Source of the DNA: Spirochaetota bacterium
Lineage (GTDB): Bacteria > Spirochaetota > UBA4802 > UBA5368
DNA: 64,000 nucleotides
NCBI GenBank assembly: GCA_035477215.1
Contig: DATIKU010000058.1
Coordinates: 124,001 to 188,000 of the forward strand
Reading direction: 5' to 3'
Shown here: piece after piece, positions 1 through 64,000 of the stretch
Layout: each line of letters starts with the position of its first letter
How positions within the stretch are numbered: position 1 is the first letter of the stretch
Notes under the pieces: generated by a model
What the model saw: only the letters and a program-made list of their open reading frames with translations
What the model was told of the DNA's origin: nothing
Database searches by the model: none
Translations under genes and position numbers: made by a program

Positions 1-1307
1 ATCGGGTCGGAGCCGGTAAGAAGACCGAGAAGCGCATGACCGGATTCGTGATAGGCGATAATCTCCTTTTCATCGGTGGAAATGAGCATTGAACGACGCT
101 CGGGTCCCATGAGAACTTTGTCTTTGGCGTCTTCCATATCGCTCATCGATACTCGTTTCTTGCCCCTGCGGGCCGCAAGAAGCGCTCCCTCGTTAACCAG
201 ATTGGCGAGGTCCGCGCCGGTGAATCCGGGCGTTCCCCTCGCGATCACTTTGAGGTCGACTTCGCGCGAAAGGGGTATTTTCCGTGAATGAACTGCGAGT
301 ATTTTTTCGCGTCCCTTTATGTCCGGTGTATCGACAATAACCTGCCGGTCGAAACGTCCGGGACGAAGCAGCGCCGGATCCAGAACGTCGGGCCTGTTGG
401 TAGCCGCCACGATTATAACGCCTTCGTTTGTTTCGAAGCCGTCCATTTCCACAAGAAGCTGGTTTAAAGTCTGCTCCCGTTCATCGTGTCCGCCGCCGAG
501 ACCCGCCCCCCTTAACCTGCCCACTGCGTCTATCTCGTCTATGAATACAATGCACGGGGCGCTTTTCTTGCCCTGTTCGAACAGGTCGCGCACGCGCGAT
601 GCGCCGACACCGACGAACATCTCCACGAAGTCGGAACCGCTGATGGAGAAAAAGGGCACTCCGGCTTCGCCGGCGATCGCCCTGGCAAGCAGGGTTTTAC
701 CGGTCCCGGGAGGGCCCATAAGGAGAACGCCTTTGGGTATTTTCGCACCGATATCGGAAAACTTTTTCGGCTCTTTCAGAAAATCAATTATTTCTCCAAG
801 CTCCTCTTTCGCCTCGTCAACACCGGCGACATCGGCAAAGGTGACCTTGTTTCGAGTTTCCGGGTTTAACTTGGCCTTGCTCTTGCCGAACGACATGGCC
901 TTGTTGCCGGTTGATTGTATCTGTCGTATCATGAAAAACCAGATAAGCCCGAAAAAGAAAAGCCATGGTAGAAAATTCAGAATGCCCTTGAGGAACAGGT
1001 TATCATCCGCCTCTTCGCCCTTTACTTCCACTTTGGACGCAATAAGGTTCTTCACCAAATCCGGATCATCGTATGGAATGATCGTCTCGAAAATGAACGC
1101 CTTGTCCCCTTTTGTGTAGGTCCCCGAAATCTTCTTGCCGTTAATGATGGAAACGGCTTTCACCTTCTGTTCAGAAACCTTCCTTAGAAAATCGCTGTAC
1201 TGGAGCGACTCGACCTTCGGTTTTGTCGTATCGTTCATTTTAAATATCGCGATCGCCAGAACCACTATTAAAAGTAAAAGCGCGATCTGTTTGCCTGTCC
1301 TGTTCAT
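1..1307 (-). CDS. ftsH: ATP-dependent zinc metalloprotease FtsH (3' end missing)
   Basis: Membrane-bound AAA+ protease that extracts and degrades misfolded membrane proteins and short-lived regulators. I translated the minus strand from the ATG at 1305-1307. It gives an N-terminal membrane segment, a short periplasmic domain, a second membrane segment ([14 protein letters not shown]), then the AAA module with Walker A GPPGTGKT, Walker [10 protein letters not shown], the pore motif MFVGVG and the second region of homology ending RPGRFDR. The zinc site HESGH lies about 25-40 bases from the window edge, so roughly the last 200 residues of the protease domain lie outside. About 435 codons are present without a break. 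It lies downstream of tilS in the same direction with a 189-base gap, an arrangement common in bacteria. Identification is secure. Confidence 0.97.
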
Positions 1308-1496
1308 CTGCCACTCCTGATCATGATCGACCGGATGATTAAAGTCATTTTACGCTATCCAAACCCTGGAGATTGTTTCCCCGCCTCCGCATGGGCGCAC
1401 TTGCATTAATCCTGGTATTGTAAACGTCTCTAATTATTCCAACGGGCCGGACTTGAAGCATCATTGGCCGGAGCATCCCGGCGGCACAGGTGCCGT

Positions 1497-2933
1497 TTAC
1501 CCCCCCGCCCGGTATATAGCAAGTATTTTTTGGGACTGTTCCGTCACCATGTAGTTCCGCGCAACCCTGTGATGCATATTAACGGTCATTCCGATCATAA
1601 CCGCCGCTACTTCACTACCGACCATAACAATCGGCACCGACTCTCTCAGGGACTGCGCTACCTTTAAATCAATAAGAAGGTCCTTAATCTTTTTCGTCCC
1701 TCCTGGCAACCGTATCCGGTCACCGTTTATCCTGCCTCGCAGTACAATATAATCAACTTCATCCGGTAAAGCTAAAAAAAGGACGTCTTTTCGCCGGTAT
1801 TCTCCGAGAAAAGTCTCATATCTCACAAGGCACATCGAAAGCGAATACCCGGGTTCGCCAATGACGATATCCCCGGCAGGCTTATAACCGGTAGGGACAT
1901 CGATTCGGTATTCCCACGATCTCTTCGCCGTTTCCCCGGCCGTCTTTTCCCCTATGGAGATGGTGCTTCGGCCGTCATCACGCATTACCGAAATCGACAA
2001 AACGCCACCGACCTTTATGGAAACACTGTTTTTGGCCGATCCATACGCCTTCATTATCTCGTCTATAATTCGACTTGAAATATATTGTTTAAAATGATCT
2101 CTAATTGCGTGGACAAGCGCATATCGAATAACCCGTTCGTCTCCACCAAATCTTTCGGGATAAATAAATATTTCGCCCTGCTTTTCCATGTAAACCTTCC
2201 CGTATGTCTTCTCGAGAAGATGGTCCAGCAATGATGCGTTTTCAACCGCCAGCTTCGAAAGCCGGGAGAGCGCTTCATCGACAGAGGGGAACCGGCGCCC
2301 TGCCATTGGGAGGAGTTCGTTTCGCACGAAATTTCGCAGAAACCTAATATCGGAATTGCTTTCATCCTCGCGCCATTCAAGGGCGCGATCCGTCAAATAG
2401 CCGTATACCTCACCGCTCGTTAAAGGCAGCATCGGCCGAATCATATTTCCGCGTATTGGTTCGATGCCCCTGAGTCCGTGCAGGCCCGTTCCGCGCAGGA
2501 TTCGCATAACAATCGTTTCAACATTGTCGCTCCCGGTGTGGGCGGTGACGATTTTATCCCATGATCCATCGCGAGCGATATCAGCCAGATACCGATACCG
2601 TGTCTCCCGCGAAAATTCCTCGAAAGAATATCCACGCGGCCTTTTCAAACAGTCGAAACGTTCGCAATACAGTTTTAGATTACGGCCTTTCGCCAGGCTC
2701 CTGACGAATTCCTCGTCGGCATAGGATTCGGCGCCCCGCGACAGGTGATTGAGATGGAATACACCCATGGTCAGAGACCATTCATCAGCGATCGAACTCA
2801 TAATGTCGAGCAGGGCGACGGAGTCCTTTCCGGCCGAGAGTGAAAAAATAAGCCGGTCACCCGCTTCAAGAAGACGGTGCTCCTGTATGAATGCGCGAAC
2901 ACGCCCGACCGCTGATTTATCCCTACGGTTCAT
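1497..2933 (-). CDS. tilS: tRNA(Ile)-lysidine synthase
   Basis: Ligates lysine to C34 of the CAU-anticodon tRNA(Ile), changing its decoding from AUG to AUA; cytoplasmic and usually essential. The N-terminal PP-loop ATPase motif is visible as SLSAGKDS (usual form SGGKDS), followed by HLNHLSRGAES and AHTGSDNVET, both typical of the N-type ATP pyrophosphatase fold. The C-terminal part carries the substrate-binding extension with RIRLPGGTKKIKDLLID. An upstream TTG at 2948 could extend the frame by five codons, but GGAG lies at good spacing before the ATG at 2931-2933, so I chose that start (478 residues). It is divergent from the phosphohexomutase gene at 3121 and upstream of ftsH, likely co-transcribed with it. 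Confidence 0.93.
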   Translation of the reverse strand: MNRRDKSAVGRVRAFIQEHRLLEAGDRLIFSLSAGKDSVALLDIMSSIADEWSLTMGVFHLNHLSRGAESYADEEFVRSLAKGRNLKLYCERFDCLKRPRGYSFEEFSRETRYRYLADIARDGSWDKIVTAHTGSDNVETIVMRILRGTGLHGLRGIEPIRGNMIRPMLPLTSGEVYGYLTDRALEWREDESNSDIRFLRNFVRNELLPMAGRRFPSVDEALSRLSKLAVENASLLDHLLEKTYGKVYMEKQGEIFIYPERFGGDERVIRYALVHAIRDHFKQYISSRIIDEIMKAYGSAKNSVSIKVGGVLSISVMRDDGRSTISIGEKTAGETAKRSWEYRIDVPTGYKPAGDIVIGEPGYSLSMCLVRYETFLGEYRRKDVLFLALPDEVDYIVLRGRINGDRIRLPGGTKKIKDLLIDLKVAQSLRESVPIVMVGSEVAAVMIGMTVNMHHRVARNYMVTEQSQKILAIYRAGG

Positions 2934-3120
2934 ATTAATGATCTCCAAAGGGATTACTCACACGGCGATACATATTTTTCCAGTAATTATTTTTATGCGA
3001 TTCATCACCGATTCGGATTGAAATCAGATCGTGGGAAAAGTGATTGATTTTTCACACGGAACCGTAAGGAATTCTACTACACCGTCGCTTGCCAATTCAA
3101 CCAGTATCAAGGGAGATTTT

Positions 3121-4872
3121 ATGGACCACCGGATAACCGAACTGATCGATGAATGGACCAACTTCCCTTTCGATGAAAACACCCGAAATGAAGTCTCCCT
3201 TCTCATGGAACGCGGCGACCAGAAAGAGCTTGAGGACCGGTTCCATACGATGCTCGAATTTGGAACCGGAGGGCTTCGTGGCGTAATCGGCGCCGGCACC
3301 AACCGGATGAACGTGTACACGGTCGGCATGGCGACACAGGGGCTTGCCAATTACATCCTTTCTAAGAAAAAACAGGACCGGGGCGTGGTTATCGCCCGCG
3401 ATTCGAGGAGGATGTCCGACGTCTTCTCACGGGAGGCGGCACGCATTCTTGCCGGTAACGACATCAGGGTATATTATTTCAACGACATCACCCCTACGCC
3501 CCTGTGTTCCTTCGCAATCCGCGAACTGAATGCGGTTTCCGGTATTGTCATTACGGCAAGCCATAATCCTCCGGAGTATAATGGTTACAAGGTATACTGG
3601 GATGATGGTGGCCAGGTGGTGCCTCCAGTGGACGGCGAGATCATCGATGAAGTAAAGATGATACACTCAATTGAAGCGATTAAACGTATTGATTTCGAGG
3701 ACGGTATCCTTTCCGGTCTGATCCAGGTGATAGGCGGCGATATAACGGAAACCTATATTTCCATGCTCGGGGAAAAGGCGCTTCGCCCCGCGAAACCTTC
3801 GGAAACGGTAATAGTATACACCCCCCTGCACGGGACCGGATATAAAATCATCCCGGAGGTGCTGCGCCATTTCGGTTTCCAGAATATATTTACGGTTGAA
3901 TCACAGTCGAAGCCCGATGAAAACTTCAGTACCGTCAAGTCCCCGAATCCCGAGGAGCGCGACGCACTCGCGCAGGCCCTTGAACTTGCCCGTAAAGTCG
4001 ACGCCGACCTTATCCTCGCAACCGATCCTGATGCCGACCGCATGGGAGTCGGCATCAGGAATCTCGAGGGCGATTATGACCTTCTCAACGGGAACCAGAT
4101 AGGCACCATGCTCGAGTATTACCTGCTGCACAGGTTGTCACGCAAGGGCACTCTTCCGGCGAACGGCGTCATGGTAAAAACCATCGTAACTACCGATTTG
4201 CAGGATGTAATCGCGAGAAGCTTCAGCTGCTCCGTCGACAACGTTCTGACGGGGTTTAAATGGATTGCCCTTAGAATGAAGGAATATGAATTGTCCGGTG
4301 AAAAATCATTCATTTTCGGCGGCGAGGAAAGCTACGGATATCTTCCCCTGGACTTCGTGCGCGACAAGGATGCCATCAGCTCCTGCTATTTTTACGCGGA
4401 AATGGCGGACTGGCTTGCAGAAAGCGGCGGCAGCCTTTATGAATTCCTGAGCGCCATATATCTTAAATTCGGCCTTTATCAGGAAGACCTTCTCTCGATC
4501 ACGATGAAGGGGATCGACGGCATGGAGAGAATACAAAACATTATGGATTCGTTCAGGCGTTCCTCGCCGGGCGAGTTCGGCGGAATCCGGGTGGCTCGCA
4601 TCGCCGATTATCTCGCACTTGAGGAAACGGACATAGCCGCCGGTTCGAAAATACCGATTAATAATCTACCGGGCTCTGACGTGTTGCAGTTTTTTCTTGA
4701 AGACGGCTCAAAGATTACCATGCGGCCGTCAGGGACCGAGCCAAAGATCAAGTTTTATTTCAGCGTGAATGCCCGGGTCTCCGCGGATGAGCTCGATGGA
4801 ATGAAGGCCGCTTTAAGGAAAAGAATAGACCGTTTCAAGTCCGATTTGAGCGCGAAGATAAACGAGGTGTGA
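3121..4872 (+). CDS. Phosphoglucomutase/phosphomannomutase (alpha-phosphohexomutase)
   Basis: Interconverts hexose 1- and 6-phosphates through a phosphoserine enzyme, feeding glycogen, cell wall and envelope sugar synthesis in the cytoplasm. Motifs of all four domains are in order: phosphoserine loop TASHNPPEYNGYKVYW, metal loop DPDADRMG, sugar-binding loop GGEESYGY and C-terminal phosphate loop RPSGTEPKIKFY. At 583 residues it matches the long PgcA-type group of Firmicutes and spirochaetes rather than the shorter ManB or GlmM types. The frame is open from a GTG at 3031, but a GGGAG box ends 4-5 bases before the ATG at 3121, so the shorter start is preferred. Its 3' end overlaps the 3' end of convergent ybeY by 38 bases. 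Glucose versus mannose preference cannot be read from sequence. Confidence 0.93.
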   Translation: MDHRITELIDEWTNFPFDENTRNEVSLLMERGDQKELEDRFHTMLEFGTGGLRGVIGAGTNRMNVYTVGMATQGLANYILSKKKQDRGVVIARDSRRMSDVFSREAARILAGNDIRVYYFNDITPTPLCSFAIRELNAVSGIVITASHNPPEYNGYKVYWDDGGQVVPPVDGEIIDEVKMIHSIEAIKRIDFEDGILSGLIQVIGGDITETYISMLGEKALRPAKPSETVIVYTPLHGTGYKIIPEVLRHFGFQNIFTVESQSKPDENFSTVKSPNPEERDALAQALELARKVDADLILATDPDADRMGVGIRNLEGDYDLLNGNQIGTMLEYYLLHRLSRKGTLPANGVMVKTIVTTDLQDVIARSFSCSVDNVLTGFKWIALRMKEYELSGEKSFIFGGEESYGYLPLDFVRDKDAISSCYFYAEMADWLAESGGSLYEFLSAIYLKFGLYQEDLLSITMKGIDGMERIQNIMDSFRRSSPGEFGGIRVARIADYLALEETDIAAGSKIPINNLPGSDVLQFFLEDGSKITMRPSGTEPKIKFYFSVNARVSADELDGMKAALRKRIDRFKSDLSAKINEV

Positions 4873-5344
4873 GGATGGCCAGTATTTCTATTTCTTTTTC
4901 CCGCATAATTGTCTCGTCGCGTTCCGATCGCCCATGATCGTATCCCGCCAGATGCAATATGCCATGGACCAGCAGCCGCAGAAGCTCTTCCGCGGGTTGT
5001 GCTCCGTATTGCGCAGCCTGGGCTGCCGCACGCTCCAGGGATATATACACGTCCCCGAGTGTTTCAACATCGCCATCCACAGCCGGAAACGGTTCTTCGC
5101 GATAGGCGAAAGAAATGACGTCGGTCGGACGGTTCTTCTTTCTGTAACGATTGTTGATTTCCCTGATCCTGTCATCGTCGGTCAAAATGACGGATACGGA
5201 GCTTCCGAATACATCGGCCATTTCGCAGGTCCGTTCGGCCGCGAGTTTGAGGAACCGTCTGGTAATTCCGATGAAAGGCAGTATGGCCCGACCTTCCACA
5301 AAGACGTTAATTATCGTCTTCTTTGATGTGGACTTTCCCCTCAA
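4835..5344 (-). CDS. ybeY: Endoribonuclease YbeY (rRNA maturation factor)
   Basis: Single-strand endoribonuclease involved in 16S rRNA 3'-end maturation and 70S ribosome quality control. The signature zinc site HGILHLAGYDH is intact, and the preceding NRYRKKNRPTDVISF and LGDVYIS segments are typical of the family. Length (169 residues) is normal. The start is uncertain: the longest frame begins at a TTG inside the last 38 bases of pgpH, with a GAGG box about 9 bases ahead; no ATG is available before the conserved core. The 3' end overlaps the convergent phosphohexomutase by 38 bases. It is the last visible gene of the aspS-phoH-pgpH-ybeY run, a grouping found widely in bacteria. Confidence 0.93.
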   Translation of the reverse strand: MRGKSTSKKTIINVFVEGRAILPFIGITRRFLKLAAERTCEMADVFGSSVSVILTDDDRIREINNRYRKKNRPTDVISFAYREEPFPAVDGDVETLGDVYISLERAAAQAAQYGAQPAEELLRLLVHGILHLAGYDHGRSERDETIMREKEIEILAILTPRLSSRSNRT

Positions 5345-7580
5345 GCTTCTGTACCTCTTCGTTGTCGGGATACTCGATCCTTGTATGGAATATTCCGTTG
5401 AGTATCCTCATGAAGGCCCGCTGGATCTTGTTTAGGTCGGACATTGTAAGGTCCGAATACTCGAACTCATCGTCATTTAGCTTGTTGTATATGATCTTTT
5501 TGACCAGCGATTCCAGTTTTACGCTTGTCGGATCCTGAAGCGATCGGGAGGCCGCCTCAACGGCGTCCGCGAGCATCACCACGGCCGTCTCCCTGGACTG
5601 TGGCTTGGGACCGAGGTACTGGAACTCCGTTTTATTTACGGTACCGTTCTCTCCCGAAGCGTCCGCTTCCTCAAGCGCCTGGTGATAGAAAAAGGTCATC
5701 GTCGTCGTACCGTGGTGCTCCCGGATGAAGCTCTCCACCTGCTCGGGCAACTTGTTTTTTCTGGAGAGAACGATGCCCTTCTCGACGTGTGAAATTATCA
5801 AACGTGAATATTCAATCGGTTTGAGCGATTTCGCCCTTTTATCCGTAATCTTGTTTTCGATGTAGATACCGGCGTCTTCAATCTTCCCGATGTCATGATA
5901 ATATCCGCCCACGCGCGCAAGGAGGTAATTGGCCCCGATGTCCTTGCAGGCGGCCTCCGCCATGTTTGCGACCATGAGGGAATGGTTGTAAGTTCCGGGC
6001 GCCTTGATAAGCATGCGCCTGAAGATGGGCGCGTTGAGATCCGAAAGCTCGAGCAGGTTGAATTTTGTCGTTATGCTGAAAAGGTTTTCGAACAACGGAA
6101 ATACACCGAGAACAAGGATAGAGTTGATAATTCCGTTCGCAAGGGACAGTTCGATGTTTCGAAGCGTATCGTAGAGCGTATAATCTTCCATGAGGCATAC
6201 GCCCGTGACTACAACCGAGTTTATTATCCCGAGTATAAGCCCTCCCCTCAGGAAATCGGTGCGCCTTTCAACGCCGGTCAGCACGAATACACCAAGTATT
6301 GCCGAGCTGAAGGCGGTTACAATTACGACAAGCGAACCATTGCTGACCATAAACGCGAAAAATATCAGATACAGCCCGATTATTATGGCGATAAATATGT
6401 TGAAAAGCGTTGCGATGATCATGGTCACCGCTGCGATCGGGAGAAAGAGAGTGAAGATCATTGCTGAATTAAGGATATTATCGGTTCTGGAAAGAAAAAA
6501 CGTAAAGAAGACAAAGAGGACAACGATCGAGAATATGATTACGGGGGCTTTTCGGTCAGGAAGAAGCCTGGAATGATACTCGATCAAAAAATAAGCGAAA
6601 ACCAACAGGAAAGACACCTGTAAAAGAAGCACACCGAGTATATAGTTGATCCGGGTGGTCGATGCATAGGAATTCAGGATCGAGATTTTGTCGAGCGTCT
6701 CCGTGGTAATGGTATCCCCTTCCCTGACGATCGTTTGTCCTTTTTTAAGCACGCCCGTTACAGGTTTAATATTTTTCGTGGCCTCTTCGATTCTTCGTTT
6801 AGTTTCTTCCGCATTGAAAAGAAGATTTGGCCTAACCAGCGTTTTTATCACTGATATGATTAGCGTGCGTTCTTCCCGAGTTCGTTGCTGGATCATGGCA
6901 TGCACCAGTCCGGGAATATCGGCGTTGATTTCGGCCAGAGTCTTTATCTCCTCGAGCCCGCGTGATATCTCGTTGGCCGCCTGCGGGCTGTTGATAATCC
7001 TCATGGTTACGTTCTTGTTCGCTATTGAAAGCGGATTCGAATACGGGGCGGGCATTACGCCGTTGTCAAGAATATAGATCATCAGCTTTTTGATGTTCTG
7101 GCGTATATCCGACGTGTTCTGGCTCCGCAGCAGTTCGAAAAGTACATGATCGTCATATTGCGGGAATTTCGGCAGCCTGGATTTTATGGTAATAAGTTGA
7201 AATGTCCTGTCTTCGCTGCCGGTCGGAGGAATCTCGCGAAGCGTTATGTCAATATGATCGAAAAGCATATCGATATGCCGAAGGACTTCCACCAGGACCG
7301 ACTGGTCGCGGTCGAATACCAGCGGGACGGAATCGGCGACCCGGCCTTTTTCAGCCCTGGTCTCGGATTCAATTTCAAAAACAATATCCCCGGAGACCCG
7401 CACGTCCTCGCGGGCTATGTCGCCGATGCTGTAATCATGTGTTTTGCCGACCATATTGATCGACAAAAGCACGGTCGAAATGACGATGATGCCGAGGATA
7501 AGAAACAGGGACAGTCGAATGTTGCGATTTCTCATCGCAGCGTTGACGGACCGGCTGATTATTTTAACTGTCGTCAGCAT
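5307..7580 (-). CDS. pgpH: 7TM-HD family cyclic-di-AMP phosphodiesterase (PgpH/YqfF type)
   Basis: Inner-membrane phosphodiesterase; characterised PgpH proteins hydrolyse cyclic di-AMP. The order seen in the 757 residues is one N-terminal membrane segment, a long extracytoplasmic domain (about residues 45-300), a block of seven membrane segments (about 305-500) and a cytoplasmic HD domain. HD metal motifs are GTYNHSLMVANMAEAA (His) and YYHDIGK (His-Asp), with a later HVEKG and REHHGTT. No clear ribosome-binding site precedes the ATG at 7578-7580. The gene is 47 bases downstream of phoH and overlaps ybeY by 38 bases, so these are probably one transcript. Whether this organism makes cyclic di-AMP is not shown here, because no diadenylate cyclase gene is in the window. 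Confidence 0.92.
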   Translation of the reverse strand: MLTTVKIISRSVNAAMRNRNIRLSLFLILGIIVISTVLLSINMVGKTHDYSIGDIAREDVRVSGDIVFEIESETRAEKGRVADSVPLVFDRDQSVLVEVLRHIDMLFDHIDITLREIPPTGSEDRTFQLITIKSRLPKFPQYDDHVLFELLRSQNTSDIRQNIKKLMIYILDNGVMPAPYSNPLSIANKNVTMRIINSPQAANEISRGLEEIKTLAEINADIPGLVHAMIQQRTREERTLIISVIKTLVRPNLLFNAEETKRRIEEATKNIKPVTGVLKKGQTIVREGDTITTETLDKISILNSYASTTRINYILGVLLLQVSFLLVFAYFLIEYHSRLLPDRKAPVIIFSIVVLFVFFTFFLSRTDNILNSAMIFTLFLPIAAVTMIIATLFNIFIAIIIGLYLIFFAFMVSNGSLVVIVTAFSSAILGVFVLTGVERRTDFLRGGLILGIINSVVVTGVCLMEDYTLYDTLRNIELSLANGIINSILVLGVFPLFENLFSITTKFNLLELSDLNAPIFRRMLIKAPGTYNHSLMVANMAEAACKDIGANYLLARVGGYYHDIGKIEDAGIYIENKITDKRAKSLKPIEYSRLIISHVEKGIVLSRKNKLPEQVESFIREHHGTTTMTFFYHQALEEADASGENGTVNKTEFQYLGPKPQSRETAVVMLADAVEAASRSLQDPTSVKLESLVKKIIYNKLNDDEFEYSDLTMSDLNKIQRAFMRILNGIFHTRIEYPDNEEVQKLEGKVHIKEDDN

Positions 7581-7627
7581 AAGGTTTTTTTCTTTGGCCG
7601 TCCGGCCCGGCGTATCAAAGGAACCGG

Positions 7628-8605
7628 CTACTCCGATTTTTCCGCGTGATCATAGGCGGCGACGATTTTTTCAACGATGGGATGTCTGCAGATGTCCTCA
7701 CGTCCGAATTCAATGAAAGCGATCTCTTCCACTTTCTTTAATATTCGCATTGCATTCAGAAGACCGGAGTTTTTCGGTTTTTCTATGTCAATCTGGGTAA
7801 CATCGCCGGATATGACAATTTTCGAATTGTTTCCGAGCCTTGTGAGGAACATTTTCATCTGGGAAACGGTTGTATTTTGACCTTCATCAAGTATTATAAA
7901 CGCCCTGTTGAGCGTCCTTCCCCGCATATACGCGAGCGGAGCGATTTCTATTGTTCCCTTTTCGATCAACTTTGATACTTTTTCAAATGGTATCAGATCA
8001 AACAGCGCATCGTACAGCGGGCGCAGGTATGGATTTATTTTCTGTATCAGATCTCCCGGCAGGAAGCCGAGGCTTTCTCCGGCTTCAACGGCGGGTCTTG
8101 TAAGAATGATGCGCTCGACCTTGCAGGTCATGAGGTGTCCAAGCGCAACGGCAACCGCCAGATATGTTTTCCCCGTGCCAGCCGGCCCAATTGCGAATGT
8201 AATCGGATGGCGGTTGATAGATGATACGTATTTCGCCTGGTTCAGCGTCTTCGGCGATATCGTTCTTCCCGTTTCCGGAAACGTTATCTTGAGCCTGCTA
8301 AGTTCTTCGGTATCGATGTCACCGCCCGCGGCGATCGTAGTGGCAAGGTATCGTATATCGAATTCTTCGAATTCGTACGATTTGTCCTTAAGTTGCAGAT
8401 AGTCACCCATCAGGTGGAGCAATCTAATTGTTTTTTCGATGGTACCCCTGCTCGAACTGATTATCAGGGTGTTTCCCCTTGGAATTATTTGCACATCGAG
8501 GATTTTTTCGATGGTACCAATATTTTTGTCCCGGAATCCGCAAATTCTCTTATAAAGTGAGGTATCATCGATTTCGAAACGGCTTTCAACGGCACTTTCG
8601 ACCAT
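7628..8605 (-). CDS. phoH: PhoH-family ATPase
   Basis: Cytoplasmic P-loop ATPase of the PhoH/YbeZ family, thought to act with YbeY in RNA metabolism. Walker A is GPAGTGKT, Walker B is FIILDEGQNTT, and the sensor region reads SKIVISGDVTQID. An N-terminal KH-like region (about residues 10-80, with NIGTIEKILDVQI) precedes the ATPase. At 325 residues it has the standard YbeZ length. The start ATG is only 3 bases past the aspS stop codon, with no strong ribosome-binding site, so translation is probably coupled to aspS. Family assignment is secure; the exact RNA role is known only in outline. Confidence 0.94.
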   Translation of the reverse strand: MVESAVESRFEIDDTSLYKRICGFRDKNIGTIEKILDVQIIPRGNTLIISSSRGTIEKTIRLLHLMGDYLQLKDKSYEFEEFDIRYLATTIAAGGDIDTEELSRLKITFPETGRTISPKTLNQAKYVSSINRHPITFAIGPAGTGKTYLAVAVALGHLMTCKVERIILTRPAVEAGESLGFLPGDLIQKINPYLRPLYDALFDLIPFEKVSKLIEKGTIEIAPLAYMRGRTLNRAFIILDEGQNTTVSQMKMFLTRLGNNSKIVISGDVTQIDIEKPKNSGLLNAMRILKKVEEIAFIEFGREDICRHPIVEKIVAAYDHAEKSE

Positions 8606-8608
8606 ATA

Positions 8609-10384
8609 TTACTTGTCGACCACCTTTATGGAAAGTTCCCTGAGCTGTTCGGGGGAGACCGGAGACGGGGCGTTGCTCATCATGCACTGTCCTTTCTGCG
8701 TTTTGGGGAATGGGATAACGTCCCTGATCGAATTTCTCTTGAGAAGAAGCATCAAAATCCTGTCCAGGCCCAGGGCGATCCCCCCATGAGGCGGTGCACC
8801 GTATTTGAGGGCTTCGAGTAGAAACGAAAATTTAATCTTCGCCTCTTCTTCCGATATTCCCAGTACACCGAACATTTTTCTCTGGAGATCCGTATTATGT
8901 ATCCGTATCGAACCGCCGCCGATCTCGACGCCGTTGAGAACGATATCATAGGCCTGAGCCTTAATAGAATTCACCGACTCCGGCGATATTGTATCGAGAG
9001 AATCGACGTGCCCGGCGAGAGGGGCCGTAAACATATGGTGTTTTGCGAAATAACGCTTTTCCTCGTCGTCGTACTCCAGAAGTGGAAAATCGAGGACCCA
9101 GAGAAAATTGAATTTATCTTCATTGATCAGATTTAGATCTCTTCCGACCCTGAGCCGGAGATTTGCCAGAGTGTCATTTATCACGTTTTCGCGGTCCGAA
9201 GCGAAAAACACCAGCACATTCCCCTTCAGCGCCAACTTCTCGGTCAGCGCGGCACGCTCGTAATCGCTCAGGAATTTCGCTATTCCCCCCTCGAATGCGC
9301 CCTCCCTGAAACGGAAATAAGGGAGCCCTTTTGCCCTGAAAGTTTTGATATACTCCGTGTAATCGTCGATCATTTTCCTGGAAATGGCCCCTTCATCGGG
9401 GACCGGCAGGCATTTGATGCCGCCTCCGGATGCAAGCGCCGAGCTGAAAACGTTGAACGAAGAGTTCTTCAGAATATCCCCGCAATTAAAAAGCCTTAGC
9501 CCAAACCTCGTATCAGGGGCGTCTTTTCCATACCGCTCAATCGCTTCGTCATAACTCATGCGGGGAAAGGGCACGGCGACATCCCGCCCGATCGTTTCCT
9601 TAACGATGGCTTTTACCAGGCCCTCGATTATTTCCATAACCGTTTCACGGCTCACGAACGAAAGCTCCATGTCCACCTGGGTGAACTCGGGCTGCCTGTC
9701 GTTGCGAAGGTCTTCATCTCGAAAGCATCTCACTACCTGGAAATACCGATCGAAACCGGACACCATCAATATCTGTTTAAAAAGCTGCGGTGACTGCGGA
9801 AGTGCGTAAAACATGCCCCTGTTGATGCGGCTCGGTACGAGGAAATCGCGCGCACCCTCGGGAGTCGATTTATTCAGCATCGGCGTTTCAATCTCGATAA
9901 AGCGCTGTTCCGTTAAATGCCTTCGAATTTCCTGCGTCGCCCGGTGGCGTGCGAGTATTGTTTCCCTCATTTCCTCGCGGCGCAGATCGAGGTAACGATA
10001 CTCAAGCCGAAGCTCTTCATTAATGGAGTTACGGGTATCAAGAGGAAACGGCGGAGTCAATGATGGATTGAGAACCTCGATAATCCCGGCCTCAACCTCG
10101 AGCGAACCCGTCTTCAGCGCGGGATTGACGGTTTCGGCAGAACGCATGCGGACAAAACCTTCGATTCGCAGGCAGAACTCATTTTTAACGCTTTCCGCGA
10201 TTGCGGCCACGTCCGGAGATTTGGAAGAATCGACAACTATCTGTACGATACCGGAGACATCGCGCAGCTCGATGAAAATTATCCCCCCGAGGTCCCGCTT
10301 CCTGTCTACCCAGCCGCCGAGCTGGACTCGCTTGCCTTTCTGGGAGTCGGTTATTTCTCCGCAATACGTTCTTTCGGTGAACAT
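8609..10384 (-). CDS. aspS: Aspartyl-tRNA synthetase
   Basis: Class II aminoacyl-tRNA synthetase charging tRNA(Asp), and possibly tRNA(Asn) if the enzyme is non-discriminating. The N-terminal OB-fold anticodon-binding domain (GWVDRKRDLGGIIFIELRD) is followed by class II motif 2 (FRDEDLRNDRQPEFTQVD), the bacterial GAD insertion domain in the middle, and motif 3 (GIALGLDRILMLL). Length (591 residues) is typical of the bacterial AspRS. AAGGA lies 8 bases before the ATG at 10382-10384. It heads the aspS-phoH-pgpH-ybeY run on the minus strand. I did not check for gatCAB, so discriminating versus non-discriminating activity is open. Confidence 0.97.
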   Translation of the reverse strand: MFTERTYCGEITDSQKGKRVQLGGWVDRKRDLGGIIFIELRDVSGIVQIVVDSSKSPDVAAIAESVKNEFCLRIEGFVRMRSAETVNPALKTGSLEVEAGIIEVLNPSLTPPFPLDTRNSINEELRLEYRYLDLRREEMRETILARHRATQEIRRHLTEQRFIEIETPMLNKSTPEGARDFLVPSRINRGMFYALPQSPQLFKQILMVSGFDRYFQVVRCFRDEDLRNDRQPEFTQVDMELSFVSRETVMEIIEGLVKAIVKETIGRDVAVPFPRMSYDEAIERYGKDAPDTRFGLRLFNCGDILKNSSFNVFSSALASGGGIKCLPVPDEGAISRKMIDDYTEYIKTFRAKGLPYFRFREGAFEGGIAKFLSDYERAALTEKLALKGNVLVFFASDRENVINDTLANLRLRVGRDLNLINEDKFNFLWVLDFPLLEYDDEEKRYFAKHHMFTAPLAGHVDSLDTISPESVNSIKAQAYDIVLNGVEIGGGSIRIHNTDLQRKMFGVLGISEEEAKIKFSFLLEALKYGAPPHGGIALGLDRILMLLLKRNSIRDVIPFPKTQKGQCMMSNAPSPVSPEQLRELSIKVVDK

Positions 10385-10485
10385 CTCATATCCTTGGTAG
10401 GCTCAATAAACGTGAAATCAAACGTAATTACATACGTTTCGTGCACATCTTTTGTCAAGCTGAAAAAGAAACGTCACCAAAACGG

Positions 10486-11724
10486 TCATTCGAACATTTT
10501 TTTTCTGACCATCTCGAAAAAACTGCGAATGGACGAGGATTCCGGTTTTAGATTAAGTGCCCTGTTGCAATCTTCGAAAGCGCGGGCGATGTCCCCCAGC
10601 TCGTACCACGCAAGCGCCCTGCTGTAATATGACTCGGACTGGTATGGGTTTACGGTTATCGATGTGTTAAAATCATCTATGGCCGTTCCGTGCTCGCCGA
10701 TCATTCGGCGACAAAACCCTCTGTAATTGTAGGCCCTGAAATTGAAAGCGTCCAGTTTGACCGCCTCTGAAAAATCATCGATCGCTTCACCGTACCGCGC
10801 CTGGGCGAGGTATGCCATGCCGCGATGATTATGTATGATTGACTTAACTGACGGAAGATTCTCGGTTCCCAGCAGCCTGGAATAAAGTGAAATAGCCCGC
10901 GGGTACAGCCCCTCATTGTGGGCGGTTATGGCTTTCAGAAGAATATTATCGATGGTGTCTTCAGGCATGGAATCGGATTGCGCCGGTGCCGTCTCCTGCT
11001 CAACAGTCGTGCCGGAGACTGGTTCCGTTCCGGCAATCGTGCCGGGAATGCCGATTTTTTCGTACAGGGCGCTTCTCCTCTTCTTTAATTCCAACTGCAT
11101 CGCCCTGTGATAATCCCGTATTTCCTGAAAGATGATGTCCGCCAGCGTGAGATTCGCGTTAAGTGCGGCCAGCTTCCTTTTCAGCGGGAGATCGAACGGC
11201 GTGAACTCCGCCTTATATACAAGCTCATGCTCCACCTCGGACCATGCGTCCTGGAGGATGGTTGAGAGTTGTATCTCGCAGCATGGAACTACGTCCAGCC
11301 CCGCCTCTTCCGGTATGTACTTCTCTATCCGGAGCATCAGGTGGGTCGCTTCGTAACCGAATTCGCGAAATGAGTGATTGACGCCCTTTTTCTCACTTCC
11401 TGTCACCGAAAATGAAGACCGGATAATTTTTTCAGCGGTTTCAATATCCTCCAGGAACGGAAAGATTATGCGCGCTCCCAGAATATCGGTTATCTCTTCG
11501 GGAATGCAGGAACCACGGTTTTGCTTCATTCTCCTGATGAGCTTGTTGAAATAACTCTCAAACGATTTTACCCTGTACTTAATCGTTGGATTCAGGCCTT
11601 TCACGAGTAAAGAGTCTTTGATATCCTTCGCCACGCCAATGAGGACCTTTTCATAATAAGGGACCCGTTTTGAATAAAACCTGTTGAGTTCGTCTCTGTC
11701 AGGAAGCCTGTTGTCTGTGCTCAT
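10486..11724 (-). CDS. RelA/SpoT-domain (p)ppGpp synthetase-like protein with TPR repeats
   Basis: Probable alarmone synthetase. The first half (about residues 10-200) matches the RelA/SpoT nucleotidyltransferase fold: KYRVKSFESYFNKL, EEITDILGARIIFPF and CCEIQLSTILQDAWSEVEHELVYK. The hydrolase, TGS and ACT domains of full-length Rel are absent, so it resembles small alarmone synthetases. The second half has about three to four tetratricopeptide repeats (such as AYLAQARYGEAIDDFSEAV and AYNYRGFCRRMIGEHGTAI), suggesting control by a protein partner. The longest frame starts at 11961 inside the upstream gene; I prefer the ATG at 11724, with AAAAGG ahead; an ATG at 11745 overlapping the upstream stop is the alternative. 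It is coupled to the nucleotidyltransferase gene at 11738. The product nucleotide is not established by sequence. Confidence 0.82.
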   Translation of the reverse strand: MSTDNRLPDRDELNRFYSKRVPYYEKVLIGVAKDIKDSLLVKGLNPTIKYRVKSFESYFNKLIRRMKQNRGSCIPEEITDILGARIIFPFLEDIETAEKIIRSSFSVTGSEKKGVNHSFREFGYEATHLMLRIEKYIPEEAGLDVVPCCEIQLSTILQDAWSEVEHELVYKAEFTPFDLPLKRKLAALNANLTLADIIFQEIRDYHRAMQLELKKRRSALYEKIGIPGTIAGTEPVSGTTVEQETAPAQSDSMPEDTIDNILLKAITAHNEGLYPRAISLYSRLLGTENLPSVKSIIHNHRGMAYLAQARYGEAIDDFSEAVKLDAFNFRAYNYRGFCRRMIGEHGTAIDDFNTSITVNPYQSESYYSRALAWYELGDIARAFEDCNRALNLKPESSSIRSFFEMVRKKMFE

Positions 11725-11737
11725 ATCTGATTGCCTT

Positions 11738-12346
11738 TTATTCATTTCCACGGCGATCGTACAGGCATATGGTTTCCGATCCCCGGAAAATCCCGGGGTC
11801 AAAGACGAAACCATCGTGCATGCGGAGGAATGGCGTTTTTCCGCATCCTTCAACCCCGCAAACATATTTTTTGGCGGGGCACCTGCCGAAAATGCACAGG
11901 CGCCCAAGATACTTCCCGGTATTGCAATCCAACAGGAAAACATCAACCTGATGATGCGCAACCCCTATCCCTTCCCCCTTGTGTAAAAGCGAAAGGCCCC
12001 GTACTCTCGCCGTTCGAAGTTCATTGATGCATTTCACATCATCCATCCATACGGCCATATCAACATCATCGCAGTGGTGATAAACTTCAACACCTTTCTC
12101 TGCAAATCTGCCACTTGAAGGCATTTCCTTGAATGGAGGAATGGCGACCGAACCGAACAAAATGATTTTACGGACCGCAGCGATTTCCGAAAGGGCGCGG
12201 GATACGTGTTCAGCGGCAATTCTGAAATTTGCGTGACGCTTAAGGTTTTCCGTGTTTATCCGCTCGATCTGGGCTTCGGAAGGTTCCTGGTCCTCCCATA
12301 GAAACGGAATCTTCTCCATGCCGGGACCTTTATCGCGGCTGGCCAT
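11738..12346 (-). CDS. Nucleotidyltransferase-fold protein with cysteine-rich tail
   Basis: Conserved protein of 202 residues with a minimal nucleotidyltransferase core: FGSVAIPPF (the GS motif) followed by the acidic strand CDDVDMAVWMD, the arrangement of MNT/Pol-beta-type enzymes. The C-terminal third carries six cysteines, in CNTGKYLGRLCIFGRC and YVCGVEGCGK, likely a zinc-binding knuckle. GGAG lies 7 bases before the ATG at 12344-12346. The stop codon is 13 bases from, or overlaps, the start of the RelA/SpoT-TPR gene, so the two are almost certainly co-translated. The substrate (nucleic acid end, protein or small molecule) is unknown. Confidence 0.75.
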   Translation of the reverse strand: MASRDKGPGMEKIPFLWEDQEPSEAQIERINTENLKRHANFRIAAEHVSRALSEIAAVRKIILFGSVAIPPFKEMPSSGRFAEKGVEVYHHCDDVDMAVWMDDVKCINELRTARVRGLSLLHKGEGIGVAHHQVDVFLLDCNTGKYLGRLCIFGRCPAKKYVCGVEGCGKTPFLRMHDGFVFDPGIFRGSETICLYDRRGNE

Positions 12347-12358
12347 GATGATCTCCGA

Positions 12359-13519
12359 TCATTTTCGGTGATTTATTCTGATCTGAACTATTTCCGGCCT
12401 CGTTCCAACCCTCACCGGGGGGCCCCATGTACCGGATCCGCTTGAGACGTACACATGAGTATCGCCCTTTTGAACATATCCATGGCTTATTTCGTATACG
12501 GCGCTGGTTATATGGTTAAACGGCCACATCTGCCCATGATGCGTGTGCCCCGAAAGTTGAAGGTCGATACCGTTTGCTACGGCTTCGTCAAGTTGAAACG
12601 GCTGATGGTCCATTAGGATGATCGGTAATCGTTTGTCAAGACCGGAAATGATATCGTTAAGCGGTTTCCTCTTCTCTCCGGTGAAGCCGGCTTTGCTTCG
12701 GTCATCCCGGCCAACAACGTAAAACTTACCATCAATGAGAACGGCGTTGTCGCGTAGAACGATAATTCCGTGTTTTTCGAGATAATGAACGGCATCCTCC
12801 ACGCCGCCGATATATTCATGGTTTCCGGTGACTGCATAGACACCGTACTTCGCCCTGAGACCGCGCAGGGTCTCTCCAAGGTTCTGTTCGATTACGGGTG
12901 CGAGGTCTTCGTCGACGATATCGCCCGCGAGCAATATGACATCCGGCTTTATATCGTTGATTTTGTTTACCAGGCGCTCGAGGCGTGAGTTTCCGATAAT
13001 AACGCCGAGATGTATGTCTGTTGCCAGCGCAATCCGCACTCCACCGTGCGGAATGGTGGTTTTAGATAGCGTAATATCGAGAGTGCGCACGCGCAAAATG
13101 GCGGCGTTGACATAGCCGGCAGTCACCGTCAACAATGCCCCAATCAACACGATAGCGGCGATAATGTATTTAATGATGCCTCTCTTTTCAATAACAAATG
13201 ACGGCACTAACGGAATCGCCTGGTTCATTAAACGGAGAAAATCGACAACAACCAGACCAATAAACAGATACGTCATGAGCGCTAACCACAACGACCCCGC
13301 GAAAATGGCCGCGGTACTGAGCGTGCAGATTGAATATCTCTCAAGCAAGCGACCGCCAATATATGATGACGCAACCAGCAAGAAAACGATTGCATACCAT
13401 GGGCGAATCGCCGAACCTCGCGGTATGAGCTGCCATCCACGAAAAAATATATAGTAATTGATCAGCCCGTAAACAAGCAGAAACAGTGAAAAGAATATAA
13501 GGAAGTTTACCGTTCGCAT
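12359..13519 (-). CDS. Membrane-anchored metallophosphoesterase (YkuE/YaeI-like)
   Basis: Calcineurin-like phosphoesterase fused to an N-terminal membrane region. About four to five hydrophobic segments fill residues 1-145. The catalytic domain then shows the standard metal motifs in order: ATDIHLG, LLAGDIVDED, VTGNHEYIGG, MDHQPF and LSGHTHHGQMWP. Relatives of this type act on the cytoplasmic membrane, some on UDP-diacylglucosamine or other phospholipid-like substrates, but the substrate here cannot be told. The gene ends 12 bases before the nucleotidyltransferase gene, suggesting a shared transcript. No strong ribosome-binding site precedes the ATG at 13517-13519. Confidence 0.88.
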   Translation of the reverse strand: MRTVNFLIFFSLFLLVYGLINYYIFFRGWQLIPRGSAIRPWYAIVFLLVASSYIGGRLLERYSICTLSTAAIFAGSLWLALMTYLFIGLVVVDFLRLMNQAIPLVPSFVIEKRGIIKYIIAAIVLIGALLTVTAGYVNAAILRVRTLDITLSKTTIPHGGVRIALATDIHLGVIIGNSRLERLVNKINDIKPDVILLAGDIVDEDLAPVIEQNLGETLRGLRAKYGVYAVTGNHEYIGGVEDAVHYLEKHGIIVLRDNAVLIDGKFYVVGRDDRSKAGFTGEKRKPLNDIISGLDKRLPIILMDHQPFQLDEAVANGIDLQLSGHTHHGQMWPFNHITSAVYEISHGYVQKGDTHVYVSSGSGTWGPPVRVGTRPEIVQIRINHRK

Positions 13520-13570
13520 GGGCGTATTTACCGGTATTAATGTAGCTCACACTCGCGACGTCTACTGCAA

Positions 13571-13601
13571 GAAAAAACCCCTCCCGGGAATCGGGGAGAG
13601 G
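13571..13601 (-). terminator. Intrinsic terminator after the OmpA-family gene
   Basis: On the minus strand an 8-bp GC-rich stem (CCTCTCCC pairing with GGGAGGGG, one T-G wobble) with an 8-base loop is followed directly by six T. It lies about 30 bases past the stop of the gene at 13631 and should end the lipoprotein-OmpA transcript. Confidence 0.9.
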
Positions 13602-13630
13602 TACGTTTTATGCCAGGTTCTCGCAACGGG

Positions 13631-14680
13631 TTACTTTTTTGCAGCCCGCGGGATGACGACAATGTCGACGCGTCTGTTAAGCGCGCGATTGGCCGCGGTA
13701 TCATTGGATACAATGGGATTGAACTCACCGTATCCCGCCGCTGAAAATCGCGCATTGTTGATCTTTTTGTCATGGTTCAGAATATAGTTGAGCACGGCAA
13801 GGCCCCTTTCCGTAGACAGCTGCCAGTTGTCGCGAAATTGGCGCGTCTTAATGGGAACGTTGTCGGTATGTCCTTCGACTACGATATTGTATTCGGGATA
13901 ATCGGAAAGTATTTTTGTGATCTTTTGAAGGGCGGGAAGGATCCCTATTTTCAATTCGGCCGATCCGGAATCGAAAGAAATACGATCATCGATGTTGATG
14001 ACCAGCTTGTCGTGAAACCGTTTCAATCGAATCTCGCCCTTCCGGATCTCATCCCCAAGCTGCTTTTCGAGTTCGTCCGCCTGCATCTTCATCCTGTCAA
14101 GTTCGTCCTGCTGGGCTTTGGTAAGCTTTTTAAGATTCCCCATCTCGTTGTTGAGGTTTGCGATCGTGTTCCTCATTTCGGCCATCCGAGACTCGTAGGA
14201 TTTTCGCGTCTCATCAAGCTCATTGATTCTTCTTGTCCTCTCGTCCTGCAATTCCTTCCGAAGTTTCGCAAGCTCGCCTTCGTATCGCGCCTGCATTTTT
14301 TTACTTTCCTCGACAAGGTCTTTTTCGCGATCACTGCCCTTTCTCTGAAGGGTGTCGATCGTTCCCTGAAGCTCCTTAACCCGGTCTTCGCAGAGGCTAT
14401 TGTCCTTTTCCCTCCGCTTATTGCACGATTCGATCTCAGCGTCCAGACGCTCAATCTGCCGCTCAAGATCCTTAATGGTGCTTTCAAGATTTGATTTTTC
14501 ATTTGAAAACTGTCGCTGGACGCCCTTCAACTCCAGTTCAACAGCCACCTTCTCATTATGCAGATTTTTATAATCGCTGGTCCATTTGAAAAGCTGTGCG
14601 AGAGCCGGAGTCTCCGAAACGGAGGCAAGTACAGCCGCCGCGGCCAATATAATAATTGTTTTTTTCAGCATAATGCTCAC
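13631..14680 (-). CDS. Coiled-coil OmpA-family envelope protein
   Basis: Secreted peptidoglycan-associated protein. Residues 1-28 form a signal peptide (KKTIIILAAAAVLASVS, then TPALAQ). Residues about 35-210 are a long, charged coiled coil, and the last 130 residues are an OmpA/MotB peptidoglycan-binding domain with the motif VVEGHTDNVPIKT and the tail NRALNRRVDIVVIP. The domain order resembles periplasmic OmpA/MotB-like proteins rather than beta-barrel OmpA. The neighbouring upstream gene (18-base gap) encodes a coiled-coil lipoprotein, so the two probably form an envelope-spanning pair. An intrinsic terminator follows at 13571-13601. Confidence 0.9.
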   Translation of the reverse strand: MSIMLKKTIIILAAAAVLASVSETPALAQLFKWTSDYKNLHNEKVAVELELKGVQRQFSNEKSNLESTIKDLERQIERLDAEIESCNKRREKDNSLCEDRVKELQGTIDTLQRKGSDREKDLVEESKKMQARYEGELAKLRKELQDERTRRINELDETRKSYESRMAEMRNTIANLNNEMGNLKKLTKAQQDELDRMKMQADELEKQLGDEIRKGEIRLKRFHDKLVINIDDRISFDSGSAELKIGILPALQKITKILSDYPEYNIVVEGHTDNVPIKTRQFRDNWQLSTERGLAVLNYILNHDKKINNARFSAAGYGEFNPIVSNDTAANRALNRRVDIVVIPRAAKK

Positions 14681-14698
14681 TCCATCCCCATTCCGGGG

Positions 14699-15391
14699 TT
14701 ATTTACCGTAACCGGATTCTGCAAGCCTGGCTTCCGCCATTTTAAATGTGTCGGCATATTTAAGATATTTCTGACGGTTATTCGCGGCTCTTTCCTTCAT
14801 CGAGGCGTGATATTTCTCATATACGGAAACATCGATGCGGGACTTCTCGTCCTTCTTTCCGGTTTTAGGATCTGCTGGAATTTCCCCCATTGTACGATCC
14901 TGGAAGGCCCTGGCGATCCTGGCTTTTTCATAATTCAGTTCGGCGATCTTTACGGAGAGCTCTGATTCTTTCAATTCGACGTCAGCCTCCTCGTAGTCCT
15001 TTTTCGCTTTAAGATACGCCAGCTTTAATTTTTCGATGTTTATTTTTTGTTGATTGTCAACCATTGCTTTCTCAACTTCGCCAAGCGCCCTGGTGTCGTC
15101 GGAAATCACATGCAACTTTTTCTTTTCCGTAAGAAGAGTTGCCTCTTTTTCGAGGCCGGAAAGCTCTTTTTCGCTTATCACAACCTTCTGAGCGGTAATT
15201 TTAAGCGATTCCTTAACTTTATTGTTTTCCTGGTTGATGACGACAATCTCGTTTTCAATACGCGTGAGATTCTTTTCCTGTTCGGCTGATTTTTCGATCA
15301 GCAGAGTTTCCTTAATCGGTGCCGGTGAGCTTGCCAAACAACCGGAAAAACCAAGCACAAGACATACAAACGGTACAAGGTAAGTTTTCAT
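14699..15391 (-). CDS. Coiled-coil lipoprotein
   Basis: Predicted lipoprotein of 230 residues. The N-terminus MKTYLVPFVCLVLGFSGC has a lipobox (GFSGC) with the lipidated cysteine at residue 18. The rest is almost entirely charged and heptad-rich (residues about 35-180), followed by a polar region and a helical tail KERAANNRQKYLKYADTFKM. The frame is open back to 15574, but AAAGGA lies 8 bases before the ATG at 15389-15391 and the lipoprotein signal begins there, so the short start is correct. It precedes the OmpA-family gene in the same transcript. No family name is recognised; a structural or tethering role is inferred from layout. Confidence 0.8.
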   Translation of the reverse strand: MKTYLVPFVCLVLGFSGCLASSPAPIKETLLIEKSAEQEKNLTRIENEIVVINQENNKVKESLKITAQKVVISEKELSGLEKEATLLTEKKKLHVISDDTRALGEVEKAMVDNQQKINIEKLKLAYLKAKKDYEEADVELKESELSVKIAELNYEKARIARAFQDRTMGEIPADPKTGKKDEKSRIDVSVYEKYHASMKERAANNRQKYLKYADTFKMAEARLAESGYGK

Positions 15392-15731
15392 CGCCCCATC
15401 CTTTTTAAAAAAATAAATTCGCCGGACCGCTCCAGCGTTATTCAATCTGAACGCTACATTCAGTTGCGGAAAAGTGTACTTATCACTGCGCAGACGTAAA
15501 ATAACGCCGATAACGCATAATGTCAATTCAAAAATGCAGTCGATTCCATAGCCGGACGATTGGCCCGTTTCCAACGACAGCGGCCAGATCGGAAAGGAGC
15601 CTTACCTACCGGAATATTTTGTATTTGACTTTTCATTATGCCAAGGTTTTAATATGGAACTTGACAAACAAATCATCAACCCGAAGTGATACGAGTCGGC
15701 AATTTAAATACATGGTATGTCAGAGAGGACA
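15392..15731. other. Divergent intergenic region without a gene
   Basis: 340 bases between the lipoprotein (minus) and the cupin (plus). I see no credible reading frame. It must hold both promoters; only the plus-strand one can be placed with any confidence (separate entry). Confidence 0.6.
15625..15653 (+). promoter_or_regulatory. Candidate promoter of the cupin gene
   Basis: TTGACT (15625-15630), a 17-base spacer and TTTAAT (15648-15653) give a plausible housekeeping-sigma promoter about 80 bases ahead of the cupin start. A TTGACA at 15661 is nearby but has no convincing -10 at normal spacing. Confidence 0.5.
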
Positions 15732-16004
15732 ATGAAGATATCCATTGAAAAACCACGCGAAGAAATGCTCGCCAACCGGAAAGTCCGTTCGTGGCCGATC
15801 TGGCAGAAGGAGGTCTCCCGTTTTGACTGGAGCTACGATTCAACGGAAGAGTGCTTCCTGCTGGAAGGTCGGGTCGTTGTTGAAACATCGGACGGTGAAA
15901 AAGTTGAATTCGGCAGTGGTGATTTCGTCACTTTCCCCCGTGGGTTGTCCTGTACCTGGGACATTAAGGAACCCGTAAAGAAACACTACAATTTCAAGGA
16001 CTGA
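15732..16004 (+). CDS. Small cupin protein (DUF861/Cupin_3)
   Basis: A single-domain cupin of 90 residues. The core reads ECFLLEGRVVVETSDGEKVEFGSGDFVTFPRG..CTW, the compact Cupin_3 pattern of (S)-ureidoglycine aminohydrolase relatives and many uncharacterised proteins. Metal ligands are poorly conserved: the Glu of the first motif is present but the histidines are mostly missing, so catalysis is doubtful. The ATG at 15732 (MKISIEKPREEM) matches the usual start of the family; an ATG five codons earlier is the alternative. Its stop codon directly abuts the stop of the convergent PLP enzyme (TGATCA, 16002-16007). Function unknown. Confidence 0.85.
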   Translation: MKISIEKPREEMLANRKVRSWPIWQKEVSRFDWSYDSTEECFLLEGRVVVETSDGEKVEFGSGDFVTFPRGLSCTWDIKEPVKKHYNFKD

Positions 16005-17303
16005 TCAGCTCTTTGTTCCAAGCCTCTTCAAGACGGCATAGGCCGCCGGTGCGACAACGCTCTTGAATGTTCTCCCTCGCAGTGCCCTGTCGAGATCGAG
16101 GATTAGGTCTTCGACGTCCTCCAGCCCGGTGCTTATGCGCAGCAGTCCGTCGCCCATCCATTCCCGAATGGCCTTTTTTTGTTCCATGGAAAGGTATGGC
16201 ACCGAATCGACATACATATCGGTCGGATAGTAAAACAGCAGGCTGCGCGGATGTCCAAGCGACGTTGCGTACGTGAATATGCGAATTTTTTCAGCCAGCG
16301 CGACTGCCGCACCCAGTCCCCGTTTAAGGCGCATGGTAATCATTCCACCCGGCATTCGCATCTGACGGAGGGCAAGTTCATATTGCGGATGACCCGGCAG
16401 ACCGGGATAATACACCCGGGATACGGCCGGATGCGCCTCGAGAAAGGACGCGAGCGTTGTCGCGGTGTCAGAGTGTCTCTTCATCCTCAGCGGCAAAGTT
16501 ACCATGCCACGTGCGATCATCCAGGCGTTAAAGGGACTCATCGCTCCTCCCAGGTGAACGAGCGCATCTTTCCGAATACGGTGTATCTCCTTCCCGGGGC
16601 CGACGATAAGTCCTCCAAGAGCGTCTCCATGTCCGTTCAGGTATTTCGTCGCGCTGTGGATTACAAACCGCGCGCCGAGTTCGAGTGGTTTCTGTATGCA
16701 CGGTCCCGCCCATGTCGAATCAACGGCAAGCGGGATTCCCGCTTTTCTCGCTATTCCGGCGATCACCGAAATATCCGCAAGGCTCAATAAGGGATTCGCG
16801 GGAGTCTCGATATATATCAGTTTGGTATTTTTGCGTATTTCGCGTGCGACCAGCTCGGTGTCGGCCGTGTTTACCAGGCTCACCTCCACCCCGAAGCGTT
16901 TAATGTGTTTTCCGAACAACTCCTGCGTTCCCGCATAACAGACATCGCCGGCTATTACGTGCTCTCCGCTTTTCAACATGGTGAATAGCAGTGCCGACAC
17001 GGCAGCCATCCCGGATGCAAGCGCGAGGGCCGTTTCTCCCCCCTCCAGCGCCGCCACCTTTTCTTCCAGGGCCCTTCCCGTCGGATTGCCCCATCTTACA
17101 TAAGCGAACGGGGGATCAAACGATTCCATGGTTAGAGCGTCGAACAGCCGGCTGCCGAATCCCGGCAGTTTAAACGCTGCGGACATTGTAATATTCGGAG
17201 ACAGGGCCCCCGTCGACGGGTCCGCGATTTCACCTGCATGAACCGCCACAGTGGCCGGCCTGCAACCGTTCGACTTTTTAAAATTACGCTCCTTCTTTCC
17301 CAT
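16005..17303 (-). CDS. Cys/Met-metabolism PLP-dependent enzyme (cystathionine gamma-synthase/lyase family)
   Basis: PLP enzyme of the transsulfuration family, which adds, removes or transfers sulfur groups on homoserine and cysteine derivatives. PLP-lysine motif is HSATKYLNGHGD; SGMAAVSALLF, YIETPANPLL and AVDSTWAGP are typical. The C-terminal ISTGLEDVEDLI.DLDRAL closes the family pattern. At 432 residues it is slightly longer than usual, with about 30 extra residues at the C-terminus (RTFKSVVAPAAYAVLKRLGTKS). The family covers gamma-synthases, beta- and gamma-lyases and sulfhydrylases, and I cannot tell which this is. Convergent with the cupin, with no base between stops. A sulfur link to the dsr genes is possible but not shown. 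Confidence 0.88.
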   Translation of the reverse strand: MGKKERNFKKSNGCRPATVAVHAGEIADPSTGALSPNITMSAAFKLPGFGSRLFDALTMESFDPPFAYVRWGNPTGRALEEKVAALEGGETALALASGMAAVSALLFTMLKSGEHVIAGDVCYAGTQELFGKHIKRFGVEVSLVNTADTELVAREIRKNTKLIYIETPANPLLSLADISVIAGIARKAGIPLAVDSTWAGPCIQKPLELGARFVIHSATKYLNGHGDALGGLIVGPGKEIHRIRKDALVHLGGAMSPFNAWMIARGMVTLPLRMKRHSDTATTLASFLEAHPAVSRVYYPGLPGHPQYELALRQMRMPGGMITMRLKRGLGAAVALAEKIRIFTYATSLGHPRSLLFYYPTDMYVDSVPYLSMEQKKAIREWMGDGLLRISTGLEDVEDLILDLDRALRGRTFKSVVAPAAYAVLKRLGTKS

Positions 17304-17504
17304 GCATCCTCCACGGCGCGTACTGATATATCCTTATACCCTGAAAACAGAATTATCCGAGGACCGCTTTCCAACTGTTCAGATTACATAAGCCTTATTT
17401 GTTATTACAATTTATTTTCTTTTAATTAATCCGCACCGGGGCATAAAAAATCACTTTCCCAAATGAAACACGGCCGGAATAAGGCATCGAGCGTAACGCA
17501 CATC

Positions 17505-17547
17505 AGACCTGTTGCAAGTCTCGGTGATATCCGGTTACACAACGACT
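17505..17547 (-). repeat. Intergenic palindromic repeat, short copy (family of five)
   Basis: Read on the minus strand it ends CGGATATCACCGAGACTTGC then AACAGGTCT, matching the right end of the copy at 58038-58123 at about 24 of 29 positions. The GC-rich centre of the longer copies is missing, so this is an internally deleted member. Confidence 0.65.
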
Positions 17548-17695
17548 ATATTATTCCTCGGAAAGAGTTCAAATGATAAGAGGCTTTCAAAAGTATGGCC
17601 GCCGGCATCTAAGTGTTTCCATTACAGTCTATCAGGTAAATATACTTACATATTTTAGTGTAGTATAATTGATTGATTAACCGGAGCATTACATT

Positions 17696-17734
17696 GATAT
17701 TTATCTTGACATGTTCACATACATGTGGTATGCA
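17696..17734 (+). promoter_or_regulatory. spoVG promoter
   Basis: TTGACA (17706-17711), a 17-base spacer and TATGCA (17729-17734). The 16 bases ending in the -35 box (17696-17711) are identical to those of the dsrAB promoter at 56466-56481. Transcription would start near 17741, which rules out the upstream in-frame ATG at 17711 as the spoVG start. Confidence 0.65.
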
Positions 17735-17770
17735 TCATACATAAAAACTCTAACTACTGGTGGTGCCGAG

Positions 17771-18061
17771 ATGGATGAGATAATAACCGAAGTGAGAGTG
17801 TTCCCCAAAGAAAACCTTGGCAAAACTCTCGGATTCGCCAATATCACCATACTGGACAAGTTCGTTGTGAAAAATCTGAGGATAGTTCAGGGCGACAAAG
17901 GGATATTTATCGGCATGCCTTCCAACAAGCGGAAGAACGGTGAGTTCATTGACCTCTTCTTCCCCATCACGCAGGACGCTCGCGACCTAATCACTAACGC
18001 AATACTGGCAAAATATCAGGAGGTTGCGCGCGAACAATCCCAGGCCGGCCGGGTTTCTTAG
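17771..18061 (+). CDS. spoVG: SpoVG-family regulator
   Basis: Small nucleic-acid-binding regulator of 96 residues. SpoVG binds DNA and RNA in Borrelia and Firmicutes and affects cell division, envelope and virulence genes. The core ITEVRVFPKENLGKTLGFAN, ITILDKFVVKNLRIVQGDKG and FIGMPSNKRKNGEF is highly typical, as is the helix DLITNAILAKYQE. The frame is open from 17711, but the promoter spans that ATG, so the start is the ATG at 17771. The ribosome-binding site is weak (GGTGCCGAG). It is monocistronic. Target genes are not known; the shared promoter box with dsrAB only shows similar basal strength. Confidence 0.93.
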   Translation: MDEIITEVRVFPKENLGKTLGFANITILDKFVVKNLRIVQGDKGIFIGMPSNKRKNGEFIDLFFPITQDARDLITNAILAKYQEVAREQSQAGRVS

Positions 18062-18082
18062 GAACCTTCCGGCACGCGATTA

Positions 18083-18123
18083 TCCGGCCCCGGGAGGCGT
18101 GGTGAACTCCATACCGGGCCGGA
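18083..18123. terminator. Possible terminator hairpin between spoVG and a convergent gene
   Basis: Perfect 8-bp arms TCCGGCCC (18083-18090) and GGGCCGGA (18116-18123) with a 25-base loop. It lies between convergent genes but lacks a T-tract on either strand, so termination is inferred from position only. Confidence 0.45.
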
Positions 18124-18134
18124 AATGGATTTAA

Positions 18135-18452
18135 TCAGTCATCCCTCCGCATACGCGACATGAAATTGTTCACGAAGTTCGTCATGCGCGCGAGGACGAG
18201 CGCGCTTATCAGCACATCGATAAGATTCGGCAGTGCAATTCCGGTTTTTCTGAACACACTGAGGGCTTCAACCTTGTAACAAAGGAGGAAGCTCACGATA
18301 ATTATTATTCCGTCCCTGGTCGCTACGACGGGCCTTTTGGAACCTACATCCCTCAAAGACGACATCGAGAACAGAGCCATTACCGCCGCTTCGATAATTA
18401 TGGCGACGACGAATAAATTGATGATGTTTTGAATAAGTACTTCAATGTTCAT
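18135..18452 (-). CDS. Small integral membrane protein, unknown function
   Basis: A 105-residue protein with three hydrophobic stretches: LFVVAIIIEAAVMALFSM, GIIIIVSFLLCYKVEAL and LIDVLISALVLARMTNF, and a basic C-terminus (MSRMRRDD). GGGAGG lies 8 bases before the ATG at 18450-18452, which supports translation. No family is recognised. Size and layout recall small phage holin-like or uncharacterised membrane proteins, but nothing phage-like surrounds it. It faces spoVG. Confidence 0.6.
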   Translation of the reverse strand: MNIEVLIQNIINLFVVAIIIEAAVMALFSMSSLRDVGSKRPVVATRDGIIIIVSFLLCYKVEALSVFRKTGIALPNLIDVLISALVLARMTNFVNNFMSRMRRDD

Positions 18453-18641
18453 TGATCGAACCTCCCTGTTTCACTACCGCAACCTTAACGAGACAACTCT
18501 TCCGTCATTGCGCAGTATACTATACGAACAAACTGAAAAGTTCAAGAATTTTATTTGCAATTTACGGTGGACAGTGGAGATTCTTATCATTACCTGTTGC
18601 ATAAACAGAGGATTTGGACCTTATACGAGGAATTTCATACC

Positions 18642-19604
18642 ATGCACCCTAAGACTCTACTTGCGCTGGCCACCGTTATGGCCGTTCTGTCGCTGGTGGC
18701 GATTCAGTATAATTTTTTTATAGATACCGGCAATAATCCATTCACACAAACGGGCATCGTCAACACGTCGTCCTATTATCCCGATGGTCCCGTCTGGAAA
18801 AACAAGGCTCTCTATTATTCTGAATATTCAAAAGACCGTGTTATGGTCAGGGACGGCAGAGGAAATATCGAACTCTGGAATGAAACCGGCTGCGGCCCGC
18901 GATCTATCGCCTTTTTCTCCGATAACCTTATCATCGCATGCCGCGATGCCGATTCTCTGGTCGAGATTACCACCGCGGGCAGGGTTGTACGCAGGATAAC
19001 AGCAGACCGGAGTGGCCACCCGTTGGAAGGACCGATCGATTTTGCGACTGACACACATGGTGGACTTTATTTTGCCACAGCCGGACCCGAAAATTCAGGG
19101 AGGATGTACGCGGGACGAATTTACTACATGGCCGCGGATGGAGTCATCAATACGACGGGTATTTCAATCCAGCGCTCCGGCGGTATGGTAATCATACCGG
19201 AAAAGAAAATCATTCTTGTGAGCGAGAAAACCGAAAACCGTGTTATTCAATTCGATCTGGTTCAACCCGGAGTTCTCTCCAACAGGCGTGAATTTATCCG
19301 TTTGTCTGATATCACCGCCGCTCCCGACGGCATGGACACGAATGCCGGACCGGATGGCCTTGCCGTCGATTCGGCCGGCAATATCTTCGTATGCCACCCT
19401 GGAGCGTCACGCATATTGGTGCTTGACCAGTCCGGAGTCCTTCTTCAAGTTATAAAGACGCCCCTGCCATATGTGACCGGAATCGCATTCGGACGGTTTG
19501 ACAATGTAATCTACATAACAGCGGTTTCCAGCCTGTCTGACCCGCCCTTCTCCGGGGTCGTTTTTGAGTATACCAGAAAACGAACCCGCCAGACTGCACG
19601 CTGA
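18642..19604 (+). CDS. Membrane-anchored beta-propeller protein (SMP-30/NHL-like)
   Basis: 320 residues with an N-terminal signal anchor (TLLALATVMAVLSLVAIQYNFF) followed by a six-bladed propeller of the SMP-30/gluconolactonase or strictosidine-synthase type. Repeated blade signatures are visible: GPIDFATDTHGGLYFAT, GPDGLAVDSAGNIFVCH and VTGIAFGRFDNVIYITA. Relatives hydrolyse lactones or are merely binding proteins. The frame is open from 18555 but the hydrophobic anchor starts at the ATG at 18642, with GAGG 11 bases ahead. It converges on the 7TMR-DISM sensor with a 19-base gap. The substrate is unknown. Confidence 0.75.
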   Translation: MHPKTLLALATVMAVLSLVAIQYNFFIDTGNNPFTQTGIVNTSSYYPDGPVWKNKALYYSEYSKDRVMVRDGRGNIELWNETGCGPRSIAFFSDNLIIACRDADSLVEITTAGRVVRRITADRSGHPLEGPIDFATDTHGGLYFATAGPENSGRMYAGRIYYMAADGVINTTGISIQRSGGMVIIPEKKIILVSEKTENRVIQFDLVQPGVLSNRREFIRLSDITAAPDGMDTNAGPDGLAVDSAGNIFVCHPGASRILVLDQSGVLLQVIKTPLPYVTGIAFGRFDNVIYITAVSSLSDPPFSGVVFEYTRKRTRQTAR

Positions 19605-19623
19605 TCCGCAGTGTTTGAAATTA

Positions 19624-21891
19624 TTATCCCGTCTGTACGCCACCGAAACGTTTTACGAGAAGCACCTGGTTTCCCTTGTTGTTATAAGTGACCTGGTCGA
19701 ATATATTCATCGCTATCGTGATACCACGCCCATGAGCCAGCATTTCTGAATCGACTTTACACTTAATGTTTTCAATCATCTTCGCGTGGTCGAATCCCCC
19801 GCCCGCGTCGGTGATCTTGTATGCCACACGTTCGGGATTTAGGGAAAACTCGATACCGACTTTACGCCCGAGGTACGCGGGATCATTCTGCCTGGCTGAG
19901 ATAAATTCCATGTAATTATCACTCATAGTTTCGATCGATTTTTCCTCGAAACCGATTTCCAGGTTTCCGTGTTCGATGGCGTTTATAATCATTTCCCGCA
20001 ACCCTATCCGGAGCAGGCTGACCTGTTGCGGTTTCATATACTTGGCAACGTTACGTACAAGCCTGTGACTGATTTCCTCGGCTGTTATCAGGTAGTTGCC
20101 TATGGAGAAATTCTGCCTCTCCGAAATAAAATATTCCATCAGAGAGTCCTCGCTCACGCCTGTCGCGCGACCCAGAATCTCGTTTTTACCTTCGATAGTA
20201 ATAAACTCGAGTCGAACGTTGAACTCTCTGGGTTCGGCGGCGAAGGAGGACTTCAACTTCATTTTAAGATTAAAGGGCGACCTTGTTTCTATGAATTCCT
20301 CTAGTTTTTTTTCCACCAGTCGTATCAGGACGCTTTTTTCCTGTGGGTCCTCGAAGACGATATCCTGGAATTTAAGGGTCCCCATGTCGTCGGCATGGAT
20401 GCCGATCTGCTTCATGAACGCCCTGTTTGCGGTCGTAAACGACCAGTCATCGCCTAATGAGAAAATACCTTCGTTGGTACCCTCAACCAAAAGGCGGTAT
20501 TTCTCCTCGGAAACACTGATGGTTTTATTCGCCGAGTCGAGTTCGGAAAGTTTGCGCTCGAGATCCGTATTCAGGATTTCGATCCTTTTATGCAGAAAAA
20601 TGAAACGATTGGCGAGAATGAGTGCGGTGCCGATGACGAAGAAAAAAAATCCATACCGGGTAAGCACCAAATCCAGGGAAAGAAAAACCGCGTCGATGAT
20701 ATCGAAAACGGTGGTAGTGAACAGTAAGGCCACCCCGATTACGAGATTGCCGACGACCGAGCCGGTTATGGTTTTTTTTATTGATTGCCGGTATGTTTCA
20801 GGACGCGACGAGCGCGTGGACTCCCTGTGTCTTTCGCGTACCCGCATAATGAAGCTGTATCCGATTGTGAAAAACGCGTAATAGAAAACGGGCAGAAGAG
20901 CCGTCGCCTGCCACAAGCGCAACACGTCAAAGGCGAAAGGAAGCGGAGCGAATGGCACGAGGAGTATAAGCACCGCGCAAAAAACACCGTATACCATAGT
21001 TACGATACTGATTTTTTCCCTGATGATCAGCTCTAAAAAGCAGCCGGCAAGGGGAATAAGCATGAATAAGCTTATCAGCTCAAGACGGAAAACCAGACCG
21101 GTATCTAAAATAAACTTATAGACCGTATGAGTCCTTAAAAACAGATAAATGAACAGCACGACCGCGAAAAGACCGAAACATAGATTATACCGTTCAACCT
21201 TCCTGTTTAAATACAGGAAGATATGATACAGCCCGAAAAACAGGTAAAGAAAAATAAACGCAAGCGGTATCGATTCCGAGTTAAAATCTACAATATTTCG
21301 GTACTCGTCGATGAAATAGGGGCTGCTCTGATAGAGACCGGTATCGTTGAAAGTCGGATTTCCGATTATGCGGAAAGCAAGGATGTTTTCGCCCGGACGA
21401 AAAACGCGCGGATCTACGGGGAAAAAAACGTCCCTCATGCCGCGCCAGGTGCTGATACCGCCATCCGGCCTCAGATGTAACTCCCGGTTGACGAGCCTTC
21501 CGTTGACGAAAATCTCCCAGTTGCCTCCGATACTTGCCAGATGAATACCAGGGACCTTACCGCTTTCGACCATCTTTTTATCCGCAATGAACCGGGTCAC
21601 AAACGTATATGTTTTGTCCTGGAAATGCCGCAGGGAGAAAAAACTCCGCTCAACATCGCCGTCCAGCTTCAATTCCCGGACCCTGACTGCGCGTTCTCCC
21701 CGTTCACCCGGCGGAATCGCCACCCAGCCGGGCTCCGCCTCTTGCGGCAGGGCGTGCAGCCATTCCGCCGAGAATCCTTCACGAACATACAGTGTCTCTT
21801 TTGTTAAATCAACCGGGGCAGCCAGTCCGACCGAACCCACGAAAAAAGAAAACAATCCGGTCAGCATCGTGAACATTGCAAACGATTTCAT
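19624..21891 (-). CDS. 7TMR-DISM sensor with PAS domain and RsbW-type ATPase
   Basis: Signal-transduction protein of 755 residues: signal peptide (TMLTGLFSFFVGSVGLAAP), an extracellular 7TMR-DISM beta-sandwich domain (about 50-190), seven membrane segments (about 200-405), a coiled coil, a PAS domain (KYRLLVEGTNEGIFSLGDDW, about 480-600) and a C-terminal ATPase. The ATPase shows GLREMIINAIEHGN (N-box), DAGGGFDHAKM (G1) and HGRGITIAMNIFDQVTYNNKG. This is the anti-sigma-factor (RsbW/SpoIIAB) kinase type; I see no phosphoacceptor-histidine domain. It may therefore phosphorylate an anti-sigma antagonist, or act as a partner-switch protein. Start: ATG at 21889-21891 with AGAAG upstream and the signal peptide directly after. 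No STAS or PP2C partner gene is adjacent. Confidence 0.85.
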   Translation of the reverse strand: MKSFAMFTMLTGLFSFFVGSVGLAAPVDLTKETLYVREGFSAEWLHALPQEAEPGWVAIPPGERGERAVRVRELKLDGDVERSFFSLRHFQDKTYTFVTRFIADKKMVESGKVPGIHLASIGGNWEIFVNGRLVNRELHLRPDGGISTWRGMRDVFFPVDPRVFRPGENILAFRIIGNPTFNDTGLYQSSPYFIDEYRNIVDFNSESIPLAFIFLYLFFGLYHIFLYLNRKVERYNLCFGLFAVVLFIYLFLRTHTVYKFILDTGLVFRLELISLFMLIPLAGCFLELIIREKISIVTMVYGVFCAVLILLVPFAPLPFAFDVLRLWQATALLPVFYYAFFTIGYSFIMRVRERHRESTRSSRPETYRQSIKKTITGSVVGNLVIGVALLFTTTVFDIIDAVFLSLDLVLTRYGFFFFVIGTALILANRFIFLHKRIEILNTDLERKLSELDSANKTISVSEEKYRLLVEGTNEGIFSLGDDWSFTTANRAFMKQIGIHADDMGTLKFQDIVFEDPQEKSVLIRLVEKKLEEFIETRSPFNLKMKLKSSFAAEPREFNVRLEFITIEGKNEILGRATGVSEDSLMEYFISERQNFSIGNYLITAEEISHRLVRNVAKYMKPQQVSLLRIGLREMIINAIEHGNLEIGFEEKSIETMSDNYMEFISARQNDPAYLGRKVGIEFSLNPERVAYKITDAGGGFDHAKMIENIKCKVDSEMLAHGRGITIAMNIFDQVTYNNKGNQVLLVKRFGGVQTG

Positions 21892-22047
21892 ATCTATCTT
21901 CTGTCGAGTGATTGTTATATTTTTGAACGAAAGACACACATTATTTTTGAGAAGCTATATCAAATCGAATGCGAAAGTCAAATACAATTCATTCAAAGGA
22001 ATCAAGGCCGTACCGGTAAACGATGTGAATTAAAAGGCCCGGTAAAC

Positions 22048-22494
22048 TTACAGTTTGACCAGCTCGATATACAGCGAGCCGAGCTCGTTTTCGGTATCCA
22101 GATACGCCGTCCCTATCCCATCGGGATGAGCCGTTTTTTGCACGACTTTACCGCCCCTGTCGGTCCAATCCTTCACTTCCTTGTTGAGATCGTCGACATA
22201 GATGCCGAGGTGGTGTATGCCGGGGCCGTGCCTGTCGAGAAACTCCTTCACGATATGCTCGCCCTGCACTATCTGCATGAGTTCAAGATCGATATTGCCA
22301 ACACGCGCCAGGCCGATTTTAGTGATAAAATTTACTTCTTTCCCGCGGAGGTGTGCCTTCGCCTCCGGCATCTGGAAAGTGATAAATTTGATCCCGAAAC
22401 ATTCTTCCATGAATTTGGCGGCCTTTTCAACATCATGAACGACCACCCCCACCTGATTTACCTGAGGAATATTGCACATAACACTTTCCGACAT
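22048..22494 (-). CDS. VOC-family protein (methylmalonyl-CoA epimerase/glyoxalase-like)
   Basis: Single vicinal-oxygen-chelate protein of 148 residues with paired beta-alpha-beta-beta-beta modules. QVNQVGVVVHDVEKAAKFM begins module one and GPGIHHLGIYVDDLNKEV module two, with metal-ligand candidates His (IHHLG) and Glu (IDLELMQ, LYIELVK). This resembles methylmalonyl-CoA epimerase and many uncharacterised glyoxalase-like enzymes. GGAGG lies 5 bases before the ATG at 22492-22494. It is 69 bases downstream of the SDR gene, with a small hairpin between, and is probably co-transcribed from the operator-bearing promoter at 23494-23532. The exact substrate is not clear. Confidence 0.82.
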   Translation of the reverse strand: MSESVMCNIPQVNQVGVVVHDVEKAAKFMEECFGIKFITFQMPEAKAHLRGKEVNFITKIGLARVGNIDLELMQIVQGEHIVKEFLDRHGPGIHHLGIYVDDLNKEVKDWTDRGGKVVQKTAHPDGIGTAYLDTENELGSLYIELVKL

Positions 22495-22532
22495 ACCCGC
22501 CTCCTTCAGATGTTTGATTTATCAAAATGAAG

Positions 22533-22553
22533 AATCGTCGCATTACGACGATT
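22533..22553. terminator. Small hairpin between the SDR and VOC genes
   Basis: Perfect 8-bp stem AATCGTCG / CGACGATT with a five-base loop. No T-tract follows on the minus strand, so it more likely trims or stabilises the mRNA, or lowers read-through, than fully terminates. Confidence 0.4.
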
Positions 22554-22563
22554 TAAGCTATGA

Positions 22564-23397
22564 TCACAGCTCCATAAGCTGACCGCCGCAGAGATTGACC
22601 GCCTGTCCGGTGATATAACGCGATTCGTCGGAGGCCAGAAACGCGACGAGTTTTGCAGCGTCTTCGATTTCGCCAATAAAACCGAGCGGAATCTCCCTCG
22701 CCATTTCCTCTTTGCGCTCCTCGAACGTATTGCCGTAAAACTGCGATTCAAGCTCGAGCTGCCATTTCAACAGATCCGTATAGACTTGCCCCGGACAAAT
22801 GGCGTTTACGCGGATTCCAAGCCCGCCCATCTCTTTCGCCATCACTTTTGTGAACATTATCACCCCGGCCTTCGCGCAGGCATATGCGCCGTTGAAAAGG
22901 GGCGGGAATTTCCCTGCGCGTGAGGCGGTGTTTACGATGGCCCCTGGTCTTCCGGTCATCAGCGGCAGGACCGCTTTGGTGACCCTGTAAGTTCCGTTCA
23001 GGTTGACATCTATCGTTTTAAGCCACTGCGTTTCGTCGTAATTGTTAAGTGTATTGGGCACGCCGAATGCCGCACCGGCGTTGTTGCACAGTATATCGAC
23101 GTGAGCGAACTCCTTTTTTATCGAGTCGATCATGGCGTTTACCGATTCGGTGCCGCAGACGTCGACGGGAACCGCAAGAGTTTTAACGGAGTATTCTTTT
23201 GTCAGCTCCTCGCATATGTCCTTCATTTCATCGGCGGGAGCGGTTTTAACGGCGCTGTCCTTATCCTGAGTGCCGAGATCGGCGATGATGATATGTGCGC
23301 CGCACGACGCCATCTTTCGGGCTATGGCATATCCCATACCGGTGCGCTTACCGGCACCGGTAATGAGGGCCGTCTTACCTTTCAGATCCTTATACAT
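22564..23397 (-). CDS. Short-chain dehydrogenase/reductase
   Basis: Classical NAD(P)-dependent SDR of 277 residues. Cofactor motif TALITGAGKRTGMGYAIA, LCNNAGAAFG, the catalytic serine region IVNTASRAGK, and YACAKAGV with the catalytic Tyr and Lys; GLGIRVNAICPGQVYTDL follows. C-terminal SRYITGQAVNLCGGQ is typical of 3-oxoacyl-reductase or diacetyl-reductase-like members. The frame is open from 23415, but the ATG at 23395-23397 has GGAGG 11 bases ahead and begins at the usual MYKDLKGK position. It is first in an SDR-VOC pair. The promoter region carries the same tandem inverted repeats as the dsrAB promoter. The substrate cannot be read from sequence. Confidence 0.9.
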   Translation of the reverse strand: MYKDLKGKTALITGAGKRTGMGYAIARKMASCGAHIIIADLGTQDKDSAVKTAPADEMKDICEELTKEYSVKTLAVPVDVCGTESVNAMIDSIKKEFAHVDILCNNAGAAFGVPNTLNNYDETQWLKTIDVNLNGTYRVTKAVLPLMTGRPGAIVNTASRAGKFPPLFNGAYACAKAGVIMFTKVMAKEMGGLGIRVNAICPGQVYTDLLKWQLELESQFYGNTFEERKEEMAREIPLGFIGEIEDAAKLVAFLASDESRYITGQAVNLCGGQLMEL

Positions 23398-23493
23398 GGT
23401 GAATAATACCTCCATCCTGTTTTAAATGAGATGTTACCATGCCGTACAAACGCCTCAATTACCGGGTGCTTTCTCTATGCTTCAACTTCAAGA

Positions 23494-23532
23494 ATGAATA
23501 TGGTTCATATTATTAACCATGTTCATTGTCAA
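23494..23532 (-). promoter_or_regulatory. Promoter with tandem ATGAA-N5-TTCAT operators, SDR-VOC pair
   Basis: Minus-strand TTGACA (23532-23527), 17-base spacer and TATGAA (23509-23504). Two 15-base elements 18 bp apart overlap the spacer and -10: 23494-23508 (perfect ATGAA-N5-TTCAT, identical to 56513-56527) and 23512-23526 (one half imperfect). The overlap suggests a repressor; no binding protein is known. Confidence 0.6.
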
Positions 23533-23645
23533 TATCTATTTGTTGCTTCGATGTGATCATCAAATACAGGGAGACCATTAACTTGAAATAAGGATGGTAT
23601 CGCGACTGGAATTACAGGAAGATTCGTGTTGTATTCGGGCAGGCT

Positions 23646-24614
23646 TTACATGCACACAACCCGGTTGCGACCCTCTTCCTTCGCACGGTACAATGCTGTA
23701 TCGGCCTTTTTCTTAAGGGAATCGATATCGACCGCACTCTCGGGGAATGACGCCAGCCCCTGGCTGATGGTAACCCTTTTTATTGCTCCGTCAAATCTCG
23801 CGAGCGTATCGAGACGCTCGACATCGGTCCGTATCGCATCACACACCGCGAGAGCGCTCTCCTTTCCGGCGCCAGGCAGCAGGAACGTAAATTCATCACC
23901 CCCGTAGCGCGCGATTATGTTTTTATCGCGCAGGCGGCGCTTGAACACCTCGACCACATCGCGAATTACCCCGTCGCCCGTTTCGTGACCGTAAAGCTCA
24001 TTGATCTGCCTGAAGTAATCGAGGTCGACCATCACCAGCACGAGCGGCTCGCCGTTTTTTCTGGATTCTTCAACGTATTGGTGCAGCGAATCGTCGAGAA
24101 ACCGTCTGTTATAGACCCCCGTCATCTCATCCGTTATCGCCCTTTTACGGGCTTTGTCTCCCCACTGCACCATATCGAAAAGGAAATCACCGGTGTTTCT
24201 CAGCCTTTGGGTCGTTATGTTCAGCATCCGGTACATTATCTTCTGGGCCGTTTCCGGATGGTCTTCAATTATCTTGAATATGGAACGCTGATGGAGTCTG
24301 AAGAGAACGCTGTCCTCACGCGCGGTGCAGGTTGCCGAGCGTGGAGCCTCTTCGAAAATGCACATTTCCCCGAAAAAGTCCCCGCTTTTGAACACCGCGA
24401 TTTCCCTGCTTTTGCCGTCGGGAAGAGAAATTGATGTCGCCACACTTCCATCCCTCACGATATACAGTTCTTTTCCCTCATCACCCTGCCGGAAAAGCAC
24501 GCTCTCCCCCACGACTTTAACCTCCTCGAGATAATCATGGACTTCGCGTATCTCACCCTCTTTCAGCAGAGAGAATATTTCTATTGAATTTAAAAAACCA
24601 TATATAGAACTCAT
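23646..24614 (-). CDS. Cyclic-nucleotide-binding diguanylate cyclase
   Basis: Cytoplasmic protein of 322 residues: an N-terminal cNMP-binding domain (about 15-135; FGEMCIFEEAPRSATCTA is the phosphate-binding cassette) and a C-terminal GGDEF domain (about 160-320). The active site is RYGGDEF, with DEMTGVYNRRFLD and DYFRQINELYGHETGD typical of active cyclases. An autoinhibitory I-site (RxxD) is not clear in the usual place just before GGDEF. It likely makes c-di-GMP in response to a cyclic nucleotide. It lies 30 bases downstream of a paralogue with the same domain order, probably in one operon. Confidence 0.9.
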   Translation of the reverse strand: MSSIYGFLNSIEIFSLLKEGEIREVHDYLEEVKVVGESVLFRQGDEGKELYIVRDGSVATSISLPDGKSREIAVFKSGDFFGEMCIFEEAPRSATCTAREDSVLFRLHQRSIFKIIEDHPETAQKIMYRMLNITTQRLRNTGDFLFDMVQWGDKARKRAITDEMTGVYNRRFLDDSLHQYVEESRKNGEPLVLVMVDLDYFRQINELYGHETGDGVIRDVVEVFKRRLRDKNIIARYGGDEFTFLLPGAGKESALAVCDAIRTDVERLDTLARFDGAIKRVTISQGLASFPESAVDIDSLKKKADTALYRAKEEGRNRVVCM

Positions 24615-24644
24615 TGTGCTTATATTCTCCAGTCAGTCCGCGGT

Positions 24645-25598
24645 TCAGGTCGTCCTTGTGGCGTTTCCGCCTGAATTTCGCGCCTCCAGCATTTTTTCGA
24701 ACGCGGTACGCACTGAATCAGCGCACCCGCAATGATCGGGACACAGGGCGATTCCTACACTGGCGGTCATTCTGAAATCCGCATCGCCCGTTACGCCTGC
24801 CGCATCGACCGACCTGAAGGCTTCGTGCAGTCTCCCGGCCAATTCCACCGCAATCCCGGCATCCGGGAGAACGCAAAGAAACTCGTCGCCACGATATCGG
24901 ATACCGATATTTTTAAAGCCGATGGCTCCGCTGAATGCCTGCGCAAGCATTTTCAATACCCTGTCGCCCGCCCCGTGTCCGTAGTTGTCGTTGATCTCCT
25001 TGAAATTGTCCGGCTTAATAACGATAACCGTAAACGCTCCTTCTCCACGATTCAACATGGGCATGACCTCTTCATCGAGGTATGACCTGTTGTAGAGTCC
25101 CGTAAGCTTGTCGTAATGTATCTGCTTCCTGAGATCCTCGACCCATCTTGTCTTCTCCGAGATGAGGCTGTTTGTGTAGCGTATCCTTCCCGCAACAGTG
25201 GCAAGGAACCGGTGCAGGATACGCGCGGCCATCTCGCCGTGACGTAAGAGCAACTCGCTGAACCTGGTTCCCGCCGATGGAAAACGCAGTATGACCGAGT
25301 CCTTCTCGGCAATCGCGGTTGCTGTCCTCTGACTATTCTCGAAAAGATCAAATTCGCCGAACGTTTCGCCCTCAATAAACGTGGCTATACATGTGGACTC
25401 GCCTTCGGCATCCCTGTTTATCGATATCTCACCCGATTGCACGACAAACAACGCATCCGCAGAGTCGGATTCCCGGAATACAACGCTGCCTGCCGCAAGG
25501 TTTGCGTATTCGCTGTATCGCGCGATGACGCCGAGTTCGCTCTCCTTTAATTTTGAAAAGAGGCTCACGTTCTTCAGCATTTCGAGCCGGTCATCCAT
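24645..25598 (-). CDS. Cyclic-nucleotide-binding GGDEF protein with RGDEF active site
   Basis: Paralogue of the downstream gene with the same order: cNMP-binding domain (about 10-130; [18 protein letters not shown] cassette) and GGDEF domain (about 165-310). Active-site motif reads RYRGDEF, so the first glycine is Arg. [15 protein letters not shown] and [16 protein letters not shown] are intact. Variation at that first position is tolerated in some cyclases, so activity is uncertain rather than excluded. A G-rich run with GGTGG precedes the ATG at 25596-25598. The pair may form a homo- or heterodimeric cyclase tied to cAMP or cGMP. Confidence 0.87.
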
Positions 25599-25625
25599 GC
25601 TAACGCCACCCCCCCCAGTGTCAGT

Positions 25626-26828
25626 TTACCGGCGGAATTCGCCGTTCTCATAAATGCAAAGTGCTTTCCCGTTTTGAAGCGTGGCATTTATCCGTTTCTT
25701 TTCCGTATTCACCAGGTCCCAGTGGAGGGCCGATTGGTTGAACCCGAGGGACTTCCTGTTTGCCGCGGTCAGTTTCGAGGGGTTGCCGGCATACGCATTG
25801 GTGTATGAGCCACCCAGAGCAATGTGGCAATTGCCGTAACTCCCCCCGTAATTCTCGTCGAAAAGAGTATCGGCCATAAACCTGTCTATTTTAGAGAAGC
25901 GCTTGTCGGTAAGCGAAAATTCCCCTATCCTCGCAGCGCCGGGGTCCATCGCCAGTGTCTCTCTGAGGAACGCCTGCCCCCTTCCCGCCGTCGCTTTGAC
26001 GACCCTGCCGTTTTCAAAAAGAAGGCGCACCCTTTCGACATAGTTGCCGTTTCGGAATGACGGCTGGTCCGCAAAATACTCTCCGCGCGCGCCACGCCAG
26101 TCGGGCGATGTAAAAATCTCAAATGAGGGAATGTTCCTTCCGCTGACTCCTATAAAAAGTCGCCGTTCTCCCATCCGAAGCGTCAGATCCATCGATTTGC
26201 TTTCTATCCGGATTTTTTCGATTTTCAATGAATTTAGCCATTTCTTCACTTCGCCGGCGGACCTGAAAACCTGCTCCCAGCGCGCTACCGGATTCCGTTC
26301 GTTCAGCATACATGCCTTGATAACCTGATCGGTATACTGTTTTATGCCAAGGCCGGCCTGTGAAGCGAGCGCTTCGGTCGGATACGTGCACAACGTCCAG
26401 CCGAACAAGCCTTTGTCTTCCCGCCTGTTCAATATCTCCCTCATGGTTTTTCGCGTTACGGCGGCTTCGTTCATCGCCTTGGGGTCGATCCCCTGCAGAT
26501 GGGTGAGCGACGAGGGGGCGTGGAGGTAAATACTGCCGGAAAGACTGCCATACAGCTCCCTTTCACCGGATGGTATGTACTTTCTCTGTTTGCGGTCGGA
26601 ATACCTGAAAAAGTTCCGCTCCACAAGTGGAGACGGCATTGCTCGCAGCACCACGTTTATGTGTCGCTCTATAAGTGATCGATGCAGAACCTGGGCAAGT
26701 GGTAGCGATTCAAGGTCGAAGTTTACAAGTACTTCTTCATAGTGTCCGAGCGGTTTACGGCGCCCGATTGAAAGACCCCACAGCAGAACTTCGGCGTATC
26801 TCTCGAGCTGAGCACCTGATAACGTCAT
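25626..26828 (-). CDS. Metalloaminopeptidase, M29 family
   Basis: Cytoplasmic aminopeptidase of 400 residues, of the AmpS/PepS type, removing N-terminal residues from peptides. Family signatures include GVSGRNIPSFEIFTSPDW, ARIGEFSLTDKRFSK, YGNCHIALGGSY and SALHWDLVN, which carry the glutamate, histidine and aspartate metal ligands. Length is standard. GCGGA precedes the ATG at 26826-26828. It ends 27 bases before the upstream cNMP-GGDEF gene start, so may be the first gene of that transcript. Metal (Co, Zn or Mn) and specificity are not evident from sequence. Confidence 0.88.
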   Translation of the reverse strand: MTLSGAQLERYAEVLLWGLSIGRRKPLGHYEEVLVNFDLESLPLAQVLHRSLIERHINVVLRAMPSPLVERNFFRYSDRKQRKYIPSGERELYGSLSGSIYLHAPSSLTHLQGIDPKAMNEAAVTRKTMREILNRREDKGLFGWTLCTYPTEALASQAGLGIKQYTDQVIKACMLNERNPVARWEQVFRSAGEVKKWLNSLKIEKIRIESKSMDLTLRMGERRLFIGVSGRNIPSFEIFTSPDWRGARGEYFADQPSFRNGNYVERVRLLFENGRVVKATAGRGQAFLRETLAMDPGAARIGEFSLTDKRFSKIDRFMADTLFDENYGGSYGNCHIALGGSYTNAYAGNPSKLTAANRKSLGFNQSALHWDLVNTEKKRINATLQNGKALCIYENGEFRR

Positions 26829-27069
26829 TGTTTTCCGCCCTTTATATGACTATGAAAATAACTTCGCATGTAAACTATTTGAATACCATTTTAAAATCAA
26901 TCAAAATAACGGATCCGTCTTTCTTTGAAACCTGAAACCGCGTAAGAAGCGCAACAACATAAAACAGTACACTCAATGATGCCTTGCTGATGCTGAAAAA
27001 TAATCGTTGCTTTTCGCGGCTCTTTCTACGATACAACTCGGTATTAAGATTCAAATTGGTGTCGGCAAT

Positions 27070-27372
27070 ATGATCGGATATAAATCATCCTCTCTTAGTC
27101 GCCATTCCGTGGGAATCTCCTTCACTTTTCTCTATGTCCTTGCGCTTGTATTCGGCGGATTACATCACCACCACAACGTGAGTCACTACGACGATTGCCC
27201 GGTCTGCCATTTCACCACCGAAAGCAAGAGCATACTCGATTTACCGCCCGAACAACGATCCTGGATTCTCATTCTTTATAAATATATTCCGCCGGTGACC
27301 CATCCGGCGATCTCCCTGTTCGAACTCCGCGGTTACTGCTTCCCCAACGCCCCTCCGCACCGCTTTTCCTGA
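27070..27372 (+). CDS. Small secreted His/Cys-rich protein of the metal uptake cluster
   Basis: A 100-residue protein with one hydrophobic segment (GISFTFLYVLALVFGG) directly followed by HHHHNVSHYDDCPVCHF, a compact set of histidines and a CxxC pair that should bind metal. The C-terminal part has no recognised domain. The frame is open from 27007, but the ATG at 27070 starts a normal export signal. It is the first gene before an outer-membrane protein, binding protein and permease of a probable zinc system. Similar short CPVCH-type proteins accompany metal-efflux and uptake genes. A periplasmic metal chaperone or sensor role is inferred. Confidence 0.65.
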   Translation: MIGYKSSSLSRHSVGISFTFLYVLALVFGGLHHHHNVSHYDDCPVCHFTTESKSILDLPPEQRSWILILYKYIPPVTHPAISLFELRGYCFPNAPPHRFS

Positions 27373-27433
27373 TACGCGTTATTACATCGCGACATGCACC
27401 GAAATTCACGGCCATGTGTCTTGAAACGAAACC

Positions 27434-27521
27434 GGACTTGTTTCATAACTTGGGAAGTGCGCTGTTTCCCCCCGCCTGCGGCGGTGAGAATGCGATCTTC
27501 CCCGAGTTTTGCAACAACTCT
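27434..27521 (+). repeat. Intergenic palindromic repeat, long copy (family of five)
   Basis: An 88-bp imperfect palindrome (starts GGACTTGTTTCATAAC, GC-rich centre CCCCGCC..GGCGG, ends TTTTGCAACAACTCT). It aligns over its whole length with the copy at 58038-58123. It ends 20 bases ahead of the porin gene, so lies in its 5' leader. Confidence 0.7.
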
Positions 27522-27541
27522 GCCGTATCCAGGAGGAGTCT

Positions 27542-28846
27542 ATGAAAAATATTTATTTCGCCATAACGATCATCTGCGCGTACGGCCTCGCCCACGCGCA
27601 GGAGCCGGCTTACAAATCCGCGACCGAACGTCGTAGAAATACCTACAATGAACCGATAAGCGCCCCGTTCGCGCAGGGCAAATTCGTTCCCGACATCTCG
27701 CTCATCGCGGACTTTTCTGTTGCGGGGCGTGATATCGGCGATGAACGCTACGCGTCGGTTGAAGTTCCCGGCCTGATCCACACTCACGGGCATGATGAAC
27801 ACGGCCATGAATATGCGGCCTTGAACGCCAAAAACGGTTTCAATTTCAATTATGCCGAACTCTCGCTGTATTCCGTGGTCGACCCATACTTCGACCTCTT
27901 CGCCACTTTCCATATCGGCGAGGACTCCTTCGAGGTGGAGGAAGCCTTTTTCACCACACGCTCGCTTCCCCTGGGCCTTCAGTTGAAGGCGGGCAAATTC
28001 CTGAGCTCGTTCGGTCGAATTAACGAGCAGCATTCACATTACTGGGATTTCGCGAACCAGCCTCTGGTCTACAAGGCATTCCTCGGCGATCACGGCCTGC
28101 TTGAAAAGGGAATACGCGCCACATTTCTCGCTCCGATCCCGTTCTATCTCCTTATTGGTGGAGAGGTCCTTTCCGGTGAAAACGAGGCGAGTTTCGGTAC
28201 CGAAGGATTCGAAGATGTGACAAAAACCAATGCGGTCGAGGACGCGATCGGGCCCGAACTCTATACGGGCTACATCAAAACGTCTTTTGACCTGGGAAAT
28301 TTTGTCGTATTGATGGGCGGCTCCGTCGCGTGTGGAACGACGAGGATCAACCACGGTGTTGATGAGGTCACTAACGGGGGCCACGCCATAAACGGGAATA
28401 CTTCCATAATTGGCGGTGATCTAACGCTCAAGTACCTTATCGATTCGTATCGATATATATCTCTCCAGAGCGAATACCTGTATCGCGTTTTCGACGGAGA
28501 CGAATACGATAACCAGGGGGCGAAGGCGGAACTCGAAAAGAAACAATCCGGTCTCTATACCCAGCTCATCCTGCGTTTCGGGCAACGCTGGCGCGCAGGT
28601 TTCCGGTACGATCTCATTAATAAGAATGAGATTAAAGTCGGGGGCGCCGACACCGATCTCCCCGAGAACCTTGTGCGCTATACGAGCATGCTCGAGTTCG
28701 ACCCTTCCGAGTTCGCGCGCATCCGCCTCCAGTACGGTCATGACCGCTCATCGTATCTTTACGAAGGCGAAAAGAAAAAAGTCAACAACGAGCTTCTCCT
28801 ACAGGTCAACATGGCGATCGGCGCGCATGGCGCACACAGCTTTTAG
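27542..28846 (+). CDS. Outer-membrane beta-barrel protein with His-rich loop, metal uptake cluster
   Basis: Predicted outer-membrane protein of 434 residues. A signal peptide (NIYFAITIICAYGLAHAQ) is followed by alternating beta-strand segments to the C-terminus (LLLQVNMAIGAHGAHSF). A His-rich stretch, LIHTHGHDEHGHEYAALN, at about residues 80-97 is likely surface or periplasmic and metal-binding. This resembles zinc-regulated porin-like proteins found beside ZnuA genes. CAGGAGGAG lies directly before the ATG at 27542; upstream in-frame starts are not used. Gene order (small His/Cys protein, porin, binding protein, permease) supports a role in zinc or another divalent metal crossing the outer membrane. 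Confidence 0.75.
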   Translation: MKNIYFAITIICAYGLAHAQEPAYKSATERRRNTYNEPISAPFAQGKFVPDISLIADFSVAGRDIGDERYASVEVPGLIHTHGHDEHGHEYAALNAKNGFNFNYAELSLYSVVDPYFDLFATFHIGEDSFEVEEAFFTTRSLPLGLQLKAGKFLSSFGRINEQHSHYWDFANQPLVYKAFLGDHGLLEKGIRATFLAPIPFYLLIGGEVLSGENEASFGTEGFEDVTKTNAVEDAIGPELYTGYIKTSFDLGNFVVLMGGSVACGTTRINHGVDEVTNGGHAINGNTSIIGGDLTLKYLIDSYRYISLQSEYLYRVFDGDEYDNQGAKAELEKKQSGLYTQLILRFGQRWRAGFRYDLINKNEIKVGGADTDLPENLVRYTSMLEFDPSEFARIRLQYGHDRSSYLYEGEKKKVNNELLLQVNMAIGAHGAHSF

Positions 28847-28864
28847 GAAAACGGAGGCACTGCT

Positions 28865-29758
28865 ATGAGAAAAGTTGCGACGATTCTAATTATGCTCATG
28901 GCCCTTTTCGCTTCAAGGGCCGAAGCGCGGCTCAACGTGGTCTGCTCCTATCCATGGATCACCGATCTGACGGCGAAAGTCGGCGGGGAACGGGTAAAAG
29001 CTTTGTCACTTTCCCAGGGCAACTGGAACCCGCACTTGGTAGTGCCGAGGCCTTCACTTATCGGCAAGGCACGCGACGCCGACCTGCTCATTATGAACGG
29101 CGCGCAGCTTGAGATAGGCTGGCTGCCGCCGATCGTGAGGGAATCGAGAAATCCCCGGATACAACAGGGACTGAATGGCCTCCTCGACATTTCATCGTCG
29201 GTGACGCTTATCGAGGTCCCCATCGCCGTTTCCCGCGCCGGCGGAGACGTGCACCCAGACGGCAATCCACACTACGCCCTGGACCCGCACAACATCGCGC
29301 CGATCGCCGCGGCCATTGCGTCGAGACTGGCTCTTCTCGATCCCGAAGGGGCGGCGGTGTACGAGGCCAAGCTGCTCGCGTTTCGGACCGACTGGAACAA
29401 ACGGCTTGCCGGATTGGATACGCGTTTCGCAGCGCTCCGGGGCGTGAAGGTGGTGTCGTATCACACCCTGTTCAATTATCTTGCGCGACGATACGGGATG
29501 ATACTTGTCGGAACCATCGAACCCTTCCCCGGCATACCTCCCACATCGCGTCACATTGAATCGCTCATCGGGCGTTCGCGTGCGGAGGGGCTCGAACTGG
29601 TCCTCCAGGATGTCTATAATCCTTCAAAACCAGCTCGTATGCTCGCCGAAAAGACCGGAGCGCGCCTGGTCGTACTTCCTCACGACATCGGGGCCGTTCC
29701 CGAAGCGAAGGACCTCTATGCGCTCTTCGAAACCATCGCGGGGAGGCTGGGCAGATGA
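28865..29758 (+). CDS. Metal ABC transporter substrate-binding protein (ZnuA-like)
   Basis: Periplasmic cluster A-I binding protein of 297 residues for zinc or manganese. Signal peptide TILIMLMALFASRAEA. Motifs LVVPRPSLIGKARDADLLIMNG, NPHYALDPHNIAP (metal histidines), VVSYHTLFNYLARRYG and VLPHDIGAVPEA place the metal ligands as three His and one Asp or Glu. The charged His-rich loop seen in many zinc-specific ZnuA proteins is missing, but the upstream porin carries such a loop. It overlaps the permease by 4 bases (ATGA). Zn versus Mn is inferred as zinc from the His-rich neighbours only. Confidence 0.85.
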   Translation: MRKVATILIMLMALFASRAEARLNVVCSYPWITDLTAKVGGERVKALSLSQGNWNPHLVVPRPSLIGKARDADLLIMNGAQLEIGWLPPIVRESRNPRIQQGLNGLLDISSSVTLIEVPIAVSRAGGDVHPDGNPHYALDPHNIAPIAAAIASRLALLDPEGAAVYEAKLLAFRTDWNKRLAGLDTRFAALRGVKVVSYHTLFNYLARRYGMILVGTIEPFPGIPPTSRHIESLIGRSRAEGLELVLQDVYNPSKPARMLAEKTGARLVVLPHDIGAVPEAKDLYALFETIAGRLGR

Positions 29759-30528
29759 GCACGATTCTTCTTCCGGCGCTTCTGGTTTCAATCGTATTGC
29801 TCGGTATCCATTCCTATTTCGGGATACGGATCATCCGGCGCGGCATCATCTTCACCGATCTCGCCATCGGCCAGATGGCCGCCCTCGGGGCGGCCGTCTC
29901 GCTCTTCTTTTTCCACGGGGAGTTCCTGTATCCGTTGTCGCTCGGCTGGGCCCTTTTCGGGGCTCTTCTGGTCTGGACAGCTTCCAGACGCGCGGCGCAT
30001 CTCGAAGCGGTCATCGGGCTTATCTACGCGCTCGGAATCGCCGGGGTATTCATGCTCCTTTCCAAATCACCGCACGGTATGGAGGAGTTTCAAAACCTTA
30101 TGGCCTACGATATCCTCTTTACCGGAATGGATGAGGTGCCGGCAACTGCCGTTCTGTACGCCATCCTCGGAATCGTAATTTATGTGAGCGAAAAAAAGGC
30201 GCCCGAACGGGTCAAGGATGTTTTGTTTTTCATCACCTTCGCCGTAACAGTGACAAGTTCGGTGCGGCTTGCCGGTGTGCTGATCGTTTTCGCGATTCTG
30301 CTCTCGCCCGCCTATATCGCGCTGGTGCTTGGTGAATCACCGCTATCCGTGGCCTTTTTCAACGCCCATCCCCTTATCGCGGCATGGGGAATCGGCATAG
30401 CGATCAACCTGGGATCGATTGCAATTTCTTACCGGATGGACCTTCCAACGGGTTACACGCTGGTGTTTTTCCACGCACTGGCAGCCATCATTATGGCGTT
30501 TGTCCCATTGAGGAAAGTAACAAGATGA
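29755..30528 (+). CDS. Metal ABC transporter permease (ZnuB-like)
   Basis: Inner-membrane permease of 257 residues with about seven to eight membrane segments and the conserved loop SSVRLAGVLIVFAILLSPAYIALVLG of the ABC-3 family. It starts within the stop of the binding-protein gene (ATGA overlap), so the two are translationally coupled. It is somewhat short for the family (about 270-290). No ATPase (ZnuC) gene follows: the next gene is on the other strand and directly abuts (0 bases between stops). The ATPase must come from elsewhere or the system is partial. Confidence 0.85.
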   Translation: MSTILLPALLVSIVLLGIHSYFGIRIIRRGIIFTDLAIGQMAALGAAVSLFFFHGEFLYPLSLGWALFGALLVWTASRRAAHLEAVIGLIYALGIAGVFMLLSKSPHGMEEFQNLMAYDILFTGMDEVPATAVLYAILGIVIYVSEKKAPERVKDVLFFITFAVTVTSSVRLAGVLIVFAILLSPAYIALVLGESPLSVAFFNAHPLIAAWGIGIAINLGSIAISYRMDLPTGYTLVFFHALAAIIMAFVPLRKVTR

Positions 30529-31179
30529 CTATTCGAAATCCATGATCGGCCAACCCCGCTCGAGCGCGATTCGGCGCAGGGTTTCCCGAGGATTGACCAC
30601 AACGGGATTGCCGACAGCTTCGAGTACGGGAAGGTCGGCGATGCTGTCGCCGTAGTAATACGACTCATTGAGGCCTGATCCCCTGTCGGCACAGAATTCG
30701 CGCATAAAGGGTATCTTTCCCGCACCGACGCAGTATTCACCCGATATTTTTCCGGTATACCTGCCATCGGAGATCTCGAGCATGGTCGCGATGATGTAAT
30801 CGAATCCAAGATAAACGGCCACATGCGACGCTATAACGGCGTTGGTGGCGGTGATCATGCAGGCGATGTCCCCTGCTTCGCGCTGTTCTTTTATCATCTT
30901 CAGGGCGTCCCCGTACAGCTTGTCGCGGACAACTTTCTCAAAATGCTCCGCGGAAAGCGCATCGAGCTCGCCGGCCGTTCTCCCCGCGAATTCGCGAAGT
31001 TGAAATTCATTGAACGAGACGGGATCGAGCCTTCCCATCTCGTACTGCTCCCAGAAATGGACGATCCGATCGAGGTCACCCCGCGGGGCGATGCCCTTTT
31101 CGATAAGAAACAGCTTCCACGACACGTCGCAGTCATTGTCGAGAATGGTATGATCCATGTCCCAGAAACGTACGATCAC
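30529..31179 (-). CDS. HAD-family phosphatase (subfamily IB)
   Basis: 216 residues. The nucleophile motif is FWDMDHTILDND (DxDxT), later ITATNAVIA (motif II), KIPFMREF with a lysine (motif III), and YYGDSIADLPVLEAVG (motif IV). This is the SerB/CicA-like HAD-IB pattern for small phosphomonoesters. It is the last gene of a five-gene minus-strand run and overlaps the MFS gene by 4 bases (ATGA). In this setting it may dephosphorylate an intermediate of the kinase/aldolase pathway, but this is inferred from context. Confidence 0.85.
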   Translation of the reverse strand: MIVRFWDMDHTILDNDCDVSWKLFLIEKGIAPRGDLDRIVHFWEQYEMGRLDPVSFNEFQLREFAGRTAGELDALSAEHFEKVVRDKLYGDALKMIKEQREAGDIACMITATNAVIASHVAVYLGFDYIIATMLEISDGRYTGKISGEYCVGAGKIPFMREFCADRGSGLNESYYYGDSIADLPVLEAVGNPVVVNPRETLRRIALERGWPIMDFE

Positions 31180-32396
31180 GAGGCGCCGCCGATCTTCGAT
31201 TCACGAAGCTTCAGACACAGCAGCGCGTTCCCGACCACGAGCACCATAAAGAGAACGAGAAACGGAGTCATGGAGCCCGTTTCATCGGAGCGGAAGACAT
31301 CCATGCCGAAGATGAAAATGACACCGGATATCTGGCCGGCGAGCAGCAAAACGCCCTGGGAGATCGACTCCGGGGCGGGATGGCTTACCTCCGCGCTGTA
31401 CTGAAAGCCGATGGGGCCCGCGCTCATGATGAAAAATCCCAGAACGAACGAAGATGCCAGTATGAGCCAGAACTGCGCGGCGAATGCCAGGCCGAACAGC
31501 CCCGGCACCATAGCGATCATCGCCCCGACGAGATACGGTCGGCGCTTTCGCGTTTTGTCCGAAAGGACGGGCAGGATCGACGCGCCGAGTATCCCGCCGA
31601 TCATCATGATCGCGCCGATGATACCCGCCTGTTCGGGGGTAATCCCGCGCGGCGCGAGGATCTGTTCTATCCAGGTGGTCACCGCGTTAAAGATGCCGAG
31701 ACCTATGAAAAAGAGCACCAGCAAGAGGCGCATGTCCCTGAGTCCCATTATATGGCGCAGTCCGGTGAAGAACGAATATCGCTCCATGCTCTCGTCAGCT
31801 CCGGGAGGCGTCGGCGGGCGTTCCCGAATAATGAAGAGGAATATCGCCGAACCGGCAAGCGTGATGATCCCGTAAATCATCAGCATTCCCTCCATTCCCT
31901 TCGCGGCAAAAAGGAACGGGCTTACCCCAAGCGCCACAATGATTCCCAGGTATTGTGCGAGCGAAGCGAGCCCGGATACCGTCGCCCTTTCATCCACCGG
32001 AAACCACTGCGCGGCGAGCTTGGTGTACGCATTGAGGATGAACGGCTGCGCTACCGCCAGCCCGAACTGGCAGACCGTCACCATGGTGTAATCGGCGGCG
32101 TACATGCCTTTAATGAAGCCGAAAACACCGGCAAGAAGCGCCCCGATTCCTATACCGACGCGCAACCCATAGGTGTCGATAATATATGAGGCCGGGATGC
32201 ACATCACGATATACACCAGCATATAAATCATGGAAAGAAAGCCGATGGAAAGAGGCGACACCGAGTAGAACGTGGCCGCCTCACCCGTTATGGCGGCGAG
32301 GGCCACCCAGTGGATCTGAATTATCACGTTGAGGATCATGAACGCGGCCATGATGATCCATCTATAGCCGTAGACCTTTACCGCCTGTTTATCCAT
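31176..32396 (-). CDS. MFS transporter (FLVCR-like group)
   Basis: Twelve-segment major facilitator of 406 residues. N-terminal YGYRWIIMAAFMILNVIIQIHWVALAAITGEAA, the loop IDTYGLRVGIGIGALLAG, and motif LSDKTRKRRPYLVGAMIA in the central region. The opening resembles FLVCR-type MFS carriers, which move small polar or amine metabolites in eukaryotes; bacterial members are mostly uncharacterised. It sits between the class II aldolase and HAD genes in one run and overlaps the HAD gene by 4 bases. It is the likely importer of the pathway substrate. Confidence 0.82.
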   Translation of the reverse strand: MDKQAVKVYGYRWIIMAAFMILNVIIQIHWVALAAITGEAATFYSVSPLSIGFLSMIYMLVYIVMCIPASYIIDTYGLRVGIGIGALLAGVFGFIKGMYAADYTMVTVCQFGLAVAQPFILNAYTKLAAQWFPVDERATVSGLASLAQYLGIIVALGVSPFLFAAKGMEGMLMIYGIITLAGSAIFLFIIRERPPTPPGADESMERYSFFTGLRHIMGLRDMRLLLVLFFIGLGIFNAVTTWIEQILAPRGITPEQAGIIGAIMMIGGILGASILPVLSDKTRKRRPYLVGAMIAMVPGLFGLAFAAQFWLILASSFVLGFFIMSAGPIGFQYSAEVSHPAPESISQGVLLLAGQISGVIFIFGMDVFRSDETGSMTPFLVLFMVLVVGNALLCLKLRESKIGGAS

Positions 32397-32434
32397 GAGT
32401 CGACCTCCCCATCCCCGTTGCTAAGGGGCCTGCT

Positions 32435-33118
32435 TTATTTTTTGTCTCCCGATTTGCGCGCGATCTCGGCGTCCTGCCCCATCTTTAAAAGCTGGAAGAA
32501 CGGCGCCACCACCGATTCGGGGAGCGTACTGATGGCCCTTCCCGTGCAGAGCGCGTGATAATACACGGTTGCGGCCTTTTCGAAAAGCTCCATATTGGTA
32601 AAGGCCCTCTCGATGCTCGACCCCAGGCTGAGCGCGCCGTGGTTCTGTAAAATATAACAGTTACAACGGTTTTCGAGCTTTGCGGCGACGTTTTCGATGA
32701 GCTCCTGACTTCCTGAAAGCGCGTAGGGAATGAGGTCGATGACCGGCCCAAGGTTGAAGAGCACCTCGTCAAAGAGCGGCGGTATCGGTTCATTGATGAG
32801 GGCGAACACGCTCGCGAATGTCTGGTGAGCGTGAATGATGGCGCTTGCGTCAGCCCGGTTTTTATAGATCGCGGCATGCATCCCCGTCTCGATAGAGGGA
32901 CGGGTCGGTGTCTCGATCGGAGCGAGATCGAGACCGACTATGCAGATGTCCGCCGGTGAAAACCGCGCGTAGTCCTTCCCCGACGGCGTCACTGCAAGGG
33001 CGTCTTCACCCTCTATAAGCATCGAGACATTTCCCCCCGAGCCGGCGGTATATCCCTTCGAGAAAACCATCCTGCTGTAATCGACGACTTTCTCTTTGTA
33101 TTCGTCATATTTTCCCAT
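32435..33118 (-). CDS. Class II aldolase/adducin-family protein
   Basis: Zinc-dependent aldolase-type protein of 227 residues, similar to L-fuculose-phosphate aldolase. SGGNVSMLIEGEDALAVTPSGKDY, the metal ligands IIHAHQTFAS (HxH) and ILQNHGALSLG (third His), and VFALINEPIPP are all present. Phosphorylated sugar or sugar-acid substrates are usual. In the operon it follows the aminotransferase and precedes the MFS gene. FGGY kinase upstream would give the phosphorylated ketose for such an aldolase. A GGAG-type site (GGAGAAATCC) lies just ahead of the ATG at 33116-33118. Decarboxylase or dehydratase members exist in the family, so cleavage chemistry is not certain. Confidence 0.85.
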   Translation of the reverse strand: MGKYDEYKEKVVDYSRMVFSKGYTAGSGGNVSMLIEGEDALAVTPSGKDYARFSPADICIVGLDLAPIETPTRPSIETGMHAAIYKNRADASAIIHAHQTFASVFALINEPIPPLFDEVLFNLGPVIDLIPYALSGSQELIENVAAKLENRCNCYILQNHGALSLGSSIERAFTNMELFEKAATVYYHALCTGRAISTLPESVVAPFFQLLKMGQDAEIARKSGDKK

Positions 33119-33150
33119 GGATTTCTCCTTAAAATTTTTCGAAAATTAAC

Positions 33151-33184
33151 GGTATATCGGGTTTCCCTGTTATGCAACAAACCT
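33151..33184 (-). repeat. Partial copy of the intergenic palindromic repeat
   Basis: Minus strand reads TTTGTTGCATAACAGGGAAA then CCCGATATACC. It matches the left end and part of the right arm of the copy at 58038-58123, with the centre deleted. ATATCGGGTTTCCC on the plus strand is a 14-base exact match to that copy. The right terminus is missing. Confidence 0.5.
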
Positions 33185-33185
33185 A

Positions 33186-34664
33186 TTAAATTTCGACGCA
33201 CTCGAGCACCCGGTCGAAACGCTCGAGTGCGTCGTCGATCACGTCGTCCGTATCCGCCATCGAAGTGTAAAGACGCGAGCCGGCAAGAGATATTATTCCC
33301 TCGGCCGTAAAAGCGGCTCCAATCTCCTCCATGAGGTGCTTGCGTTCCGTAACCTCGGTGAAGAACTTCGGATTGTTGATGTCCATGAGCATGGCCGCCG
33401 ATGTTTCGAGGTGACAGATCGAACCGTGATTGAACGCGATAAACGGCAGCCCGCGTCTGTCAATGATCTCCTGCAGGCCTCTGGTAAGACGATCGCCCGC
33501 CCTGCCGGCCAGAACCGGTGCGCTGGTCTCCTCCATCGCCTTGATTGCGAAATAACCCGCTGCACAGGAAAGCGGATTCGCCGAAAGGGTGCCGCCAACC
33601 ATGGCGCGTTTCTTCATGCCCTGGATTCCGGCCGCAAAGCATTCCATTACGTCCCGCCTTCCGCCGACGCCTCCCGCCGCGGGATATCCACCGGCCACGC
33701 ATTTCCCGAACACCGTGAGGTCCGGCTTCACGCCGAAAAATCCCTGCGCTCCATGGATCCCCACCCGGAATGCGGTCACAACCTCGTCGAAGATGAGGAG
33801 CGCGCCGAAGCGGTCGCATATCTCCCGGACGCGACGGTTATAGTCGTATACCACGGGCCGTGTGCCGCTTTCCGGGCCCAACGGCTCCAGTATTACGGCA
33901 GCGGTGCCGCCGTCTTTTTCATTTCGACCGAGCATCGCAAGAAGCCCGTTCGGTCCGTCGATATCGTTCGGGAAGACCTCCTGGGTGTCGGCGTAACATC
34001 CTGCCGGAATTCCGTGCGCCTCGAGCGGTCCAATGCCGGGAATGCGCATGCCGAACACCATCTGGTCGCTCCAGCCGTGGTACGCGCCGCCGGCCTTTAT
34101 GACCTTCTTCTTCCCGGTGAAAGTCCGCGCCGCTCTGATTGCGGCCATCACGCTCTCCGTTCCGCTTGCGAGCATTCTGAACATCTCGACGGAAGGAATC
34201 AGCCTGCAGATGAGCTCGGCAAGCTTGAGCTCATACTCGTGGAACAGGCCCGTTACCGGACCGCTTTCCCGGATAAGCTCGATGATTTTTTCCTGCACGG
34301 GCTTGTAATTGCTGCCCAGCACCGTCGGACCGCCCGCCTGCAAAAAGTCGATGTAACGATTGCCGTCGACGTCCCATAAATAAGCGCCCTCGGCACGCGT
34401 GATCGCGAGCGGGAAGGGATAGTTGAACGCGAGATTGTGCTGGACACCACCGGGTATGTACACCTTCGCCTCGGCCGTCATTTTTTTGGATCCAGCGCAT
34501 TTCGTTTCAAAATATCGAAGAAAGCCCTCCATACTGTCCCTTTTGAGGGGATACATGGGTTGATTATTCGCAAGGTCGTGCAGCTTCGCAAGCAGGCTCT
34601 CGGTATCCGGCCAGTACGAAATGGCATATCCTTTCGGCATGGGATTTTTTATTTTGTCGCTCAT
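33186..34664 (-). CDS. Class III aminotransferase (glutamate-1-semialdehyde aminomutase-like)
   Basis: PLP-dependent, 492 residues. Core motifs are RAEGAYLWDVDGNRYIDFLQ, GTESVMAAIRAARTFTGK, KAGGAYHGWSD, LLIFDEVVTAFRVG and the PLP-lysine region VFGKCVAGGYPAAG. It resembles GSA aminomutases but has an extra N-terminal segment of about 50 residues and sits in a catabolic cluster rather than with heme genes, so a different amino-sugar or omega-amino substrate is more likely. The frame runs back to 34748, but GGAGG lies 6 bases before the ATG at 34662-34664, fixing that start. It is the second gene of the FGGY kinase run. Confidence 0.85.
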   Translation of the reverse strand: MSDKIKNPMPKGYAISYWPDTESLLAKLHDLANNQPMYPLKRDSMEGFLRYFETKCAGSKKMTAEAKVYIPGGVQHNLAFNYPFPLAITRAEGAYLWDVDGNRYIDFLQAGGPTVLGSNYKPVQEKIIELIRESGPVTGLFHEYELKLAELICRLIPSVEMFRMLASGTESVMAAIRAARTFTGKKKVIKAGGAYHGWSDQMVFGMRIPGIGPLEAHGIPAGCYADTQEVFPNDIDGPNGLLAMLGRNEKDGGTAAVILEPLGPESGTRPVVYDYNRRVREICDRFGALLIFDEVVTAFRVGIHGAQGFFGVKPDLTVFGKCVAGGYPAAGGVGGRRDVMECFAAGIQGMKKRAMVGGTLSANPLSCAAGYFAIKAMEETSAPVLAGRAGDRLTRGLQEIIDRRGLPFIAFNHGSICHLETSAAMLMDINNPKFFTEVTERKHLMEEIGAAFTAEGIISLAGSRLYTSMADTDDVIDDALERFDRVLECVEI

Positions 34665-34777
34665 TTTCATCCTCCGTTGCGCATATACGTTGATTTCACT
34701 GCAGTGCGCCGGACCGCTGGCCGTGCGCGGCTTTTCCGCAGGGACCATCCTTCCATCGGTTATCCGGGTTGTCGTGC

Positions 34778-36397
34778 TCAGCGGTCCCGGTCGTTAAGCA
34801 GTTTGAATAGTTTTTTATTCCTCCGGTACAGCTCCTTGAATACATGGAAGTTCCGGTCATACATCTTACGATATTCTTCTCGAGGGCTGAAAACCCCTTT
34901 AACCGGAATCAGGGCTTTCGCCTCGGCGAACGATCCGATGGATCCAAGCCCCACGGCGCACACCACCGCGGCGCCGATGGTGCCGGCGTTCTGGGTGTTC
35001 TCGATGGTCTCGATCTTCCGCCCCGTAACGTCCGCCATTATCTGGCACCATTCATCGGACTTGGCTCCTCCGCCTACAAAGCGAAGCGTGTACTGTCGGG
35101 GCACCCTGCGCTCCACCGCCTCGAGCATCCAGCGCGCATGAAAGGCGCCGCCCTCAAGCACCGAGCGCACCATCTGCCGTTTCCCGGTCGACAGGCTGAG
35201 ATTGAAGAACATCCCCCGCGCGTACGCATCCTCACGGGGCGACCGGTTTCCGTGGAGCCACGGAGTGAAAATGACATTGCCCGCTCCCGGCCCGGTCTGC
35301 GCAACCACGTCGTTCAGAAACTGATAAAGGCTTTCGTAGACGCTTCCCGGATCGCAGCATATGTGCCGCGCATTAAGGTATACGCCTATCTCGTCGAGCG
35401 CGAGATGGTCCCTAAACCATTGCAGGCAGAGGCCCGACGTCTCCTGTTCGGCGACATACAGGTAGCTTTTCGGAATCGCGCTGAGGATCGAGGCGATGAA
35501 ATTTCCAACATCGACCATGCGGCGGTCGACATTTGAAGCCACCCACCCCGAGGTCCCGATGTAAACATGCGTATCGTAGAGGTCGAGACAGCCCGAGCCT
35601 ATCGATATCAGCGAGGTGTCGCCGCCTCCGCCGAATATGGGAACCCCGGGCTCAAGCCCCATTTCTGATGCGGCGCGGGCGGAGAGCTTTCCCGCGACAT
35701 CGGTCGACTTTATCACAGGCGGCAGGTGTCGCATGTCCACATCGAACATCGAGCACATGGAGCGCGACCATTCAAGCTTTCCAGGCCGGGTATCGAAGAC
35801 CCAGGTGAGATGCGCCGAATCGTAGGTCATGGCGAAATTGCCGGTGGCACGGTGCACAAGGTAGTCCTTTACGTCGATCCAACGGTGCACGCGGCGGAAG
35901 ATCTCGGGTTCGTTCTCGCGCACCCAGTGATATTTCCAGAGCGGGTCTTTTGCCGTACCCGCCAGTCCCCCGGTCACCATCAGCGAACGGAGAGTCTTGT
36001 ATGCGTTCCATTTGTCGATTTTCAAGATGCCGTTATAGAGGTACCGCTCCATCTGTGCGGTCGCGCGCCCGTCGAGATAAACCATCGGGTTTCGCAGCGC
36101 CGTGCCGTTATCATCGACCATCACCGACCCCTGGAGCTGGCAGCAGAACGCCATTCCCTTTATCTGCGCCGGCCGGATACCGGAACGTTCCATGATTGTA
36201 CGGGTGGCAAGACACACGGCATTCCACCAGTCATCGGCCCGTTCCTCGGCGCCGCCGTCAGGGGTGGTTATCAGGGGGTATTCGACGAGGCTTGAATCCA
36301 CGAGTTCGATGGCGTCGCCGAGCCGGTATATACAGGATTTATTACCGGTAGTGCCAAGGTCGTGCGCCAGGATATACAGGCTGCTCTCTTTCACCAT
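34778..36397 (-). CDS. FGGY-family carbohydrate kinase (xylulokinase-like)
   Basis: Sugar or polyol kinase of 539 residues. N-terminal phosphate motif HDLGTTGNKSCIYRL, signature region VKDYLVHRATGNFAMTYDSA, HVYIGTSGWVASN for the ATP site, and C-terminal adenosine motif LRFVGGGAKSDEWCQIMADV. It adds phosphate to a ketose or polyol, perhaps generating the substrate of the class II aldolase two genes downstream. It is the first enzyme gene after the membrane AraC-type regulator (184-base gap). Which sugar is used cannot be told by eye. Confidence 0.88.
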   Translation of the reverse strand: MVKESSLYILAHDLGTTGNKSCIYRLGDAIELVDSSLVEYPLITTPDGGAEERADDWWNAVCLATRTIMERSGIRPAQIKGMAFCCQLQGSVMVDDNGTALRNPMVYLDGRATAQMERYLYNGILKIDKWNAYKTLRSLMVTGGLAGTAKDPLWKYHWVRENEPEIFRRVHRWIDVKDYLVHRATGNFAMTYDSAHLTWVFDTRPGKLEWSRSMCSMFDVDMRHLPPVIKSTDVAGKLSARAASEMGLEPGVPIFGGGGDTSLISIGSGCLDLYDTHVYIGTSGWVASNVDRRMVDVGNFIASILSAIPKSYLYVAEQETSGLCLQWFRDHLALDEIGVYLNARHICCDPGSVYESLYQFLNDVVAQTGPGAGNVIFTPWLHGNRSPREDAYARGMFFNLSLSTGKRQMVRSVLEGGAFHARWMLEAVERRVPRQYTLRFVGGGAKSDEWCQIMADVTGRKIETIENTQNAGTIGAAVVCAVGLGSIGSFAEAKALIPVKGVFSPREEYRKMYDRNFHVFKELYRRNKKLFKLLNDRDR

Positions 36398-36581
36398 ACC
36401 GTCCCGGAGCGGCCGTAGTGGTTCCCGGCGGCCCCTGTTATTCAGCGTGCGCCAGGGCGGGACACACCGTGTACCGGCCCTCCGTTTATCCGCGGTTGAT
36501 GGTTGATGTATACCGGAGAATCCGCCCCCTGTCTCGTCAATTTCAGAGCAATCAGAAATTGAAAAGACGGTATGCCTGCAT

Positions 36582-38264
36582 CTAAGTGGAATGCCTGTCC
36601 CGATATTCCTTCGGAGTCAGTTTCATCACCTTGAGGAACGCCCGGTTGAAGGTAGCGATGCTCTCGAAACCGGCCGAAAAGGCGATCTGCACTATGCTGC
36701 TATCGGTGTTTTTTAAATCGTAAACGACTTTTCCGATCCTGAGTTCGTTGATGTATTCGCTGATCTTTTTACCCGTATACATCCTGAAAAACCTGCCCAG
36801 GCTGTCGGGGTGCATGCTGAGCGAAGCGGCAAGCCCTTCGCGGGAGATATCCGACGTAAAGTTTTCACCGATATACACCAGAGATCTTTTTATCTTCTCT
36901 TCAGTAACCGGGGTGATGGTCGTCTTCCGCACCGGGCGGATGGTTTCCCGTACCCTCTTGTAAAGGAGAGCGTTTTCAATGGCGTTCGAGGTCGCTTCGA
37001 GAAACGCCCTGAGCAACGAAACATCGTCATCAACGAAACCGCCACCGTCCCTGTCCCGACGGAGATATATGACCCCGATGCATACTCCCCGGCCGCGGAC
37101 TGGAAGATAGAGCTCGTTTCCGTGCGTTGCAGAGATCATCTCCACTTTCTTCGCTTCAATCATTTCGTTTTTCGCCGCTTCGCGCACCATCCTTTCAGAA
37201 ACCCTGAGCGATTCACCGGGAAGCCGAAACTCGGAAATGATTGCCGGCACGCCCCTGTCACCGATGATATAGAACCGACCTGCGACGGAACCGGACGTCT
37301 CCGCGGCCTTCTCCACTATGCGCCGCAACAGCTCATCCGGATTTGAGAGGACGGCGATATCCCTGCTCATGGCCGCGATTCCCCGAATGCCGCCTCCGGC
37401 CAGCCGTTCCATTACCCCGGCTCCGCGCCCCGTTGCGCCTGAAGGCGAAAGGTCGGAAAGCGTCTGGGCGCACAGGTTCATTCCCACCTCTCTGAAAAAG
37501 ACCTCGATGGTTTTTTCATCGACCTTTTTTTCAAGTGTCGCGTTGAGTTCGGCCACCTCATTGTGAAGATCGACGAAGGTATTCAGCAGGCCGTAACTCA
37601 TCGAAAGAATTATGAGCATGTAGGCGTATTCAAGTACGTAAACACCGGGGTATACAGCGGCACCCACAAGCGCGTCGTTGAGCGCCGCACAGAAAAATAT
37701 CAGGAACGAGAGGAGTATCGGACGAAGGTGGCGGCTTCCAGTTCCGGCGAAGTGGCGAACGAGGATAACCATCAGGAAGACCGAAAGAGCTATCATCGAG
37801 GCGTACTGGACCGAATACAGCGGACCAGGGCTCGCTTCGAAATAGCTTACGCGCGCTATGTCCGCGAACGAAACATGCTTTATCGACGGCCCCTCCGGTG
37901 ATAGCGTCAGCGGTCCCCGGATCGCCATGCCGGCGATAGAGAGAAGGAAAAACCATGCGGTTGATACGATAAACGGACGCCGCGAATGATACCGTGTAAA
38001 GTAAAAGATGAACCAGGCGATTGAAACGGAAAACAGGCAGAGGCTCGCAAACTGCAGGCGCTGCCAGGTCATGCCGTCTTCTACGGACCGGGCCCCGTAG
38101 AGTCCCGCGCAGAACACATCGTACAACCCGATGCTCAGACAGGTGAGAGAGAAGAACAGGTTTTCTTTCTGATCCTTCAGCCGTACAAACACGACCAGAT
38201 AATAAAGCCCGACGTAGAAACATACCGTCGCCATCAGTAAAACGGGAAAAGACGCTGCATTCAT
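36582..38264 (-). CDS. Membrane-bound AraC-type regulator with GAF domain
   Basis: 560 residues: seven N-terminal membrane segments (about 5-225, similar to the 7TM region of sensor kinases), a short coiled coil with LNATLEKKVDEKTIE, a GAF domain (about 300-440; YLPVRGRGVCIGVIYLRRD), and a C-terminal AraC/XylS DNA-binding domain with two helix-turn-helix motifs (SREGLAASLSMHPDSLGRFF and SSIVQIAFSAGFESIATFNR). There is no kinase module, so sensor and transcription factor are one protein. It is directly upstream of the FGGY kinase operon in the same orientation, which it probably controls. The signal may be membrane- or GAF-detected. Confidence 0.85.
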   Translation of the reverse strand: MNAASFPVLLMATVCFYVGLYYLVVFVRLKDQKENLFFSLTCLSIGLYDVFCAGLYGARSVEDGMTWQRLQFASLCLFSVSIAWFIFYFTRYHSRRPFIVSTAWFFLLSIAGMAIRGPLTLSPEGPSIKHVSFADIARVSYFEASPGPLYSVQYASMIALSVFLMVILVRHFAGTGSRHLRPILLSFLIFFCAALNDALVGAAVYPGVYVLEYAYMLIILSMSYGLLNTFVDLHNEVAELNATLEKKVDEKTIEVFFREVGMNLCAQTLSDLSPSGATGRGAGVMERLAGGGIRGIAAMSRDIAVLSNPDELLRRIVEKAAETSGSVAGRFYIIGDRGVPAIISEFRLPGESLRVSERMVREAAKNEMIEAKKVEMISATHGNELYLPVRGRGVCIGVIYLRRDRDGGGFVDDDVSLLRAFLEATSNAIENALLYKRVRETIRPVRKTTITPVTEEKIKRSLVYIGENFTSDISREGLAASLSMHPDSLGRFFRMYTGKKISEYINELRIGKVVYDLKNTDSSIVQIAFSAGFESIATFNRAFLKVMKLTPKEYRDRHST

Positions 38265-38306
38265 ATAGTATCCGCGCCCTTTAGGCCTTCTGCGAGCGGG
38301 TTACAT

Positions 38307-39017
38307 TTAATATATCACGCGGTTGTCCATCTCGTTTGTATCGTCGGACTTGCGTGGGAAATGACGGGCAAGTTCGGCCCCGCATTTCTCGATCACCGAA
38401 GTAACGGCACCGCCGGTACGCCCCTCGCGGATTCCCGTCGCGAGTTCGGCGGAAAGTTCCTCCCAGAAATGGGCTGGAATTTTATCATTGATTCCGCGGT
38501 CACCAAGGATCCAGACCCTGTGTTCGCGCAATGAGATATAAATCAGAATTCCCGTTTCATCCCTCGTCCGATACAGCCCTTTTTCGTAAAAAGCCCGAAC
38601 CGCCCCCTCGCGCACGGCCTCCCCGAGCCTGGCTTTCGAAACAAAAAGAAGCTTTAGCCCCGGAAGCTTCAGTAACAGATACTTCCAGACATAATAAAAC
38701 AGGGAAAGAAGGGGTATGAATGTCCAGACCGAAACCTGGGTCGCGCTTGCCGTCAGCAACTGAGGCATGAATCCCGACGCACCGTCCGCCCAGAAAGTTC
38801 CATGAAGCATAAGCGCTCGTACGAGCATTTCGGCAGTCAGCGCACTGAGGACGCCAAATACCACCGCCCCGAGCATTGCTGCCTCGCGATACAGCGCACT
38901 CTCATCGGTGATCATCAGGACGACCTCTCCTGAGGTTTTCGACTCCGCGGCGTATATGGTCTCTTCGATCGCCTTGCTCTCGGATTTACTGAAGAAGTCT
39001 TTTGCATTCCTGTTCAT
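38307..39017 (-). CDS. TPM-domain membrane protein
   Basis: 236 residues. An N-terminal TPM-type segment (IEETIYAAESKTSGEVVLMIT), two hydrophobic regions (LGAVVFGVLSALTAEMLVRAL and FIPLLSLFYYVWKYLLLKL) and the second half of the domain (DETGILIYISLREHRVWILGDRGIN) make a split TPM layout, often found as a second partner of LemA/TPM clusters. TAAGG precedes the ATG at 39015-39017. It is 12 bases after the Gly-rich TPM gene. Function unknown; likely in envelope maintenance. Confidence 0.8.
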   Translation of the reverse strand: MNRNAKDFFSKSESKAIEETIYAAESKTSGEVVLMITDESALYREAAMLGAVVFGVLSALTAEMLVRALMLHGTFWADGASGFMPQLLTASATQVSVWTFIPLLSLFYYVWKYLLLKLPGLKLLFVSKARLGEAVREGAVRAFYEKGLYRTRDETGILIYISLREHRVWILGDRGINDKIPAHFWEELSAELATGIREGRTGGAVTSVIEKCGAELARHFPRKSDDTNEMDNRVIY

Positions 39018-39029
39018 TGCCTTACCCCC

Positions 39030-39902
39030 TCACCAGCTGCCCGAAGCGCCGCCGCCGCCGAAACCGCCACCGCCGCCGGAGAATCCACCGCCGCCGAAAC
39101 TGCCCGAGCCCCCTCCGAAACCGCCGAATCCACCACTCGAAAAACCGCCTCTTCCGGATCCCCTGGGCATTGAGCTCATCATAAGACCGAAAAGGAACCC
39201 CACAACGGCGAGGATTGCACCGGGAATAATTGAAATCCCTCCAACCAGTAAAAGCGCCCCCAGAGGCAGACCGACCGCTCCGGACACTCCCCCAAGTATC
39301 TTCGAGATACCCCCAAGCACCGAGGTGATTACAAAAAACGCCACCAGGAGCATAAACGCCGGCGAACCGCCCTTGCTCCTGCGTTCTGTGGACTTCGGCT
39401 CAGGGGCGACGTACTCGCCCTTTACCGTCCCGACAATGGCGTTGACACCCGCCAGGATACCACCGTCGAAATCGCCCTTTTTGAGCAGCGGAACGATCTC
39501 GTGGCGAATAATACGTCCCGACATGAGGTCGGTGAGTTTTCCCTCAAGCCCTCTCCCGACCTCTATCCGCACCGTGCGTTCCTCGAGCGCAACAATTAGG
39601 ATCGCTCCGTTGTCGAGCCCCTTCAGCCCTATCTTCCACTGTTCCGCGACCTTGATTCCGAATTCCTCGATGGGCGCCCCATCTATGGATTTCATCGTAA
39701 GCACCACCACCTGGGTGGAGTCGGACAGTTCGAGCCCGGCCAGCGACGATTCGATTATCGATTCGGTTTCGGGCGAAATGATCCCGGCGTAGTCGTTGAC
39801 CCTGCCGGCGAGGCGGGGGACTTCCAGCGCCGACAACGCCGCAGCATAGACGAGCAGCAGGACCGCCGCGCTCAGCGCATGTACTCGGATTCGGAGGCGC
39901 AT
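39030..39902 (-). CDS. Secreted TPM-domain protein with Gly-rich tail (YgcG-like)
   Basis: 290 residues: signal peptide (VHALSAAVLLLVYAAALSALE), TPM domain (about 28-150; VPRLAGRVNDYAGIISPETE and DNGAILIVALEERTVRIEVG), two membrane segments (about 178-235) and a C-terminal low-complexity tail of almost pure Gly, Ser and Phe ending GGGGASGSW. This domain order is that of YgcG proteins, which are found with LemA. The gene starts 6 bases after the lemA stop and is 12 bases ahead of the next TPM gene. In plants TPM aids photosystem repair; in bacteria the role is unclear. Confidence 0.87.
   Translation of the reverse strand: MRLRIRVHALSAAVLLLVYAAALSALEVPRLAGRVNDYAGIISPETESIIESSLAGLELSDSTQVVVLTMKSIDGAPIEEFGIKVAEQWKIGLKGLDNGAILIVALEERTVRIEVGRGLEGKLTDLMSGRIIRHEIVPLLKKGDFDGGILAGVNAIVGTVKGEYVAPEPKSTERRSKGGSPAFMLLVAFFVITSVLGGISKILGGVSGAVGLPLGALLLVGGISIIPGAILAVVGFLFGLMMSSMPRGSGRGGFSSGGFGGFGGGSGSFGGGGFSGGGGGFGGGGASGSW
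39045..39160 (-). repeat. Low-complexity Gly-rich coding repeat
   Basis: GGC/GGT/GGA-rich stretch coding the tail of the secreted TPM protein. The opposite strand reads as a run of proline codons, explaining a long antisense frame there. No exact unit is repeated. Confidence 0.8.
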
Positions 39903-39908
39903 GACGGC

Positions 39909-40496
39909 CTACTCGAACTGTACCTTGGGCGCGGTCTTCGCTCCCTCTTCCGCCTTGAACGGTTCCTTGCGCTCGAGGCGCAGTAACAGTTTGTTGGTAA
40001 GCGAGTTGGGAAATACGCGGATACTCGTATTGAAATCCTGGACCGACTGGTTGTAGCGCACCCTTGCGACATTAATCCTGTTTTCCGTGCCTTCGAGCTG
40101 ATTTTGCAGATCAAGGAAGTTCTGATTGGCCTTGAGGTCCGGGTAGCGCTCCATTACCACCATGAGCCGGGAAAGGGCGCTCGAGAGCGCGCCCTGGGCC
40201 TGCTGGAATTGCGTAAAAATCTGGGGATTATTAAGCAAATCTTTAGACATCTGAATGGTGCCCACTTTGGCCCTGGCCTCGGTTACCGCAATCAGTGTTT
40301 CTTTTTCATGCTTTGCATACGCCTTTACGGTTTGCACCAGGTTGGGGACGAGGTCCATTCTGCGCTGATATGCCGCTTCCACGTCTCCCCATGCGGCGAA
40401 AACCGCCTCTTCCTGCGCCTGCATGGTATTGTAACCGCAGCCGGCCGCCGACCCCGCTACCAACCCTATCAGTACATATGAAAGAAATCGCTTCAT
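39909..40496 (-). CDS. lemA: LemA family protein
   Basis: 195 residues. The N-terminus [20 protein letters not shown] has a lipobox-like end (GSAAGC), so it may be a lipoprotein. The LemA core has [38 protein letters not shown] (helical bundle), [21 protein letters not shown] and [19 protein letters not shown], then [15 protein letters not shown] lies 4 bases before the ATG at 40494-40496, so the longer frame from 40556 is not used. It leads a lemA-TPM-TPM operon. Biochemical role is unknown. Confidence 0.92.
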
Positions 40497-40700
40497 AGTG
40501 CCTCCGTAAATCGTAGAATAATTATCGGGCAGTCGCGTAACCGGCAAATCGCCCACTGTATTTTAACTCGACAGGACCGTGGAATACGATTTTCAGACGC
40601 ACAACATGCCTGTACTATTAGTGTCTGTTCTTGAAACTGGTTACATACGGGGGATGATAACGGCGGTGAATACAAGGGCAAGCATAAATTAATTTATATT

Positions 40701-43538
40701 TTATACCTTCGGCCAGGTTCTGTCGTTGTTCTGCAGTGTTTCCTTGATTACCAAATGAAGCACCGTACTGAGGTCCTCCACCCGGTATGGTTTTACCACA
40801 ACGCCTCTGAAACCGTATTCCCGGTAGTTCGCCATAATCGGATCATTCGAGTACCCGCTCGATACGATCGCCCTGACATCGGGATCGATTTCCAATAAAT
40901 GTTTGATGCTCACTTTCCCGCCGGCGCCCCCCTGGACCGTCAGATCCATTATTACCGCATCGAACCGATTCCCGGATTCCAACGCACGACGGTACATTTC
41001 CACAGCTACGTCCCCATTTATCGCAAAATCAGCATCATATCCGAGCGCGTCGAGCAGCCTTCCCGCGATATCGAGAATATGCTCCTCATCATCCATTATC
41101 AGCACTCTGCCCTTTCCCCGTATAATGCCCTTCGCGCCCTGATCTTTCGGCACCTCGCGGCCGACCACAGTCGGGAGATAAAACACGATTTCGGCGCCTC
41201 CCTCCCGGTGGGACCCCGCCGAAATAAAACCTCCGTGTTTTCGAATTATATTGAAGCTGCTCGCCAGCCCGAGACCGGTGCCGTTTGCTTTGGTAGTAAA
41301 ATACGGGTCGAACACCTTTTTCATGTGGTCGGGTGGTATGCCGCCACCCTCGTCCGCAATCGAAACCATCACGTAGAAGCCGGGCTCAAGCGGTATGGCC
41401 TCTCCCGCAATTATTTCGCGATTCCGGGCCTCCACCCAAATCGTGCCTCCATCCGGCATGGCCTGAATCGCATTAATCGAGATATTGTTAATCACCTGGC
41501 CGAGCTGTCCCTCGTCAACCTCCACCATGGAGAGATCATTCTGAATTGAAAACTCCCCGCGCACCTGCGAACCGGTGAGTACTAAGTTGACGGTTTCAAT
41601 CAGGAGCTTCCCGATATCAACAATGGATCGTACCGGCTCCCCTCCGCGGGCGAACGTAAGTAGCTGCTGCGTGAGGTTGCGCGCTCTATAAGAAGCCGCC
41701 TCGGCCTCGGAGAGGATTCTGTATATCCTCTCGCTTTCCGGCGTTATCATCTTGGCCAGGGTGATATTGCCAAGTATCACCGTCAACACGTTGTTGAAAT
41801 CGTGCGCAATACCGCCGGCGAGCACTCCGAGCGACTCGATCCTGCTCGATTTAATGATCTCCTCTCCGAGCATCTGGCGCTCGGTAATATCCCGAAACGC
41901 CACAACCATTCCCATAACCCTGCTCGCTTTATCCGCGACCGGAGAGATGTCGTATTCGATGACGCGTTCAATACCGTCTGAAACGGGTATGTTCCCTTTG
42001 CCGGAGGATTCGTATCCATTGCCCCCCCGTGCAATAACCGGGGCAAGCAGATCGAGCGCAGAATGGTCCGGACCGGCGAATCGCAATACCGATCCCACTT
42101 TAAGGCCCAATGCTTCCGACAGGGGCATTGCCGTAATTTTCTCCGCGGCCCTGTTCATCAATACCACCCTGCCTTCAAGGTCGGTGGTGATGACGCCTTC
42201 CCCGATCGAACGAAGCGTTACCGAAAGACGCTCGCGCTCTTCATCGAGACGCCTGTTAAGATATAAAAGGTTATCCTGGCTGTGCATGAGTTCGTTCTTG
42301 ATCGCATTTATGCTGTCGGCCAGACCAAGTGAAACAAGGATTACCAGCATCGCGGTGGAAAAGTGAACGCCCCATATGGTGATTATATTATCGCTGATGA
42401 GACCGAATCCCCGCATATTCGTAACTACGGCGACCGCAAGCAGCATGCCCGCTCCGATCAGAAAAAACCGCGCAGGTCTGAAACCACGCATGGCTGTCAG
42501 CAGGCCGCTGTAAATGAGCAACAGGAGGACTATGGTATTGATCGCGATGAACCAGATGTCGCCCGGCAGCGGCAGGTGCGCCATCTTGAAAACAATCCTG
42601 ACGATGTAAAGAACGGCGATGGATAGCAGGACCCTGCCTATTTTCGGGAGGAAATCGCGAAGACGCAGATAGTAATTGAAAAGCAATATCCCCGTTAGAT
42701 AGGACAGCGAAGAAAGCACCTGTAGCGAAATTGACTTCCACCACGTACTCTCCGGCCACAGGTACTGTAAGGCAAGACCGTCGAAATCGAGCCTGTAGAG
42801 GGCGATCGCTCCGATAAATGCCCCGTTGAGAAGATAGGTATAATCCTTTATTGAAATCCACAGCAGCAGACTGTAAAGGACCATGGCGGCGAGCAAACCG
42901 GTAAAAATCCAATATATCGGCAGTTCCCGTAAGACGTGCCGTTCAAATGATTGCGGATCCCACGCATACAGGTTAAGGCTCAGCGTATTTATACCGGGAT
43001 CGACGCGCAGATGATAGCGGACCGTGCCGGGGGGCTGAACCATGGGGAGCAAAAACTCCCTGAAGTTAATTGGCCGTTTTGCGAACGAAAATTCGTGACC
43101 GGTTGTCAGTATCCGATAACCGTTTTTGCCGGGGATGTAAAGATCCAAACGTTTCGTCCAGGTCTGTGCGAGATGTAACCGCCATTCGATCTCCGCGCGG
43201 GAGTCATTGCGAATGCAGAAGCGCACCCAGAAAACCGATCCGGTGTAACCGATGTTGGGCGGGTCGCCGCGCAGTCGGAAAAAACGCCCGGAAACAGCCG
43301 GTGACGTGACATCGCTGATCGTAAGCGAGCCGTCAGGATCCTCATATACTTCCATCCCCGGATAAATTGCCTTTTTATCAAAGCGCTCGCCGATCGAGAT
43401 CGTTCCATCACCACAATCAAGAGAGTAAACAGCGTCTGTAGATAATAGCAGCAGGGCTAAAACGGCAAGAGTACAAACCACCAGCCTCGCCGCAAGGGCC
43501 GTCATTGAACGTTGCGTGGATATAAGGTCAGGCAGCAT
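40701..43538 (-). CDS. Hybrid histidine kinase with 7TMR-DISM sensor, PAS and receiver
   Basis: 945 residues. Order: signal sequence (about 15-40), extracellular 7TMR-DISM domain (about 45-190), seven membrane segments (about 195-395), PAS domain (SIGEGVITTDLEGRVVLMNRAAE, about 440-555), HisKA with phosphoacceptor GGIAHDFNNVLTVILGN, HATPase (FDPYFTTKANGTGLGLASSF) and a C-terminal receiver domain with RVLIMDDEEHILD and the aspartate in VIMDLTVQGG. It probably autophosphorylates and passes phosphate to its own receiver and then to an unknown partner. No strong ribosome-binding site precedes the ATG at 43536-43538; a second ATG is 33 bases on. No target response regulator is adjacent. Confidence 0.9.
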   Translation of the reverse strand: MLPDLISTQRSMTALAARLVVCTLAVLALLLLSTDAVYSLDCGDGTISIGERFDKKAIYPGMEVYEDPDGSLTISDVTSPAVSGRFFRLRGDPPNIGYTGSVFWVRFCIRNDSRAEIEWRLHLAQTWTKRLDLYIPGKNGYRILTTGHEFSFAKRPINFREFLLPMVQPPGTVRYHLRVDPGINTLSLNLYAWDPQSFERHVLRELPIYWIFTGLLAAMVLYSLLLWISIKDYTYLLNGAFIGAIALYRLDFDGLALQYLWPESTWWKSISLQVLSSLSYLTGILLFNYYLRLRDFLPKIGRVLLSIAVLYIVRIVFKMAHLPLPGDIWFIAINTIVLLLLIYSGLLTAMRGFRPARFFLIGAGMLLAVAVVTNMRGFGLISDNIITIWGVHFSTAMLVILVSLGLADSINAIKNELMHSQDNLLYLNRRLDEERERLSVTLRSIGEGVITTDLEGRVVLMNRAAEKITAMPLSEALGLKVGSVLRFAGPDHSALDLLAPVIARGGNGYESSGKGNIPVSDGIERVIEYDISPVADKASRVMGMVVAFRDITERQMLGEEIIKSSRIESLGVLAGGIAHDFNNVLTVILGNITLAKMITPESERIYRILSEAEAASYRARNLTQQLLTFARGGEPVRSIVDIGKLLIETVNLVLTGSQVRGEFSIQNDLSMVEVDEGQLGQVINNISINAIQAMPDGGTIWVEARNREIIAGEAIPLEPGFYVMVSIADEGGGIPPDHMKKVFDPYFTTKANGTGLGLASSFNIIRKHGGFISAGSHREGGAEIVFYLPTVVGREVPKDQGAKGIIRGKGRVLIMDDEEHILDIAGRLLDALGYDADFAINGDVAVEMYRRALESGNRFDAVIMDLTVQGGAGGKVSIKHLLEIDPDVRAIVSSGYSNDPIMANYREYGFRGVVVKPYRVEDLSTVLHLVIKETLQNNDRTWPKV

Positions 43539-43606
43539 AGCACCCGTATGCTATCCGAATTTTACGCGAATGTCAAGGTGATTTAACGCGGGAGAAACTG
43601 TCTGTT

Positions 43607-45520
43607 TTAATCCTTCGTCCCGCCGCGGGACCACAACCAGAAACCTATCATCACGAACAACGCCACTCCGGGCCAGGCCCCTATTGGTTCCCGGATCAGG
43701 TGGAGGACGTTCGATTTACCCGAAAGCGCCACCGGTATTGCGAGGACGATTCCCATGACCGCCTCACCGGTTATGAATCCCGAAGCCGCCAGGATACCCG
43801 ATTTGCCACCCGCCGTATCGCGGTTTTTCATTCTCTGTGCCAGCAGCGCGACAAGCCCGCCGAGCATTATTACGACGTCGAGCTCGAAAGGCAGATAAAG
43901 CCCCACCGCCACGGCGAGGACCGGCGCACGAAAGGAGGAGCCGCTTTTCTTCAAGAGCAGGTCGGCAATAATACAGGCGACCCCTATTACGGCCCCGGTC
44001 GCGATGATATTCCAGGGCAGGTTTCCGCCGAATACCCCCTCCGCCACGCTCTGCATGAGCGTGGCCTGCGGGGCGGGAAGCGATTGTGGATGAAGGGCGC
44101 TCCTGGGTCCGAATCCGTAGGCGGCATTGAGCAGGTTCAGCACCGGTCCGATGACCAGGGCGGATGCGAGCACACCGGTTATCTGCATTATCTGAAGCTT
44201 CCATGGCGTGGAACCAAGCACATATCCCGCTTTTAAATCCTGCATGTTGTCGCCCGCGATGGCGGCCGCGCATGCCACCACCGCTCCGATAAGTACCGCC
44301 GAAGCGGGCCCCACGGCCGCTCCCGTGCCGGCCAGCGCGGCAAGAAGCAGGGCCGAGCACAGAACCGTAGCGACCGTGACTCCGGAAACCGGATTGTTCG
44401 AGCTTCCGACAAGTCCGGCCATATAGCCGCCCACCGCCGAAAAAAGAAAGCCGGCGAAAACCATGAGCACCGACATGAAGGTCGTCAGTGATATTGAATG
44501 CATCTCTTTCAGGTAAATAATAAAAACGGGGACTATCATTACGGCAATTCCGAGCAGCACCCATTGAAGCGGGGTGTCCCTTTCGGTGCGCGATTTTTCC
44601 GAGGATGAACCGCCGAAACGGAATGCCTTCCAACTGTCTGAAAATACCGACGTGATTGATTGCCGAAGGCTCACCAGCGCCCACAGACCGCCGACGACCA
44701 TGGCGCCGACGCCCAGAAACCGGATTTTCGTGCTCCAGATCAGATGTCCCAGGTCGAAGGCCGTAACATCGGCGGGGGCTCCATTGATTGCGATATACAG
44801 CGGTATGCCGATCCACCAGCTTATAGCCCCGCCGATAAATATGAGCACGGCGATGTTCATTCCAACAATGTATCCCACCGACAACAGCGCCGGAGAAAGA
44901 TTGACACCGAAGTAAATAAACACTTTGCCGCCTGCAAGCGCGGCCGCTACCGCGGTTTCCTTCCAGATGCTGAAACCCGAACCGAACAGTTTGAACAGGC
45001 CGCCTGCGATTGAGGCCAGCAGAAGCTGGCGGATCGAGCTCCCCCCCCGCGCTCCCGTCTTCAGTACTTCGGCGGTGGCGAGGCCCTCGGGAAACGTGAG
45101 CTTTTGCTCAACGATCAGCGTGCGTCGCAGCGGGATGGTAAACAACACCCCGAGCACTCCTCCCGACGCCGCGATAAAGGTAGTCTCCCAGTAATCAAAC
45201 GTATTCCAATAACCCATGAGCACGAGCGCCGGCATCGTGAAGATCGCGCCGCACGCAAGCGCCTCGCCCGCCGATGCGGCGGTCTGTACCGCGTTATTTT
45301 CGAGAATGTTCGACCGCTTGAAAAGGCCCAGAACCGCCATCGAAACCACGGCGGCCGGTATGGCCGCGGAAACGGTGAGTCCGGCGAAGAGACCGAGATA
45401 GGAATTCGCACCGGCGAGCACAACGGCAAGCACCACGCCGAGAAGCACGCCTTTGAGCGTTATTTCAGGGAGCGTCGTTTCCGGCGGGATATATGGTCCG
45501 GTATCTTCGTTAGGGCGCAT
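43607..45520 (-). CDS. OPT-family oligopeptide transporter
   Basis: Proton-coupled membrane carrier of 637 residues with about 14-16 membrane segments. N-terminal PPETTLPEITLKGVLLGVVLAVVLAGANSYLGLFAGLTVSAAIPAAVVSM is the family opening, and VACAAAIAGDNMQDLKAGYVLGSTPWK is the central conserved stretch, here with the NMQDLK motif typical of bacterial OPT proteins. Oligopeptides or metal chelates are known cargoes. GAGAGG lies 4 bases before the ATG at 45518-45520. It stands between two sensor kinases in the same orientation, but gaps of 68 and 113 bases argue for separate units. Cargo is not evident. Confidence 0.9.
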   Translation of the reverse strand: MRPNEDTGPYIPPETTLPEITLKGVLLGVVLAVVLAGANSYLGLFAGLTVSAAIPAAVVSMAVLGLFKRSNILENNAVQTAASAGEALACGAIFTMPALVLMGYWNTFDYWETTFIAASGGVLGVLFTIPLRRTLIVEQKLTFPEGLATAEVLKTGARGGSSIRQLLLASIAGGLFKLFGSGFSIWKETAVAAALAGGKVFIYFGVNLSPALLSVGYIVGMNIAVLIFIGGAISWWIGIPLYIAINGAPADVTAFDLGHLIWSTKIRFLGVGAMVVGGLWALVSLRQSITSVFSDSWKAFRFGGSSSEKSRTERDTPLQWVLLGIAVMIVPVFIIYLKEMHSISLTTFMSVLMVFAGFLFSAVGGYMAGLVGSSNNPVSGVTVATVLCSALLLAALAGTGAAVGPASAVLIGAVVACAAAIAGDNMQDLKAGYVLGSTPWKLQIMQITGVLASALVIGPVLNLLNAAYGFGPRSALHPQSLPAPQATLMQSVAEGVFGGNLPWNIIATGAVIGVACIIADLLLKKSGSSFRAPVLAVAVGLYLPFELDVVIMLGGLVALLAQRMKNRDTAGGKSGILAASGFITGEAVMGIVLAIPVALSGKSNVLHLIREPIGAWPGVALFVMIGFWLWSRGGTKD

Positions 45521-45633
45521 CGGACCTCTCTACCCGTATTATCGGAGCGCGTCAAGAAGATAATCACCGCTGACGATACAGATCGGGACATGAATCATGT
45601 GCGTTTGAGAATGGTTCAGCGGTATCCGCGATA

Positions 45634-47913
<2,280 letters not shown>

Positions 47914-48158
47914 CTTTTATTCAGAATCCCGGGACCGCGGCAATCCGCCTGGCCGTAAAATCTTCCAACGCCTTACGGGTCATGGCCTTCCGAATCCATC
48001 ATCAGGCGATCGTGTCTTAACAAAAACTTTACTGGGATTTCCGGATAAACTGGTTTTTAAATTGAGTTTTTTACCGGTGTCGGCAAGCCTGTGTCGGCCC
48101 TGTTTTGTCTTCGGCGCTTCATTTTCCGCATCATCATTCAAACGGGGGACCTTCGCGC

Positions 48159-50198
48159 ATGGATATCGTTATCATCATATTGTTGATCCCGCTGGCAATC
48201 ATCTCCGCGGGCGCCCTCTTCGTGCTATATCTTTTATTCCTTTATCCCAGAGAAATTCTGCGACACCCGATTCCCGTTATCGGAGCCGGGGATGATGGAT
48301 TCGAAATCAGAGAGATCAAGGGAATACCCTATATCCTCTCGGGCGGGCTGCCGTACCCGACTCACTTCGAACAATCCAGTCACCGGATCTTCGACCTCAA
48401 CGGCGTTTGGCAAATGCGATTCGACCCGAAAGACCTGGGAGAATCCGCCGGCTGGCCGATCCTAACGCTTCCCGACGATGGCTGGAATCCGGTAAAAATT
48501 CCATCAACGTTCAACAACGCGGCGGGCGGTCATACATCATATGAGGGGCCGGTGTGGTTCCACCGGCGATTCAGGACCGGTACCGTGAAGACCGCCGGCC
48601 TGATAGCGCGGCTTCGCTTCGACGGCGTTCTGCTGCGAAGCACCGTCTGGCTCAACGGTACGAAGCTCGGCATTCGCGAAGGCGGATATACTCCGTTTTT
48701 TTTCGATGTCAGCGGGATACTCAACTACAAGGGCGACAACCATCTTGTCGTCAAAACCGATAACCGTCTCACCTGGACATCCCTCCCCCCGAAGATATGG
48801 AAACACCATCATGCCGGATGGCACACCTACGGCGGCATATATCGGGGCGTACGCATTGAGCTTTTGCCTGACCAGTACATATTTAAAGCTGCGGCCGAAT
48901 CACAGATCTCCGGGAAGTTTGCGAATCTGCGACTGGACGTGCTGGTCCATACCGCAGGCGAAAGGCATGCGTTGTCGCTCACCTGTTCGGTATACGGTCC
49001 TGACGGCAGGCGTATCGGAATACGGAAGAAGGGGCCCGTCGAACCTAAGGATGCAATCAGCGCCCACAGGTTCGCCTTCCGCGTCGATCGTCCTTCTCTC
49101 TGGAGTCCGGAACATCCGTGCCTGTACACCGTCAGGCTCTCCCTGAGAAGGAAAGGCGCGCGCCAGGACCTGGCCTTCAAGACCGGTATTCGCCGCATAT
49201 CGGTCGCCGGTACGTCCATCGAGCTGAACGGCTCCCCGGTCTTTCTGAAGGGAATCTGCAAACACGAGGACGACCCCCTTCTCGGCGCCACGCAGAACGC
49301 CGCCGTCATCGCTCGCGACCTTGCAATCGTTAAAAAATTGAACGCCAACTACATCCGCATGGCCCACTATCCCCATTGCGTCGAGGAGCTCATTGCGGCG
49401 CGCGATGCGGGCCTCCTGCTCGGCGAGGAAATCGCCAATTACCAGACCGGCACCGGCTTCGCCGCCTGGCACGAAGAGAAGCAGGGGATACTCCGGTTCC
49501 CCGTTCGAATGTTCGGCATGCGGCAGATGATGAACCGTACCCTCCTGCTCAACGCACAGCGCGAAATCGCCGAGATGATTGAGCGCGACCGCAACAATCC
49601 CGCCATCATTATATGGAGCGTCGGCAATGAGACGTATACGCTGTTTAAAAACGGTGAAAAGGTATATGCGTGGCTTCGCGATGTTGTGCGAGCGCTGGAT
49701 ACCACCCGTCCGGTTACGATGGCCGAGCTGACCTACAACATTTCCTTTTTCGATACCAATCGTCGAGCGGCGGCGAGCATGGACGTCATTTCGGTAAACA
49801 TGTACTGCGGCTGGTATTACGGCGGCACCGCGGACATCGGTCCCCACCTCGACCGTCTGCACCGCAGCTTCCCTGGAAAACCCGTCATCATATCCGAATT
49901 CGGAGCCGACGCGGCGCCCGGCCGAAAAGAGGAAGATGGAATCTGGAAAGCCGAACGGGTTGGATTCGGCAAAACCTACTCGGAAGAATACCAGGCAATG
50001 GTCATCAGGGAATACTGGAACGCGGCCAGGTCGCGTCCTTTTGTGGCCGGAATATCACCCTGGGTTTTCTCTGATTTTTACTGCACATGGTTTCCCAATA
50101 ATCCGGTTCCATTTTATAATCTGAAAGGGATTACTTCCGCCAGGCGCGTCCCCAAAGCGGCTTTCCATCTGTTGCGAAAACTCTACGGCGAGAGGTAA
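48159..50198 (+). CDS. Membrane-anchored GH2 beta-glucuronidase-like enzyme
   Basis: Glycoside hydrolase of 679 residues. An N-terminal membrane segment (IVIIILLIPLAIISAGALFVLYLLFLY) is followed by a jelly-roll (about 60-250), an Ig-like domain and a TIM barrel. KGICKHEDDPLLG resembles the GVNKHED motif of beta-glucuronidases. The acid/base Glu is E491 (IWSVGNET) and the nucleophile is E580 (VIISEFGADA). The gene is 3 bases from a second, unrecognised gene and precedes a GPH-type symporter; a uronate isomerase and epimerase follow on the other strand. This supports cleavage of glucuronides outside or at the membrane. The frame is open from 48105, but the anchor begins at the ATG at 48159, with GGGGGA upstream. 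Confidence 0.85.
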   Translation: MDIVIIILLIPLAIISAGALFVLYLLFLYPREILRHPIPVIGAGDDGFEIREIKGIPYILSGGLPYPTHFEQSSHRIFDLNGVWQMRFDPKDLGESAGWPILTLPDDGWNPVKIPSTFNNAAGGHTSYEGPVWFHRRFRTGTVKTAGLIARLRFDGVLLRSTVWLNGTKLGIREGGYTPFFFDVSGILNYKGDNHLVVKTDNRLTWTSLPPKIWKHHHAGWHTYGGIYRGVRIELLPDQYIFKAAAESQISGKFANLRLDVLVHTAGERHALSLTCSVYGPDGRRIGIRKKGPVEPKDAISAHRFAFRVDRPSLWSPEHPCLYTVRLSLRRKGARQDLAFKTGIRRISVAGTSIELNGSPVFLKGICKHEDDPLLGATQNAAVIARDLAIVKKLNANYIRMAHYPHCVEELIAARDAGLLLGEEIANYQTGTGFAAWHEEKQGILRFPVRMFGMRQMMNRTLLLNAQREIAEMIERDRNNPAIIIWSVGNETYTLFKNGEKVYAWLRDVVRALDTTRPVTMAELTYNISFFDTNRRAAASMDVISVNMYCGWYYGGTADIGPHLDRLHRSFPGKPVIISEFGADAAPGRKEEDGIWKAERVGFGKTYSEEYQAMVIREYWNAARSRPFVAGISPWVFSDFYCTWFPNNPVPFYNLKGITSARRVPKAAFHLLRKLYGER

Positions 50199-50203
50199 GC
50201 GAC

Positions 50204-51202
50204 ATGTCCCGCGTATTCGATTTCACCAGGTTTCAGCTCGACATCTTCCCCGACTGGGAGCGACAATTCAGGTCCGGAGGCGTCGCTGGTGAATACAGTT
50301 ATAAAATCGGCGGCCCCACGGATTCATACGGGAGCACCGATATGCTCATCAGCCGTTACATCATAGGCGACCTCGACCTTACCGAGAAGCAGAAAGATGA
50401 ATGGGCTTCCGTGATCAATCGTTTCCAGCGGCCTGACGGCTGGTACGCAAGGACCTATACCTTTCATCATCGCGAGCATACCACCGCTTATGCGGTGGCC
50501 GCGCTCAGGCTTATCGACCGCCGGCCGTCGTGGCCGTTGGCCTGGTCTTCGAAAATCCTTGCAGACCGTGCCTCGATGGAGCGATGGATCAATGGGGTTA
50601 ACTGGTCGATCATATGGCCCGGTTCCCACGTCGTCTCGGGCGTTCCCGCGGCCCTTGCCATGACCGGGGAGGGCGCCGACAATTTCTACGACTGGTACTT
50701 CGACTGGCTCGACCGCGCCGCCGATCCAAAATCCGGTTTCTGGTGCCGGGGGCTCGTTCACAGGTTGGGATTAATCCGCCGGCCGACCAAGCATGAGATG
50801 GGCGGCGCCTTCCATATGTATTACGTCTACGAGTACTTCGGAAGAAAATGGCGCCACCCCGAAAAGGTCGTCGACCACACCCTTCGTCTCCAGCGCGCGA
50901 ACGGCCTGTGGGATGCGGACGTCACCTACTGTATCGACCTTGACGGGGTTTACTGCCTCACGCGCTCCAGCCGCAACGCCGGCTGGTACCGTAAAGATGA
51001 CGTGTATCGCGCATGCGTGCGCTATCTCGAAACCGCCGAAAGGATCCTTAACGACCGTGAGTTCATGTTCAAGAGATATCGAAACTCGCACATCCTGACA
51101 GGCGCGCTCGGCGCCGTTGCCGAATGCGAATTGTTTTTCCCGGATACCATCCGAACCGCATGCCCGTGGAGGCAGTCGCTCGACAAGGCCTGTTTTATTT
51201 GA
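50204..51202 (+). CDS. Conserved protein with alpha-toroid-like repeats, uronide cluster
   Basis: 332 residues, no recognised family. Two segments resemble the QW-type repeats of (alpha/alpha)6 toroids: NRFQRPDGWYARTYTFHHREHTTAYAVAALRL and LRLQRANGLWDADVTYCIDLDGVYCL. Also noticeable are HEMGGAFHMYYVYEYFG and DNFYDWYFDWLD, which carry many aromatics, as in carbohydrate-binding toroids. No signal peptide is seen. It starts 5 bases after the GH2 stop with GAGAGG ahead, so it is translated with it. A glycoside hydrolase, lyase or epimerase role is a guess from context. Confidence 0.6.
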   Translation: MSRVFDFTRFQLDIFPDWERQFRSGGVAGEYSYKIGGPTDSYGSTDMLISRYIIGDLDLTEKQKDEWASVINRFQRPDGWYARTYTFHHREHTTAYAVAALRLIDRRPSWPLAWSSKILADRASMERWINGVNWSIIWPGSHVVSGVPAALAMTGEGADNFYDWYFDWLDRAADPKSGFWCRGLVHRLGLIRRPTKHEMGGAFHMYYVYEYFGRKWRHPEKVVDHTLRLQRANGLWDADVTYCIDLDGVYCLTRSSRNAGWYRKDDVYRACVRYLETAERILNDREFMFKRYRNSHILTGALGAVAECELFFPDTIRTACPWRQSLDKACFI

Positions 51203-51391
51203 ACGTAAAAATACCCCGAGGAAGGGCACGGAGCGTACGGTAGCAACATCAAATATATGGAATTCTTACATTGAGGTGTCGCATGGCGTAGCACTGCGGC
51301 ACGATCCCCGCCGGCGGCGGTGGAACGCCCCGAAAAACCATGGAGGCGCGCCACGTGCGGCGGCGGTAAACCAAAGGAAGAGGCTATTCAG

Positions 51392-52657
51392 ATGAAATTC
51401 AATTATGGCAAGATATTTCTGCTCGGCTTCGGCTCGTTCGGGTTCAGCGCCGTCTGGTTTATTTATAACAGCTTTGTCCCACTCTTCCTGCAGGAGCGTT
51501 TCCTCATGGCGCCGGCAATGATCGGTTTTTTCATGACGCTTGACAATATAGCGGCGCTTTTTATTCAGCCGCCGATGGGGGCGTGGTCCGACCGGGTCCG
51601 AACACGCATCGGGCGCCGAATGCCGTTTATCATCCTCGGGATCCCGGTGGCGGCCACGGCTTTCGTTTTCGTCCCCCTGGCTCCGATACTCCCTCTATTC
51701 GCCGTCTGTACGGGTACATTTATTCTCAGCATGGCAATCTGGCGCACTCCGGTGGTCGCACTTCTTGCCGACATCACCCCTTCCGCCAACCGCTCACAGG
51801 CGAACGGAATCACTAATTTTATGGGCGGAATCGGCGGAATCATAGCCGCCCTCGGCGGAGGGGCCCTATTCGCCATGAACCATGCATATCCGTTCTGGCT
51901 GGGATCGTGCCTGGTGGTCCTCGCCGGCGGCATGCTTTTCGCCTTCATCCGCGAACCAAGGGAATACGAATCGAACTTCGAGGAAAAGCCGGAGCTTTGG
52001 GCGAACCTCAAGATTATACTGCGCGACCGGGAGCGCAGCGCCCTGCGTATTTTTCTCGCACATTTCTTCTGGTTTATCGCCCTTAACGCCATCGAAGCGT
52101 TTTTCACCCTGTACGCAAAGAATCACCTCGGCTATCCCGGGGAGCACGGTTCGCGCATCCTGGGTCAGTTCCTGCTCACGCTGGTGCTGTTCGCGCTTCC
52201 GGCCGGGATCATTGGCGGCAAAATCGGAAGGAAACGCTCGATCATGCTCGGCCTTTCGGTTCTCATGGTGACGCTCCTTACGATCTTTTTTCTGGACCGC
52301 GAAGTCCTTACAATCGTTCTGACAACGCTGCCGGTACTGGGCTCCGTGCCGGTCGTCGGCGGATTGCTTATGATCTGCGGCATCGCCTGGATGATGGTGA
52401 ACGTCAATTCTCTCCCGATGGTGGTCGATATGACCGACGGTCTTCGCGCCGGCACGTATACCGGTATCTATTACCTGTTTATAACCGCAGCGGCGATCGC
52501 CGGACCCAATATCAATGGATGGATAATACAGCTCTCCGGAAGCGATTACAGCTCGATCTACATCTCCTCCGCGGTTTTCGTCGGAATAGCCTTTATCATG
52601 ATGCTTGGTGTGCGCAGGGGCGAGGCGCGGTCCGGTCATTCGGTGAAGGTTGACTGA
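51392..52657 (+). CDS. MFS/GPH-type sugar symporter (SLC45-like)
   Basis: 421 residues with twelve membrane segments. MGAWSDRVRTRIGRRMPFIILG is the conserved GPH/SLC45 loop, and VALLADITPSANRSQANGITNFMGGIGG follows as in sucrose and maltose carriers of this group. The E. coli glucuronide carrier UidB is a more distant GPH member. GAGG lies 9 bases before the ATG at 51392. It follows the GH2 and toroid genes (189-base gap), and faces uxaC. Function is likely uptake of uronic acid or glucuronide with a cation; specificity is inferred. Confidence 0.85.
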   Translation: MKFNYGKIFLLGFGSFGFSAVWFIYNSFVPLFLQERFLMAPAMIGFFMTLDNIAALFIQPPMGAWSDRVRTRIGRRMPFIILGIPVAATAFVFVPLAPILPLFAVCTGTFILSMAIWRTPVVALLADITPSANRSQANGITNFMGGIGGIIAALGGGALFAMNHAYPFWLGSCLVVLAGGMLFAFIREPREYESNFEEKPELWANLKIILRDRERSALRIFLAHFFWFIALNAIEAFFTLYAKNHLGYPGEHGSRILGQFLLTLVLFALPAGIIGGKIGRKRSIMLGLSVLMVTLLTIFFLDREVLTIVLTTLPVLGSVPVVGGLLMICGIAWMMVNVNSLPMVVDMTDGLRAGTYTGIYYLFITAAAIAGPNINGWIIQLSGSDYSSIYISSAVFVGIAFIMMLGVRRGEARSGHSVKVD

Positions 52658-52684
52658 CAATAATAAGCGGGAGCTCCAGGACCA

Positions 52685-52718
52685 CGGTGTAAGCCGATCG
52701 TATCCCCGGATTACACCG
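52685..52718. terminator. Terminator hairpin between the symporter and uxaC
   Basis: Arms CGGTGTAA (52685-52692) and TTACACCG (52711-52718) form an 8-bp stem with an 18-base loop; the right arm overlaps the uxaC stop codon. Two genes converge here. No T-tract, so moderately supported. Confidence 0.5.
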
Positions 52719-54123
52719 GAAAAGCGAAATAGTCCCTGGCGTTGAAATAACAGATGTCCTGGACCATCCGGCCGAGAAGGTCCGTGTCGCGGGGAACGAG
52801 GCCGGTTTCCATGTCCGAACCGATCAGGTTGCACAGCACACGCCTGAAGTACTCGTGGCGCGGAAAAGACAGAAAGCTCCTCGAATCGGTCGTCATCCCG
52901 ATGAACCGGGCCAGAAGCCCCATGTTGGAAAGGGCGTTCATCTGCGCTTCCATGCCGTCCTTCTGGTCCAGGAACCACCAGCCGCTGCCGAACTGAAGTT
53001 TGCCGGGCACCGAACCGTCCTGGAAATTACCAATCATTGTTGCGAAGAGCGCGTTGTCCGCCGGGTTGATGGTATAGAGGATGGTCCTTGCGAGCTGGCC
53101 CCGGCGATCCAGGCGGTCCAGGAAGCGGGAGGTCGACCGGCCGTGCGCGAAATCCCCTATCGAATCGTAGCCGGTATCCTGACCGAGCGCAACGAACATC
53201 CGGGCGTTCGTATTGCGCAGCACGCCCACATGAAACTGCTGCGCCCATCCCTTTCCCCAATCCATCACCGCCAGCCGGTGAAGCAGGGCCGATTGAAACT
53301 CAATCGTTTCACCTTCCGCAACCGCCTCGCCTTTCAGCGCGCGGGCGAATATACCGCGCACCCTCTTCTCGCCCCAGTCCACCGACGGGATCGACTCCAG
53401 CCCGTGGTCGGAAAGCCTGCAGCCGGCCTCATGGAAAAACTCGTGCCGCGCATCGAGCGCATCGAGCAGGTCGTCGTATTTCCGTATCCTGATGCCGGTC
53501 CGCTCTTCAAGCCTCTCCCGCCATGGCCCGAAGACGTGCGGCCTGTCCACCGCGAGCGCCCTGTCCGGCCTCCAGGCCGGAAGCAGCGCGAATGGCGCCT
53601 CTCCGCCCGCCGTCCATGCGCGATGATGTTCGAGTGAATCCACAGGATCGTCGGTGGTACACACTGTCTCGACGTTGAATTTTTTCACTATCGAGCGCGC
53701 ACCGAAACCGGGAGAGGCGAGCGCCTCGTTGCACGCGTCGAATATCCAGTCGGCGGTTTCATCGCTCAGGAGCCTGTCGTCAATACCGAAGACGCGCGCC
53801 AGTTCGAGATGCGTCCAGTGATAGAGGGGGTTCCTGAGAGTGCGGGGAACGGTGCGCGCCCACGCCCTGAATTTCTCCCTGTCGCCGGCGTCGCCGGTAA
53901 TAAGGCGCTCATCGATGCCGTTGGCCCTCATGGCCCTCCATTTGTAATGGTCGCCCTCGAGCCAGGCTTCGGTGACGCTCCCGAAACGATGGTCGGCCGA
54001 AAGCCGTCCCGGATCAAGATGGCAGTGGTAATCGATGATCGGCATCGCCGCGGCGTAGTCGTGAAAGAGCCTGCGCGCGCTCTCCGACTGAAGCATGAAA
54101 TCGTCGTGAATAAACCGTTCCAT
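52711..54123 (-). CDS. uxaC: Uronate isomerase
   Basis: Interconverts D-glucuronate and D-fructuronate, or D-galacturonate and D-tagaturonate, in the cytoplasm. The amidohydrolase-type metal motif is PIIDYHCHLDPGRLS, with ETVCTTDDPVDSLEHH, GAQQ-like GWAQQFHVGVLRNTN and GSGWWFLDQKDGMEAQMNALSNMGLL. Length (470) is standard. AGGAG lies 4 bases before the ATG at 54121-54123. It starts 7 bases after the stop of the UxaE gene, so the two form one transcript, convergent with the GH2 run. Downstream uronate genes (uxuA, kdgK, kdgA) are not present here. Confidence 0.95.
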   Translation of the reverse strand: MERFIHDDFMLQSESARRLFHDYAAAMPIIDYHCHLDPGRLSADHRFGSVTEAWLEGDHYKWRAMRANGIDERLITGDAGDREKFRAWARTVPRTLRNPLYHWTHLELARVFGIDDRLLSDETADWIFDACNEALASPGFGARSIVKKFNVETVCTTDDPVDSLEHHRAWTAGGEAPFALLPAWRPDRALAVDRPHVFGPWRERLEERTGIRIRKYDDLLDALDARHEFFHEAGCRLSDHGLESIPSVDWGEKRVRGIFARALKGEAVAEGETIEFQSALLHRLAVMDWGKGWAQQFHVGVLRNTNARMFVALGQDTGYDSIGDFAHGRSTSRFLDRLDRRGQLARTILYTINPADNALFATMIGNFQDGSVPGKLQFGSGWWFLDQKDGMEAQMNALSNMGLLARFIGMTTDSRSFLSFPRHEYFRRVLCNLIGSDMETGLVPRDTDLLGRMVQDICYFNARDYFAFPV

Positions 54124-54130
54124 TCGGCTC

Positions 54131-55621
54131 CTATTTCCCGAGCAGGGCGAGATGTTTTCCTATGTGGGCGGCCAGCATGTCGCGATACAGGTCTTCTTCC
54201 GCATCGAGGGCCGACAGGAATTCCTGTCCAAGCGGATTGATCGTTCCCTCCGCCGTCCTGTTCAGGATGAATCCGTACGTGATGTGCAGCACCTGCCGGG
54301 CATTGTCGTCGTCGAGATATCCTGATAGATCACCATCGGCGACAGAATCGAGCGGAGCGATGGATGCCGGGTCGGCAGACACATGATAATATTCCCGGGC
54401 CAGCGAAAAGCTCTCGATCGCTTTTGCGTGTACTTTCCTATAAAGCGTCGGGTTCCTGCGCGCGACGAGCCTGACCGCTTCGAGCCAGCTGGTCCCCGCG
54501 GTTTTTACATGGAATCGTCCGCCTGTGAGTTCGCCTATTGCGGGAAATACGGCGAACTTGTCGCTGCCCGAATGAACGCTCAGGCGGTAACCGAAATCGT
54601 CGGCTATCGCGGCGTGGACCGCGAACTCCATCTCGAATCGGTCCGCGCTGCCGCGGTAATCGACGCCTTTCTGGAACTCTCCGCAGAAACGCGGAGCGAT
54701 ACTGGTAAGCTCGACCCCGCGCCGTCTAAGCTCGGCGGCGACCAGATAATGCGCCTCGGGCGTGGTCGGCGTGGACGTTTCGTCGATAGAAAGCTCGAAA
54801 TCGATTTCCCTGCCCGCGGTCCGAATATGGTCTTTGAATATTTTCTCCGCGAAATCAATGACGCCTGAATACAGGAGCATGCACCGGGCGAGCTCCTCCC
54901 GATCAAAGAAGATCTCGGCGGTGCCGACCCTGAACGACTCTCCAGAGTATGCGCGCTCATACCCCCCGCGGACGACTGACGGAATTTCGGCATAGCGCTT
55001 TTTAAGCGCCTGCGGGCCGAGTGATTCCGTCGTCGCGTCGATAAATTCCGAACAGTCGAGCGTAATCATCGAAAAACCAAGCCCGATTGCCGCCGCTATA
55101 TCGGCCTCGTTTTTAAGATGGTCGCCGTCGGCTCCGTACCCCCCGACATATCCTTCGCGAAGAACGGCGAAACAGGCGGCATCGAGGACGTCCGAATATG
55201 TCCTGCCGGTCAGCGAAAGCTCGCGCATGCTCTGCTGGGCGAGGATAGGGAATACGCCCTTCCCCTCCAAGGCCCGTATATGCCCTGAGGACGCACGTCC
55301 GAGCCTGTCACCGAGACCGATCCCGGCGCGGAGCCTACCTGCCGGCGCAGGGATCGTAAAGGGAAAGTGCCGGTTGATCGCGCTGCGCGTGGCTTCATTC
55401 AGGGGACACAACCGGCAGGAACCGGCCTCCTGCCCCCCGAGAGCATCGAATAATGGGCCCGATCCGGTGGCAAGCAGCTGGCCGATCCCGCCCCTGCGTA
55501 TCATGAGAATGCGGGTATTGTCTACGACGAGGCGGGAACGCGGATATACATGTAAGTCTCCGAAGGTTTCCGGAACTTCATCACGAGAAAGCGAATCCGC
55601 GATATGTCGTATATCTTCCAT
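54131..55621 (-). CDS. uxaE: Tagaturonate/fructuronate epimerase (UxaE family)
   Basis: 496 residues of the UxaE family first described in Thermotoga, converting D-tagaturonate to D-fructuronate without cofactor loss. Conserved segments include RSRLVVDNTRILMIRRGGIGQL, GYGADGDHLKNEADI, LSIDETSTPTTPEAHYLV, SIAPRFCGEFQKGVDYRG, and YRLSVHSGSDKFAVFP. Position just upstream of uxaC fits the known pairing. Together they would turn galacturonate- or glucuronate-derived uronates into one product. The ATG at 55619-55621 has GAGAG at suitable spacing and is preferred to one 9 bases earlier. No reductase gene is near. Confidence 0.78.
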   Translation of the reverse strand: MEDIRHIADSLSRDEVPETFGDLHVYPRSRLVVDNTRILMIRRGGIGQLLATGSGPLFDALGGQEAGSCRLCPLNEATRSAINRHFPFTIPAPAGRLRAGIGLGDRLGRASSGHIRALEGKGVFPILAQQSMRELSLTGRTYSDVLDAACFAVLREGYVGGYGADGDHLKNEADIAAAIGLGFSMITLDCSEFIDATTESLGPQALKKRYAEIPSVVRGGYERAYSGESFRVGTAEIFFDREELARCMLLYSGVIDFAEKIFKDHIRTAGREIDFELSIDETSTPTTPEAHYLVAAELRRRGVELTSIAPRFCGEFQKGVDYRGSADRFEMEFAVHAAIADDFGYRLSVHSGSDKFAVFPAIGELTGGRFHVKTAGTSWLEAVRLVARRNPTLYRKVHAKAIESFSLAREYYHVSADPASIAPLDSVADGDLSGYLDDDNARQVLHITYGFILNRTAEGTINPLGQEFLSALDAEEDLYRDMLAAHIGKHLALLGK

Positions 55622-55664
55622 ACCAATCATCTCTCAATTGACGCGCACCGCGGTGCCCGGAGGT

Positions 55665-56252
55665 TTACTTCTTTTTATTAATTTCGCCCCTTCCCTTAAG
55701 AACGGCGCCTATATTCCAGGCCTGGCCTACGTAATCGCCAACCCTGTAATAGGCCCGTTCATGCATCGCGAAGAGGAGCGGATCGATTTTTTTAACATCG
55801 AGCCGGCCTTCGGTAAGATAGCGGTTTTCAGTATATACCGAAACGATCTCCGCTATATACGCGATATCGACATCAAAATCAATAGTCTGTACCAGGCGGC
55901 ATTCGAGGTTAAGCGGGCATTCCTCAATCATCGGAGCCGTCTGAAGCTTCCCGTAAAAACTAACAAATACGGCCGATTTATCGACCTCGGCCCCGGATAC
56001 CAGTCCGCAATAATCCGTTTTTACGGCCATTTCCGCTGACGGGATGTTTACGCTGAATGTCTTGTTTTCTATTATGCCGATATTGGTGTAATGAGAGTGG
56101 TTGATTGAAACGGAAATTATTGGAGGGTGCGCATTCATTATGCCGCAGAACGCTACAACCAGATAATTCGGCCTTCCCTCGACGTTCGCCCCCACGAGCG
56201 TCGCCGGCATGGGATATAGGAAGGAACGGGCGTCCAGTTCATGCTTTTTCAC
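55665..56252 (-). CDS. Flavin reductase-like FMN-binding protein
   Basis: 195 residues, single FMN-binding split barrel. PMPATLVGANVEGRPNYLVVAFCGIMN and PPIISVSINHSHYTNIGI are the standard beginning, with TFSVNIPSAEMAVKTDYCGLVSG and LECRLVQTIDFDVDIAYIAEIV following. Such proteins reduce FMN or carry it in anaerobic electron transfer. It begins with GTG, and no strong ribosome-binding site is seen. It is divergent from dsrA across 617 bases, and tandem operators lie between the two, so co-regulation is possible though not shown. Confidence 0.88.
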   Translation of the reverse strand: MKKHELDARSFLYPMPATLVGANVEGRPNYLVVAFCGIMNAHPPIISVSINHSHYTNIGIIENKTFSVNIPSAEMAVKTDYCGLVSGAEVDKSAVFVSFYGKLQTAPMIEECPLNLECRLVQTIDFDVDIAYIAEIVSVYTENRYLTEGRLDVKKIDPLLFAMHERAYYRVGDYVGQAWNIGAVLKGRGEINKKK

Positions 56253-56465
56253 TTCTCACCACCGTGCGCATCTAATCCCTGTTCAATCTAACCGCATGGT
56301 CAATAATTTCAAGAAAAACGCATCTTTGCAGCTATAATTTTAATAACGGTTAAGCTATCCCCATGTGATCCTGCAATGAGTTTTTGCGGTATGATGGAAT
56401 TATTTTTTTGGACTCGCCATGCAGCGATAATTTTATCGAAAATCGACATTGAATCCGGCTTTACG

Positions 56466-56527
56466 GATATTTATCTTGACAAATTCGAATAGCGATGAAT
56501 TATGCTCATAATATGAATATGGTTCAT
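56466..56527 (+). promoter_or_regulatory. dsrAB promoter with tandem ATGAA-N5-TTCAT operators
   Basis: TTGACA at 56476-56481 with a weak -10 candidate TATGCT (56501-56506, 19-base spacer); CATAAT at 56507 is an alternative. The 16 bases ending in the -35 (56466-56481) match the spoVG promoter exactly. Two inverted repeats lie 18 bp apart on the -10 side: 56495-56509 (one half imperfect) and 56513-56527 (perfect). Position suggests repression. Confidence 0.62.
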
Positions 56528-56710
56528 TTAGCAGGGTTTGCCATTTGAAATTCTTTAATCGGCATATTTGTGCAGCATACCGTGTTTTGTGCAACCGGCG
56601 ATTTTCCCTGCTGCAGCATGGTTGCCGCCCTGAAGGGTTTTCTGGATTACAATTGCATAAAAACAACTATGCGATATGATTTACCGGAATATTTGCGATA
56701 CGAAGACATT

Positions 56711-56769
56711 AGAGTTGTTGCAGAGCGCGGGAAACGAGGCCGGCTATCTCGGAAATTTGCAACGTGTCT
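56711..56769 (+). repeat. Intergenic palindromic repeat, medium copy in the dsrA leader
   Basis: Begins AGAGTTGTTGC (11 bases identical to the copy at 58038) and ends ATTTGCAACGTGTCT, with a shortened centre. It lies about 100 bases before the dsrA start and would form a stem-loop in the leader RNA. Confidence 0.6.
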
Positions 56770-56869
56770 TTTAATAAACGTGCAATCCGTATTCTTTTCT
56801 CTTGAATTAGTATTTATCGGGCGTTTGTCTTATAACGAATAAATAGCAATCCGAAAAAGGAGGCAAAGA

Positions 56870-58033
56870 ATGCCAAGCAATACTCCTTTACTCGATGAAC
56901 TTGAGAAGGGCCCGTGGCCGAGTTTCGTGAAAGAAATGAAGCGGTCGGCCGGCAAAAACGCCAAAGCGAAGGATCTGCTCGGTGTCGTCGAACAATCCTA
57001 TAAGGATAAAATCACCCACTGGAAACACGGTGGTATCGTCGGTGTAACCGGCTACGGGGGAGGCGTTATCGGTCGTTATTCAGATCTCCCCGAAAATTTT
57101 CCAAACGCCGAACAATTCCACACCATCCGGGTCAACCATCCGTCCGGCTGGTTCTACACAACCAAAGCCCTGCGCACCATCTGCGATATCTGGGAAAAAC
57201 ACGGCAGCGGCCTCACGAACATGCACGGCGCCACCGGGGACATCATTCTGCTCGGAACGGATACTGACCAGATCCAGCCCGCGTTTAATACGCTTTCAGA
57301 GAACGGCTTCGATCTGGGCGGCTCCGGGTCGGCCCTTCGGACCCCCAGCGGGTGCGTCGGACCGGCCCGCTGCGAATGGGCGTGCTTCGACAGCCTCGAT
57401 CTTATCTATGATTTAACACAGACATTCCAGGACGAGCTTCATCGTCCCCGCTGGCCGTACAAGTTTAAAATCAAGGCGTCTGCCTGTCCCAACGACTGCG
57501 TCGCCGCGATCGCGCGCGCCGATTTCACCATCATCGGCACATGGCGTGACAGCCTCAGGATCGACCAGTCGGCGGTAGGGGAATACGCGGCCAAGGGTCT
57601 TGACATCAAGAACCTGATAGCCGGCAAATGCCCGAGCCAGGCCCTCGATTACGACGAGAAAAACCGGAAGCTTACTCTCAAACCCGAGGACTGCGTCCGC
57701 TGCATGCACTGCATCAGCAAGATGACCAGGGCTATCCGTCCCGGAAAGGAAACCGGCGCAACGATACTGATAGGCGGAAAAGCGCCCATCCTCAGAGGCG
57801 CCTTCCTTTCCTGGGTGCTGGTCCCGTTTATCAAGGTAGATCCGCCCTATGCCGAGATCAAGCAACTCCTTGAGAAGATATGGGACTGGTGGGATGAGAA
57901 TGGTCGGAACCGGGAGCGGATCGCGGAGACGATCAGCCGGCTCGGCCTTAAGGATTTTCTAAAAGCGATTGATCTCAGGCCAATTCCGCAGATGGTCTAC
58001 CATCCGCGCTCGAATCCCTTCGTTTTCTTTTAA
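56870..58033 (+). CDS. dsrA: Dissimilatory sulfite reductase alpha subunit
   Basis: Catalytic alpha subunit of the siroheme-[4Fe4S] sulfite reductase that makes sulfide (or DsrC trisulfide) with DsrB in the cytoplasm. Cysteines of the siroheme-cluster motif are C162 and C168 ([11 protein letters not shown]) and C206 and C210 (ACPNDC). A ferredoxin-like insert has C254 (GKCPSQAL) and C275, C278 and C281 (CVRCMHC). [34 protein letters not shown] is highly typical. At 387 residues it is a bit shorter than usual alpha subunits (about 420-440). AAGGAGG lies 6-7 bases before the ATG at 56870. dsrB and dsrD follow on the same strand. No frameshift is seen, and the siroheme and cluster residues are intact. 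Confidence 0.97.
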
Positions 58034-58037
58034 GAAT

Positions 58038-58123
58038 AGAGTTGTTGCGTGACTGGGAAATAAAACCGGTTTCCCCCGCCCCGGGCGGGGAAACCCGATA
58101 TCAGCGAGATTTACAACAAGTCT
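58038..58123 (+). repeat. Intergenic palindromic repeat, long copy between dsrA and dsrB
   Basis: 86 bp starting AGAGTTGTTGCGTGACTGGG and ending ACAACAAGTCT, with a GC-rich inner hairpin (58068-58095, GGTTTCCCC pairing with GGGGAAACC). Fills most of the 113-base dsrA-dsrB gap. It could lower dsrB expression or protect dsrA mRNA. The 27434 copy aligns along its whole length. Confidence 0.72.
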
Positions 58124-58146
58124 AATATAAAACTGGAGGCACTACC

Positions 58147-59211
58147 ATGCCAAGAACGGATATCGGCCCGCCGGATTATAAAACGATGCTTCCCGAAACC
58201 ATCGTGAACAATTACGGCAAATGGAAATATCATGAAATCCTCAAACCCGGTGTTATGAAACACGTCAGCGAGACCGGTGGCGAACTATTCACCGTGCGAG
58301 CGGGCTCGCCCCGTCTCGTCAGCATAGATTTCATCCGGGACGTCTGCGACGTCGCCGATAAATATTGCGACGGCCATCTTCGTTTCACCAGCCGGTTCAA
58401 CATCGAGCTGATGACCCCTGATAAGGAAAACGTTGATGGAATAATCTCTGATTTAAATAAACTCGGCCTTCCCGTGGGCGGTCTGGGCGACTGCATCTCG
58501 AATATCGTTCATACCCAGGGCTGGATTCACTGTCACAGCGCGGCAACGGACGCATCAGGACTCGTTAAATCGATCATGGACGAACTATACGAATACTTTA
58601 CGGAATTCAGGCTGCACGCCAAGCTGAGGATAGCCGTCGCGTGCTGCATCAATATGTGCGGCGCGGTCCACTGTTCCGATCTTGCGGTTGTGGGCATCCA
58701 TACAAAACCGCCCAAGGTCAACCACGAAAAACTGGCCTCTACATGCGAAATACCGTCGGTTATCGCGTCCTGTCCCACCGGCGCCATTCGCCGCCATTCA
58801 GACAAGAATATAAACAGCGTCGAGGTAAAAAATGAGCGGTGCATGTATTGTGGAAACTGTTACACCGTTTGTCCATCGATGCCGCTTTCAGACCCCGATG
58901 GAGACGGCCTGGCCATCTATGTGGGCGGGAAGGTCTCCAATATGCGGAAACCACCCATGTTTTCCAGGCTTGCGGTTCCTTTCATTCCGAACAATCCGCC
59001 CCGGTGGCCGGAAGTTACCGACATTCTCAAGAAGATCGTCGAGATCTACGCCAGGGATTCAAAGAAATACGAGCGCCTTGGCGAATGGATTCAGCGTATA
59101 GGATGGGAACGTTTCTTTTCGTTGACGAGCATACCATTCACCGAACAGCATATTGATGACTTTACTCACGCAACTGAAACGTATAGGGCCACAACGCAGT
59201 TCAAGTGGTAA
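58147..59211 (+). CDS. dsrB: Dissimilatory sulfite reductase beta subunit
   Basis: Beta subunit of the DsrA2B2 enzyme, binding siroheme and a [4Fe4S] cluster. [19 protein letters not shown] begins as usual; the cluster-binding cysteines lie in [11 protein letters not shown] (residues 166-176) and the ferredoxin insert has C232, C235, C238 and C242 ([12 protein letters not shown]). [17 protein letters not shown] and [14 protein letters not shown] are typical. At 354 residues it is slightly short relative to common beta subunits (about 365-385). GGAGG lies 7-8 bases before the ATG at 58147. It follows dsrA after a hairpin-forming repeat and precedes dsrD by 16 bases. Confidence 0.97.
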
Positions 59212-59227
59212 ACAGTGGAGGAGAATC

Positions 59228-59428
59228 ATGAGCGAACCGGCCAGTGCCGAGCTGAAGCAAAAAATCATCGACTATTTAAAGACCGAAGGGAAGGCGAAGA
59301 ATCGTGACGTCGCCAAGGCCCTTGGAGAAGAAAAAAAGCTCGTAGATAAGGCGATCGGCGAACTTGGCAACGAGGGCAGGCTTGAATACCTTTATCTTGA
59401 CGGTTCATACGTCAAACTGAAGGAATAG
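59228..59428 (+). CDS. dsrD: DsrD, winged-helix allosteric activator of DsrAB
   Basis: Small winged-helix protein of 66 residues. The sequence LKQKIIDYLKTEGKAKNRDVAKALGEEKKLVDKAIGELGNEGRLEYLYLDGSYVKLK matches the DsrD fold (three helices and a wing). DsrD is found in organisms that use DsrAB reductively and has been shown to activate DsrAB. GGAGGAG lies just before the ATG at 59228; the longer frame from 59153 overlaps dsrB and is not used. Its presence suggests sulfite reduction rather than sulfur oxidation. Slightly shorter than the Desulfovibrio protein (about 78). Confidence 0.93.
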   Translation: MSEPASAELKQKIIDYLKTEGKAKNRDVAKALGEEKKLVDKAIGELGNEGRLEYLYLDGSYVKLKE

Positions 59429-59459
59429 AGTCACACGGATACACGCTCATACCAAATCT

Positions 59460-59488
59460 CTGACGATTTCGATCGTCAGGGATTTTCC
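59460..59488 (+). terminator. Terminator after dsrD
   Basis: Perfect 8-bp stem CTGACGAT / ATCGTCAG closing a TTCG tetraloop (59460-59479), followed by a T-containing tail (GGATTTTCCTTT). It lies 32 bases past the dsrD stop and faces the end of dsrN. Confidence 0.75.
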
Positions 59489-59511
59489 TTTGCCGGGTAT
59501 TGATTGAAAAA

Positions 59512-60969
59512 TCAAGAACTCCCTATTATACGTGCAGAGGCGTGTTCGACGAGTTTTGCGGGCCATATAACGTTTTCGCTCAGCGCATGAGTATGGCAGA
59601 ATGTTGCCATCGTATTACGATACACAGCGCCATCCCTTTGATCGATAATGCCGGTACCTCGCTTCATCGCGAATACGGTTGGAAGACCAGTCAGATCTTT
59701 CGGGTTGACTATCCGCGCGTATCGGAACTCATGTCCCTTAACGACGGCCCCGGTCGTGTAAAAAGGATTATCCCCATCCACACAGAAAATAGTATATCCA
59801 TGACCCTGTGGCGAACGCGCGATTTCAAATATCATCGGGAACACGCCTGTCATTGGATATTGCTCTCCATCGATTACTATAGAAGCCGAAAGGTATATCA
59901 GCCCGCCGCATTCAGCGTAGACCGGAAGTCCCTCGTTAATACGCTCGCGGAGTGAGGCATTGAACTCGCAGTTGGAGGCAATACGAAAGGCATGCGTTTC
60001 GGGGAAGCCCCCTCCAATATAGAGAGCGTCAACATCCGGAAAAATTCCACCGTTCAGCGGGCTGATCTGAATTATTTCGCCTCCGGCCCGAACCAGCGCC
60101 TCGATGTTTTCCCTGTAGTAGAAATTGAATGCCGAATCGCGCATCACTCCTATGCGGGGTCGTGCCGAAGAACATTGCTTTTTTTCTTCAGTCATAATCA
60201 CCGGGCTGAAAGCGTCAACGGCGATATCGCGCGAAACGCCGTTTTCAGATGCCATTTCGGCACCCGAAAGGGCGATAATCTTCTCCAGATCTATAGCGCG
60301 TTCCATTATATCACCGAGCTCATCGACAAGCTCGATTGGACCTCCGTGCTCGTAAACAGGTACCAGCCCGAGGTGGCGTTCCTGAGCACGGATTGCCGGC
60401 ATTCTCGGTACCGATCCAAGTACCGGCAAGCCGGTATACTTTTCGACCGCCTCGGTGATCAGCGCCCGATGCCTCTCCCCGGCCACGTTATTCAGGATTA
60501 CACCGCTCAAGCGAAGCTCCGGATCGAACATCTTTACCCCCAGTACGAGCGCGGCGACCGTTCTGCTTGTCTTGGTGCATTCAATGACGAGCACCACCGG
60601 AATATTCAGCGCCTTGGTCAGTTCGGCGAAGCTGTGCGTTCCCTGGACATCGTATCCGTCGAAAAGGCCCCTGTTTCCTTCCATGATTGAAAGATCGGCA
60701 TCACAATTTGTATCAAGGAAAATGCTCCTTGTCGTTTCATCATCCATCAGGAATGTATCGAGATTATGGCAGTTCCGGCCTGCCGAGAGAGATAGCCATG
60801 CCGGATCGATATAATCAGGACCTTTTTTGAATGGCGCTACGGTATAACCCCTTCGGCGCAGCGCCCTGATCAGACCGATTGTAACGATTGTCTTTCCCAT
60901 TCCACCGCGCACTCCCGCGATGGCGATCGCATTTCGCGTTGCAGAATCTTTCATGAGGGCTGTTTTCAT
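59512..60969 (-). CDS. dsrN: DsrN/CbiA-type a,c-diamide synthase
   Basis: Glutamine-dependent amidotransferase of 485 residues in the cobyrinic-acid a,c-diamide synthase family. N-terminal P-loop AIAGVRGGMGKTIVTIGLIRAL, FKKGPDYIDPAWLSLSAGR, and C-terminal glutaminase YAECGGLIYL with the catalytic Cys. In the dsr cluster DsrN is thought to amidate siroheme for the sulfite reductase. Cobalamin synthesis is the other family role, but no other cob genes are nearby. It is convergent with dsrABD and downstream of dsrC (gap 104 bases with a hairpin). The start has no strong ribosome-binding site; ATG at 60954 is an alternative. Confidence 0.87.
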   Translation of the reverse strand: MKTALMKDSATRNAIAIAGVRGGMGKTIVTIGLIRALRRRGYTVAPFKKGPDYIDPAWLSLSAGRNCHNLDTFLMDDETTRSIFLDTNCDADLSIMEGNRGLFDGYDVQGTHSFAELTKALNIPVVLVIECTKTSRTVAALVLGVKMFDPELRLSGVILNNVAGERHRALITEAVEKYTGLPVLGSVPRMPAIRAQERHLGLVPVYEHGGPIELVDELGDIMERAIDLEKIIALSGAEMASENGVSRDIAVDAFSPVIMTEEKKQCSSARPRIGVMRDSAFNFYYRENIEALVRAGGEIIQISPLNGGIFPDVDALYIGGGFPETHAFRIASNCEFNASLRERINEGLPVYAECGGLIYLSASIVIDGEQYPMTGVFPMIFEIARSPQGHGYTIFCVDGDNPFYTTGAVVKGHEFRYARIVNPKDLTGLPTVFAMKRGTGIIDQRDGAVYRNTMATFCHTHALSENVIWPAKLVEHASARIIGSS

Positions 60970-61008
60970 TGGCGGATTAAATTAACGCGGTTTTCGGGCA
61001 TATACGGG

Positions 61009-61045
61009 AAAGGCCAGATCGTTCTGTACGACCTGGCCTTTTTTT
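61009..61045. terminator. Hairpin between dsrC and dsrN
   Basis: 9-bp stem AAAGGCCAG / CTGGCCTTT (61009-61017, 61033-61041) with a 15-base loop. Seven T follow on the plus strand; only TTTCCC on the minus strand, the direction of dsrC, so it may be partial, allowing read-through to dsrN. Confidence 0.6.
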
Positions 61046-61073
61046 CGGACCGGCATAATCAATTGCAACGTTG

Positions 61074-61391
61074 TCACACACAGCCGGTCGGCTTTGGCAG
61101 TCCGGCCCATTTACATGCCGAGTTCGCGGGCCCCTGTGGGAAAAGCTCATACATCTCTTTAAGATTGACGCCCGTCTCCTTGGTGAGCTTTCTTACCATG
61201 GGCGCTATGCCATTCTGCTTGAAATAATCTCTCAGATAATTCATAACCTTCCAGTGGGTCTCGCTTAATTCGTTGATTCCCTCCTTCTCCGCCATGCCCC
61301 TGGCGACGTCTTCCGTCCATTTATCCGGCTCCTGAAGAAAGCCGTCCTCATCAACGTCATATGAATTCCCATGCAAATTGATGCTCGCCAT
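61074..61391 (-). CDS. dsrC: DsrC, sulfur-carrier partner of DsrAB
   Basis: Small thiol carrier of 105 residues that receives sulfite-derived sulfur from DsrAB and forms a trisulfide between two C-terminal cysteines. Both are present, C93 and C104, in SACKWAGLPKPTGCV (Cx10C), distinguishing it from single-Cys TusE. EDGFLQEPDKWTEDVARGMAEKEGI and THWKVMNYLRDYFKQNG are typical. AAGGAGG lies 7 bases before the ATG at 61389-61391, a strong site. It is upstream of dsrN on the minus strand. Its promoter region holds an operator like that of dsrAB (61631-61663). Confidence 0.96.
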   Translation of the reverse strand: MASINLHGNSYDVDEDGFLQEPDKWTEDVARGMAEKEGINELSETHWKVMNYLRDYFKQNGIAPMVRKLTKETGVNLKEMYELFPQGPANSACKWAGLPKPTGCV

Positions 61392-61682
61392 CTTTTATCC
61401 TCCTTAATGAAAAATTAATAATCCCCCGCATCCGGCGATCGAAACATCGCCCGATGTACAACCCTCATAAAACATGCTTTCCAAACACAACCATCCTGTT
61501 TTATGCGGACACGGGGCCGCTATGACGAGGTTGTAATGTCGTAAATTAAACTAGTGTGAACTTCAATAAGTGTCAACTGAATTATCCTCCCTCAAAATAT
61601 TTTTTACATATTATTAGATTTATACACTTTATGAATTACGTTCATAATAAAAACACGATTCATTTTATTCTTGCCGGTTCCA
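61392..61682. other. Upstream region of dsrC, no gene
   Basis: 291 bases, AT-rich, with the operators at 61631-61663, a candidate promoter (minus TTGACA 61576-61571 and TAGTTT 61553-61548) and a small hairpin (61434-61451). No credible reading frame. Confidence 0.5.
61619..61663 (-). promoter_or_regulatory. Operators in the dsrC upstream region
   Basis: Perfect ATGAA-N5-TTCAT at 61631-61645 and a second half-site (TTCAT, 61659-61663) at the same 18-bp phase as at the dsrAB promoter. On the minus strand TATAAA (61624-61619) lies 6 bp beyond the operator with a poor -35, so it may be a second dsrC promoter. Confidence 0.5.
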
Positions 61683-61823
61683 TCACGCCCAGATTTCTTC
61701 CTTAAATGTTGTTAACCAGCTTTGCGCCAACAATAACCAGTTTTGCCAGGTAAGAATATTTTCCGTCAGGGATTTTTTTAGACCGTCGGGCTTGATAAGC
61801 ACCAGGGCTGATTCCATCGCCAT
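61683..61823 (-). pseudogene. ndk: Decayed nucleoside diphosphate kinase (N-terminal fragment)
   Basis: From the ATG at 61821-61823, preceded by a strong AAAGGAG, the frame reads MAMESALVLIKPDGLKKSLT, ENILT, very close to the N-terminus of NDK-type enzymes. After ILT the frame changes; a shifted frame reads LAKLVIVGAKLVNNI before a stop, matching the next NDK strand (often IVGAKIVN). The rest of the gene is gone. A seven-A run lies just upstream of the change. This suggests decay, not a small gene. Confidence 0.7.
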
Positions 61824-61970
61824 AATCGCTCCTTTGACTGTTAAACGAGCTGCCAGGCGACGCAATTCACCGAAGCGGCGGCGGGAATTTTCGGTCGCGA
61901 CTACCTTCTGTCAACCATATCGTAAAAACAAGCGCATCCTTGTTGCAGGCCATAAATAATCCGCATTAAT

Positions 61971-62558
61971 TTATATATCCAATTTCAGTGTTCCAGACTC
62001 TTTTTCGATAACATAAACATCTTCCGCCGCGAACCTGTTGTCCAACAAGAGCCTGTATGCCTTTTCCGCCTCTTCCCTGCCGCTAAATCCAAGAACGACT
62101 CCGCAGTGGGCCGTAATGTCGGAAGGGACCGGCAATGCGACATGCTTTTTATTACCGTTCTCATCAAGCCATCGATCCGCTCTCAGGCCTTCAGGAATTG
62201 ACACAAATGTGATAAGGTATCGAATTCTTTTTACCGGTATTATCCCGAGAATGATTTTAATAAAATGCAGTTTAATCCCCAGCAGTATGAACGCCATGGT
62301 GGCCTTTATGCCTTCTTTCTTGAAACCGGCACCCTTCCCTATTACCGCAGTGTGAAAGTTTTTCTCGAGTTTATAATCGATGAAAGCGTTCCCGGTTTCA
62401 GCGCACCATGCTTCCAGTTCCTTCCTGAAACCTGCGTCGTCGAAAACCACCGTCACGGTGTCTCCTTCGGCCAGATGGTGCATTTTTCTCGAGACCATCG
62501 CAATCGGAATGGGACATGAATACCCCCGGGTATCGACCAGCTTTTCCAGGATTTGCAT
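61971..62558 (-). CDS. TusA-like protein fused to DUF3343-like domain
   Basis: 195 residues. The N-terminal 75 residues are a TusA/SirA fold with the active motif RGYSCPIPIAMVSRK (CPxP) and the end ETGNAF. A hydrophobic middle (about 85-110) connects to a C-terminal part (LITFVSIPEGLRADRWL, ITAHCGVVLGFSGREEAEKAYRLL) that looks like DUF3343, including its conserved Cys. TusA carries sulfur as persulfide; DUF3343 occurs with selenium (YedF) and sulfur genes. Position between pstS and dsrC suggests sulfur relay with DsrC, but selenium use is an alternative. Fusion of the two is unusual. Confidence 0.75.
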   Translation of the reverse strand: MQILEKLVDTRGYSCPIPIAMVSRKMHHLAEGDTVTVVFDDAGFRKELEAWCAETGNAFIDYKLEKNFHTAVIGKGAGFKKEGIKATMAFILLGIKLHFIKIILGIIPVKRIRYLITFVSIPEGLRADRWLDENGNKKHVALPVPSDITAHCGVVLGFSGREEAEKAYRLLLDNRFAAEDVYVIEKESGTLKLDI

Positions 62559-62775
62559 TTCTCATCCCCCTTAAATTTAAATTATGCATATCTTTGTGCA
62601 ACGCAATTAGTTTCCAACTCTACGATATCACATGCCTGTGCTTTCATGTAAAGATTTCTTTGCCTTAATTTATAATGTTTTTAAGGAATATTCATCGATT
62701 CTTCACCGAACAGGGACTTATTTCCACTTGCGTAGACGCATTGAACACAATTTTAATCAGGAGGCTCGCATCAAC

Positions 62776-63612
62776 ATGAGGCCAAAATCATTCTCAAAAA
62801 TACTTGTTGCCGCTATGGTAATTGCGGCGGGCTGCTTCTTCAGCACCGCTTATTCGCAGCAGGCAGGCAAAATCGTTATTAAAGGTTCCACCACCGTTCT
62901 TCCCATCACCCTCAAAATAATAGAAGCCTATAAGAAGATCGCGCCGAATGTCGCAATCTCGGTCGATGGAAGCGGTTCCGGAAACGGCATCAAGGCGTTG
63001 CTTGAGGGAAGCTGCGACATCGCAAATACTTCCAGGGCGCTGAAAAAGGAAGAGCTCGAAAAAGCAGTTGCATTCAAAGGCAGTATCAAGGAAGTGATAG
63101 TCGCCTACGACATGATCGTTCCCATAGTGCACCCATCCAATAAAGTCAAGAATCTCACCAAGAACCAGCTCAAGGGAATTTATGATGGTTCCATCAAAGA
63201 CTGGAGCGAAATCGGCGGAGACAGGGGCAGGATCGTCGTTATCAGCCGCGATACCAGCTCGGGTACTTACGAGTACTGGCATGAGGACGTAATGAAGAAA
63301 TCCGAAGTACGCAAGGACGCCCTTCTTCAGGCCTCGAGCGGCGCGGTTGTAAGCGCCGTCGCCAATAATCGTAGAGCGGTCGCATACGTCGGTTTTGGAT
63401 ATCTCAACAACCGGGTCCACGCGGTTCATGTAAATGGGGTGGAGCCCACTCTTGATAACGGCAAAACCGGGAAATACCCGATTTCGCGTGCGCTGTACAA
63501 CTACATCAACGAGAAGAATCTCTCCAAAGAAACAAAGGCTTTTATAGACTTCATTATCAGCAAGGATGGGCAGAAGCTCGTCAGGGATGCCGGCTTTATT
63601 CCGGTACGCTGA
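62776..63612 (+). CDS. pstS: Phosphate ABC transporter substrate-binding protein (PstS family)
   Basis: Periplasmic binding protein of 278 residues. Signal peptide (KILVAAMVIAAGCFFSTAYSQ; ends near residue 27). Phosphate-binding loops GSTTVLPITLKIIEAY, DGSGSGNGIKALLEGSCDIANTSR and SRDTSSGTYEYWHED with AYVGFGYLNN are those of PstS. The frame is open from 62632, but the ATG at 62776 has GGAGG and starts the signal peptide. No pstCAB genes follow in the window. Homologues in this family can bind other oxyanions, so sulfite- or thiosulfate-linked roles are not excluded, though phosphate is the simplest call. Confidence 0.88.
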   Translation: MRPKSFSKILVAAMVIAAGCFFSTAYSQQAGKIVIKGSTTVLPITLKIIEAYKKIAPNVAISVDGSGSGNGIKALLEGSCDIANTSRALKKEELEKAVAFKGSIKEVIVAYDMIVPIVHPSNKVKNLTKNQLKGIYDGSIKDWSEIGGDRGRIVVISRDTSSGTYEYWHEDVMKKSEVRKDALLQASSGAVVSAVANNRRAVAYVGFGYLNNRVHAVHVNGVEPTLDNGKTGKYPISRALYNYINEKNLSKETKAFIDFIISKDGQKLVRDAGFIPVR

Positions 63613-63628
63613 CGGCTTCCGCCTGTTC

Positions 63629-63663
63629 CCCGCCGCAAAGCCGATATGCGGCTTCGCGGCGGG
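63629..63663. terminator. Terminator hairpin after pstS
   Basis: CCCGCCGC plus AAGCCG pair with CGGCTT plus GCGGCGGG (15-bp stem with one mismatch, five-base loop). No T-tract follows, so termination would need Rho or RNase action. Confidence 0.6.
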
Positions 63664-63775
63664 CCCAAAACGGCTTTCGATTCCTTGACTTATTATCAGG
63701 CCGGGTGCATTATGTCCCCATCAGGGATACTGGATGCCATTCGGCCGTTCGCGACGTCACACCGGAGATTACATA

Positions 63776-64000
63776 ATGACAAACCATCTTCATCACGTAC
63801 ATATATTCGCCTCGGATATTGCGGCGTCCATCAAATATTATAAAGAGTTTTTTAAAGGAAAAGTGATTATGGATATGGATATCGCCGGCACCCGCAATGT
63901 TTTCATGCAGATCGGCAACGGCCGCATTCATTTATACGACAGACCGCCACACGAAGGCAAAGGGGGGGCGATCCACCATATCGGTATTCAAACGGACGAC
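63776..64000 (+). CDS. VOC-family protein (3' end beyond the window)
   Basis: 75 codons to the edge. MTNHLHHVHIFASDIAASIKYY is the start of a glyoxalase-like beta-alpha-beta module and AIHHIGIQTDD the second-module start. His residues in LHHVHIF and IHHIGI are candidate metal ligands. GGAG precedes the ATG at 63776. It resembles the 22048 protein in fold only. The C-terminus is missing, so no finer call is possible. Confidence 0.75.
   Translation, partial: MTNHLHHVHIFASDIAASIKYYKEFFKGKVIMDMDIAGTRNVFMQIGNGRIHLYDRPPHEGKGGAIHHIGIQTDD

Follow-up and report, generated by a model that had tools for sequence, protein, structure and literature searches.

Genes and promoter element of the dsr locus

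The window (the whole stretch of DNA analysed, 64,000 nucleotides) belongs to a Spirochaetota MAG of 3.57 Mb in 62 contigs, which is 95% complete (G000), and carries a dsrAB cluster whose promoter is overlapped by two inverted repeats (Table 1). The dsrA and dsrB genes are followed by a small ORF that is dsrD-like in position and appearance only and, on the opposite strand, by a CobB/CbiA-type amidase gene and dsrC. The amidase gene also lies beside dsrAB and dsrC in relatives, as judged by synteny, and its product is probably a DsrN-like siroheme amidase. Adjoining dsrC is a gene (61971-62558) that combines a TusA domain and a Se/S-carrier-like domain (PF11823) in one protein, and a flavin-reductase-like gene (55665-56252) is divergent from dsrAB, a position kept in two relatives (L062, L063). 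The window also contains an SDR-VOC gene pair, in which the VOC assignment rests on the G043 gene in the equivalent place (L142:16259-16726), a match to Glyoxalase_4. At 23646-25598, two neighbouring genes each encode a cyclic-nucleotide-binding domain and a GGDEF domain.

An earlier note on this DNA had described a perfect and a one-off ATGAA-N5-TTCAT palindrome 18 bp apart upstream of dsrAB, and a check of the sequence returned exactly these coordinates: the right palindrome (ATGAATATGGTTCAT) is perfect and the left palindrome (ATGAATTATGCTCAT) is one base short of it. The interval claimed for the element, 56466-56527, does contain it, but its start takes in the -35 box, and the operator proper spans 56495-56527. 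Because a normal spacer from the TTGACA box places the -10 within the left palindrome, with the right palindrome over the transcript start, the two sites lie at or past the likely -10 of dsrAB, as had been proposed. From the operator to the start codon of dsrA there is a long gap of 342 bp (56528-56869), which has no Rfam match. Nothing in Rfam matched the dsr region as a whole, the long leaders of dsrAB and dsrC included, so a known riboswitch is unsupported.

The same pair with the 18-bp step, also reported before the SDR-VOC genes, is present there and directly abuts a TTGACA box, and the partial pair noted before dsrC corresponds to a weaker pair with a degenerate right half. At dsrC, 54-55 bp separate the operator from a downstream TTGACA-17-TAGTWT promoter conserved in three congeners, an arrangement that differs from that of most sites of the set.

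Table 1. Features of the dsr and SDR-VOC regions and sites of the element at further loci. Plain positions refer to the window and those with an L number to separately numbered loci.
Feature	Position	Strand	Basis
VOC/glyoxalase-like protein, second gene of the SDR-VOC pair	22048..22494	-	Equivalent G043 gene
SDR oxidoreductase, operator target	22564..23415	-	Pfam
Tandem operator of SDR-VOC	23494..23526 (23494-23508 + 23512-23526)	.	Motif search
-35 box TTGACA of SDR-VOC, directly abutting the operator	23527..23532	-	Sequence
-35 box TTGACA of the dsrAB promoter	56476..56481	+	Sequence; kept in three congeners amid divergent DNA; same operator-relative position at most other sites
Left operator palindrome ATGAATTATGCTCAT, covering the predicted -10	56495..56509	.	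Sequence, motif search
Right operator palindrome ATGAATATGGTTCAT, about +1 to +20	56513..56527	.	Sequence, motif search
dsrA	56870..58033	+	NIR_SIR Pfam match; TIGR02064 over cut-off
dsrB	58147..59211	+	Pfam NIR_SIR + 4Fe-4S
dsrD-like small winged-helix ORF	59228..59428	+	ORF list; position and appearance only
CobB/CbiA-type amidase (DsrN-like, siroheme amidation)	59512..60969	-	Pfam; synteny
dsrC	61074..61391	-	Pfam DsrC
Predicted -10 of dsrC, TAGTTT, 17 bp from the -35	61548..61553	-	Alignment, three congeners
-35 of dsrC, TTGACA	61571..61576	-	Kept in three congeners
Tandem operator upstream of dsrC, right half degenerate	61631..61663	.	Motif search; congener alignment
Tandem site: CoA-disulfide-reductase-like gene with rhodanese domain, then dsrM-like gene and dsrK	L028:8280		
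Tandem site: quinone-oxidoreductase-like gene	L029:668		
Tandem site: xsc (sulfoacetaldehyde acetyltransferase, over cut-off), then ackA	L030:8391		
Tandem site: SDR and thiamine-diphosphate enzyme, 2-hydroxyacyl-CoA lyase/benzaldehyde lyase type	L031:2662		
Tandem site: TPR/OEP operon	L032:7730		
Tandem site: SDR and MFS transporter	L034:6972		
Tandem site: DUF819 transporter and divergent sodium:alanine symporter	L035:8530		
Site with degenerate second palindrome: class-III aminotransferase	L036:8185		

Form and occurrence of the element

The refined element, ATGAAY-N3-RTTCAT-WWW-ATGAAY-N3-RTTCAT, is 33 bp long and carries 38 bits over 26 sites. Pattern searches across the whole genome, each with a reversed-pattern control, returned 13 tandem sites with at most three mismatches (none for the control) and 17 perfect single palindromes (again none for the control). 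Of these perfect palindromes, 14 are intergenic and three fall in long ORFs in a genome that is about 90% coding by crude calls, so the intergenic-versus-coding scan proposed earlier, when run genome-wide, did not find a motif scattered at random in coding DNA. Inside the window, the single motif with at most one mismatch is weakly enriched (seven matches against 2.6 expected, a count reached in five of 100 shuffles). At 24 loci of this genome and its relatives, which were picked for carrying sites, 18 bp was the sole spacing of GAAY-N3-RTTC palindromes found within 60 bp of a TGAAY-N3-RTTCA palindrome, and a variable-gap search with zero mismatches found three tandem sites, every one with the 18-bp step. 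Across 79 genomes, tandem matches with at most two mismatches were concentrated in close relatives, and control matches occurred in one genome only.

Conservation across genomes

Within the order, dsrA is present in ten genomes; several of the loci L062-L084 are apparently the same records as genomes of this set and were counted once among the ten. The element is present at the dsrA promoter in nine of them, bearing out the expected conservation upstream of dsrA in related genomes, as a tandem in G000, G001, G002, G006 and G043 and as one perfect palindrome in G005, G007, G017 and G029; in the tenth, G027, it is found at dsrC instead. The DNA upstream of dsrAB and dsrC has diverged among three congeners, in which the operator and the TTGACA box are retained as a conserved island. 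At the dsrA locus of G057, a negative control from another family that has dsrA without xsc over the cut-off and without a close TetR, no site was found.

The nearest dsrA genes are those of Spirochaetes MAGs, followed mostly by those of Deltaproteobacteria at 71-74% identity, which agrees with a published account of lateral dsrAB transfer in which Spirochaetota took part (PMC10591310). Syntrophorhabdus-like donors are rejected as the source from which the motif arrived along with dsr, since none of 74 non-spirochaete dsrA loci scored above 13, on a scale on which tandem sites mostly reach 28-43.

These data confirm the tandem element as a real, conserved and recurring control site. An origin of the palindromes by chance or as a dispersed repeat could appeal to the weak enrichment of the single motif within the window alone; the site counts against the empty control, the mostly intergenic positions, the single spacing throughout and the retention of the palindromes where their flanks diverged refute it, and its probability is practically nil.

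Genes behind the element and their probable metabolism

Beyond the window, the element stands before genes for sulfonate cleavage and sulfite reduction as well as transporters (Table 1). The dsrK gene at L028 scores 725 bits against a cut-off of 400, and both TIGR02064 (dsrA) and TIGR03457 (xsc) are over their cut-offs in G000. Other genera have the element upstream of their orthologues of xsc, SDR-TPP, CoA-disulfide reductase, aminotransferase, DUF819 and dsr. A sulfonate role of the TPR/OEP genes and the quinone oxidoreductase as targets is not obvious. Tandem elements also precede aldehyde:ferredoxin-oxidoreductase-like genes in the congeners G003 (L249:6977) and G002 (L250:6500), a further possible target.

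Having dsrAB together with a gene for a desulfonating enzyme, the host is predicted to be an organosulfonate-respiring sulfite reducer. No aprA gene scored over the cut-off in 45 genomes including this one, so its sulfite probably comes from organosulfonates; assignment to the sulfate reducers is excluded on aprA as the marker searched. On a plain reading of the gene set, a sulfonate is converted to sulfoacetaldehyde, which Xsc cleaves to sulfite and acetyl phosphate, ATP is gained via AckA, and sulfite is reduced to sulfide via DsrAB, DsrC and DsrMK. The transporter and the aminotransferase point to an amino-sulfonate as the substrate. The class-III aminotransferase matched no taurine-specific family, and its identification as a taurine-pyruvate aminotransferase is unsupported. 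The SDR and the 2-hydroxyacyl-CoA-lyase-like thiamine enzyme (L031:2702-5371) form the pair most consistently linked to a TetR gene, also in genomes that lack dsr, and this pair is possibly a source of sulfoacetaldehyde.

A candidate TetR regulator

The candidate regulator, TetR-A (own copy G000:C35:9333-9944), contains a TetR_N helix-turn-helix domain (PF00440, G000:C35:9384-9521, 51.6 bits against a cut-off of 24), which is also over the cut-off in the G043 orthologue. The orthologues are 205-229 aa long, and that of G043 matches TetR_C_33 as its C-terminal ligand-binding domain. In G000, G001, G004, G006, G017, G029 and G043, the TetR-A gene is located on the same contig as the operator-headed SDR-TPP module and downstream of it. 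In G005 and G017, which represent two genera, it has xsc on one side and the dsr genes on the other, all within about 20 kb. TetR-A or its close paralogue TetR-B was found in every one of the order's ten genomes with dsrA and in four of the 36 others (Fisher p = 2.5e-7, uncorrected for shared ancestry). One of these four, G004 (77% complete), has the TetR gene, xsc and tandem sites with dsrA undetected; the other three, G030, G035 and G037, have an SDR-TPP-type module or its neighbours and no dsrA or xsc over the cut-off. Tandem sites without a detected TetR-A or TetR-B occur in G003 (73% complete), and a site without a close TetR in G023 (76% complete).

In G037, the sequence TTGAACGTAGTTCAA-TAT-ACGAATATGGTTCAA before the SDR-TPP operon constitutes tandem GAAY-N3-RTTC palindromes 18 bp apart, and in G035 a single TTGAATACTATTCAA lies behind a TTGACA box. 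With dsrA not over the cut-off in either genome, these sites connect the palindrome with the TetR-SDR-TPP module apart from any dsr genes, and they suggest that dsr and xsc were recruited later. On contig C8 of the own genome (L248:9667-9717), three GAAY-N3-RTTC palindromes at 18-bp steps stand behind TTGACA, with a third regulator, TetR-C, and a GltS-like symporter nearby; this array is taken to represent a related operator family.

Proposed mode of action and alternatives

Most sites have a TTGACA box, perfect or nearly so, that precedes the first palindrome by 16-21 bp, and the predicted -10 then falls within the operator, which fits a repressor that excludes RNA polymerase. With dsrC as an exception, the sites have the form expected of TetR-family operators, namely short palindromes over the promoter. 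We consider it likely that the element is the double operator of a TetR-A repressor commanding a desulfonation and sulfite respiration gene set, where binding, repression and effector are inferred. In the proposed mechanism, two TetR-A dimers would occupy the two palindromes one 18-bp step apart, cover the -10 and the start site of the TTGACA promoter and keep RNA polymerase off, and the use of two dimers on two palindromes could make repression tighter or cooperative. The controlled set would comprise (i) uptake and probable transamination of an amino-sulfonate by the DUF819 transporter and the class-III aminotransferase, (ii) release of sulfite by Xsc with recovery of ATP by AckA, and (iii) reduction of sulfite by DsrAB, DsrC and DsrMK. 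An intermediate of sulfonate breakdown may release the repressor, by which desulfonation and sulfite respiration would be switched on together. Because the repressor gene apparently lies inside the operator-headed SDR/thiamine-lyase operon, TetR-A is predicted to be autoregulated, with the regulator gene near or in an operon headed by the operator as in local autoregulation of the TetR type.

The repressor reading had been put forward in the earlier note; it fits where the operator covers the -10, as at most sites, and falters at dsrC, where the operator is too far upstream of the promoter for simple blocking. There, the operator might act through looping, through an unseen promoter or in some other role. 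The distance at dsrC would suit an activator or dual-use site, as would the predicted -10 boxes, often poor matches; at most sites, however, the overlap with the -10 and start behind a perfect TTGACA -35 is the geometry of a repressor, and the family of the candidate regulator mostly represses, which makes activation improbable. Sigma-54 and CRP/FNR sites were dropped in view of the perfect TTGACA -35 and the form of the motif.

TetR-B has the same recognition helix, ELSVGTIYLYF, as TetR-A, so the operators are possibly common to both, and its gene lies behind the aminotransferase gene, itself headed by the operator, in G000 and G006; it may be a binder or co-user of the sites. That TetR-B mainly owns them, or that TetR-A, TetR-B and TetR-C, as paralogues whose recognition helices would be nearly identical, share or divide the tandem and single versions, is a serious contender, somewhat short of an even chance, to which the three phased palindromes beside the GltS-like gene and TetR-C lend further weight. 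Against it, TetR-A is the regulator tied to the SDR-TPP operon in different genera, and to dsr and xsc in two genomes, whereas TetR-B is beside the aminotransferase in G000 and G006 only. A regulator from outside the TetR family, with TetR-A connected to the element by neighbourhood alone, would accommodate the sites of G003 and G023; the close linkage and co-occurrence of TetR-A, together with the persistence of variant tandem sites at the TetR-linked operon of G037, which is without dsr and xsc, leave it only a small chance.

The evidence supports the earlier interpretation and enlarges it by a sulfonate-to-sulfite regulon, a spirochaete host and a candidate TetR regulator. If the TetR-A reading is correct, a named operator and regulator would explain when uncultured spirochaetes produce sulfide, and the spirochaete Dsr pathway would be predicted to serve sulfonate respiration, not sulfate reduction. 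The 33-bp element could also serve as a signature in the search for more members of the pathway, among them the SDR/thiamine-lyase pair, as yet uncharacterised, and the transporters. As to its origin, a tentative and rather doubtful proposal is that a single TetR regulator, ancestral to the small SDR/thiamine-lyase operon of this order, captured xsc and the laterally acquired dsr genes through copies of the tandem operator arising at each promoter, giving a dedicated sulfonate-respiration regulon in which the SDR/lyase pair would form an undescribed route from a C3 sulfonate to sulfoacetaldehyde.

Comparison with known systems

The earlier note knew of no described operator of this form for dsr genes, and text searches of the open-access literature yielded neither such an operator nor TetR control of dsr or xsc; a described dsrAB regulator tying sulfite reduction to sulfonate cleavage was likewise not found. 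A counterpart among predicted regulators of dissimilatory sulfur genes is HcpR of Desulfovibrio, a CRP/FNR-family protein for which comparative genomics predicted binding sites that overlap the -10 of both sat and apsAB, with dsrAB outside the predicted regulon according to the authors (PMC545781). HcpR differs in motif and in protein family from the element and candidate regulator described here; the element is not CRP/FNR-like in form. Respiration of taurine and isethionate by Bilophila and Taurinivorans also proceeds from organosulfonate to sulfite and then to sulfide (PMC8667426, PMC10507020). In comparison, the present host belongs to another phylum and has Xsc and AckA in one regulon with dsr; text searches of the open literature found no TetR/tandem-operator control for respiration of the Bilophila/Taurinivorans type.

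Among solved structures, the best relatives of TetR-A are 7w2o, an unnamed TetR regulator, and FadR/YsiA of Bacillus (PDB 1vi0, 3whb, 5gp9). The latter shares the TetR_N DNA-binding domain, with a match over residues 9-105, whereas the C-terminal half aligned weakly or not at all. The FadR operator likewise has ATGAA/TTCAT-like half-sites; FadR controls fatty-acid degradation in response to acyl-CoA, its half-site spacing differs and it is not known to have sulfur targets. Two dimers on one promoter element are known for QacR, a TetR-family protein. The same arrangement is described for CprB of this family (PMC4150764). Compared with QacR and CprB, the present element consists of two complete, separate 15-bp palindromes with a fixed 18-bp step, found again at a dozen promoters within a single metabolic programme. 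The mechanism thus appears to be of a known kind, and the regulon, its targets and the spirochaete setting appear to be new.
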